Shown: positions 1 through 35,992 of the stretch, in pieces
Position numbering within the stretch: position 1 is the first letter of the stretch
Layout: every line of letters begins with the position of its first letter
Source of the DNA: a virus
Length of the DNA: 35,992 nucleotides
Reading direction: 5' to 3' (one strand)
IMG/VR virus record: IMGVR_UViG_3300006030_000052
Coordinates: 1-35,992 of that record
Position numbers and translations under genes: made by a program
The notes under the pieces: model-generated
Told to the model about the DNA's origin: nothing
Seen by the model: the letters and a program-made list of their open reading frames with translations, nothing else
The model's database searches: none

Positions 1-65
1 AGAGAATGTGGTTTGAACTGATTGAGTAGAAACTCAAGGATTTCTGTGTCTGTTGGTTCAGTCAT
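1..65 (-). CDS. Small hypothetical protein, cut by window edge
   Basis: An ATG at 65-63 opens a minus-strand frame with no stop before the window edge. Only about 21 N-terminal residues are visible, beginning MTEPTDTEILEFLLNQF. The start overlaps the 3' end of the upstream gene (stop at 58-60), the same coupling seen along this gene run. No function can be assigned. Confidence 0.5.
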   Translation of the reverse strand, partial: MTEPTDTEILEFLLNQFKPHS

Positions 66-228
66 TTTCAATCTCCATCAAATTTACATAAGGAGCAGTT
101 TCCCAATAACTCCATTCAACCCAATCACCTTTAAAATCCAACCACTGTTCATTTTCTGGTAGTTTATACCGATACTGAAACTCTGGACGGCAACCATCAC
201 CAATTTCAACAATTCTCATTTCAATCAT
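58..228 (-). CDS. Small hypothetical protein, 56 aa
   Basis: The frame starts at ATG 228-226, begins MIEMRIVEIGDGCRPEFQYR and ends MEIEND. The start shares an ATGA with the stop of the gene before it, so translation is probably coupled. It is rich in Trp, Tyr and acidic residues and has no membrane segment or known motif. It is supported only by an open frame that tiles exactly with its neighbours. Confidence 0.6.
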   Translation of the reverse strand: MIEMRIVEIGDGCRPEFQYRYKLPENEQWLDFKGDWVEWSYWETAPYVNLMEIEND

Positions 229-389
229 TCTTCCTCTCCAAATCTAAAAGGATAAAGTCTTTTCACACCACCAGAACCATACTTGATTTCACATTCCAGT
301 TGTTGGATATACACAGAAACATCGTAAGGAACCTTGTAGTGTTCCAGTTCTCGTGTTTCCTGATTATAGCACGAAATATAAGAACTCAT
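225..389 (-). CDS. Small hypothetical protein, 54 aa
   Basis: The frame begins MSSYISCYNQETRELEHYKV and ends RFGEEE. Its ATG (389-387) overlaps the stop of the upstream 72-aa gene in an ATGA, and its own stop overlaps the next start in the same way. The exact tiling makes it a credible third cistron of the unit that begins after the promoter near 630. No domain is recognised. Confidence 0.6.
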   Translation of the reverse strand: MSSYISCYNQETRELEHYKVPYDVSVYIQQLECEIKYGSGGVKRLYPFRFGEEE

Positions 390-604
390 TTTCGTGCCTC
401 CCAATACTTACCTTCTTCACTACATCCACCACCATACATTCTCATAAAAGTACAATAACGACCACCTTTGACTTTTCCAGTCACCAGATTTTCACTCAAT
501 ACTGGATGAAGGCATTTATCGTCTGCATCACTACCAAAAATAAGATGTTCGACCCAAGATTTCTTGTAGTGCTTACAATCCTTACATAAACGAAGTTCAG
601 TCAT
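386..604 (-). CDS. Small Cys-containing, possibly zinc-binding protein, 72 aa
   Basis: First gene after the regulatory cassette at 628-684, with its start 23 nt downstream of the -10 box. It contains a CKDCKHY motif at residues 7-13 and further Cys at about 31, 51 and 61, a spacing that could hold a metal. The last part (GGGCSEEGKYWEARK) resembles the ends of other small phage zinc proteins. The zinc role is inferred from Cys spacing only. Confidence 0.65.
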   Translation of the reverse strand: MTELRLCKDCKHYKKSWVEHLIFGSDADDKCLHPVLSENLVTGKVKGGRYCTFMRMYGGGCSEEGKYWEARK

Positions 605-627
605 TTAAAGTTTTTGTGTATAAGATC

Positions 628-684
628 ATTATACAGCAAAAATCCCCCCTTGTGGTGGGGGGATGCGCCAGTTGGTCAGGTGTC
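628..684 (-). promoter_or_regulatory. Dyad-hairpin-(-10) cassette, copy A
   Basis: Read on the minus strand: an 18-bp imperfect dyad (667-684; plus-strand GCCAGTTGGTCAGGTGTC), then 33 nt that include a C6/G6 hairpin, then TATAAT at 633-628. No -35 hexamer is seen at the usual distance. The dyad contains the TGA stop of the upstream 114-aa gene. The first start downstream is at 604. One of six copies with the same geometry. Confidence 0.7.
637..662 (-). terminator. Intrinsic terminator in cassette A
   Basis: A stem of six C·G pairs (644-649 with 657-662), a 7-nt loop and then ATTTTT on the minus strand give a standard factor-independent terminator for the unit ending at 676. The -10 box of the next unit lies immediately beyond it. 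Confidence 0.7.
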
Positions 685-1020
685 CCAGGGAGCAGATTTT
701 CGTAAAATTTCAGTCAATCTTTCAACTACTTTTGGATCGGGTGGTTCATTTAGTCTTTCAACAAGAGCATCATAGTTTTCTTGCGATAGAATAATTGTTT
801 CGGGTTGTGCGTTTTTGCCCCAAACTTTTTCAAACTCCCATTGATACTGCATATCATCGTAACCTCTGTTAATACTCATCCAGAAGTCCCAATATCTTTG
901 GTGGTCGTCCATTCTCCAATTAGAATGGTTGATGAGACGAAACCAAAACCAAAACGGAGTATAACGAATTAGTTTGAATCCAATCACCCATTTGTTTAGA
1001 AATACAGGAAAGTCCATCAT
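676..1020 (-). CDS. Hypothetical protein with DUF1778-like C-terminal tail, 114 aa
   Basis: Residues 1-70 are very rich in aromatics (MMDFPVFLNKWVIGF..., FWFWFRLI) and are not recognised. Residues about 75-112 (ILSQENYDALVERLNEPPDP ... APWD) resemble the C-terminal part of DUF1778/TacA-type antitoxins, a tail that I recall on several unrelated small proteins of cyanomyoviruses. The start overlaps the upstream stop in an ATGA. The final residues (WDT, stop) lie inside the dyad of cassette A. Function unknown; the tail may be a binding peptide. Confidence 0.65.
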   Translation of the reverse strand: MMDFPVFLNKWVIGFKLIRYTPFWFWFRLINHSNWRMDDHQRYWDFWMSINRGYDDMQYQWEFEKVWGKNAQPETIILSQENYDALVERLNEPPDPKVVERLTEILRKSAPWDT

Positions 1021-1286
1021 CTACTCCCATTCAGTTCCAACCAAAAAGCATTTGGTAGTTCATAAGAATACTTTTTATCTCTCATCCAATAACTCCAACA
1101 CTCCCAGGCATAACTAACTCCACTCCACCCATACATATACTCTCTCAACCATTCTGGTTGCCAATCATTCCTATCATCAAAAATGTTCCACCTGAAATGA
1201 GGTTGAAACCATTCATCATATTCACTATAGTATTTACTGTTTTGTTTATAAGTCCAGGTTTTATATTTTTGGAGAAGGTCAGTCAT
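1017..1286 (-). CDS. Hypothetical Trp/Tyr-rich protein, 89 aa
   Basis: The frame is open further upstream, to 1457, but that extension lies across the preceding gene. The ATG at 1286, beginning MTDLLQKYKTWTYKQNSKYY, is preferred because it overlaps the upstream stop (1279) within TATGACTGA. The protein is extremely rich in Trp and Tyr (WLREYMYGWSGVSYAWECWS), like its 114-aa neighbour. No domain is recognised. Confidence 0.6.
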   Translation of the reverse strand: MTDLLQKYKTWTYKQNSKYYSEYDEWFQPHFRWNIFDDRNDWQPEWLREYMYGWSGVSYAWECWSYWMRDKKYSYELPNAFWLELNGSR

Positions 1287-1557
1287 AATCCTCATTAATT
1301 TGGTTAACTCTTTCCATAAAAGAATCATCTCCGTAGTCACCAGAATACAAATAATCGCAAGCACGCATAATCTCTGCCATCTTACGCATCTTAGGAATCT
1401 GTTCTTTAAGATACTCGATGACTTCTCGGGTATGATTGGGTGTGTATCCCCACTCATTTTTTACATGATTGTTGCTGATTTCGTGTTCAAGTTCATCAGC
1501 AAATTGTGCGACTTTGTAGTAAACGTACCCGTTGTCGTTGAAGTGTCCTCCTGAAAT
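1279..1557 (-). CDS. Hypothetical protein, 92 aa, probable ATT start
   Basis: The frame reads ISGGHFNDNGYVYYKVAQFA ... VNQINEDYD. In-frame ATG codons exist only upstream, inside or before the -10 box at 1585-1590, so they would not be on the transcript. Downstream of the promoter there is no ATG, GTG or TTG for more than 30 codons. A strong ribosome site (AAAGGAGGAAGACC) stands just before ATT at 1557-1555, and the ISGGHF sequence resembles the N-terminus of small phage proteins I recall starting MISGGHF. The ATT start is therefore likely. First gene of its unit. Confidence 0.6.
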   Translation of the reverse strand: MSGGHFNDNGYVYYKVAQFADELEHEISNNHVKNEWGYTPNHTREVIEYLKEQIPKMRKMAEIMRACDYLYSGDYGDDSFMERVNQINEDYD

Positions 1558-1584
1558 TGGTCTTCCTCCTTTCTGTATAGGACT

Positions 1585-1641
1585 ATTATACATCAAAAAA
1601 GGCACCCGGAGGTGCCTCAGTGTGCCAGTTGGTCAGGTGTC
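1585..1641 (-). promoter_or_regulatory. Dyad-hairpin-(-10) cassette, copy B
   Basis: Minus-strand order: dyad at 1624-1641 (same 18-mer as copy A), 33 nt carrying a GGCACC/GGTGCC hairpin, and TATAAT at 1590-1585. The stop codon of the upstream 87-aa gene (1633-1635) is inside the dyad. It drives the gene that probably starts at ATT 1557. Confidence 0.7.
1594..1617 (-). terminator. Intrinsic terminator in cassette B
   Basis: A 7-bp stem (AGGCACC with GGTGCCT, 1600-1617) with a short loop is followed on the minus strand by six T. It ends the unit of small genes that runs from 2391 to 1633. Confidence 0.75.
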
Positions 1642-1896
1642 CTCTCCAATAAGGTTTGCAAGTTCTTGAATGGTCATTTTGCGAAGGTCGTCAAGTTTGA
1701 CATAATCTCTTTTTGCCTTTTCCACCCCTCTTTCATAACCCAGTTGATGCGCCTTTGCATAAATTTCTCGATAGTTTTTAGAATGCTCCCTAAACTGACG
1801 AGACTGGGCAAGGATTTGTAGCATTGTCCATGGACCCGAACCGTCAAAATCGAATATCTCCTTATTGTATTCTTCAAGCAGTTGTTCGTCAGTCAT
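1633..1896 (-). CDS. Hypothetical protein, 87 aa
   Basis: It begins MTDEQLLEEYNKEIFDFDGS and looks helical and charged, with KAHQLGYERGVEKAKRDYVK in the middle. Its start overlaps the upstream stop by 4 nt (ATGA). It ends LIGEDT, where the DT-stop is encoded by the dyad of cassette B. Function unknown. Confidence 0.65.
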   Translation of the reverse strand: MTDEQLLEEYNKEIFDFDGSGPWTMLQILAQSRQFREHSKNYREIYAKAHQLGYERGVEKAKRDYVKLDDLRKMTIQELANLIGEDT

Positions 1897-2117
1897 TTTA
1901 CCTCCCAGTCAAGTACACGATAAGAACACTGTTCCCAACTCTGCATATCTTCCATTTTCATTCCACAAATATCTTCATACTCTTTTATAAGTCGGTTCAT
2001 CTCCTCAATTGCTTGTTTTTCTGTCAAAAAGATATCACAAATGTTATAACTTGCATATCCAGGACCAGAATCAAAGTCCTCAATCACTACGAATACTTTC
2101 ATTTTTTCGTCAGTCAT
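1893..2117 (-). CDS. Hypothetical protein, 74 aa
   Basis: It begins MTDEKMKVFVVIEDFDSGPG. The pattern of a beta strand, an acidic loop and a helix (TEKQAIEEMNRLIKEY) suggests a small alpha/beta fold. ATGA overlaps are present at both ends. It is not recognised beyond being typical of the small cyanophage gene arrays. Confidence 0.65.
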   Translation of the reverse strand: MTDEKMKVFVVIEDFDSGPGYASYNICDIFLTEKQAIEEMNRLIKEYEDICGMKMEDMQSWEQCSYRVLDWEVK

Positions 2118-2266
2118 ACCGGTGCCTCCTCATAAGAATCCTGAACCATTTGTGCGATTTCCATTACTTCTGTTTTCATTTTAGATGGTGCCGTCTTTGC
2201 AATTTCATCATAAAAAACTGTGAGTGCTGTTTGAAGAAGAATGAGTTGTCGTTTAGTGAAGTTCAT
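2114..2266 (-). CDS. Hypothetical protein, 50 aa
   Basis: The start is placed at ATG 2266-2264 (MNFTKRQLILLQTALTVFYD) rather than at the longer open frame to 2308. That upstream part is out-of-frame coding sequence of the 41-aa gene, whose stop forms TAATG with this start. It is mainly helical and ends SYEEAPV. Function unknown. Confidence 0.6.
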   Translation of the reverse strand: MNFTKRQLILLQTALTVFYDEIAKTAPSKMKTEVMEIAQMVQDSYEEAPV

Positions 2267-2391
2267 TAGATTAGAGAAGCAATAATTACAAGAATAAAAA
2301 ACCCCCAAGGAATATTCAAACTGATGACTTCTCCCTTGTCGTTTTTATCGGCATATGGAACAAAAAACTTGATAATATCCAGAGTGTTCAT
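2266..2391 (-). CDS. Single-pass membrane micro-protein, 41 aa
   Basis: It begins MNTLDIIKFFVPYADKNDKG. Residues about 28-41 (IPWGFFILVIIASLI) form a hydrophobic segment that runs to the C-terminus, so a tail-anchored inner-membrane peptide is likely. It is the first cistron after cassette C: the -10 box is at 2415-2420 and the start at 2391. It overlaps the next gene in TAATG. Role unknown. Confidence 0.6.
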   Translation of the reverse strand: MNTLDIIKFFVPYADKNDKGEVISLNIPWGFFILVIIASLI

Positions 2392-2414
2392 TTGGATTTG
2401 TTGTGTATGAGAGT

Positions 2415-2471
2415 ATTATAGACCATAAAGGGCACTCATAGGTGCCCTGGTGTGACGGTTTTTCAAGTGTC
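2415..2471 (-). promoter_or_regulatory. Dyad-hairpin-(-10) cassette, copy C
   Basis: Dyad at 2454-2471 (plus strand GACGGTTTTTCAAGTGTC), a 33-nt spacer with a GGGCAC/GTGCCC hairpin (2430-2447), and TATAAT at 2420-2415. The T-run after the hairpin is weak (TTTATGG), so termination here is less certain than in A, B, E and F. The stop of the 98-aa gene (2463-2465) lies in the dyad. Confidence 0.7.
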
Positions 2472-2759
2472 CTTACCCCACTCTGGGTCATTGATAAAAT
2501 CATCAGGAGCATTATGAATAAAAATACTCTTCTTCATTTTACCAATTCTCTTTTTCTCTGTGTATCCTTGTGGAATATCACCAGACCAACCGTTTTTTCT
2601 TGCTTGTCCCAATGACGGAAACAGTTCTGCTTCAACGGCAAGATGCTCCATCTTCCAGTGTGGTTGAATTTCGATACTATCTTCGGGAGTGAAACCCCAA
2701 TGATCGATTTCTGGAAGGTCAAACACCCCTTTCTTCACGAACGAAAATTCAAATTTCAT
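2463..2759 (-). CDS. Hypothetical protein, 98 aa
   Basis: It begins MKFEFSFVKKGVFDLPEIDH. The middle part (AELFPSLGQARKNGWSGDIP) followed by a basic stretch (EKKRIGKMKKS) looks like a motif shared by phage proteins that I cannot name. It ends WGKDT, with the last codons in the dyad of cassette C. A 9-nt gap separates it from the upstream gene. Confidence 0.65.
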   Translation of the reverse strand: MKFEFSFVKKGVFDLPEIDHWGFTPEDSIEIQPHWKMEHLAVEAELFPSLGQARKNGWSGDIPQGYTEKKRIGKMKKSIFIHNAPDDFINDPEWGKDT

Positions 2760-2768
2760 TACGAAACC

Positions 2769-2951
2769 TCATTCTTCATCTCCTTCAAATCCACCAATAC
2801 CAATATCCACAAAGGTAGAACCATCAACATCCTCAAAGAGTTGGAAGTCAAAATCACCTTCGTAAAAGTGATACTTGTGTCCATCAGTTATTTTTACTTC
2901 TTGGTCAAGTGGAAACTCTTTGAGTTTTTCAATCCATTCTGCGACGGTCAT
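2769..2951 (-). CDS. Hypothetical acidic protein, 60 aa
   Basis: It begins MTVAEWIEKLKEFPLDQEVK, with a helix, then alternating strands and a very acidic end (GFEGDEE). The opening resembles small phage and bacterial proteins of the type 'LIELLQQFDPELEV'. It shares an ATGA with the upstream gene. Function not known. Confidence 0.65.
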   Translation of the reverse strand: MTVAEWIEKLKEFPLDQEVKITDGHKYHFYEGDFDFQLFEDVDGSTFVDIGIGGFEGDEE

Positions 2952-3148
2952 TTCAGTTGCTCCAGAACACTAATAAATTGATGAATACAATCTTTGGGAA
3001 TGGAAAAAGAACTTCCTTGTTTGGTTTCAACATTTCCAATCAATTCATAATACTCAATTTCAATGCAACCTTCACCATCATCGGTGAATTCGTAGAACCA
3101 ACCATCTTCGTGGTGAATACGGATTTCTTTGGTGATTTGATAGTCCAT
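2948..3148 (-). CDS. Hypothetical protein, 66 aa
   Basis: It begins MDYQITKEIRIHHEDGWFYE. It is strand-rich and acidic, with a C-terminal helix (CIHQFISVLEQLK). It is the first gene after cassette D: the -10 box is at 3172-3177 and the start at 3148, preceded by an AAAGGA ribosome site. No recognised domain. Confidence 0.65.
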   Translation of the reverse strand: MDYQITKEIRIHHEDGWFYEFTDDGEGCIEIEYYELIGNVETKQGSSFSIPKDCIHQFISVLEQLK

Positions 3149-3171
3149 CAGTCCTTTGTGTGTATGAGAGT

Positions 3172-3227
3172 ATTATAGGGCATCACGAGGATGCTGTGCG
3201 ATGTCCTGTGACGGTTTTTCAACTGTC
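3172..3227 (-). promoter_or_regulatory. Dyad-hairpin-(-10) cassette, copy D
   Basis: Dyad at 3210-3227 (GACGGTTTTTCAACTGTC, among the best conserved copies), a 32-nt spacer with a GCATC/GATGC hairpin (3180-3194), and TATAAT at 3177-3172. There is no T-run, so this copy is probably not a terminator. The upstream gene reads through the whole dyad and hairpin and stops at the TAA of the -10 box. Confidence 0.7.
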
Positions 3228-3403
3228 TCATCACTCCAATAGTATTTCAGTTTATCACCATCTGCAGAAATGTTCAAGTGATAGATTTTATCATCTTCTG
3301 TATATACACCAATCCAAAGTGTCCTCTCATTCATACTTTCCAGGTGAAACATTTGAATGTCTTGGAGCACAATTTCGTCTGGGTTTTCTGTAAATCTACT
3401 CAC
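3173..3403 (-). CDS. Hypothetical protein, 76 aa, reading through a regulatory cassette
   Basis: It begins MSRFTENPDEIVLQDIQMFH and is strand-rich. About 18 C-terminal residues (TVEKPSQDIAQHPRDAL) are encoded by the dyad and hairpin of cassette D, and the TAA stop is part of the TATAAT box. The frame in the dyad differs from copies A-C, where a TGA inside the dyad ends the gene. The start overlaps the upstream stop (ATGA). Function unknown. Confidence 0.6.
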   Translation of the reverse strand: MSRFTENPDEIVLQDIQMFHLESMNERTLWIGVYTEDDKIYHLNISADGDKLKYYWSDETVEKPSQDIAQHPRDAL

Positions 3404-3612
3404 TTTTCCAACCTTTTAGTAATGTTTTCAAAAGAACTATAATCATAAGAAGTTTTTTGTCCCATTCGTATTTTTCCATCAGGAAGAAAAGAATGTTTAT
3501 GAACTACTATTTTTCCTTCAAGTTCAAGAAAATCAATCAGTATTCTATCACACCCATACCATTCTTTAAGATGTTGTGATACTTTTACATAATCTATGTG
3601 TTTATCAATCAT
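3400..3612 (-). CDS. Hypothetical protein, 70 aa
   Basis: It begins MIDKHIDYVKVSQHLKEWYG and has a mixed alpha/beta pattern with a basic centre (VVHKHSFLPDGKIRMGQK). It shares a 4-nt overlap with the zinc-finger gene upstream and with the gene downstream. Not recognised. Confidence 0.65.
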   Translation of the reverse strand: MIDKHIDYVKVSQHLKEWYGCDRILIDFLELEGKIVVHKHSFLPDGKIRMGQKTSYDYSSFENITKRLEK

Positions 3613-3764
3613 AATGTCTCTAATTCATCAGTTTCTCTCCGTCGTTGTCCTAATTCCCAACCCATTTCACATTTATTACAACCTTCTCCAGTGCATTCCC
3701 ATCCACCGTGACACTTCTCACATCCTTTACCACCACAATAATTACAAACAGGATGACTATCCAT
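3609..3764 (-). CDS. Cys-rich DnaJ-type zinc-finger micro-protein, 51 aa
   Basis: A short frame beginning MDSHPVCNYCGGKGCEKCHG. Seven Cys (residues 7, 10, 15, 18, 24, 29, 32) form CxxCGGKGCxxC and further Cys pairs like the DnaJ zinc-binding repeat, so at least one zinc site is likely. The start overlaps the upstream stop in TAATG, and the stop overlaps the next ATG in ATGA. Chaperone-like or nucleic-acid roles are both possible; neither is shown. Confidence 0.75.
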   Translation of the reverse strand: MDSHPVCNYCGGKGCEKCHGGWECTGEGCNKCEMGWELGQRRRETDELETL

Positions 3765-4060
3765 TATTTCAATACCTCATCAACATCAACACCATCATAA
3801 TCACTAATACCCAACTTGAACCTTACAAAATCCAAAAAGTCCAATTCATCACACTCTGGAATATAATATTCTCCATCACCATCTCTATGAGTAAAATTAG
3901 CAAGATAATCATCAAAGACCAAGAGTATTGCTAATGCTCTTGCTTCATCATGAGATGTTAGATGTGTGTGAGGATGGGCAACAATCTTTTTTACGCATTG
4001 AAATAATTCTTCACGAGTATAACTGAAAGATTTTGCTTCTGGGTTGAGTTTATAAGTCAT
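3764..4060 (-). CDS. Hypothetical protein, 98 aa
   Basis: It begins MTYKLNPEAKSFSYTREELF, is mostly helical and has a strongly acidic C-terminal third (SDYDGVDVDEVLK). It is translationally coupled on both sides (ATGA upstream, TAATG downstream). No family recognised. Confidence 0.65.
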   Translation of the reverse strand: MTYKLNPEAKSFSYTREELFQCVKKIVAHPHTHLTSHDEARALAILLVFDDYLANFTHRDGDGEYYIPECDELDFLDFVRFKLGISDYDGVDVDEVLK

Positions 4061-4422
4061 TTCAAACTCCTCAATACTTTACGAAGAAACTGAATAGAAC
4101 CATAAAACTCTTGACCATCTTGACCACCAATCACAATCCAATCAATCTCTTCCAGAGCAAGTTGAATCTTTTGCTCTCTGGTGAGGTCTTCAAAATCTTT
4201 TTCTGCAAGTTCCTTTCTTTCAATCGCAGCAAGATGTTGGAATGCTTCTTTGTTTTCCTCCATAATGTTTTTTGCGATGTTTAGAACTTTCTCTTCTTTC
4301 GCAGCATCCAAAAATTTTTCGTCAGATAATTTTATAAATTTATCTATTGCTGCCCATATTCTATTGTATTCTTCTCTACGTGCTGCCTCTTCAAACATAT
4401 AATCAGGATAGTTTTCAGTCAT
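4057..4422 (-). CDS. Hypothetical helical protein, 121 aa
   Basis: The start is placed at ATG 4422 (MTENYPDYMFEEAARREEYN), which overlaps the upstream stop; an in-frame TTG three codons earlier is less likely. It is almost wholly helical and charged (residues 20-85), possibly coiled coil, with a C-terminal strand-helix part (WIVIGGQDGQEFYGSIQFLR). Function unknown. Confidence 0.6.
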   Translation of the reverse strand: MTENYPDYMFEEAARREEYNRIWAAIDKFIKLSDEKFLDAAKEEKVLNIAKNIMEENKEAFQHLAAIERKELAEKDFEDLTREQKIQLALEEIDWIVIGGQDGQEFYGSIQFLRKVLRSLK

Positions 4423-4660
4423 CTTTTGCAAGTTCCTCTATTGCTGGTTTGTATTTTTCAATACCTTGTTTAGCAGCATCCAAAACTTTTTGATAATCTT
4501 CTTTGGATACTTTTGCAGTAATTACATTTTGTGTAGGTTCGTTATTCATAAGTTTTCTCAGTTTTTCTTTACCATACTCGGTGAGTTGTTGCTTATTCTT
4601 ACGGAGTTCTTGGACTTCTTCATCAGTCAATCCAAGAACCCACGGCATATCTTCACTCAT
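4415..4660 (-). CDS. Hypothetical protein, 81 aa
   Basis: It begins MSEDMPWVLGLTDEEVQELR. Two predicted helical segments are separated by an NVITAKVS strand. The start overlaps the upstream gene by 8 nt. No recognised motif. Confidence 0.65.
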   Translation of the reverse strand: MSEDMPWVLGLTDEEVQELRKNKQQLTEYGKEKLRKLMNNEPTQNVITAKVSKEDYQKVLDAAKQGIEKYKPAIEELAKDD

Positions 4661-4892
4661 CCCATCTTACCCAAGTAAATCCTAACAATTCTAATGCAAA
4701 AGAAAATTTCCAGCACCAGAACAGAATATCAATCAACCGATTATTTCCAAAGGCAATTTGAAGATAAACACCAGAAGGATATTCATTCCAACCCAAATCA
4801 AGTTGAAGAAATGACCGTCTTTTACCTTTGAGTAGAGTGAATACATAATTCACTCCATAATCTTCTTTTTTAGTGCAATCAAGAATTTTCAC
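4653..4892 (-). CDS. Hypothetical protein, 79 aa, GTG start
   Basis: Begins at GTG 4892-4890, in a GTGA overlap with the upstream stop. The sequence has strands followed by a hydrophobic aromatic segment (residues about 57-72, LFWCWKFSFALELLGFTW) that could be membrane-associated. Not recognised. Confidence 0.6.
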   Translation of the reverse strand: MKILDCTKKEDYGVNYVFTLLKGKRRSFLQLDLGWNEYPSGVYLQIAFGNNRLIDILFWCWKFSFALELLGFTWVRWDE

Positions 4893-5077
4893 GAATAACT
4901 ATCTCCTTGTTCTTGAAATACAAATACTTCACTCACACTCAACATAATTGCTTCTGTAATTGCATCCACGATTGCACCTTCTGTTGGATTTTCATTATGC
5001 TTGAATGCTCTCCTATAACCCAGACGAGTACCTTCTTCTACTGCTCGTTCCATTATCACATAAGTGTTTACTTTCAT
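4889..5077 (-). CDS. Conserved cyanophage-type small protein, 62 aa
   Basis: The start is placed at ATG 5077, directly overlapping the upstream stop, rather than at the TTG one codon earlier. It begins MKVNTYVIMERAVEEGTRLG and continues FKHNENPTEG with a helical end. I recall this pattern (VMERAxEEG ... KHTDxP) from small proteins found in many T4-like cyanophages, where no function is known. Confidence 0.7.
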   Translation of the reverse strand: MKVNTYVIMERAVEEGTRLGYRRAFKHNENPTEGAIVDAITEAIMLSVSEVFVFQEQGDSYS

Positions 5078-5748
5078 CAACCCAACTCCCGAATGCCTTT
5101 CATAAGATAGTTAAAATCCCTACTTTCGGTAATGCTTTTGGTTTCACCACAAACATTACATTTTCCTTCCCAGACCGATGATACTCCATCGTGATATTCT
5201 CCATATTTTTTACCACAATCAAAACACACTACACTTGCTTTCTCAAGTTTCTTTCGCAGTTCTTCCTTTTCGGCAGCATCACACATTGCTTCAATTTCAG
5301 ATTCTGTATAATTAGGATTATTCGGATTTAATGCTCGTGAAAGTTTTGCTTTCAAATCAGTGATTTGTCTTCCAGTGCTACTACGAAGTTCCCAATACCG
5401 ATGTTCCCAGTGATTGGGTTCAACCTTATTCTGTTCGTTCCACTTTTCATCCACAGAAAGGTCTTCTTGCAATTTGAGGTCATACTCCTCTGCAACCTTA
5501 CGCATATCTTCAATATCACGCATTTCATTGAAGACAAGAGACATTGCACCCTTATCAATTCCTCGTTGATTATGCCCGATCGCAAGCATAAAGTTATGAA
5601 ACAGTTTGAAGAGTTGAACCGTATTCAGGTCTTCTGCAGGAACCTCAAAGATAACATTCTCAGCAGGTAGTTCTTCGTTATCATAGATACCACCTTTAGA
5701 ATCCCACTTGGAGGTGTATTGAATTTTGATTTTCGCAGTGAAAGTCAT
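5077..5748 (-). CDS. Hypothetical protein with C-terminal zinc ribbon, 223 aa
   Basis: First gene after cassette E. Residues 1-60 are strand-rich (MTFTAKIKIQYTSKWDSKGG), residues 60-170 are helical and charged, and residues 175-200 carry CFDCGKKYG ... CNVCGE (Cys 175, 178, 197, 200), a four-Cys zinc ribbon. This suggests nucleic-acid or protein binding. It heads a coupled run of small genes down to 3400. The family is not recognised. Confidence 0.7.
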   Translation of the reverse strand: MTFTAKIKIQYTSKWDSKGGIYDNEELPAENVIFEVPAEDLNTVQLFKLFHNFMLAIGHNQRGIDKGAMSLVFNEMRDIEDMRKVAEEYDLKLQEDLSVDEKWNEQNKVEPNHWEHRYWELRSSTGRQITDLKAKLSRALNPNNPNYTESEIEAMCDAAEKEELRKKLEKASVVCFDCGKKYGEYHDGVSSVWEGKCNVCGETKSITESRDFNYLMKGIRELG

Positions 5749-5770
5749 TTGAAGTTGTTTGAATACTCAT

Positions 5771-5827
5771 ACTATAAAACCCTCTTGAGCAAAAGTCAAG
5801 AGGGTCTGTGACGGTTTGGGAAGTGGT
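5771..5827 (-). promoter_or_regulatory. Dyad-hairpin-(-10) cassette, copy E
   Basis: Dyad at 5810-5827 (GACGGTTTGGGAAGTGGT, with the right half-site weaker), a 33-nt spacer with a 10-bp hairpin, and TATAGT at 5776-5771. The first start downstream is 5748. The upstream stop (5828-5830) abuts the dyad. Confidence 0.65.
5776..5805 (-). terminator. Intrinsic terminator in cassette E
   Basis: A 10-bp stem (5779-5788 with 5796-5805; ACCCTCTTGA type) with a 7-nt loop, followed on the minus strand by TTT that runs into the TATAGT -10 box. Confidence 0.65.
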
Positions 5828-6055
5828 TCAGATCATTTTATAATCTTCTTGTAGATATCCTGAAACCACACGATCATAATTCGCAGTCGGACAATTGGTA
5901 AGACGATGATGAAGATGATTCAACCCCGAAATTTGATAGTCCTCATACTGATTATCCTGAAGAATTCCAATCAAGTGCTTTCGTTCGTTTGATGTTTTAG
6001 GATGTCGAAGAGCACACTTACCAATGTAATCAATTTTGCGCCAGGTTCTGGACAT
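5828..6055 (-). CDS. Conserved small basic protein, 75 aa
   Basis: It begins MSRTWRKIDYIGKCALRHPK and continues TSNERKH. This matches a short cyanophage family that I recall by 'RGCLRxPRTxxER'-like openings; function unknown. It is basic and could bind nucleic acid. It is the last gene of the unit ending at cassette E and is separated from the membrane-protein gene by 27 nt. Confidence 0.65.
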   Translation of the reverse strand: MSRTWRKIDYIGKCALRHPKTSNERKHLIGILQDNQYEDYQISGLNHLHHRLTNCPTANYDRVVSGYLQEDYKMI

Positions 6056-6082
6056 AATCCGATCCTCAATTACTTTACTATT

Positions 6083-6328
6083 TTAATCCTTTTTGTTCTT
6101 TTCGTCAAATTCTTTCATTAATTCTTCGGCAAGTCTCATAGATCTTCTATGAATTAACCAACGAACAATAAAGTTACTTGGTGAATGAAGTGCCCACCAC
6201 TTTACCTTCTCATATTGAACTTGTACTAATTGAGTCAATAGATAAAATCCTCTTGCAATTGAAGAATCTGTAAGAATCAAATAACCAATACAAAAGAAGA
6301 TGATAAAGTAGATATAAGAAGCATTCAT
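6083..6328 (-). CDS. Small membrane protein, 81 aa
   Basis: It begins MNASYIYFIIFFCIGYLILT. Residues 4-20 are a clear transmembrane segment, followed by a helical, basic and acidic cytoplasmic part ending KEFDEKNKKD. The start overlaps the upstream stop (ATGA). Probably an inner-membrane phage protein; role unknown. Confidence 0.65.
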   Translation of the reverse strand: MNASYIYFIIFFCIGYLILTDSSIARGFYLLTQLVQVQYEKVKWWALHSPSNFIVRWLIHRRSMRLAEELMKEFDEKNKKD

Positions 6329-6501
6329 TGTTTTAAATTATTTGGTTTGATAATCAACGGGCAAGAAGGAACCGTCTTACGAAGTTCATTGATAATTTCC
6401 ATTTTTTGTTTTGGACTTAATAATGAAATATCAATCAGACGATTTGAAATTTCTATGACCTGTTTGCAGGATAGAATTGTTGTGAGAAGTAGAGTTCCCA
6501 T
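6325..6501 (-). CDS. Hypothetical protein, 58 aa
   Basis: It begins MGTLLLTTILSCKQVIEISN and ends PLIIKPNNLKQ. It is preceded by an AGGGA ribosome site and by a late-type GATAAATA motif at 6533-6526. Its stop overlaps the next ATG. Small proteins with a 'CxxxxxIxxRI' helix of this kind occur in cyanophages, without known function. Confidence 0.6.
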   Translation of the reverse strand: MGTLLLTTILSCKQVIEISNRLIDISLLSPKQKMEIINELRKTVPSCPLIIKPNNLKQ

Positions 6502-6525
6502 AGGACTGTTCCCTATGTATAAAAA

Positions 6526-6533
6526 TATTTATC
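6526..6533 (-). promoter_or_regulatory. Late-promoter-like GATAAATA
   Basis: NATAAATA is the T4 gp55/gp33-dependent late -10 motif. This copy is 24 nt upstream of the ATG at 6501 and overlaps the end of the previous gene. Supported by motif and position only. Confidence 0.5.
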
Positions 6534-6735
6534 GTGCAAATCCTTCACTCTTTATTTTTTTCTTATCTTTAACAATAATAAAATCCAAAAAATCTGGAAT
6601 TTGAGAATTCACGAACCAATATCCCTGAGCGTCCTCCCAATCATTGAAAAATAACTTTTTACCATTTTTCAGTACAACTTCGTAGTTGTGTCTATCATAA
6701 GGAGTATCAGATGTACATTTAAATGTTTGACTCAT
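6529..6735 (-). CDS. Hypothetical protein, 68 aa
   Basis: It begins MSQTFKCTSDTPYDRHNYEV, followed by LKNGKKLFFNDWEDAQGYWF, a small mixed domain. It shares ATGA with the upstream gene. It looks like a conserved small cyanophage protein, but no function is known to me. Confidence 0.65.
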   Translation of the reverse strand: MSQTFKCTSDTPYDRHNYEVVLKNGKKLFFNDWEDAQGYWFVNSQIPDFLDFIIVKDKKKIKSEGFAR

Positions 6736-6962
6736 AAAAATTTTTCCAAATTTGTTGTTGCCTTCTTTCTTGATATCTTGATTTGCTTATCAATATAAGA
6801 TTTTGCCGTCTTATAATTGTTTGCGGTATGGACCTGTTGTCCCTTATAGACGATAATATACTTATTACCACAAGGAATTGCCGCCCATTCCATATCCTTA
6901 CTCACAAATCCGTTTGGATCTCCTGGAGTAGGATTCAATAGAGTTTCATTTTGAATGTTCAT
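6732..6962 (-). CDS. Hypothetical protein, 76 aa
   Basis: The start is placed at ATG 6962-6960 (MNIQNETLLNPTPGDPNGFV), which forms TAATG with the upstream stop. The frame is open further, to 7085, but that part is a Cys/Ser-rich shadow of the 46-aa gene. The C-terminus is basic (ISRKKATTNLEKFL). A segment EWAAIPCGNKYIIVYKGQQV looks like a small beta domain. Function unknown. Confidence 0.65.
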   Translation of the reverse strand: MNIQNETLLNPTPGDPNGFVSKDMEWAAIPCGNKYIIVYKGQQVHTANNYKTAKSYIDKQIKISRKKATTNLEKFL

Positions 6963-7102
6963 TAAAATACAATCGTAGAGGACATTACTCGGGCATTTGG
7001 ATATTGAGCAAGAGCAACCCGAATCGCTTCTTGGCGATCCCGAGCATAACATTCCACATAGAATGTCTGTCCACTTACCATGCATGTTACACGATGTTTC
7101 AT
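6962..7102 (-). CDS. Conserved micro-protein, 46 aa
   Basis: Starts at ATG 7102 and begins MKHRVTCMVSGQTFYVECYA, then RDRQEAIRVALAQYPNARVM. The strand-strand-helix layout and the arginine-rich helix look like real protein, in contrast to the Cys-rich alternative frame over the same DNA. It lies 7 nt after the helicase stop and overlaps the next start in TAATG. Function unknown. Confidence 0.65.
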   Translation of the reverse strand: MKHRVTCMVSGQTFYVECYARDRQEAIRVALAQYPNARVMSSTIVF

Positions 7103-7109
7103 AATAAAC

Positions 7110-8336
7110 TCACTTAGTAATGGTAGAAACTACAGGTTGACCCTGAACAAAAATCGTGTCAGAGACACTTTGAAGTCGTCGGGCAGTTGAGATACCAGTG
7201 TTATTATACACGGGAACATGAATGAATCCATGAGGTTTGTGATAGTTGTCCAACTGTCCAGGAGTCAGAGAACCCTCTGAGAGGCGCCTAGAATCGTCTG
7301 GATGGAGGCGAATCACCCGCCCAATAGTCTGCGCCATAGACGTGATGTCGAGGTTCCTCATGAGCACACAGGAGGTCAATCCTGGGCAATCAATACCCTC
7401 TGATAGGATCGAATAATGAAGAATAATAAATTTCTTTTCTGGATCTGCACCATATACTTTCAGAGTATTCATGAACTCTTCACGATTCACCTTACGATTG
7501 TTAATGAATGCACCATACTTTGATGTCACCCACAGAACATCATAACCATAAGATTGCACTTCGGTCATAAAATCTGTTTCTGCAAGCATTCGAATCAATA
7601 CCTTAGTGTTTGGTGCTGCCACAAGAACCTTCTGCATATTATCCTCATTCAGAATCGTATCCAGAAGAGTCATACAATCACGCTCTGCGGCAAATTCCTT
7701 ATCACGAATTGAATCAATCTGTTTTGTTGTGATCTTAGGTGAAACAATAAAACCATGAGATACCATGTCGGATCCAGAAATATTCACAATCATCTGACCA
7801 TATACATGACTCCAATTCATTCCTGGTTTTTGATTCGTAGAATACTTAGGAGTTGCAGTATAAGAGTAGAAACGATTGGAAATCTCTGACAATTTTTCTA
7901 CATACGGAAAAAAGTCCTTACGAACAGAATTATGTGCCTCATCCATATGAACAGTATCAATCATGATATCTGCCTCAATCAAACGATGAAGTGAATGATA
8001 AGTTGTAAAGATAATCTTATGTCCAGATGTATTCTCAATCCAATTACGAATGATTTTTACATTCGTAGATGATTCATAAGAAGTATCACCACTATGACAA
8101 TGAAATACAGATGCATTGGTAATGTGCTCCATATATTCAGAACACAACTGATTAGCAAGCATCAATCTTGGTGAAACTACAACAATAGTTTGATTCTGAT
8201 ACTGTTCAAATTGTTTGATAGAGTCGTAAATTCCAATCAGAGTCTTACCTGCACCTGTGACTGCACAGATAATACCCTTAGAGTACTTCTTCATCTTATC
8301 AATGGCATTCTGTTGGTGAGGACGAAGTTGAATCAT
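7110..8336 (-). CDS. SF2 DEAH-type helicase, 408 aa
   Basis: A superfamily 2 helicase or translocase with both RecA-like lobes. Walker A is AVTGAGKT (residues 25-32), motif II DEAH (132-135), motif III YTATP (159-163) and motif VI QTIGRVIR (336-343). An early RPHQQNAI (Q-motif-like, 5-12) is typical of UvsW and type III-restriction-type enzymes. It is shorter than T4 UvsW (about 500 aa) and lacks an obvious N-terminal DNA-binding domain, so it may be a second phage helicase or a UvsW relative acting in branch migration or recombination. It is the first gene downstream of cassette F, 23 nt from the -10 box, which suggests early or middle expression. Confidence 0.9.
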   Translation of the reverse strand: MIQLRPHQQNAIDKMKKYSKGIICAVTGAGKTLIGIYDSIKQFEQYQNQTIVVVSPRLMLANQLCSEYMEHITNASVFHCHSGDTSYESSTNVKIIRNWIENTSGHKIIFTTYHSLHRLIEADIMIDTVHMDEAHNSVRKDFFPYVEKLSEISNRFYSYTATPKYSTNQKPGMNWSHVYGQMIVNISGSDMVSHGFIVSPKITTKQIDSIRDKEFAAERDCMTLLDTILNEDNMQKVLVAAPNTKVLIRMLAETDFMTEVQSYGYDVLWVTSKYGAFINNRKVNREEFMNTLKVYGADPEKKFIILHYSILSEGIDCPGLTSCVLMRNLDITSMAQTIGRVIRLHPDDSRRLSEGSLTPGQLDNYHKPHGFIHVPVYNNTGISTARRLQSVSDTIFVQGQPVVSTITK

Positions 8337-8359
8337 GGTCTTTGGTTGACTGTCCTGAT

Positions 8360-8416
8360 ATTATAGCAATAAAAAATCCCCTTTTCGGGGATGAAGTGGA
8401 CAGTTCTTAAAGTGTC
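8360..8416 (-). promoter_or_regulatory. Dyad-hairpin-(-10) cassette, copy F
   Basis: Dyad at 8399-8416 (GACAGTTCTTAAAGTGTC, the most symmetrical copy), a 33-nt spacer with a TCCCC/GGGGA hairpin, and TATAAT at 8365-8360. It drives the helicase gene. Unlike copies A-E, no stop codon of an upstream gene lies in or next to the dyad, so conservation of the dyad here is not due to coding. Confidence 0.75.
8371..8391 (-). terminator. Intrinsic terminator in cassette F
   Basis: A 5-bp GC-rich stem (8377-8381 with 8387-8391), a 5-nt loop and six T on the minus strand. It ends transcription coming from the fibre region before the helicase promoter. Confidence 0.7.
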
Positions 8417-8483
8417 TTATATAAGCTTAAACTCTCATCTTCAAAGGAGACAAAGGTAGTCTAGCAGTATTAGAGCACTTATG

Positions 8484-8813
8484 TCAAGTCTCTTTATTAT
8501 TTTCTTCTATTTCAATCACCATTTCTTCAAATGCCTTTTCCCAACCATCTAATGATTCTGTCCATTTGTTCAGTGGACAACTATCAAGGATAATTCTTGC
8601 TTTAGTCTCTAAAAAACATCCACATTCAAAACATCTTTGTTGTTCTGAATCATATTTGTCACACTTTTTACATATCTCCATCCTTTCGTTAAAAAGATTG
8701 TCGTCTGCAAATAAGTTTTTTCCTTCTGTGTTATTAAGGTGTTTAATTACATCTAAAGTAAATTTAGATAAATTTTTACCTTGTTCAATCAAAGAAGGAT
8801 ATTTTTTTTCCAT
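8484..8813 (-). CDS. Zinc-ribbon protein, 109 aa
   Basis: Residues 45-83 hold ICKKCDKYDSEQQRCFECGC, then CPLNKW (Cys 48, 51, 61, 64, 66, 79). This CxxC...CxxCGC...CPxxKW pattern is common in small phage proteins found near tail-fibre genes. The flanks are helical. It lies just after the adhesin gene in the same direction. It may be a fibre-assembly or regulatory protein; the zinc site is likely, the role unknown. Confidence 0.7.
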   Translation of the reverse strand: MEKKYPSLIEQGKNLSKFTLDVIKHLNNTEGKNLFADDNLFNERMEICKKCDKYDSEQQRCFECGCFLETKARIILDSCPLNKWTESLDGWEKAFEEMVIEIEENNKET

Positions 8814-8836
8814 GAATAAATTAAAAAATAACTGGT

Positions 8837-10078
8837 TTATTTAGCGCCTAATATTAAATCGGTTCTTCCACTGATTTGATAATTAGATCCAGTGACTGCT
8901 CTTCCAGGACTACCACCATCAGAACCATAATAGGCAGAAGCAGGTCCAACGTAATATGCATTTAACATAGATTGAATATCATTTCTTGTAGTTCCTCCAC
9001 CTTGTTTTGCCCAATCTGCACCATTGCCACCTTTTTTTCCATTCTCGCCAGTTGTTGCATAAGTAGGACAACTTGCAAGAGTTCCTGATGTTGGACCATT
9101 TGTTGCATCCAGTGTTATAATTGAATCTGACCTTGTTTGATTATAACCTTGCCCTAACCCACCATTACCACCAGTTCCACCAGGACCTCCAACTATATTC
9201 ACTGGATCATAAACTTCACACTCAGTTTTACTAATGCAAGTTTTACGACACCAAATAAAACAAGCACATCCGCCATTACTGTTATTTCCTCCTATTTTCC
9301 TTGCATCACGAGAATTATAAGTTACATTATTAATTGTAATAGGATTATCTGGATTTCCACAACTCGGATACCATTCACAGTTACAATTAGATCCTGTAGT
9401 ATATGTTCTTCTTACCCAACAAGGTCCATTAGGACCAGTCCAACCATCCGCACCTCTAGCACCTCCACCACCACCAGATTTAATTGATGAACCCTCATCT
9501 AATGTTATAATAATTTTTGCAGTTTCTCCAGATCCAATAGAATTTACATATAAAGCATTACCCCCCACCCCAGAATTTCTTGCCCCGCCTGCACCTAAAA
9601 TTTGACCACCATTTCTCAAATGAATTTGAAAATTATATGCTTCAGTATCAAAATATGCTGCAAATTTCGTGGCAGTTATGGATCCTATTGTGCCATCGAC
9701 ATAAAATACTTTTTTGACATTTTTATTTAAATTTGAATTCCAAGATTGTGAAGATATATCAATTCCATTTTTGGTGTTATCAGATGCATTATCATTTGTT
9801 CCAGACTGTATAATGTCATAATATTTAACTTTTCCACCATAAAATTGAGATACTTTCCAATTTTGTAATGATGAGATAGTGGAATTTTCAGTAGAATTTG
9901 GAACTATCGGATTTGATTCGGCGTTACTTGCATTTCTTAGTAATTCTGAAGCTTTAATCTGACCAGAATTTTCTTCTTTAAAATTATTTCTTAAGGAGGA
10001 AAATGAAATCGGAATTGATTTACTTGGGACATCATAAAATTTTCCAGATCCTTTGTTATAGGAAATAGTTACTGCCAT
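8837..10078 (-). CDS. Glycine- and cysteine-rich tail-fibre adhesin candidate, 413 aa
   Basis: Probably the receptor-contacting tip of a tail fibre. Residues 1-130 are a tail-fibre-like N-terminal domain (MAVTISYNKGSGKFYDVPSK). Residues 155-400 carry glycine-rich stretches (GGQILGAGGA 158-166; SGGGGGARGADG 201-212; GGPGGTGGNGGLGQG 297-311; GKKGGNGADWAKQGGG 348-362). This polyglycine layout resembles gp38-type adhesins of T-even phages. Between them, residues 220-287 contain nine of ten Cys (220, 232, 234, 240, 271, 273, 277, 281, 287; the tenth is 337), unusual for a phage fibre and suggesting metal sites or disulfides. It follows the two fibre genes. Confidence 0.7.
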   Translation of the reverse strand: MAVTISYNKGSGKFYDVPSKSIPISFSSLRNNFKEENSGQIKASELLRNASNAESNPIVPNSTENSTISSLQNWKVSQFYGGKVKYYDIIQSGTNDNASDNTKNGIDISSQSWNSNLNKNVKKVFYVDGTIGSITATKFAAYFDTEAYNFQIHLRNGGQILGAGGARNSGVGGNALYVNSIGSGETAKIIITLDEGSSIKSGGGGGARGADGWTGPNGPCWVRRTYTTGSNCNCEWYPSCGNPDNPITINNVTYNSRDARKIGGNNSNGGCACFIWCRKTCISKTECEVYDPVNIVGGPGGTGGNGGLGQGYNQTRSDSIITLDATNGPTSGTLASCPTYATTGENGKKGGNGADWAKQGGGTTRNDIQSMLNAYYVGPASAYYGSDGGSPGRAVTGSNYQISGRTDLILGAK

Positions 10079-10087
10079 ATTTTTATA

Positions 10088-11836
10088 TTAGTAAAGATCG
10101 TGCCAATTAGTTCCATCAAACGCCTGATGCTTATTGATACTAGAATTAAAAATAATTGCTCCGGGGGAAGTAGTCAATCCAGAAACATTATAAAATGTTT
10201 CTCTACCAGCATTACTTACAGTCGGTGGGATAAAATAAGCTAAAGAAGTTGCACTACCAACTAATCCAAAATCAAGTATTGATCTTGGGGAATAAGTTCC
10301 AAATCCAATTCCAGATCCTGCACTATTGGTTAATACTAAAGTTCCATTAAAAATGCGAAACGAATTATTATGAAGTTGAAAAGATCCTGTTTGCTCATCA
10401 CCTTCATAAAGGGCAGTTGTTCCAATTCCAATTGATTGGAATCTCGCAAACCCATTACACGCAAATTGTTCTTGGCCAATAATTGTCGTGTTAATTCCAA
10501 TACTATTGAATAGAGCGGTAGAAGTTTTAGCGTCTAATCCGACAGAAGGATTAGAACTATTAATTCCAATATTTGAAGTTACGTTTAATTTTTGTAATGT
10601 GGTAATTCCGGAATTATTATTTAAATTAGTATTAGAAATAATATCTGGATAATCGATATTTGCAGATAAAGTTCCATCTACAAATAAATCACTTTTTACA
10701 TACAAATTATCTTGAACTGTAACCGAACTAATACCTGAGGATCCTAAAAATACATTTCCAGTTGCAGTTAAAGTCCCATCATAATTTAAAGTCATCAATT
10801 CATTATTAGTTTGACCATAAATCCATCTAAACTTACCAGTATCAATTCCTACAACAGTCGTGTCTGCATGTAAATATAAATTAATATTTCCAGTATCATT
10901 ATTAATAATATCAAAAGTTTTTGATGCATTTCCAAATCTTAAAACTGCGGTACTTCTACCAACACCAACAGACTGCCCAATACTGATTCTTGATTGCCCA
11001 CTATCAGAAATAACTTCTAAGAGTGATCCAGAGGATTTTCTAATTTGTAATTCTGATGTTGGTAATGCCGTTCCAATACCAATTCTCCCAGAATTAAGGG
11101 CAGCAAATGCAGTTCCACCAGTTCCAACATGAGAGGTTGTAAATACTGTTGATACTCCAGTTGTTGAAAATCCACTATTGATCGAATTAACTGTTATATT
11201 TGCAGAAGTTGTGATCGAATGTGCAGTCGATGCAATGCCAGTTAAATTACCAACAAATCCCGATGATGCAGTAATAATACCAGAAACATTAATGTTTGAT
11301 GGTAATCTTGAATTATTAATTGTTCCAGTCAATTGTGAAGCATTAAGAGCAGTGAGATCTGCACCAGAACCACTGAAACTTGCTGCAGTTATAATTCCAG
11401 AATACGATGCATTTCCAGTTGAGTTAATTGTAACTCCAGTTCCAACTTGTAAATTTCCTCTTGGAATCGTAGTTCCTATACCAACACTAAAAGAAGTTGA
11501 AATGGTAGAATTTCCACTGTTTATATACCACCCATCAACCGCAATTGCGTAAATATCAGTTAGTCCAGAAGCACTTCCAGAAAAAGATGTCGCAGTGACT
11601 ACTCCAGAAACCGACAATCCTTGTGTGGCGGTTAAAAATCCTACTGTCGCAACTCCAGCATATAAATTATTCGTTGTTACAAGACCAACGACTTTTACAT
11701 TACCCCTAACATCTAAAAATTCAGTTGGAATTGACGTTCCAATTCCAACCAACCCATTAGGATTTACAATAAAATTATCATCATCAATCTGAACACCATT
11801 TCTAAGGTTAAATGCCTTTCTATAATTATTTGACAT
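10088..11836 (-). CDS. Repetitive tail-fibre protein, 582 aa
   Basis: A virion fibre protein of the type found in cyanomyoviruses. Imperfect repeats of the form (V/I)GIGTxxPxxxLxV recur through the chain (VGIGTSIPTEFLDVRG near 30, VGIGTTIPRGNLQVG near 118, IGIGTALPTSELQIR near 250, IGFGTYSPRSILDFG near the end). They are interleaved with GxxTAxSFSGSxxxLT repeats, the pattern of triple-beta fibre shafts. The C-terminal SSINKHQAFDGTNWHDLY resembles capping segments of other cyanophage fibres. A GATAAATA late motif lies just upstream, inside the end of the 1741-aa gene. Confidence 0.8.
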   Translation of the reverse strand: MSNNYRKAFNLRNGVQIDDDNFIVNPNGLVGIGTSIPTEFLDVRGNVKVVGLVTTNNLYAGVATVGFLTATQGLSVSGVVTATSFSGSASGLTDIYAIAVDGWYINSGNSTISTSFSVGIGTTIPRGNLQVGTGVTINSTGNASYSGIITAASFSGSGADLTALNASQLTGTINNSRLPSNINVSGIITASSGFVGNLTGIASTAHSITTSANITVNSINSGFSTTGVSTVFTTSHVGTGGTAFAALNSGRIGIGTALPTSELQIRKSSGSLLEVISDSGQSRISIGQSVGVGRSTAVLRFGNASKTFDIINNDTGNINLYLHADTTVVGIDTGKFRWIYGQTNNELMTLNYDGTLTATGNVFLGSSGISSVTVQDNLYVKSDLFVDGTLSANIDYPDIISNTNLNNNSGITTLQKLNVTSNIGINSSNPSVGLDAKTSTALFNSIGINTTIIGQEQFACNGFARFQSIGIGTTALYEGDEQTGSFQLHNNSFRIFNGTLVLTNSAGSGIGFGTYSPRSILDFGLVGSATSLAYFIPPTVSNAGRETFYNVSGLTTSPGAIIFNSSINKHQAFDGTNWHDLY

Positions 11837-11852
11837 CTTACATGGTTTTTAG

Positions 11853-14800
11853 TTATTTATCTTCAAAGTTCTTCTCAAGTTTTTCAACCTTATCTGAAAG
11901 TTCTTTAATTGCCTCTACAAGAAGAGGGACAATTTTATGGTAATCAACCGCCAAGTATCCATTATCTCTAGTTGTAACTGCTTCCGGAAGTATTTCAAGA
12001 ATTTCTTGAGCAATAACTCCAACATCATGACCAGATTTATTAGATTTTTCATTCCAATCAAATGTATTCCCACTAATTGAGAGTACTTTTGAGAGAGGAT
12101 CTTGAATTGATACAATATTATCTTTTAATCTTTGATCTGAAGTCCAGAATGCCGTAATATCATCTGTAACACTTAGAATACCACTAATTGTAGTATTGGT
12201 TTGTATTGCAACAAGACTTCCCGATGTAGCATTAAGTTTTAAATCGCCAGTTGCAGTATCAATAGTGTTATCATCAGTCTGAGCAATTCTAACTTCACCA
12301 ATATGAGCATCACTGAATGGTTTAGATGCTGTTCCGAGATATGCACCCTCATCTTCATCAGGAACAATTCCAGTATTTAAAACAACCTCTCCATTGAAAA
12401 CTGATCCCGCAGACACAATCAATGAATCTGAAGAAGTATTTGCAATTCTAACTTTACCACTAAATGTTGATTGTGCCTTTGATCTGATTTCTTTATTAAA
12501 AGTGACCGGACCATTAAATTGAGAAAGAACTGCACCAGAAGTCCCTCCCTCAACTAAGAGTCTTTCTTTTACGGTGACCTCATCAAATACAACACTAAGT
12601 TTATTTGGGTCTTCTCCAGTTACGGTTGGTTTGGGAATATCATAAGAAACAACTTCACCACTGGTCGCTGAGGTCTTCGTGTTTCCGTTGAAGAGATCTC
12701 CATTATTATTGAGACCATTATAGGCAACAACGCCTCCAGAACGCTCCTGAGAGTTTGCCAGGAAGTTTTCTTGATCATTTAAAGTTTTAATCTGAACCTG
12801 AGGTAGTCCAGTTGAATAGTTACCAGGACCATATCCAAGATATTCAAATGTATGCCCAGATGCTCTTAGAATAGAAGGTCTATGAAAATCAACAGCAATT
12901 GGGTTAATTTCACGAATCAGTGAATTAGACTCATGATTTTCTCGACGAGTACCAAGAGATCCACGAATTACTGTTACAGAAGTGGTATTATTACCACTTG
13001 TAACTCTCATGATTTCATTATCAATTTGAATATAAGAACCAACAGAAAGTCGAGATGCATTTGCAATACTCAGGGTTGTTTCTGTTGTGATTGCTGACCC
13101 AAGAACAAAATTATCTTGATAGAATACAACTCCACGAGATCCAAAGTTCTCTCCTCTTATATCAGAAATTCCATCATTTGAAGAAAGACCATGTTTGAGA
13201 ATATAACCACCAGAAGCACTTAGAGATGTATTTGTAATAGATGTAAAACTATTATAAGAAAGTTTATCTTTTACCAAATAATTTCCAAGATTATTATTGG
13301 AAGAATCTATAACGGTAAATCTATTGCCCGCAAGTAAACCATGAGCGGATGATGTTGTAAAAGTCGTAATACCAGTTGTTGCACTATATGTTGGAGAACC
13401 ACTAATTTGAATCGAAGGACTTACAATAAATGCATATTGAGTTGTTGAAACTGTGGAATCACCTGAAGTTTTAGCAATTGAAATTTGATTTGCCGCAGGT
13501 ATTGAAGTAATTCGATAATGCCCATCAGATTTTGTTCCATCTCCAGTGAATTGAACAACATCTCCAATATTATTTGAAATACCAGTAGAAGTAATATTAA
13601 ATCTCGCATTACCATTACCCGCACCAATTACAGTTTGGTCAAAATAAAGATTTCCTGCAGAATATCCAGAACCAGGAGACATAACTGTTGCCGAAGTGAC
13701 GGCATTACCAGATACAACAACCTTTGCTGTTGCACCGCTCCATGATCCGGTTTGAGATCCATTTAGTAGTTTAACATTATAATAAGTTCCATTATTATAA
13801 GATGCTCCAGATGCACTTACGGTTCCTGTTGAAATTCCTGCAAGATTATGATTTCTTGAGAAAGTAATAGTCGCAATACCAGAAGTGGATACCACAGAAG
13901 AAATAGTAAGACCAATTCCAATAGTTTTAAATGCAAGATCAGTGGATTCTCTTGTGATACTCTTTTTAAGATCATTTGTAACTACAGCACCGATTGGGAA
14001 TCGTTTTGCATAAGTTTTTGCCGTATAAGGATTTGATTCAACATTATCACGGTCTAATTGTGGGTAGAGATCAACTGGAAGTTGACTGTATTTGAGATTT
14101 GTAAATTCTTCAGAGATTTTATTATTTGCATTGAGCACATAAAGATGATAAATTCCATCTTGTTGATTATAGATGTATGGAGAAATAATCTCGTTGCGAT
14201 AAACATAAAGATTTGACTTCCAATCATTTCTTTCGAATCTTGGAAGATTTTCATCTCTCGTTGAAGTTGTATCTGTGAATGTTCCTACATTGTGAATATC
14301 ACCAATAACATCCGTTGTGGAATATTTGAATGTATAAGAATCTGTAATATCTGTTACTTCAAATCTACCATTATATCCAACATTAAATGTTCCAGTTGAA
14401 TTTGTTGAGGACTTAACATTTTTAATATTCACATAATCGCCAATCTGAAGATTATGAGGAAGTTCGCAAACTATTGTTACAGTATTTGATGAGACAGAAC
14501 AATTTGAAATTAATCTAAGATTTCGATTGAAATCATAATCAGTACTGGCAATTGAAACTGTTGTAAAATCACTGGAACTTCTAGCACCAGTAGATTTCGA
14601 TTCTTGAATTACAAATCCTGACTCTGGATCTTTGGCATTTGAAAGTTCTTTTGGAATAACGACTCTGAATTTATAAAGTTTTTCATCAAGACTTCTTTCA
14701 TCGGAAATTCTTTTTACATAAACAAGATCCGTGGAAGTTCCAAATACTGAGGTTCCTCCAGATGCTAAAGCATTATAAATTTCATTATTTGCATTTGTAT

Positions 14801-17078
14801 GAATAAACCACCCTTTTGTTGGATTATATTGAATTGGAGATCCATATTCTCCTGATGTTTTATCAGAAACGCGACTCAGAATATGAAGATTGGTCCCACC
14901 ATAAACCGTAAGTTCTTGATTTGTAGTTGCGTTTGTAAAAGATGTTGCAAGTTTAATTGTATTATTATCACCATTATTAATTACATAATATGTCTCGTGT
15001 TCTGTAATATTTTCTGGTAAGTCACCATCATCACTTACAATTTTAACCTTTTCCCCTGTAATCAGAGTATTTGAACCAATTGTGAATGAATTTGATGTAG
15101 GTCCGGAAATGACATCATAAGATTTAACTGAACTTGTTGTTCCAAGTGCGGTGGTAAATCCAGTTGATGAAATTACATTATCACACATGTAAATGGATGC
15201 CGAATATGTTGTTCCATCATTTGTGAGATATAATTTATCATTTAATCTGGCACCGATTCTATATCCTTGAGTAGTGGAAGAGGGTGAAGAGTCTTGAGCA
15301 CTAAATCCAGAAAGATATAAATGACTTGAAATTCCAACTGAAGTTGTAAGACCAACATCAATTGATAACCATTCAATATTATCTTCTGTTGTAGATATTA
15401 CTGCTCTCGGTGGTATGATTGCGGTTATATATCCTCTATCGTCCTTATCAAATGAATCTTTTTTAAATCCACTTGAGTTTAATGATATTTGACCAAAGTT
15501 TGAGTTTGAGTTAGTAATAGATGCATCGGCGCCAGATTCGGCATCAAAATGTTTATTGAATCCAATTGCAAAAACGGAAACAATTTGGATGAATGCATCA
15601 TTTGAAATCTTAATATGACTTGTTTCCCAACCCTGACGATAAATTGCATCAGGATCTAAATGGTAAATCTTCGTGGAATCAGTTTGAGATGATCCAGTTG
15701 TTAAATCAGATCCATATACTGCAGTAATTGGACTTACACTTTCATAGGATCTTGTTAACTTATTGTATTTAACAAATGCCCTGTCATCCTTTTGAAGTGA
15801 TACTGCCGTAAATTGTGCAACAACGGTACTTCTAAATCCAGATGCCTTACTTCCATCTGCATGAAGACCATTCATCCCCCATACAGAACGAAGAGAACAG
15901 TTAAAAATATAGGGCGATGCACCATTTACGGTATCTGTTTCTATGGTTACAGTTGCCGCTGAAGCACTTGGACTTGCATTTAGTGTTGGATAAGATGAAA
16001 CTCCAGGAAGAAGATAGGTGAATACTGTTGAGGATATTACATTTTGAACTTGTGTTGAGATGTTGTAAGGTTGTGTTACTCCAGATCCACTCACTCCTTT
16101 AATTTTAATCGGAGTTCCTGAATTAAGTTCGTGAGGTTTACTCGTGGTTACGGTAACCACTGATGATGCTGTTGCACCATTACCCGAAATAATACTTGAA
16201 ATTTTTATAGAATCAGATGCAAATGCCCCAACAATTTCCCATTCTGGTCTTTGTTTTGCAAATCCTCCAGGAGAACTTGGAAACTTTTGGTCAATATCTC
16301 GATATGCATTAAAGGCATTTGATACCTTTGCATAATACATATCAAGATCGGTTAAATCTGTTGAGGTTCCTCCATTAAATGGCAATGTAATATCATTTAC
16401 ACCATCACAAAATTCAAAGCAAGTGAGTTTATGATGAGAAAAATTAGGTGTTGATTGATATGTTGTAGTAAAACTATTTGGATTCGTATAAACAGTACCT
16501 GAAGGATCTGCATCAAATAATGAAAACTGCCAAAAATAACAAGCACCAGTAATTCTAAAAATGGCGGATTTTGGTACAGTGGAGTCAGTTGGGTTCGGAA
16601 CATATTTTGGTCGAATCTTTGTTTTACGAAGATCAAGACTAACTACAGATGTTCCTCTGGGTACAACAACTCCACCATAATAACTATTGAACTTATAGAG
16701 AATATTATCTTCTTGATTGAGATCGAAAACTGAATCTAATTGAAGAGAAAATACAGAAGATGCAATGGATTCGCTTCCACTTCTGGATACTGCCTTTGCT
16801 CCACTATTATTATAAATTGCAAAACCTGGTCTATTATCAATGGTATGTTCACCAGGAAAGAGAAGAATCGTTGTTTTCTCTGTCAAATCATTATCATTAC
16901 CTTTCTGATATGAGAACCTTGCAGATTCTAAAAGTGCTCTTTGAATTGTTTTGAATGGTGAAATTAAACTTGTACCATCATTCGTGATTGCATCAGTGGA
17001 GTTAATATCGCTGGGATTTACAAAGATTATACGACCGTCAGTTGAACGAATAAAATTCTCTAATTTGTTCAGGGACAT
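11853..17078 (-). CDS. Giant tail-fibre/structural protein with S74 chaperone, 1741 aa
   Basis: The largest protein of the window, probably the long tail-fibre or tailspike subunit. The N-terminus (residues 1-250, SDINSTDAITNDGTSLISPF, then FKTIQRALLES and LLFPGEHTIDN) looks like a beta-helix spike domain shared by cyanophage fibres. The middle consists of repetitive beta domains, with GSGYS...G.GNA modules around 1180. The last 95 residues (from about 1647, SDQRLKDNIV, then HDVGVIAQE and YLAVDYHKIVPLLVEAIKEL) are an intramolecular S74 chaperone with the SDxRLK motif, which in other phages trimerises the fibre and cuts itself off. A coiled-coil end follows. A late motif lies 29 nt upstream. 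Confidence 0.85.
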   Translation of the reverse strand: MSLNKLENFIRSTDGRIIFVNPSDINSTDAITNDGTSLISPFKTIQRALLESARFSYQKGNDNDLTEKTTILLFPGEHTIDNRPGFAIYNNSGAKAVSRSGSESIASSVFSLQLDSVFDLNQEDNILYKFNSYYGGVVVPRGTSVVSLDLRKTKIRPKYVPNPTDSTVPKSAIFRITGACYFWQFSLFDADPSGTVYTNPNSFTTTYQSTPNFSHHKLTCFEFCDGVNDITLPFNGGTSTDLTDLDMYYAKVSNAFNAYRDIDQKFPSSPGGFAKQRPEWEIVGAFASDSIKISSIISGNGATASSVVTVTTSKPHELNSGTPIKIKGVSGSGVTQPYNISTQVQNVISSTVFTYLLPGVSSYPTLNASPSASAATVTIETDTVNGASPYIFNCSLRSVWGMNGLHADGSKASGFRSTVVAQFTAVSLQKDDRAFVKYNKLTRSYESVSPITAVYGSDLTTGSSQTDSTKIYHLDPDAIYRQGWETSHIKISNDAFIQIVSVFAIGFNKHFDAESGADASITNSNSNFGQISLNSSGFKKDSFDKDDRGYITAIIPPRAVISTTEDNIEWLSIDVGLTTSVGISSHLYLSGFSAQDSSPSSTTQGYRIGARLNDKLYLTNDGTTYSASIYMCDNVISSTGFTTALGTTSSVKSYDVISGPTSNSFTIGSNTLITGEKVKIVSDDGDLPENITEHETYYVINNGDNNTIKLATSFTNATTNQELTVYGGTNLHILSRVSDKTSGEYGSPIQYNPTKGWFIHTNANNEIYNALASGGTSVFGTSTDLVYVKRISDERSLDEKLYKFRVVIPKELSNAKDPESGFVIQESKSTGARSSSDFTTVSIASTDYDFNRNLRLISNCSVSSNTVTIVCELPHNLQIGDYVNIKNVKSSTNSTGTFNVGYNGRFEVTDITDSYTFKYSTTDVIGDIHNVGTFTDTTSTRDENLPRFERNDWKSNLYVYRNEIISPYIYNQQDGIYHLYVLNANNKISEEFTNLKYSQLPVDLYPQLDRDNVESNPYTAKTYAKRFPIGAVVTNDLKKSITRESTDLAFKTIGIGLTISSVVSTSGIATITFSRNHNLAGISTGTVSASGASYNNGTYYNVKLLNGSQTGSWSGATAKVVVSGNAVTSATVMSPGSGYSAGNLYFDQTVIGAGNGNARFNITSTGISNNIGDVVQFTGDGTKSDGHYRITSIPAANQISIAKTSGDSTVSTTQYAFIVSPSIQISGSPTYSATTGITTFTTSSAHGLLAGNRFTVIDSSNNNLGNYLVKDKLSYNSFTSITNTSLSASGGYILKHGLSSNDGISDIRGENFGSRGVVFYQDNFVLGSAITTETTLSIANASRLSVGSYIQIDNEIMRVTSGNNTTSVTVIRGSLGTRRENHESNSLIREINPIAVDFHRPSILRASGHTFEYLGYGPGNYSTGLPQVQIKTLNDQENFLANSQERSGGVVAYNGLNNNGDLFNGNTKTSATSGEVVSYDIPKPTVTGEDPNKLSVVFDEVTVKERLLVEGGTSGAVLSQFNGPVTFNKEIRSKAQSTFSGKVRIANTSSDSLIVSAGSVFNGEVVLNTGIVPDEDEGAYLGTASKPFSDAHIGEVRIAQTDDNTIDTATGDLKLNATSGSLVAIQTNTTISGILSVTDDITAFWTSDQRLKDNIVSIQDPLSKVLSISGNTFDWNEKSNKSGHDVGVIAQEILEILPEAVTTRDNGYLAVDYHKIVPLLVEAIKELSDKVEKLEKNFEDK
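11854..11861 (-). promoter_or_regulatory. Late-promoter-like GATAAATA
   Basis: The motif stands 17 nt before the ATG at 11836 and overlaps the last codons of the 1741-aa fibre gene. It fits the NATAAATA late consensus. Confidence 0.5.
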
Positions 17079-17107
17079 TTTTTATTTGTAACATACCTAT
17101 TATGATT

Positions 17108-17115
17108 TATTTATT
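17108..17115 (-). promoter_or_regulatory. Late-promoter-like AATAAATA
   Basis: The motif is 29 nt upstream of the ATG at 17078, a good distance for a late promoter of the fibre operon. It overlaps the end of the preceding 95-aa gene. Confidence 0.55.
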
Positions 17116-17398
17116 CGTAATAGACTTCAAGATCTTCTGGTAAATCTTTCGGATTTTCTATTTCTACATTGAAAAAACAGGGATGTACTTCTTCTTCGAT
17201 TAGATACGATGAGGATTTGTAGATGTCTTCTGGTTCAAATGTACGATTTTTATCTGCTTCTCTACATAAGTCTTGGTCGTATAAGTGACCATCAGGTAGT
17301 TCATCGAAGGTAAATGGAAAACTATTGATAAAGTACATTTTCACAATCATACTGCCGTCATTGTACCAGCAGTATGCGGAGTCGATACGATAAGACAT
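17111..17398 (-). CDS. Hypothetical protein, 95 aa
   Basis: It begins MSYRIDSAYCWYNDGSMIVK, has a strand-rich first half and an acidic end (KDLPEDLEVYYE). It sits between the tRNA cluster and the giant fibre gene and has its own late-type motif 22 nt upstream. No domain recognised. Confidence 0.6.
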   Translation of the reverse strand: MSYRIDSAYCWYNDGSMIVKMYFINSFPFTFDELPDGHLYDQDLCREADKNRTFEPEDIYKSSSYLIEEEVHPCFFNVEIENPKDLPEDLEVYYE

Positions 17399-17419
17399 AG
17401 GGGGGTGCCCAATATCTTA

Positions 17420-17427
17420 TATTTATT
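17420..17427 (-). promoter_or_regulatory. Late-promoter-like AATAAATA
   Basis: Located between the 3' end of the tRNA-Leu gene (17432) and the ATG at 17398, with 22 nt to the start. It fits NATAAATA and separates late transcription from the tRNA unit. Confidence 0.55.
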
Positions 17428-17431
17428 TTGA

Positions 17432-17774
17432 TGTCGGTAGGGAGACTTGAACTCCCACGGGCAATGCCCAACAGATTTTCGTACCACTATAGTTTTCACT
17501 ACCCTTTCGGTTTGTGGTCTGGACTATACCTTCACCATACCTTTCGGTTTAGGTGTTCCCCGTCTAGTCTCTACACGTTTTGCATTTTCTAGATAATTTC
17601 AACCCTCTCTAGAAGCACATTGGGTAGCCGTTGTCTTTCCAACTGTCTTGCAACTTCGCTCGGTATTGCCATTTTACAGGTTTCACCGAATTTGAGGAAT
17701 TACACTCATAAAGTTTCCTAAATGAGGCTCAATTTTCATAAGTCTGGTGTGTCTACCGATTCCACCATACCGAC
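17432..17774 (-). tRNA. tRNA-Leu(UAA) interrupted by a group I intron
   Basis: Exon 1 is 17774-17740 and exon 2 is 17479-17432, giving a spliced tRNA of 83 nt. The acceptor GUCGGUA pairs fully with UACCGAC, with A73 as discriminator. The D arm is GUG/CAC with loop GG. The anticodon loop after splicing is C-U-UAA-A-A. The long variable arm is GGGC/GCCC and the T arm GGGAG/CUCCC with loop UUCAAGU. Only pair 27-43 is mismatched. CCA is not encoded. The class II shape and UAA anticodon identify Leu. The intron lies exactly between U34 and A35, the site of the cyanobacterial and chloroplast intron. It is probably transcribed from the sigma70 promoter at 18022-18050. Confidence 0.92.
17480..17739 (-). 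ncRNA. Group I intron in tRNA-Leu(UAA), 260 nt
   Basis: A self-splicing ribozyme candidate without an ORF. The 5' exon ends CUU, which can pair with GAG near the intron start (UUGAGCC), giving the required U·G at the splice site. The last intron base is G (17480). Core elements on the minus strand: Q-like AAAAUGGCAAUACCGAGC (17675-17658), R-like GUGUAGAGACUAGACGGGG (17576-17558) and S-like AAGGUAUAGUCC (17532-17521). GACUA of R pairs with UAGUC of S to form P7. GAAA-capped hairpins lie between S and the 3' end and in the P8 region. By site and size it belongs with the IC3 tRNA-Leu introns. Confidence 0.9.
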
Positions 17775-17813
17775 GATAAGACCATAATAACTCATAGAGT
17801 TCTAACAGTCAAG

Positions 17814-17887
17814 TGGTCGCAGTGGGAATCTAATCTACCTTCGGCGATTTATGGAACCGCTGAATTCGAACAGATTACTATACGACC
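17814..17887 (-). tRNA. Degenerate tRNA-like gene, CAU anticodon position
   Basis: It is 74 nt, the normal tRNA length. The acceptor GGUCGUA/UGCGACC pairs over all 7 positions (one G·U), with A73. An anticodon stem GCGGU/AUCGC carries loop UCCAUAA, so the anticodon would be CAU (Met, or Ile after modification), but position 33 is C instead of U. The T arm has two A·C mismatches and loop UUAGAUU. The D arm keeps only half of its pairs and lacks GG. Either a decaying tRNA-Met/Ile gene or a divergent functional one; decay is more likely. Confidence 0.45.
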
Positions 17888-17894
17888 TACATTC

Positions 17895-17917
17895 GCTATT
17901 CGCAAATAAAGAATAGC
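17895..17917 (-). other. Hairpin between two tRNA genes
   Basis: A perfect 7-bp stem, GCTATTC (17895-17901) with GAATAGC (17911-17917), and a 9-nt loop fill the 32-nt space between the two upstream tRNAs. It could be a processing signal for RNase III or an RNase E region. There is no T-run, so it is unlikely to be a terminator. Confidence 0.5.
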
Positions 17918-17919
17918 AA

Positions 17920-18007
17920 TAGTCGCCCAGGGTATCGAACCCTGCCAAAGGCCCTAATCTGGGGCAAAGGGTTTATAAGACCCCTCTGAACACCTGTTCT
18001 GACGACC
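17920..18007 (-). tRNA. Atypical class II tRNA, anticodon loop CUUAUAA
   Basis: It is 88 nt. The acceptor GGUCGUC/GGCGACU pairs throughout (two G·U), with A73. The anticodon stem is GGGGU/ACCCU with loop CUUAUAA, giving anticodon UAU (codon AUA, Ile). The long variable arm is GCCC/GGGC and the T arm a perfect CAGGG/CCCUG with loop UUCGAUA. The D arm is short: GAAC/GUUC with only a 4-nt loop. A long variable arm does not fit tRNA-Ile; class II tRNAs are Leu, Ser or Tyr. One base change at position 36 would give Leu(UAA). Identity is therefore uncertain. First tRNA after the promoter. Confidence 0.7.
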
Positions 18008-18021
18008 ATAAACCCAAATCA

Positions 18022-18050
18022 ATTATAGAGGATTTGGAACTCTTTGTCAA
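18022..18050 (-). promoter_or_regulatory. Consensus sigma70 promoter of the tRNA cluster
   Basis: TTGACA (18050-18045), 17 nt and TATAAT (18027-18022) on the minus strand, a perfect consensus. The predicted start of transcription is about 8 nt before the first tRNA at 18007. The -35 box overlaps the stop codon of the antitoxin gene. Confidence 0.85.
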
Positions 18051-18220
18051 GGTGCTTCGTTGTTTAACTCAGTGTGTATTCGTATAAGTTCATCATCTAT
18101 AGGCATCATTACTGCTGCCTGCCCATCTTCGTTGATGATGCCTAAACTTTCTCCATTTTCAACTCGTTCCATAAGTTCATTAAACCTTTCTTGAAACTCT
18201 TCCACTGTGAAAACTTCCAT
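18047..18220 (-). CDS. Phd/YefM-like antitoxin, 57 aa
   Basis: It begins MEVFTVEEFQERFNELMERV, continues ENGESLGIINEDGQAAVMMP and ends IDDELIRIHTELNNEAP. The helix-strand layout with 'ERVENGE ... GxAAVMxP' is that of Phd/YefM antitoxins, which dimerise, bind their own promoter and neutralise a toxin with an acidic C-terminal tail. The length is short but includes the fold and a possible tail. No toxin gene lies next to it, so it may block host toxins or act as a repressor. TATAAATA lies only 6 nt before its ATG. Confidence 0.75.
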   Translation of the reverse strand: MEVFTVEEFQERFNELMERVENGESLGIINEDGQAAVMMPIDDELIRIHTELNNEAP

Positions 18221-18226
18221 TTCCGA

Positions 18227-18239
18227 TATTTATATTATA
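18227..18239 (-). promoter_or_regulatory. TATAAATA late motif overlapping a TATAAT box
   Basis: The minus strand reads TATAATATAAATA (18239-18227), combining a TATAAT-like box with the exact T4 late consensus TATAAATA (18234-18227). The ATG of the antitoxin follows after 6 nt, so a transcript from here would have little or no leader; alternatively it serves the tRNA genes downstream. Confidence 0.45.
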
Positions 18240-18242
18240 GCA

Positions 18243-18443
18243 TCAATTGCCTGAAACCGCAAGGTCTGCGTATTCAATTTGCTCAGGATCAAGATTTGCA
18301 GTCACAACTTCAAGGACATTCATAAACTCACCCACAGTTTCACATTCTACCATACGCTCATTTCCTTGATCACTTAGAAGAAGAAAAGATCGGGAGCATA
18401 CATCAATTACGATTCCTAGTACACATTCTTCTTTCACATTCAT
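18243..18443 (-). CDS. Hypothetical protein, 66 aa
   Basis: It begins MNVKEECVLGIVIDVCSRSF, followed by LLLSDQGNERMVECETVGEF, which suggests a small beta barrel with a helix. It has a perfect sigma70 promoter 26 nt upstream. It ends 22 nt before the antitoxin start and may be co-transcribed with it. Not recognised. Confidence 0.65.
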   Translation of the reverse strand: MNVKEECVLGIVIDVCSRSFLLLSDQGNERMVECETVGEFMNVLEVVTANLDPEQIEYADLAVSGN

Positions 18444-18469
18444 TCGGATCGCCCGTTCGTTACTTGGAT

Positions 18470-18498
18470 ATTATAGGGGGTCTTGCCGTCCTTGTCAA
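18470..18498 (-). promoter_or_regulatory. Consensus sigma70 promoter for the 66-aa gene and antitoxin
   Basis: TTGACA (18498-18493), a 17-nt spacer and TATAAT (18475-18470) match the consensus fully. The TGA stop of the 105-aa tail gene overlaps the -35 box. The start codon at 18443 lies 26 nt downstream. Confidence 0.85.
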
Positions 18499-18812
18499 GC
18501 GAGTATGAAAGAAGTTGATCCAATACCAACGGCACTAAGCATGACTCTATTTCCACTCAATGAAATTGTTATTGGAGTAGTATTAGCAACACTTATAAAT
18601 CCACCAAATGCTGTTGCAACTCCAGAAACATTTAGGTTTTGTGTTGATAAACTTGTTATCGTAGTAATTGCAAGATTTGATTGTTCTTTAACGGTTAAAT
18701 TTCTAATCGTCAAAGAATCATAATTTAGATTGCCATTGATATTAACATCTTTATTGAATGTTGCATTTCCATTGAAATGAGAATCTAATCCGTAATACTT
18801 AATTTCTGTCAT
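18495..18812 (-). CDS. Short fibre-like tail protein, 105 aa
   Basis: It begins MTEIKYYGLDSHFNGNATFN. The chain is a series of short beta repeats (KDVNINGNLNYDSLTIRNLT) related in style to the shafts of the 582-aa and 1741-aa fibres, and it ends AVGIGSTSFILA. It is the last gene of the hub/spike operon, directly after the spike gene (1-nt gap), so it may be a spike tip or a spike-associated trimer rather than a host-binding fibre. Confidence 0.65.
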   Translation of the reverse strand: MTEIKYYGLDSHFNGNATFNKDVNINGNLNYDSLTIRNLTVKEQSNLAITTITSLSTQNLNVSGVATAFGGFISVANTTPITISLSGNRVMLSAVGIGSTSFILA

Positions 18813-18813
18813 C

Positions 18814-19389
18814 TTATGTTACTGCATCGACAACCGCATTAACAACTGTACCCATAACATCACCAATTAAATTATCAATTAAATCTATGCCAATAAAACT
18901 ACCCTCAAAAATTTGCTTTGTAAATCCTTTTCCAAGTAAATATGGCAGATTTCCACTCGTCCCTTTCACATCAATACTCTGACCATCTATCATAATACGA
19001 CCAGAACCAGATTTGATATTAATATTTCTACCTGCCTTAAAATGTATATCTTCTTCTGACTCAATCATAATATTTGTTGCATAAATTCTCACCATACCAT
19101 TTGCAGATATCGATACATTTCCATTATTACCGATAATGACAATATCTTCTCTTCCCTCTTCATTTTTTGTTCCACCTGAAATCTGAAGAGAATGATCATT
19201 ATAAATGCTCATCAATCCACCACTACTCAATGAAATAGAAGATTGATTATCACCACTATCTGTTACACCATAAATTTTATAGACATCAGTTCCATTTAAT
19301 CCCATTTGAGGACTTGCAGTATCAATTCTAAAGTTTGGATTGAAACTGATTAGTTGTCTTTTGAATATATTTTTAGTTCTTTCTGCCAT
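18814..19389 (-). CDS. Central tail spike/needle protein (gp5 C-terminal domain-like), 191 aa
   Basis: Residues about 50-140 are a run of short strands with alternating charges (GNVSISANGMVRIYATNIMI, then EEDIHFKAGRNINIKSGSG), the repeat of the triple-stranded beta-helix of T4 gp5 and VgrG. Such needles pierce the outer membrane. The C-terminus (GSFIGIDLIDNLIGDVMGTV) is hydrophobic. It lies 1 nt after the OB-fold hub gene, so the OB domain and needle that form one chain in T4 gp5 appear as separate genes. No lysozyme domain is present here. Confidence 0.75.
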   Translation of the reverse strand: MAERTKNIFKRQLISFNPNFRIDTASPQMGLNGTDVYKIYGVTDSGDNQSSISLSSGGLMSIYNDHSLQISGGTKNEEGREDIVIIGNNGNVSISANGMVRIYATNIMIESEEDIHFKAGRNINIKSGSGRIMIDGQSIDVKGTSGNLPYLLGKGFTKQIFEGSFIGIDLIDNLIGDVMGTVVNAVVDAVT

Positions 19390-19390
19390 T

Positions 19391-21328
19391 TTATATTGGA
19401 CAATCTATAGATGTTTGAATGGTTTCAGAAATTTTTGGAGATCCTAAAAGTGGACGAAGAATTGCTCCACTTCCAGTATTTGATGTGACCGTAAGAACTG
19501 GAAGAGTATCTATAATATTATTTAGGGGAGTAACCTGATAGATTCTACCATCGACAATTTGTGACTGATAAGTATTTCCAACATTATCAGTCACAATAGC
19601 ATCCTTATATCCACTTCCACCATTTTCAACTAATACATTAAGAACAGAATAATTTTCAACATTTCCAACAGAATAATTTTCACCCTCAGAAACAATGTAA
19701 ATCGAAGTTACTTCACCTTTCTCATTTATAATTGATCTGGCAACCGCACCATATCCCTGATCATTATCATCTACAATTTCAACAAATGGTGGAAAGGTGT
19801 ATCCAGAACCAGAATTAGTTACCTGAACTCCAATAACACTTGCTGTTATAATTCCATCTGAATTTTTTATAAGATTTCCAAAAATTGGAATTGCCGTACA
19901 ACCCGATCCAATTCCACCACCAAAAATATTGATTATTGGTGGACTTGCAAACTGCAAGGTATCGGTGAAGCATTGTTGAACTGATTTAATATCAACCCCA
20001 GAATTTACAATATCAGTAATATTTTGAATTGATTGATATGTATTCATCATGGAACTTGCTAAAGTTGATGTTGATCCAGATGCCCCATTTCCAACTGTCC
20101 ATTCATTAACAAGACTTTCAAATTTATCAAAATTTTGATTACAAGAAAATCCAATTCCAAATTCAGAAAATATTCCAATTGCCTCTCTCATTAAATTTCC
20201 AACATTAAAATCAGAAAAGAATTGAAGTAACTTAGATACCATATCTAAAGGACCACTCATTAAATTCTCAAGAACTCCAATAATTGAGTTTAATAAAGAT
20301 CCTGCAAATTGATCAGCAGCACAACTCACAAAACGATCCACATTATTAATTACAGATTGAAGCATTTCTACAACAATACTCTTAAGCATATCAATCGCTT
20401 TACCAGCAATACAAGAAAATGCATCTTCTAATAATTTTACAGGAATTACCATTGCTTTTTGTGCAAGAACACCTGCCTCATGTGCCACTACTGGATTTCC
20501 TGTTGCAGCGAGTACCTGGGAATATACAAGTTTATACAATAAATTTAATCCCTTTTTTAACAGAATAATAAGTTTTTCCTTAAGAAAATTAAAAATTCCA
20601 CCAATAAAGTCATTGCAAATACTAACTATTTTATCTGCAACTTTTCTAATTTCTGCGTTAATTCTTTCAGTATCACCCTGTAGTCTTTTAATTTTTTTAA
20701 GAAAATTTTGAATGATACTTTTAATTTTATCAATCTGAGTATTTTTAACCGTATTTGCAAGAGGGATTTTATCTCCTATTGCACTATTTTCAGATACATT
20801 TAAATTTTGCTGTGCCTGTTCAGGAGTTACACTTTGAGGAGAACGATTTGAATTTTCTTTGACTTCATTTGATTCTGATGCAGCACCATCTTTTGGATTC
20901 AATAAATTATTTTTATTGACAGTAGAAGAATATCCAGTAAATCCTTCAAAAGGTGATTTATAAGATGTTGATGGAACCTGATCTGTTCTTCCAAAAGTTG
21001 CAAGAATTACGGGAATCTGAGCGTTATCTCCATCTAAGAAAAATCCCAGAACAATATCACCTTGTTGTAGTTGAACTCCAGTTGCAACATTTGCGGCACC
21101 AGATCCTGCAGTTGTTGGAATCAAACATTGTGCCCAAGGAAGATCTTCATTTGGAAGTTCTACTTCACTATAAGGATGATAACCTAAAATTCTAACTTTA
21201 AAGCGATTCCCCCATCCACCTCCTTCAACTTGTTTTCCCATAGAAGACAGTGGTGGAATTTGCCCAATCCACCATCTAAATCCGTCTCTACCAATAAAAT
21301 GACTCTGTAGTAATGATTGATCTAACAT
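19391..21328 (-). CDS. 5: Baseplate hub protein with gp5-type OB fold, 645 aa
   Basis: Residues about 10-125 look like the OB-fold N-terminal domain of T4 gp5 (GFRWWIGQIPPL, then GNRFKVRILGYHPYSEVELP, LPWAQCLIPT, GDIVLGFFLDGDNAQIPVIL), which sits under the gp27 ring. Residues 200-450 are long helices (KIKSIIQNFLKKIKRLQGDT) with hydrophobic stretches, and residues 480-630 contain two 'GSGYxxPPxVxI' beta modules seen in cyanophage tail proteins. There is no lysozyme active site, unlike T4 gp5. The start follows the gp27 stop with no gap. The gene symbol is by analogy. Confidence 0.75.
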   Translation of the reverse strand: MLDQSLLQSHFIGRDGFRWWIGQIPPLSSMGKQVEGGGWGNRFKVRILGYHPYSEVELPNEDLPWAQCLIPTTAGSGAANVATGVQLQQGDIVLGFFLDGDNAQIPVILATFGRTDQVPSTSYKSPFEGFTGYSSTVNKNNLLNPKDGAASESNEVKENSNRSPQSVTPEQAQQNLNVSENSAIGDKIPLANTVKNTQIDKIKSIIQNFLKKIKRLQGDTERINAEIRKVADKIVSICNDFIGGIFNFLKEKLIILLKKGLNLLYKLVYSQVLAATGNPVVAHEAGVLAQKAMVIPVKLLEDAFSCIAGKAIDMLKSIVVEMLQSVINNVDRFVSCAADQFAGSLLNSIIGVLENLMSGPLDMVSKLLQFFSDFNVGNLMREAIGIFSEFGIGFSCNQNFDKFESLVNEWTVGNGASGSTSTLASSMMNTYQSIQNITDIVNSGVDIKSVQQCFTDTLQFASPPIINIFGGGIGSGCTAIPIFGNLIKNSDGIITASVIGVQVTNSGSGYTFPPFVEIVDDNDQGYGAVARSIINEKGEVTSIYIVSEGENYSVGNVENYSVLNVLVENGGSGYKDAIVTDNVGNTYQSQIVDGRIYQVTPLNNIIDTLPVLTVTSNTGSGAILRPLLGSPKISETIQTSIDCPI

Positions 21329-22672
21329 TTATGATTTCCTTTCTTCTACATTGATTCCAAAAGTATCACGAATCAATTTCATTGAAGTATATGATCTTTC
21401 GGTATCAAAATGATGACATAACTCCTTAATCATATATAGACCACTTGTTTCTCTATCAAATTCTTTTGCATTAGATTGAGAAATCTTTGGGAATTTACAT
21501 TCGATTACATCACCCGCTTTTAGATTTGTATTTGAAGGTACAACGACATTTAATGATTGGGTAAACATTGTATTGTATCTCATCAAGGATTGAGACTGAT
21601 GAAGACTTGGATCTGAATTTACATCTTTTGATGCATCCTGTTCCATGGTTCCAATATCCAGAACTGCCGTGATAATTCTTGACGGGACATCACCAAGAGA
21701 CTTATCAGATCCTTCTGAAATTGGCGGAAGTTCTAGGTTCCCTCCCATATTTTTTGCCTTTGATGAATAATCAGATTGTTTAAATACACCTTCTTCAGGT
21801 TTTGAGAAGTTGAAATTCAAAGGATTGAAAAACATGCGATGACTTGCATAAGTTCCAAGTCTCAGTTTTTCAATTAGATTCTGATTTTTTTCTGTATAAT
21901 AATTAAGAATACGGAAATCATTATTCATTTTTTTATCATCATCATTATATGTTTCTTGAGATTCAGTATAGATGTACTCCGCCTTGGGTTTTTGTAGCAT
22001 CAGTTCATCAAGTGATCTGAACTGAAATCCATCTTGTGTTTGATAAAATAAAAATCCTGCGGTTGCGCTACCAGAACTTTCTGGGACTGCCTTTGATGCC
22101 AACCAAATTAGAACTGTAAATGGTTTTCTAAGATTTCCAATAAATCCATATTTGTTTGAGGATTTGTCAATTGTTCCAATCTTAGATGTTTTTAAATTAT
22201 CTTTGAGTATTTTTTCTACAGAATCACTAATCTTAAGTGATGTTGGAAATTTATTAGATATTCTGGTTGTTTCGTTTGTGATTGCTTCTCTTGAAACAAA
22301 ATGAAGAGTAAAAGACTCTCGATTTGTTTCGGAAATTACATCTGTAATACTCGAAACATAAAAATAATCATCGGAACTCTTTGAAAAATTGAGTCCTGGA
22401 TTTGTTGATGAATTTCCTGCGATTTTTAATGATAATCTCTCACCACCTCTAAGTGGTAAACCATTATAAATTGATTGTTTATCTCCATCTGGATTATTTT
22501 TTGGTGCAATGACATTTCCGTTATTCACGACCTTTGCTTTTGCCGTGATCGTGGGAGAGAAAATGTCCTCAAAATATTCAAATGCAATTACACCAGTGAT
22601 AAGATCAATAGATCTTTCTCGATCATTGGATTCTAATATGAGTTCCTCATATATGGACTTTTTAATGGACAT
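21329..22672 (-). CDS. 27: Baseplate hub protein gp27-like, 447 aa
   Basis: By position and pattern this is the hub ring protein that joins the spike to the tail tube. It begins MSIKKSIYEELILESNDRER with tube-like strands (IDLITGVIAFEYFEDIFSPT), and residues 140-300 carry the gp27-type insertion (FPTSLKISDSVEKILKDNLK). The last part (LKAGDVIECKFP ... GLYMIKELCHHFD, then SYTSMKLIRD) matches the ending common to contractile-tail hub proteins. It overlaps the upstream stop in TAATG and is followed directly by the OB-fold hub gene. Confidence 0.8.
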   Translation of the reverse strand: MSIKKSIYEELILESNDRERSIDLITGVIAFEYFEDIFSPTITAKAKVVNNGNVIAPKNNPDGDKQSIYNGLPLRGGERLSLKIAGNSSTNPGLNFSKSSDDYFYVSSITDVISETNRESFTLHFVSREAITNETTRISNKFPTSLKISDSVEKILKDNLKTSKIGTIDKSSNKYGFIGNLRKPFTVLIWLASKAVPESSGSATAGFLFYQTQDGFQFRSLDELMLQKPKAEYIYTESQETYNDDDKKMNNDFRILNYYTEKNQNLIEKLRLGTYASHRMFFNPLNFNFSKPEEGVFKQSDYSSKAKNMGGNLELPPISEGSDKSLGDVPSRIITAVLDIGTMEQDASKDVNSDPSLHQSQSLMRYNTMFTQSLNVVVPSNTNLKAGDVIECKFPKISQSNAKEFDRETSGLYMIKELCHHFDTERSYTSMKLIRDTFGINVEERKS

Positions 22673-24603
22673 TATAGATAAGCCAGATCGAGAAGAAGTT
22701 TGTTCTTGATAAAGTTATTTAACAGTTTTGACTCATGAACTGTTGGAGTCACTGTGGGTTGCTGTGAAACATAAGGTACTTGAGGTTGTTGTACTGGTTG
22801 AGAATCATCAATGATTGTAACTTGAGATCCTCTTCTTTCTGGTGTGATTTGTGCAAGTTGTTGAGATCTTGGTTGTGGTGAGATTTGTGCTACTTCAGGA
22901 GTTCTAGGTTGTTGATTAGGATCTAAAGGTTTAGGTGGAGAATTAATTACTTTTCCACCTAAAGAAACATAATTTTGATATACTCCTGCAGGATCTGTTG
23001 GTGGAGCACTAGTTGATGGATAGTATTCAAAATGTAAATGTGGTGCCGTTGCATTTCCAATTCCTGAAGTACCCATTGCAGCAAGATAAGCAATTGTTTG
23101 TCCAGCGTTGACCTTTTGCCCTGCTTTAACTCTAAAATTATTAACATGAAGATATCTACTTTGAGTTCCATCATCATGAGTAATCAAAACTTGTCCCATG
23201 TTGCGACCACCTATGTTTGCATATACAACTGTTCCACCTTTTTTAATAATTACTGGAGTTCCTTCAACTTTTCCAGTTTTTGGTGCTAAATCAACACCGT
23301 TATGTTGTCTACCCCATCTCCAACCAAATCCAGATGTTACAACCATTGGTGCTGATTGTACTTGTGCAGGTGAAGATGGTTGTATTGCAGGTGGTACTGA
23401 TTGTGAAGTAGATGAAGTATAAGTAACAGGTGTTCTTTGTGCTTGTTTAATAATTGCAGTTTCTTTTGCAGTATATCTTGATCCACCAGCAGTCCAAGCG
23501 CCTATTCCTTGGGATTTTAATACCGCAAGTCCTAATTTATCTTGATTTTCTGGACTAAATTTATCCGATGGTTTTAGACCAGCATTTTTCATTGCTGTTG
23601 GTAAAGTCATACCAATTATTTGATATCTTCCTGCAGCATGAATTCCCAAATCAGGTTTTGCATTTCTGGGATATTTTCTTTCATTTTGACGATCTATTAT
23701 TTCACCAATTGTCATATCAGTTAAATATTTGCCAATAATATCTTTTGAAGTTTTTCCCCCTGTAGTCGATCCAATAATTCTACCTTGAGAATCGGTTCCT
23801 TGATTCATTGCATTATAATCACCACCGCTTTCAGGTCCAGCAATAATATCAAGTGCTTGTTTATGAATTCCAGTTACTGTTCTCATTTCCTGAGTTGATG
23901 TAGGATATTGAGGTTGTGTAGTATCCTCTCGCATTTCACCTAGATCTGGCGCTTGTTCTCCAGTTTCCAATGATTGGGTAAGAGGAGTTGTGAATAATTT
24001 AAAAGTATCTGTAATATTAGTTCCAAGATTTTCAATTGAAAGTTGAAGTCCTTCAAATGATTTTGCAACACTACCTTCGCTGAATTCATCAAAATCCAAT
24101 CTCAAAATAGAAGTCAATGAATTACTAAGAACCGATGTAAATGACTGAGAAATACTAATCAAATTTGAAAGCATGTTCGGTAAATAACTTCCGAGTCTTC
24201 TGGCACGATCTATAAATTCAGTTCCCATAAAAATCCAGGTTGGAAGATTATCCATAATCCATCCTGCAGTTATAAATCCAAGAAATCCCAATAATCGACC
24301 AAATGGATTTAGTTCACTTTTAGATGCAAACGAAAGTCCACTCCTAGTATCTGTCGATACTTTTGATGATTCCAACTGATCTTCTAATTCTTGTCTTCTT
24401 GATGCCTCATCTCTTCTGGATCTAATAATTGAAGATCTATCAATAAGTTCTTTTTTAATTCTTGTATTTGATTGTATATTTCTAGATAAACGCTCAACAG
24501 TAGAATTTGCAGTCGAAATGGTTTTTCGAGAAGATAATAATGAATTTGATATTCCTATTAGATTTAAATTTGATGATCTAAGTGAATCGGAAAGAAATGC
24601 CAT
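22672..24603 (-). CDS. Tail protein with lysozyme-like and M23 peptidase domains, 643 aa
   Basis: Probably the tail-borne enzyme that opens the peptidoglycan at infection. Residues 1-90 are helical and coiled, and residues 100-165 are hydrophobic. Residues 250-365 are a lysozyme/transglycosylase-like domain: IIAGPESGGDYNAMNQG with candidate catalytic Glu258, then AAGRYQIIGMTLP. Residues 425-530 are an M23/LytM peptidase with zinc ligands H434 and D438 (HNGVD), YLHV (H486) and HLHFE (H522, H524). The last 90 residues are a Pro/Gln-rich linker. T4 carries only a lysozyme, in gp5; here both activities sit in a separate protein next to the tape-measure candidate. Confidence 0.8.
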   Translation of the reverse strand: MAFLSDSLRSSNLNLIGISNSLLSSRKTISTANSTVERLSRNIQSNTRIKKELIDRSSIIRSRRDEASRRQELEDQLESSKVSTDTRSGLSFASKSELNPFGRLLGFLGFITAGWIMDNLPTWIFMGTEFIDRARRLGSYLPNMLSNLISISQSFTSVLSNSLTSILRLDFDEFSEGSVAKSFEGLQLSIENLGTNITDTFKLFTTPLTQSLETGEQAPDLGEMREDTTQPQYPTSTQEMRTVTGIHKQALDIIAGPESGGDYNAMNQGTDSQGRIIGSTTGGKTSKDIIGKYLTDMTIGEIIDRQNERKYPRNAKPDLGIHAAGRYQIIGMTLPTAMKNAGLKPSDKFSPENQDKLGLAVLKSQGIGAWTAGGSRYTAKETAIIKQAQRTPVTYTSSTSQSVPPAIQPSSPAQVQSAPMVVTSGFGWRWGRQHNGVDLAPKTGKVEGTPVIIKKGGTVVYANIGGRNMGQVLITHDDGTQSRYLHVNNFRVKAGQKVNAGQTIAYLAAMGTSGIGNATAPHLHFEYYPSTSAPPTDPAGVYQNYVSLGGKVINSPPKPLDPNQQPRTPEVAQISPQPRSQQLAQITPERRGSQVTIIDDSQPVQQPQVPYVSQQPTVTPTVHESKLLNNFIKNKLLLDLAYL

Positions 24604-24604
24604 A

Positions 24605-26194
24605 TTATGTTACCACATTATAACTTAATTGAGAATAAAGAACATAGAAATTATCAGGATTTGATGAACTAATTAATGGTACATCAGTCAGTGATCCATT
24701 TGGTGTCGGTGAAGTTTGTTGTTGATTATTTGCGGTTCTAATCATTGTCAGTGTTGGTTTGGGTTCTGGTAATGCACTGACACTTGTTGGTGGTTTCGGT
24801 GGAGCAGTCATTTCTGCTGGTTTAATATCAGCAGATTCCATCTTTGGTGGTGGTGCCGTCTGAAGTTCTGATAGTTTCATCTCAGACCAATTATATCCTT
24901 TTGATTGTGCCCAATCTTTTGCCTGTTGTTTTTGTTCTGGAGTCATTTCATTCCAGGCACCTTCAATTTGCCCTCTTGCCACAGGACTATTTCTATATTT
25001 CCATGCCATTTCAAATTTATTCACCATATCCTCAGAAGGAGTAGTAACGGCAGGAGTTGGTGGAGGAGTTTGTGTTGATGGTTTTTCTGGAGCAGGAGGA
25101 GGTGTAGTTGAAGATGCAGGTTTAGTTGACGCTGTTGGAGGCACATTTTTATTCTTTTTTGACTCTTCTTCGGCAAGTCTTTTAACTTCTTCTACATTTT
25201 TTAAATCATTTGGATTTTTTCCAAATATATTCATCCCAAATATTTCTGCAATTTGATCTGCATTATAAGCAAGACGAATAATTTTAAAGAATTTTCCAGG
25301 TCCACCGAGTGTCGCAATTGCTCCAAGTACAGCATCTAAATATTCACCATTCTTAGCGTTCATAAACGCAGTTACACCAACGGCAAATTTTCCCAATAAA
25401 TTTAAAATTCCAGATTTACCACCACCAGGAGATCGAGTTCCTCCACCTCCACCTCCAGCAGGAGGTGTTCTATTACCACCTCTAAAAGGCAAAGTAATCA
25501 ATGATGCAGCAGCAGAAAGTGGCTTTTCTATTAATAATCTTGTGAGTCCAAATGCAATCCTTGAAATTGTTCTTGTAATTAAACCAAATCCTGTCTTGAT
25601 GGCAATAAATCCACCAACAACAAGTCCAACATTTTTTAGAATGTTATATTTAATATCATTGAATTTTTCGGTATTATTTTCTTCATTTGCCCTAAGTGCA
25701 TCAATTGTTTGGTTTGTCAACCATCCACCAAAAAGAATACCAAGTGCCGCACCTACTCTTCCAAAAAGATCTTGTACTTTTGGAACTAATTTTTGAACAG
25801 GTTCTGTGACGGCATTTTGTATTTTTTGTTCTAGGACATTCTCTTTTCCAATTCTTACCTGACGCTCAGTAAGTTTTCTTTCATATTCTTGTTCATTTTT
25901 AATTTTGTTTTGATCTGTTACCTGATCTTGATAAAACGATAACGATATTTTAGATATATTTTCACCTAATCTACTGATATCATCTCGAAGTGATTGAATA
26001 CTTGAATTGATTGAGGTATATATTGTTTGTTGCTTTTGAACTAAATCCGCATTTTTTACATCTTCTTCATCTTTTTGTCTTTTAAATGCATCGGAATTAA
26101 TCACCGATGTTCTTAAAAGAGCATTTCTTACAGTAGATCCAGTTTGAGGGTCAACCCCGGAAGTTCCTATTTGTTGGGGATCTACATCAGCCAT
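24605..26194 (-). CDS. Probable tail tape-measure protein, 529 aa
   Basis: It follows the gp26/gp51-like chaperone pair, the usual place of the tape measure. Residues 1-160 are polar helices and coiled coil (QKQQTIYTSINSSIQSLRDD). Residues 165-330 contain several hydrophobic helices (VGAALGILFGGWL; NVGLVVGGFIAIKTGFGLIT) as in phage tape measures, with a Gly-rich linker GGGGGGTRSPGGG near 245. Residues 355-500 are Pro/Thr-rich, with a short helical domain at about 390-440. T4 gp29 is 590 aa. The next gene has a similar N-terminal layout, so both may sit in the tube. Confidence 0.65.
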   Translation of the reverse strand: MADVDPQQIGTSGVDPQTGSTVRNALLRTSVINSDAFKRQKDEEDVKNADLVQKQQTIYTSINSSIQSLRDDISRLGENISKISLSFYQDQVTDQNKIKNEQEYERKLTERQVRIGKENVLEQKIQNAVTEPVQKLVPKVQDLFGRVGAALGILFGGWLTNQTIDALRANEENNTEKFNDIKYNILKNVGLVVGGFIAIKTGFGLITRTISRIAFGLTRLLIEKPLSAAASLITLPFRGGNRTPPAGGGGGGTRSPGGGKSGILNLLGKFAVGVTAFMNAKNGEYLDAVLGAIATLGGPGKFFKIIRLAYNADQIAEIFGMNIFGKNPNDLKNVEEVKRLAEEESKKNKNVPPTASTKPASSTTPPPAPEKPSTQTPPPTPAVTTPSEDMVNKFEMAWKYRNSPVARGQIEGAWNEMTPEQKQQAKDWAQSKGYNWSEMKLSELQTAPPPKMESADIKPAEMTAPPKPPTSVSALPEPKPTLTMIRTANNQQQTSPTPNGSLTDVPLISSSNPDNFYVLYSQLSYNVVT

Positions 26195-26357
26195 TTTGAT
26201 TCTTTAGAGTTTCTTCTTCGATGTACTGTTTGAGTAATGAAATATAAACTTCTCTTTCCCAGGGAATCATATCTCCCAGTTCCGTCAATGAATATTTATG
26301 ATGTTGAAGTAACGAAAAGTTTGTTTTATAATAAGATTCTAATGTCTCATGAGACAT
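26187..26357 (-). CDS. gp51-position tail-assembly protein, 56 aa, probable frameshift extension of gp26
   Basis: It begins MSHETLESYYKTNFSLLQHH and ends IPWEREVYISLLKQYIEEET-LKNQNG. The W-E-R-E-x-Y helix with a short aromatic start resembles the frameshifted T domains of tail chaperones and lies where T4 has gene 51. It overlaps the gene after it by 8 nt. The ATG at 26357 is in the -1 frame of gp26, and gp26 ends in a slippery site, so the main product may be a gp26 fusion of about 302 aa rather than a free peptide. No clear ribosome site precedes the ATG. Confidence 0.75.
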   Translation of the reverse strand: MSHETLESYYKTNFSLLQHHKYSLTELGDMIPWEREVYISLLKQYIEEETLKNQNG

Positions 26358-26372
26358 ACTCAACCGAAAAAA
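26342..26372 (-). promoter_or_regulatory. Predicted -1 ribosomal frameshift signal in gp26
   Basis: In gp26 the zero frame reads AGT TTT TTC GGT TGA. The heptamer T TTT TTC (26372-26366) is a textbook X XXY YYZ site. After 8 nt comes ATGTCTCATGAGACAT (26357-26342), a stem of 6 bp with loop CATG. The -1 frame continues CGG TTG AGT ATG TCT into the 56-aa gene. Slippery site, spacer, stem-loop and an open -1 frame all agree. Confidence 0.8.
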
Positions 26373-27094
26373 CTAGGTAACCCTTCAATAACCACCTTAC
26401 TTACAACTTCCGTATTTGGATTCTTAATTTCAAGAATATGAGAAAGTTTTGGAATGGTTTCAAAGAACTTTTCAATTTGTTTGAATTGTAATGGAGTTAA
26501 TTTTTCTACAAACTCCATAAGTTCTTTCTTTGTGCAATCAGATGCAGACCAAGATTCATCATTATTATAAACTTGTTCAATACAAGTTACAATTAATTCA
26601 AATGTATCATCAACACTCGAAGATTTATTTTCATCATTAAATGCATTTGCAAAATTAGTTCGAATGAATTCATCTAATGAAGGATATTTCATACGAAGAA
26701 CAAGATCATCTCCGAGTTTAATATCTCTTGAATGATCTTCATCGATTTGAATTTGAATATCATCCAAATTAATACTTACAGGAACCTGAGTTTTACCATC
26801 ATCTGGACATGTGATTAAAATATCGACATTTTCTCCTACTGACTTTCCACGAATATTCAAAAACAAATATTCAATGTCAAATGTTGATAACTGATCAACC
26901 TTAATTCCTTTGGTTAAGATGCAGTTTGAAATTGTGGTTTTAACGGCATCTGAAATTTGTTTAATATCCTCACTTTCCATTGCAAGAATCAAAATCTTTT
27001 CTTCCTTCACCAAAAATGGTCTATATTTAATTTCTTTTTGAATTGAAGGTACTTTCAGAGTATAATGTGGAACTGGAATACTAGGTAATGGCAT
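26360..27094 (-). CDS. 26: Baseplate hub/tail-assembly chaperone gp26, 244 aa
   Basis: It begins MPLPSIPVPHYTLKVPSIQK, then YRPFLVKEEKILILAMESED, the signature of the T4 gp26 family in cyanophages. The C-terminal half (YPSLDEFIRTNF ... LIVTCIEQVYN) is helical. In T4, gp26 takes part in building the baseplate hub around the tape measure. It precedes the gp51-like and tape-measure genes, and its last codons hold the frameshift signal, so it may be the short form of a G/GT-type chaperone pair. A late motif lies 25 nt upstream of the start. Confidence 0.85.
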   Translation of the reverse strand: MPLPSIPVPHYTLKVPSIQKEIKYRPFLVKEEKILILAMESEDIKQISDAVKTTISNCILTKGIKVDQLSTFDIEYLFLNIRGKSVGENVDILITCPDDGKTQVPVSINLDDIQIQIDEDHSRDIKLGDDLVLRMKYPSLDEFIRTNFANAFNDENKSSSVDDTFELIVTCIEQVYNNDESWSASDCTKKELMEFVEKLTPLQFKQIEKFFETIPKLSHILEIKNPNTEVVSKVVIEGLPSFFG

Positions 27095-27117
27095 AAAAAT
27101 TATAAAGTATCATATGG

Positions 27118-27933
27118 TTATTTATTACCCTTATTAACACCATATAAGTTCTCATATAGAGTCTTATCTGATGGATATAATTCAACTCCATTTGATGGAA
27201 TTGATCCAGGTGATCTTGGTACTAATCTTGGAAGAGATTGAGGTTGAGGTGCAGGAGTCTCTTGTTTTTGATTCGGTTCTTTGTTATTATCTTGATTTTG
27301 AATAATATCAAGACTCAATGATTTCCCGATTACATAACGATCAATTTTAAATGATACAGACATTTTCATAACATCAGATTGTCCATATGCAACAGGAATT
27401 GATGCAATATTATAAGGATATAATCCAATAAATGTATATTCAATTTCCTTTTTATAATCTCTATCAAATTTTATAATTCTTGTCTTGTTTGATTTGTAAT
27501 ATTCTGGATATTGAAGTCGAATGATGTACCCTGTATCGACATTTTGTGAAATTGGACTTAATTTGCTTTGAATAGGATTATTTGATCCACTTGCAATAAA
27601 TTCCATCCAGTGTTCAAGAAACTTTAGTGTCTTATAATTACTATCCACATAAAATTCAAGAGTTATATCCTGATAATTTCTTGCATTCGCAAATGTCTCG
27701 GTAATCCCAGTGTAGTTCTGAACATTGATGGTGGAAATTTGAGTGGTTGGGAGAAGGGCATTATAACATAAAAGACCAGCATCTTCAGAGGTGAAACGAG
27801 AAGAAATGCCTCTTTGATTTAAATATGATGTGAGTTCATTTGGAAGGCCACCAAACTTTACTTCATAATGTGAAGTCTGTGCAAGATTTCTGAATAGTGG
27901 TGCAATATCCGATATTTTGCGGGGTTTTACCAC
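27118..27933 (-). CDS. Tail-tube-fold protein, probable gp54-like tube initiator, 271 aa, GTG start
   Basis: Residues 15-205 show the tail-tube pattern (SHYEVKFGGLPNEL, GLLCYNALLPTTQISTINVQ, DITLEFYVDSNYKTLKFLEH, and near the end VMKMSVSFKIDRYVI). It is longer than gp19 (about 163 aa in T4) and has a Pro/Gln-rich extension from residue 215, so it is more likely the tube initiator or a hub adaptor than the main tube. It starts at GTG 27933 with AGGA directly before it, a poor spacing. It is divergent from gp4, with 41 nt between the starts. Confidence 0.65.
   Translation of the reverse strand: MVKPRKISDIAPLFRNLAQTSHYEVKFGGLPNELTSYLNQRGISSRFTSEDAGLLCYNALLPTTQISTINVQNYTGITETFANARNYQDITLEFYVDSNYKTLKFLEHWMEFIASGSNNPIQSKLSPISQNVDTGYIIRLQYPEYYKSNKTRIIKFDRDYKKEIEYTFIGLYPYNIASIPVAYGQSDVMKMSVSFKIDRYVIGKSLSLDIIQNQDNNKEPNQKQETPAPQPQSLPRLVPRSPGSIPSNGVELYPSDKTLYENLYGVNKGNK
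27119..27126 (-). promoter_or_regulatory. Late-promoter-like AATAAATA before gp26
   Basis: The motif overlaps the stop region of the tube-fold gene and is 24 nt from the ATG at 27094. It fits the NATAAATA late consensus and would drive the hub operon. Confidence 0.55.
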
Positions 27934-27974
27934 TCCTAAATACCTATTATGAGTTTTATTGTATTACTATTTAG

Positions 27975-28415
27975 ATGTCATATAAAGGAAAATACAAACT
28001 CAAGAATCCAGAAAAATACAATGGAAATCCTCTCAATGTGATTTACAGATCACTATGGGAAAGAAAATATATGGTCAAATGTGATACCGATGAAAACATT
28101 TTAGAGTGGTCTTCAGAGGAAATCGGATTGCCATATCGATCTCCTCTGGATAGAAAGATACACAAATATTATCCTGATTTTTTTGTAAAAGAAAGATTGG
28201 CAGATGGATCAATCAAAAAATATCTTGTAGAAATTAAACCCAAAAAACAAACAACTCCACCACCAGTACCAAAAAGAAAAACCAAGGGTTATATTTTTGA
28301 GGCAATGGAATATGCGAAAAATCAAAGTAAGTGGGAAGTTGCAAGAGAATGGTGTGAGGACAGAGGATATGAGTTCAAAATTTTAACCGAAGACGATCTT
28401 AATATAAGAAGATGA
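27975..28415 (+). CDS. 4: Head completion nuclease gp4, 146 aa
   Basis: The T4 gp4 (gp50/65) family closes the packaged head before tail joining and has a TnsA-like PD-(D/E)XK nuclease fold. Residues match: SLWERKYM with E29, YYPDFFV with D68, and LVEIKPK with E86 and K88. The length is the family norm (about 150 aa). It opens the only plus-strand block of the window and overlaps the next gene (ATGA). Confidence 0.88.
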   Translation: MSYKGKYKLKNPEKYNGNPLNVIYRSLWERKYMVKCDTDENILEWSSEEIGLPYRSPLDRKIHKYYPDFFVKERLADGSIKKYLVEIKPKKQTTPPPVPKRKTKGYIFEAMEYAKNQSKWEVAREWCEDRGYEFKILTEDDLNIRR

Positions 28416-29017
28416 TTATCACAGGATACGAAAGATCTCTTGAAGAGTATTCTAAAAACGAATTAGTTGCAATTGCAGATAGATATAAAATTTATTATCA
28501 ATCTGCAACGGGTATTGGAAGAATGGGAGGTTATTCAAAACTTACCAAAGAAAAACTCATTGATCTAATCAAGAATGATCGGGATTATCAAAGAAATGAT
28601 CCTCGTAGAATAAGACCACCACGAAATCCTAAAGATCCTAGAGATACCATTAATCGTTCTAATCGTTTTCATGCATATAAAGAGTCTCTGAAAGGTAATG
28701 AAACACCAGAAGAAATGATGGATGAAATATTAAGACTTGCCGAAGGAACAGAGAGGAAATTTATTCAACCAGGGAAGTATTATACTTTTGTTTATTATGC
28801 GAAAACTCCTCGAATTCGTTATGATCGTCATCCATTAATTAAAGGTGGTGTTATTCTTCCAAAGGGTTTTAATGGATTCAATTTTCATTGGAATAAGATT
28901 CGTCAATATAATTCAATTCCAGAAGAAAGTTGCCTCATGAGTCCAATTTATGAAGTGACGGGATCTGAACTTGCAACTTTGAGACGAATACCCTATCGAA
29001 AAATAGTTCAGAACTAA
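28412..29017 (+). CDS. Unknown protein with SAP/HeH-like N-terminus, 201 aa
   Basis: Residues 5-55 (EEYSKNELVAIADRYKI ... KLTKEKLIDLIKND) resemble a SAP/HeH/Rho-N helix-turn-helix of the kind that binds DNA. Residues 60-90 are Pro/Arg-rich. Residues 118-175 hold a conserved phage block (GKYYTFVYYAKTPRIRYDRH, then PKGFNGFNFHWNKIRQY), recalled in general form as 'GxxYxFxYxxKT ... YDxxPLI ... GFxGxNxH' from T4-like phages. It lies between gp4 and gp48, so a head- or tail-completion role is possible. Not named in T4. Confidence 0.65.
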   Translation: MIITGYERSLEEYSKNELVAIADRYKIYYQSATGIGRMGGYSKLTKEKLIDLIKNDRDYQRNDPRRIRPPRNPKDPRDTINRSNRFHAYKESLKGNETPEEMMDEILRLAEGTERKFIQPGKYYTFVYYAKTPRIRYDRHPLIKGGVILPKGFNGFNFHWNKIRQYNSIPEESCLMSPIYEVTGSELATLRRIPYRKIVQN

Positions 29018-29018
29018 C

Positions 29019-29026
29019 AATAAATA
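29019..29026 (+). promoter_or_regulatory. Late-promoter-like AATAAATA before gp48
   Basis: The motif lies 13 nt before the ATG at 29040, in the 22-nt gap after the 201-aa gene. It is the only plus-strand copy noted. Confidence 0.55.
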
Positions 29027-29039
29027 GTTAGAAAAATAA

Positions 29040-29984
29040 ATGAATCCCCAGACACCAACTTTTAGATACCCACTTAAAAATATTGAATCTGGTGATGATT
29101 ACTTTAAGATTCATATACTAAAATATCAACCTCCAGGATTAGGATTGACTGGTGGATTTGCTCTGAGAACATCTGAACAGGCACTGGATGAAGCAGGAAT
29201 ACAGGGTCAAGCAGGAAGCATCACAAAACCTTTGGCATACATTATACTTCCAATGCCGTCTAATATTGCAGATAATAATTCTGCAGATTGGTCATCTGGT
29301 ACAATGAATCCAATTACAGCAACATTAGCATCTGCTGGAAATGCTGCTATTTTAAATCGTAATCTAGCAGGGTCTTTATCTGAATCTGTTCGTAATATAC
29401 TTCAAAACATAGGTGGGGTTGTATCTACAGGTGAAGGTCAAAAAGGATTAGCTGCAGGAACAACTGGTATGGCAATCGCAGCAGCAACAGGACAAGGAGA
29501 CATAAATCAATTAATATCAAGAGCAACTGGTCAGACATTTAATCAAAATGTAGAACTTTTGTTTGGTGGAGTCACAATGAGACCTGCATTTTCATTTGTT
29601 TTCGATATGGTTCCAAGATCAAAAGCAGAGTCAGACAGAATCAAGGATATTATAAGAACCTTTAAAGTCAATATGACGCCTAGAAAAGGTGCAACATCTG
29701 TTGATGGAGGTGGATTATTTGTGACTGCACCTAATGTATTTAAATTAGAATACATGAGCGGTTCAAGTCCACATCCATTTTTACATCGATTTAAACCATG
29801 TGCTCTAACTGGCATGAGTGTAAATTATAATGGATCTGCAAGATATGTGACATATTCAGATGCCACTCCTGTTCATATGCAATTGACTCTAAATTTTCAA
29901 GAACTTTCTCCAATATACAGAGAAGATTATTTCAACGATCCAGAAACAGAAAATCAATTCAAGTTCGAAGGTACGGGTTATTAA
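29040..29984 (+). CDS. 48: Baseplate tube cap gp48-like, 314 aa
   Basis: T4 gp48 starts tail-tube polymerisation on the baseplate. This protein has the cyanophage form: N-terminal FRYPLKNIESGDDYFKIHIL, a Gly/Ala-rich middle (residues 105-170), and a C-terminal tube-like region (TMRPAFSFVFDMVPRSKAES, FKVNMTPRKG, FKLEYMSGSSPHPFLHRFKP, THMQLTLNFQELSPIYREDY-like). It lies directly before gp53. Confidence 0.8.
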   Translation: MNPQTPTFRYPLKNIESGDDYFKIHILKYQPPGLGLTGGFALRTSEQALDEAGIQGQAGSITKPLAYIILPMPSNIADNNSADWSSGTMNPITATLASAGNAAILNRNLAGSLSESVRNILQNIGGVVSTGEGQKGLAAGTTGMAIAAATGQGDINQLISRATGQTFNQNVELLFGGVTMRPAFSFVFDMVPRSKAESDRIKDIIRTFKVNMTPRKGATSVDGGGLFVTAPNVFKLEYMSGSSPHPFLHRFKPCALTGMSVNYNGSARYVTYSDATPVHMQLTLNFQELSPIYREDYFNDPETENQFKFEGTGY

Positions 29985-29986
29985 TC

Positions 29987-30637
29987 ATGTCATATTTCAG
30001 AGAATTACCAAATTTACAGTATCCATCATTTTTATCGGATAAAAGATCATCCGATGAATATCTATTGGTTAAAAATCTATTTCGTAGAGTAAAACTTCGT
30101 GATGATCTTCAAAATGTTTTTACAATTTTTGATAAGTATCAAATTCCAGATGGATCAAGACCAGATTTAGTTGCAGAAGAACTTTATGGGAGTTCTCAAT
30201 ACGATTGGGTTGTAATTATCTGTTCTGGAATTACTCGTCTGAGAGATCAATGGCCCTTATCAGATCAAAAACTTTATGAATTTGCAGAAAATTTATATGA
30301 AGAGAAACTAAATGATATTCATCATTATGAGACAACAGAAGTTAGAGATTCATCTGATAGACTTATTCTACCTGCCGGTAAAGTTGTAGATGCTAATTTC
30401 ACAATTCCAAAACCAGGGAGTCCAGCGGAAACATTAAATCCAGTTATTGGTATCTCAAACTATGAATACGAAGTTCGTAAAAATAATGAAAAACGATCAA
30501 TATATGTACTTAAACCCAGATATCTACAGCAAGTTTTAACCGATACAAGAAAAGCGATGACCTATGATAGATCATCGCAGTATGTAAATGATAAACTAAT
30601 TAAAACCGAAAATACACAAGTACTAAATCCACAATAA
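29987..30637 (+). CDS. 53: Baseplate wedge protein gp53, 216 aa
   Basis: It begins MSYFRELPNLQYPSFLSDKR, followed by VKNLFRRVKLRDDLQNVFTI, DLVAEELYGSSQYDWVVIIC and DQWPLSDQKLYEFAENLY, the pattern of the gp53 family, with a LysM-like domain after it. In T4, gp53 joins neighbouring baseplate wedges. It ends convergent with the Mom-like gene, overlapping it by 15 nt, with no hairpin between them. Confidence 0.88.
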   Translation: MSYFRELPNLQYPSFLSDKRSSDEYLLVKNLFRRVKLRDDLQNVFTIFDKYQIPDGSRPDLVAEELYGSSQYDWVVIICSGITRLRDQWPLSDQKLYEFAENLYEEKLNDIHHYETTEVRDSSDRLILPAGKVVDANFTIPKPGSPAETLNPVIGISNYEYEVRKNNEKRSIYVLKPRYLQQVLTDTRKAMTYDRSSQYVNDKLIKTENTQVLNPQ

Positions 30638-31213
30638 ATCTAGATTTTTATCAAACATCATTACATATCTGTGTTTGCGGGATCGTTCTTTCCATTCTCC
30701 TTCAGCACCTTTAACTTTGCCTCTAGAGTGTTTAGTTCCGTCTGCATAGTAGAAATCTTTTTTTGGGTCTGTAATACCACAGTATTTAAAATTACAAGCC
30801 CGATAGATTGTACCAGAATGGAAATCACTATCAGCGTAAGAGATGATTGCTTTAACTTCAGTATCCTTCCGTAACTGTCTAATCGCTCTTGAAACAAACC
30901 AAGAAGTGATATTATACTCGGTTCCTTGGGTTTCAGGGTGGATGCAAAGTCGTGAAAGTTCAAATAATCCTTCTTGCTCATTCCGTTCTAGTCCAAATGC
31001 TCCTTGTGCGATTTCAGGAACAGGGAGATTTGTGAAAACACATACTCCCTGAATACCACCAATATTCAATGGGCAGAAATCATTACCCTTATAAAGACCG
31101 TAATTATATCCTGAACGAAATCCCTTTGAAAAGTCCTTAAGATAATGAAACCGCAGAAGTAACTCTGCGGCTTCGGATTTACTTACACGGTCAATGTAGT
31201 AATCAGATTTCAC
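30623..31213 (-). CDS. Mom-like GNAT-fold DNA modification protein, 196 aa
   Basis: The family of phage Mu Mom is GNAT-like and converts adenine in DNA to a methylcarbamoyl form that resists restriction. Matching blocks are LLLRFHYL (18-25), GGIQGVCVFTNLPVPEI (52-68), LFELSRLCIHP (83-93), NITSWFVSRAIRQL (101-114) and above all IISYADSDFHSGTIYRACNF (123-142), then KYCGITDPKKDFYY and TKHSRGKV. It starts at GTG 31213, only 6 nt after the gp32 stop. It could also be a related acetyltransferase-like enzyme; substrate not shown. Confidence 0.7.
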   Translation of the reverse strand: MKSDYYIDRVSKSEAAELLLRFHYLKDFSKGFRSGYNYGLYKGNDFCPLNIGGIQGVCVFTNLPVPEIAQGAFGLERNEQEGLFELSRLCIHPETQGTEYNITSWFVSRAIRQLRKDTEVKAIISYADSDFHSGTIYRACNFKYCGITDPKKDFYYADGTKHSRGKVKGAEGEWKERSRKHRYVMMFDKNLDLLWI

Positions 31214-31219
31214 TCTTTA

Positions 31220-32146
31220 TCAGTCATCATTCGCTAGTGCCTGGAAGTATGAGAGAGGAGAATCTTCATCTGAGTCATCATAAGAAGACTTAGTTGATTT
31301 CAGATTGTTTAGTTGACCTCGGAGATCATCATCAAGATCCTTCACAGAACCACGATAATCATCTTCATCTTCTACTTCTTCATCTACACGACGAGAATTT
31401 GTATTTCCTTTTCCGAGAACATAATCAAGTCGTTTCTTCAGTTCATCATAGGACTTAAATTGATCTGGCGCAATGAATTCCTGAAGAGAATATTGTTTCT
31501 TCCAGATTGCTTCGAGTTCATCGTCATCATCAAGAAGAGCACCTTGCTTCATGAATTTAGAGGAATCATAGTTACGATAACCTGCGACATTTTTTGCCAT
31601 CAGTTTAAAGTTGGCCCCATTCCAGAAATCAAATGGATCGATGGATTCATCATCTTCCATTTCTGGTTGCATTGCCTCCATGATTTTATCAAAAATCTTT
31701 TTGCCATACTTATAAAGGAAGGTTTTGCCTTCATTTTCGGGATTTGCAGGATCTTTTACAACATAGATGTTGCTAATATAGGAAAGTTTACGCTTTTGCT
31801 TACGAGCTTGTTCTTTACCTGCTTCGGTTCCATTATTCCAAAGAGTAGAATTATACTCACCTAGAGGATCCTTTTGATTAATGGTAGTAAGACTGTTCTC
31901 AATATACCAACCATTAGGACCTTGGAACGCATGAGAATACAATTTAACAAAAGGTAGATCTTCACCATCTGGAGCGGGAAGAAAACGAATGACTGCGGCA
32001 CCATTACCTGCCTTATCACAAGTTAAACTCCAGAAGCGTTCATCACTAGAACCGCTGTTTGAACTATTCATTTTTTCGACTTCTTTCACCAGTTTTTCGG
32101 TGAGAGCGCCAAGTTTGGATTGTTTTTTAAGATTTGCGAAACTCAT
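31220..32146 (-). CDS. 32: Single-stranded DNA-binding protein gp32, 308 aa
   Basis: It covers ssDNA during replication and recombination and contacts the gp59 loader, the polymerase and UvsY. It shows the gp32 layout: a basic N-terminal part (MSFANLKKQSKLGALTEKLV), a central OB region (RFWSLTCDKAGNGAAVIRFL, YKYGKKIFDKIMEAMQPEME, PFDFWNGANFKLMAKNVAGY) and an acidic C-terminal tail (residues 255-308). The chain has a single Cys, so the zinc site of T4 gp32 is absent, as I recall for cyanophage homologues. Confidence 0.92.
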   Translation of the reverse strand: MSFANLKKQSKLGALTEKLVKEVEKMNSSNSGSSDERFWSLTCDKAGNGAAVIRFLPAPDGEDLPFVKLYSHAFQGPNGWYIENSLTTINQKDPLGEYNSTLWNNGTEAGKEQARKQKRKLSYISNIYVVKDPANPENEGKTFLYKYGKKIFDKIMEAMQPEMEDDESIDPFDFWNGANFKLMAKNVAGYRNYDSSKFMKQGALLDDDDELEAIWKKQYSLQEFIAPDQFKSYDELKKRLDYVLGKGNTNSRRVDEEVEDEDDYRGSVKDLDDDLRGQLNNLKSTKSSYDDSDEDSPLSYFQALANDD

Positions 32147-32185
32147 TTTAGATTTCTTAGATAGATTGGATTTTGGAAGATGTAA

Positions 32186-32686
32186 TCAGTAATTCCTGAT
32201 AGCATCAATTATAACATAGAAATGGTCTTCAGACTTAAGTTTGCCCTTATAAACCAGTCCATCAAAATATATTTCAATAGTATTTTTAATTTTTGCAGGA
32301 ATAAAACCTTTCCTTGCAACAAAACCATCTGGTGTATCTACATCAAATAGTGCTCTCGTAATGGCAGTTGAAGTTTTTTCAATACTTGAAAAAACTTGAG
32401 AAAGGGCAGGTTCATTCCAATACTTTGCGTAATCGGTGTCTTCTTTATGATCATAAAACTTAGCACGAAATGCAGATTGTACAGTTCGTACTGCCTCATC
32501 ATCAAGATAAGGAAAATAAGTCTTAATGCTTTTTTTCCTAACACTGAGATTTTTTGCAGTGGGATTATCAATTCTCCACTGCAAAGACTCTAAGATTACT
32601 CGTTTTTCATATTTCAATCTATCTGATTTAAATTGAGGATATTTTGCCTCAACATCAGAGATTGACATTTCAAGCTTAGATGCCAT
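32186..32686 (-). CDS. Hypothetical protein, 166 aa
   Basis: The start is placed at ATG 32686 (MASKLEMSISDVEAKYPQFK). The frame stays open to a TTG at 32740, but that part lies in a promoter. It has a helical N-terminal half (SDRLKYEKRVILESLQWRID, AVRTVQSAFRAKFYDH) and a mixed C-terminal half. It sits between the DUF1825-like gene and gp32, a replication context. It resembles no T4 protein known to me. Confidence 0.65.
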   Translation of the reverse strand: MASKLEMSISDVEAKYPQFKSDRLKYEKRVILESLQWRIDNPTAKNLSVRKKSIKTYFPYLDDEAVRTVQSAFRAKFYDHKEDTDYAKYWNEPALSQVFSSIEKTSTAITRALFDVDTPDGFVARKGFIPAKIKNTIEIYFDGLVYKGKLKSEDHFYVIIDAIRNY

Positions 32687-32718
32687 CGGATAAATTGGAT
32701 TCGGTGGATTACTCGGAT

Positions 32719-32747
32719 AGTATAACAGAGATTCCCTCAACTGTCAA
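32719..32747 (-). promoter_or_regulatory. Sigma70-type promoter upstream of the gp32 pair
   Basis: TTGACA (32747-32742), a 17-nt spacer and TATACT (32724-32719). It overlaps the end of the DUF1825-like gene and would transcribe the 166-aa gene, gp32 and the Mom-like gene. Transcript start near 32712, leader about 25 nt. Confidence 0.75.
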
Positions 32748-33069
32748 TGTATTGCTTGAGGGATTGAATCGTTTTAGTCATACTACTGAATAATATATTC
32801 ATATCAGTCTCTGGTGGGAATCCCATCAGAGCAACTGATTTTTTTAGATTCTCTTTCATTTCAACCGCCTGTGGATCATCTGAAAGAGATAATCTAGTAT
32901 ACATCACTTTCTGCTTTTCAAGCAAGAGTTCAAGTTTCTCAATGTGTTCCAGTTTAGTCTCACGGGGCATCATACCGAAAGTTAGAATGCTTCCGTAGAT
33001 TTCTTCTTGTAACTTATTAATTTCCTTCAGTTCGTCTTGAATAATATTGGATTTAAAAAAGTTACTCAT
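32737..33069 (-). CDS. DUF1825-like protein, 110 aa
   Basis: It begins MSNFFKSNIIQDELKEINKL, then LQEEIYGSILTFGMMPRETK and LELLLEKQKVMYTRLSLSDD. This matches DUF1825, a helical family of cyanobacteria and their myoviruses with unknown function. It supports a cyanobacterial host. It overlaps the gp59 gene by 8 nt and is in the replication cluster. Confidence 0.75.
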   Translation of the reverse strand: MSNFFKSNIIQDELKEINKLQEEIYGSILTFGMMPRETKLEHIEKLELLLEKQKVMYTRLSLSDDPQAVEMKENLKKSVALMGFPPETDMNILFSSMTKTIQSLKQYIDS

Positions 33070-33652
33070 CTAAAATTTCCCGTAAATGTTTCTTATACTG
33101 AGACACATCCGTATTTATGAACGGCATATATTTTCTAATTTTCAAACTGACGGTTTCCCACACTGGATCCGTAAATTTTAAGTCAAAATCCCGCACAAAA
33201 GAAAAAATTTGCTCATAAATCACAAGAGTCTCAATATACAATTCTCCACTCAGATATTTTCTGAGTACTAATGGATGTCCCTTAGAACAATCAAAAACCT
33301 TTTCTATGTCTTCACTTGAGAAGAGATTTCTAGATTGTTCCTTAAACAAATAAGATAAACTTTGTTTTCGTTTTAACCACTCCTTGTATGTTTTTTCTCC
33401 TGAATTTATAATCTCACCAATCCATAAAGTTTGAGGATTATAAGATAGTGCAAAATTAGATACAAAAATTTCTAAAATTTCTTGATCCGAATACTTACGA
33501 GACATTTTTTCATACCAATATCGGTCTTTCCGTTTATTGAATGCCTCTATTTTTGCATTAGATCTTCCGTCATATTTAAAATAATTATATTTTGGTCTGC
33601 AAAAATGATTTTTAATACACAAATATTTGCAATAGGTTTCAAAAGGACTCAT
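33062..33652 (-). CDS. 59: gp59 helicase loader, 196 aa
   Basis: It loads the gp41 helicase onto gp32-coated forks. The N-terminal part follows T4 gp59: FETYCKYLCIKNHF, YNYFKYDGRS, AFNKRKDRYWYEKMSRKYSD (T4 has a KRRDKYFFQKLSEKY block at the same place), then the WIGEI block. The C-terminal half is helical (LVIYEQIFSFVRDFDLKF). The length (196, against 217 in T4) and the location next to gp33 and gp32 agree. Confidence 0.85.
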   Translation of the reverse strand: MSPFETYCKYLCIKNHFCRPKYNYFKYDGRSNAKIEAFNKRKDRYWYEKMSRKYSDQEILEIFVSNFALSYNPQTLWIGEIINSGEKTYKEWLKRKQSLSYLFKEQSRNLFSSEDIEKVFDCSKGHPLVLRKYLSGELYIETLVIYEQIFSFVRDFDLKFTDPVWETVSLKIRKYMPFINTDVSQYKKHLREILDE

Positions 33653-33960
33653 TAAAATAAAGATTTTGCATTTGATGTTCTCTTAATGAAATTCAATTTT
33701 ATTGCATCATATTTAAGTTTTTCTTTAAGAGTTTTTGATATGAGTTTTGTAACTGATTCAATTTCAATATTGTTAGTTTCACAAAACATGACAATTGCAT
33801 CAATATAATTACATTGATTTGTGATTACAATATTTTCTATTTCTAAAGCAAACTTGGAAGGAGTTAAAAATTTATTCTCTATTGCCTGTTCGACTTCTTT
33901 ATTTGCTGGAATCATATATTCAATTTTTAGATCTAAAATACTATGTAGTATATTTGTCAT
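33652..33960 (-). CDS. 33: Late-transcription coactivator gp33, 102 aa
   Basis: gp33 links the gp55-bound host RNA polymerase to the sliding clamp for late transcription. The central and C-terminal parts match the cyanophage form (QCNYIDAIVMFCETNNIEIE, then SVTKLISKTLKEKLKYDAIK and a basic-hydrophobic end TSNAKSLF, the clamp-binding type tail). The NATAAATA motifs in this window are the expected targets of this system. ATG 33960 overlaps the upstream nuclease stop. Confidence 0.8.
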   Translation of the reverse strand: MTNILHSILDLKIEYMIPANKEVEQAIENKFLTPSKFALEIENIVITNQCNYIDAIVMFCETNNIEIESVTKLISKTLKEKLKYDAIKLNFIKRTSNAKSLF

Positions 33961-34691
33961 TTGTCAATAATAGAGTCAAGTTTTTCTGTAACATATTTTT
34001 CAATATATTTTACCACAAGATTCATATATTTTTCAAGATCTCTTTCTTCATATACAACGCATTCACCATTTTCACAGGTCATAATGATTACGAGTTTTTT
34101 GACTCGTCTTCCTGTCATTTCATAGTATGCCATTCCATAAAACATTGCCTGAACAAAATAGTGTTCAATCCATTCCAAAGGTTTGGGTTTTTCTGCTGTT
34201 TTAAAGTCAATTACGGCAAGTTCTTCATCATGTTCTGCAATGCAATCGGTTGTACCAGCAACTCCGAGAATCTTACTATAGACAGATCCCTCAAGGCAAT
34301 GAATATTGTTAATTCGATCGAGTTCTTTCTTGGCAATCTTAAAAAGATATGTTGAAAGAGGTTGGACTTGAGGTAAATCTTTATTAAGAAGATAATTTTC
34401 AATCAGAGTATGAGTATCAGTACCTCGACTTGTTGCTCTCTGCGTAATTTGATTCGCCTTTTCTTCTCCGACTCTTTTACGCCATTTGACAAAAATATGT
34501 TTATTATAATGACTAATTACGGATGTAATGGAGACCAATTTTTTAAAAATATCTCCATCCTGAACCTTATAATAACGAGTATTATCAATATTTACTCTTT
34601 CGAGTAATGGAAGATCTATTTTAACAAAATTAAATTTTTGAACTTGTTTTTGTTTGATCTCATTATATTTTTCAATTAGGGGATTTGACAT
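33957..34691 (-). CDS. PD-(D/E)XK exonuclease, 244 aa
   Basis: RecB-like nuclease motifs: an Arg-Gly-Thr-x-x-His block (SRGTDTHTLIENYL, residues 88-101), E134 (CLEGSVYS), GTTDC with D149, VIDFKT with D162 and K164, and a helical Gln motif (HYFVQAMFYGMAYYEMTG, Q181). This resembles the PD-(D/E)XK exonucleases found in T4-like cyanophages, probably for host DNA breakdown or recombination. It lies in a tightly coupled run with PhoH and gp33. Confidence 0.85.
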   Translation of the reverse strand: MSNPLIEKYNEIKQKQVQKFNFVKIDLPLLERVNIDNTRYYKVQDGDIFKKLVSITSVISHYNKHIFVKWRKRVGEEKANQITQRATSRGTDTHTLIENYLLNKDLPQVQPLSTYLFKIAKKELDRINNIHCLEGSVYSKILGVAGTTDCIAEHDEELAVIDFKTAEKPKPLEWIEHYFVQAMFYGMAYYEMTGRRVKKLVIIMTCENGECVVYEERDLEKYMNLVVKYIEKYVTEKLDSIIDK

Positions 34692-34693
34692 TC

Positions 34694-35449
34694 TTATAAT
34701 CCAAGTGATTTTTTAGCAATTACAAATTCTTTAACTAATGGTGAGCGACATATATCATCTATACCAAATTCAATCTTTTCAAAAGAAGGCATTGCCTCAA
34801 TTACACGAATAAAATCAATAATTCCTGTTTTTTCATTTGTTTTTGTAAGATCACTTTGTTCGATATCACCAGCAAACATAATTTTTGTATCTTCACCACA
34901 TCTAGATATTACAGAAAAACTTTCATGTGCAGAACAATTCTGTGCTTCATCTACAATAATAATACAATTATCTAAAGTTACACCACGAATAAAAGAAGTA
35001 CACCAAAATGAAATTGTATTTTGAGATTTTAGATTACCATAAAGCATTTCAAAGTCAGCATCAGAAGGCATCTGGAACATGTATTTTACCATATTCTTAT
35101 ATGGTATTTCAAAAAGTGTTTTTTTCTGATCCTCGTCCCCCGGCATGAATCCGATTTCTCTTGTTTGAACTAAACTCCTTACAATATAAATTTTTTCATA
35201 TGGAGTTCTTTCGTCTAAAACATCTCTTAATGCCTTATAAAGAAGGCAAAATGTTTTTCCAGATCCTGGAACACCATGTGCAAAAATATTTTTACCATCA
35301 TCATAATATTGATATAAAAGTTTTTGATTTTCTGTAATAGGTTCAATATCTAAAAGATATTCTAAACTAATGGGTTTTCTACGCTTCATTTGGCGAGTAG
35401 TAAGACCAACACCGATTGGTTGATCTGCTCTTTTATTTCTTCTTGTCAT
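34694..35449 (-). CDS. phoH: PhoH-like ATPase, 251 aa
   Basis: Walker A is GVPGSGKT (residues 59-66), Walker B IIIVDEAQN (163-171) and sensor AGDIEQSD (193-200), the PhoH P-loop family. PhoH is common in marine phages; in bacteria it is under phosphate control and may act as an RNA helicase/ATPase, but its role in phages is not settled. The N-terminal 30 residues are basic (MTRRNKRADQ ... RQMKRRKP). It lies 2 nt from the neighbour downstream and 1 nt from the 80-aa gene upstream. Confidence 0.92.
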   Translation of the reverse strand: MTRRNKRADQPIGVGLTTRQMKRRKPISLEYLLDIEPITENQKLLYQYYDDGKNIFAHGVPGSGKTFCLLYKALRDVLDERTPYEKIYIVRSLVQTREIGFMPGDEDQKKTLFEIPYKNMVKYMFQMPSDADFEMLYGNLKSQNTISFWCTSFIRGVTLDNCIIIVDEAQNCSAHESFSVISRCGEDTKIMFAGDIEQSDLTKTNEKTGIIDFIRVIEAMPSFEKIEFGIDDICRSPLVKEFVIAKKSLGL

Positions 35450-35450
35450 A

Positions 35451-35693
35451 TTAGAGTTTCTTTACAGTTGATTTTGGTGCTTTACTTGCACGATCCAATA
35501 CAGTATTCCAATCGGGGTGCTTATTGATCAATTTATTTTTCCAATCACCCACCTCACCAACATTCATTTGTGTTGGAATAAGCGGTTTAAGATGTGGATT
35601 TTCTTTGAGATATGGATCTTTTTCTGCCATATACATCCATTTCTCAAAGATTTCACCAGTTTCTGTATTTTCAAATCTATAAGTCGGGCACAT
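35451..35693 (-). CDS. Small FmdB-like conserved phage protein, 80 aa
   Basis: The opening MCPTYRFENTETGEIFEKWM resembles FmdB-type zinc-ribbon starts (MPTYxFxCxxCGxxFE), but the Cys pairs are replaced, so zinc binding is unlikely. The rest is polar, with PHLKPLIPTQMNVGEVGDWK and a basic C-terminus. The same type of gene is known to me from many T4-like cyanophages beside phoH. Function unknown. Confidence 0.7.
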   Translation of the reverse strand: MCPTYRFENTETGEIFEKWMYMAEKDPYLKENPHLKPLIPTQMNVGEVGDWKNKLINKHPDWNTVLDRASKAPKSTVKKL

Positions 35694-35718
35694 AAGTTAT
35701 GAATTCAAGATATTTTAT

Positions 35719-35992
35719 TTAGACCCATTCAAGTGCTTCTGCTACTGATGGGAATTGTTCTTTAAAAACTTCCTTACAAGCAAGTGCAATATCCATATGC
35801 TCTTTTTGAGTTCCATTTGCGGAACGCAGATTGATATAATGAATCCAACTTCGACAAGAACCCGTCATATAGATGCGTGTGGGCGTCGCCAAGGGCAGTA
35901 CAAACCTTGCACACTCCTTTGCTACCTCTGCATATAGAAGTTCCTTGTAGAGTTCCATACCCGCCTTAAAATGATTGTTGATCTTTAACAAT
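35719..35992 (-). CDS. thyX: Flavin-dependent thymidylate synthase ThyX, C-terminal part
   Basis: The frame runs off the right edge, so only about 90 of some 210 residues are seen. ThyX makes dTMP from dUMP using FAD and folate. The visible part has the ThyX C-terminal pattern: ECARFVLPLATPTRIYMTGS, CRSWIHYINLRSANGTQKEH, MDIALACKEVFKEQFP. The Arg-x-x-x-Pro and R-S-x-x-H-x-x-x-x-R blocks are those of nucleotide binding. It matches the thymidine demand of an AT-rich phage genome. Confidence 0.85.
   Translation of the reverse strand, partial: LLKINNHFKAGMELYKELLYAEVAKECARFVLPLATPTRIYMTGSCRSWIHYINLRSANGTQKEHMDIALACKEVFKEQFPSVAEALEWV

Follow-up and report, generated by a model that had tools for sequence, protein, structure and literature searches.

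The 35,992-nt stretch of viral DNA analysed here (IMG/VR record IMGVR_UViG_3300006030_000052, positions 1 to 35,992; hereafter the window) carries on its minus strand a tRNA-Leu(UAA) gene (17774-17432) that is split between U34 and A35 of the anticodon by a 260-nt group I intron, an arrangement confirmed by several lines of evidence and far beyond chance. With introns at this same site in at least 103 other viral contigs, the element appears to be one that moves between viruses rather than a gene of the host. We consider it very probable that this is an intron of the self-splicing type in the phage's own tRNA-Leu(UAA), one of a lineage that circulates among phages and re-enters the same locus by homing or recombination. 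The transcribed intron would fold, an external guanosine would cut after U34, and the joining of U34 to A35 would then yield, in infected cells, a tRNA that could be charged and would read UUA.

The 5' exon (17740-17774, minus strand; 35 nt, tRNA positions 1-34) ends in C32 U33 U34, the intron (17480-17739, minus strand) ends in G, and the 3' exon (17432-17479, minus strand; 48 nt) starts with A35 and pairs with the 5' exon through the acceptor stem GUCGGUA/UACCGAC. A covariance-model search, the check proposed in the initial annotation of this DNA, places Rfam family RF00028 (Intron_gpI) at 17749-17498 on the minus strand with 56.8 bits and an E value of 5e-12 (cmscan; gathering cut-off 50); the group I intron recognized in that annotation, with its coordinates, length, splice site and core elements, is borne out in every particular. 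On the raw window ARAGORN makes no call for the interrupted tRNA-Leu, but once the intron is removed in silico it calls a tRNA-Leu with anticodon taa, the class II cloverleaf that had been predicted for the spliced product, and this product folds better than shuffled sequences, with a z of -2.87.

The gene lies in a small tRNA cluster with tRNA-Ile(UAU) (17919-18008, minus strand; ARAGORN), and the order Ile-Met-Leu is conserved in most syntenic loci. Where most relatives have tRNA-Met(CAU), the window has a degenerate-looking tRNA-Met-like sequence (17814-17887, minus strand) with a CAU loop and the acceptor stem GGUCGUA/UGCGACC, on which ARAGORN makes no call. This degenerate look, judged by eye, and a C-U mismatch at pair 27-43, the one flaw seen by eye in the spliced tRNA, might suggest that the tRNA-Leu is a pseudogene holding a dead insertion that no longer splices. 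We regard that reading as highly improbable: the intron core is complete, the splice-site pairs are conserved, and the window acceptor stem has changed on both sides relative to its relatives with its pairing kept. Among the 22 larger open reading frames of the window, which has 35% G+C, UUA accounts for 188 of 617 leucine codons (30%), so a spliced tRNA-Leu(UAA) would be useful to these genes, and on general reasoning selection for efficient splicing would follow.

To describe the intron's structure we aligned 59 phage introns of tRNA-Leu type, each with 9 nt of exon, and named helices P1-P9 and the P3/P7 pseudoknot from the window. The 49 named pairs are formed in 94.7% of alignment cells, a share that drops to 79.9% on shuffling and to 30-42% once partners are slid. 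The measure is inflated by taking the pairing structure from one of the aligned sequences; for that reason the covariation score is the better guide, and it reaches 0.429, compared with 0.146 in shuffles and at most 0.089 with slid partners. Changes on both sides occur in 27 of the 49 pairs. P1 (17728-17742, minus strand) joins exon C32 U33 U34 and intron A1 to intron U9 G10 A11 G12, with U34.G10 marking the 5' splice site, and its first three pairs, this U.G included, are invariant in 59 of 59 introns. The window intron has the U.G pair at the 5' splice site and the terminal G expected of a group I intron, the terminal G being, in every accepted splice, a condition of the search.

Compensatory change across the 59 introns is strong in the core. 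P3, formed by UUCCUC (17694-17699) and GGGGAA (17556-17561), both on the minus strand, is paired throughout and has changed on both sides in six of six pairs; P7, the guanosine-binding helix, formed by GACUA (the R element, 17565-17569) and UAGUC (the S element, 17522-17526), also on the minus strand, is likewise 100% paired, with one compensatory pair. P3-P8, P4-P6 and the P7 pseudoknot are all present with covariation. Alignment and pairwise comparison place a 62-nt extension of P6a within the P6-P6a region (17576-17660, minus strand); among the introns compared, only two others, L114 and L199, have it. The window intron holds no open reading frame of 60 amino acids on either strand, and no homing endonuclease gene lies inside it.

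How widely such introns occur was examined by two pattern scans of IMG/VR, with in-silico splicing and ARAGORN applied to every match because the first pattern had also matched the variable arms of uninterrupted tRNA-Leu genes. At least 104 viral records, the window included, have a tRNA-Leu(UAA) interrupted at U34/A35. Among GenBank phages the intron was found in a single isolate, Agrobacterium phage Atu_ph07 (278 nt), and in the 735-kb huge phage LR756501 (205 nt); by eye, exons of the same pattern flank an HNH-containing insert in the 595-kb huge phage LR756511. In several other clades genes for hallmark phage proteins, namely portal, DNA polymerase or primase/helicase, lie beside the intron. 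That the window is a metagenomic contig leaves room for an assembly artefact or for cellular DNA placed in a viral bin, but the chance of either is negligible: its neighbouring genes match Synechococcus phage S-SRM01 over ~15 kb, in pieces, and many independent contigs, together with the isolate Atu_ph07, show the same arrangement. Since S-SRM01 is the closest isolate, the host is probably a freshwater cyanobacterium.

A single scan of bacterial genomes found at least 85 further loci with tRNA-Leu(UAA) interrupted at U34/A35, in Cyanobacteriota, Pseudomonadota (alpha-, beta- and gammaproteobacteria), Bacteroidota, Acidobacteriota and Planctomycetota. The initial annotation had described the insertion point as the cyanobacterial site; it is indeed the position used in cyanobacteria and plastids, but it is not specific to them, being occupied in proteobacteria, Bacteroidota, Acidobacteriota and Planctomycetota as well.

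The gene next to the interrupted tRNA, which encodes a 95-residue protein of unknown function (17111-17398, minus strand), allowed the same locus to be located in other cyanophages. It was found in 80 further viral loci, and of 130 loci with this neighbour, earlier ones included, 33 have the intron, 91 have an intact tRNA-Leu(UAA), as S-SRM01 does, and six have neither. On the tree of the neighbour gene this distribution requires 18 gains or losses, at least 11 of them forced by supported branches. Filled and empty sites with identical exons exist among close relatives: L016 has exons that match the intact tRNA-Leu of L414 and L423 at 100% identity, and L061 has exons that match the intact gene of L363 equally well, with the same neighbour gene in each case; for the window itself the corresponding value is 93%. 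As exons often differ too, some of the switches could reflect exchange of the whole tRNA gene.

Absence outnumbers presence at this locus, and an intron could be lost precisely through recombination with an intact allele, so that repeated loss might be read into the same pattern. We think this unlikely to be the main explanation, because the window intron is 94-98% identical to those of phages in which the neighbour gene is only 63-76% identical to the window's. The window and L114, L016 and L118 illustrate the disparity, with introns 97-98% and neighbour genes 65-75% identical, and the window has its 62-nt extension in common with L114. Some phages, moreover, have this intron in a class I tRNA with a UAA anticodon, the exons there being only 62% similar to those of the window's class II gene. 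Repeated entry of a phage-borne intron into uninterrupted tRNA-Leu genes at one locus would account for such disparities, homing or recombination being its probable route.

In some lineages this mobility is probably driven by an endonuclease encoded within the intron. Several long introns (~690-730 nt) contain an HNH protein with the motifs SIRQVL, GGNY, LELDHINGN, LCPNCHAQT and TYRGKN. Sense copies of its gene occur in L130, L147, L183 and, in divergent form, L126 and L164; antisense copies occur in L036, L138, L154, L165 and in gammaproteobacterial introns. Pfam matches are to HNH_3/HNH, with scores near the cut-offs, and 241 records attest to a wide distribution of the family in phages. In cyanophages the interval that separates tRNA-Leu from the neighbour gene can contain a related free-standing HNH gene, at intact and interrupted tRNA-Leu alike; this gene is not significantly commoner at the interrupted ones (8 of 30, against 11 of 80 intact; p 0.16). 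The pattern fits homing aided by an endonuclease acting in cis or from a neighbouring gene, with these proteins as candidate cutting enzymes. There being no HNH gene inside the window intron or within ~1.3 kb of it, the window copy would rely on an endonuclease encoded elsewhere or on plain recombination.

Antisense HNH genes were also seen in gammaproteobacterial and related chromosomal tRNA-Leu(UAA) introns of ~690-706 nt (L225, L227, L229, L256, L264, L290, L318 and L325). A free-standing HNH gene of a different type lies between tRNA-Ile and tRNA-Met in S-SRM01 (L332, 32122-32541, minus strand), and the tRNA clusters of S-SRM01-like phages hold several kinds of HNH genes.

Intron phylogeny sets the window's lineage among phages. 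Among the matches listed in pairwise comparison, its 50 nearest introns are all viral. A tree built from 189 introns puts the window's inside an all-phage group of 27 (support 99) and unites 15 cyanobacterial introns in a single clade (100). A further tree took in tRNA-fMet introns of cyanobacteria as well as tRNA-Leu(UAA) introns of a second cyanobacterial type (L498 and L499), both trees covering viral and bacterial introns. Here the all-phage group that contains the window numbers 18 introns (99/74). The window lies outside the clade (100/100) made up of the classical cyanobacterial tRNA-Leu introns, and these together with the fMet introns lie within a clade (97/98) that also excludes the window. 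Within the sample, the window's lineage occurs in phages only. When a single clade of the window's group and the classical cyanobacterial introns was put to an AU test with an earlier data set, it was not rejected (p 0.35), and AU tests settled neither the deep relation to cyanobacterial introns nor phage monophyly; we therefore claim only that the window intron is not nested within the cyanobacterial clades and leave a deep sister relation aside. The two introns of the second cyanobacterial type group with gammaproteobacterial and acidobacterial introns, a placement consistent with polyphyly of the introns at the tRNA-Leu(UAA) site in cyanobacteria.

These trees bear on the suggestion of the initial annotation that the whole interrupted gene had come, ready-made, from a host. 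A cyanobacterial source would explain the insertion site and the Rfam family, both common to cyanobacteria and the window, and would be compatible with the joint clade left standing by the first AU test; yet comparison of intron and exons with cyanobacterial ones, along the lines proposed at the time, turned out against it. The window is excluded from the clade of classical cyanobacterial introns, and the second cyanobacterial type sits with gammaproteobacterial and acidobacterial ones. Candidate hosts were sampled as the 35 of 292 cyanobacterial genomes that encode the alpha-cyanobacterial carboxysome protein CsoS2: none of these 35 picocyanobacterial genomes has an RF00028 match over the cut-off (one weak match reaches 22.7 bits), and the anticodon arm is uninterrupted in 26. 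Four cyanobacterial genomes outside this set score 71-96 bits for the intron with the same model. Compared with intact tRNA-Leu genes of phages, the window exons reach 93% identity; compared with picocyanobacterial tRNA-Leu, 78%. On intron trees, host genomes and exon identity together, we rejected capture from a cyanobacterial host as the best reading and consider it very unlikely. Scanning viral contigs for the core of the classical cyanobacterial intron produced 11 loci, and not one splices to a tRNA-Leu.

That phage protein genes can contain group I introns is well established, and cyanobacteria and plastids supply, in their tRNA-Leu(UAA) intron, a textbook example of an ancient, nearly immobile intron. 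That intron resembles the window intron in its gene, its position at U34/A35, its P1 with a U.G pair and its P3-P9 core, but forms a separate clade, and the sampled copies, at 219-297 nt, are too short to hold an HNH-type endonuclease gene of the kind seen here. Introns of Proteobacteria, Bacteroidota, Acidobacteriota and Planctomycetota occupy the same site, and those of gammaproteobacteria have an HNH gene of this type in antisense; all of them differ from the window's in lying on contigs of bacterial genome assemblies and in other clades of the tree. Cyanobacterial tRNA-fMet introns are also inserted in the anticodon loop, and parts of them match a phage intron at ~70-80% identity, but they interrupt another tRNA, in a CAU loop, and belong to a different clade. 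S-SRM01 psbA, T4 td and a crAss-like helicase gene likewise have phage group I introns, frequently accompanied by HNH or GIY-YIG endonucleases, yet unlike the window's these introns interrupt protein genes. A parallel for the free-standing HNH genes is F-CphI, a free-standing endonuclease that acts with the neighbouring psbA intron of S-PM2: there, as at the tRNA-Leu loci, an endonuclease gene lies beside an interrupted or intact target, although at these loci it is an HNH family beside tRNA-Leu and cutting is putative. In the psbA region of S-SRM01 (L338, 206500-211500) we observed three group I matches, two of them over the Rfam cut-off, and two endonuclease genes.

A 2014 review placed all phage introns then known in protein genes, despite the many phage tRNA genes (PMC3984707). 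Bacterial tRNA-Leu(UAA) introns have been described, including an interrupted tRNA-Leu in sulfur bacteria (PMC4853749). The open literature, to which our search extended (subscription papers lay outside its scope), yielded no report of phage tRNA introns after that review, and papers on crAss-like, Jug, Bastillevirinae and jumbo phages place introns in protein or unspecified genes only. The publication on Atu_ph07 lists 33 tRNAs found by tRNAscan-SE and does not mention introns (PMC6102473). We could not find the tRNA-Leu(UAA) intron described for phages, in keeping with the remark in the initial annotation that no such intron was known from a cyanophage tRNA; the kind is apparently undescribed there, with known counterparts in bacterial tRNA genes and in phage protein genes. 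That ARAGORN missed the window's tRNA-Leu and that the analysis of Atu_ph07 mentions no intron suggests that phage tRNA sets are undercounted. Related and plainly mobile phage introns at one site, with identical empty sites and internal or nearby HNH genes, offer a testable system of intron gain and loss.

Two further observations concern other settings of such sequences. Class I tRNAs with a UAA anticodon occur in cyanophages and other phages (L152, L190, L201, L128, L149, L139 and L151, and L332 at 31944-32016), and several of them hold an intron of the same kind as the window's. Pelagibacter phage HTVC120P has, in its capsid gene region (MH598807.1, 19653-19807), an intron-like stretch with 72-74% identity to the core of the phage tRNA-Leu intron.
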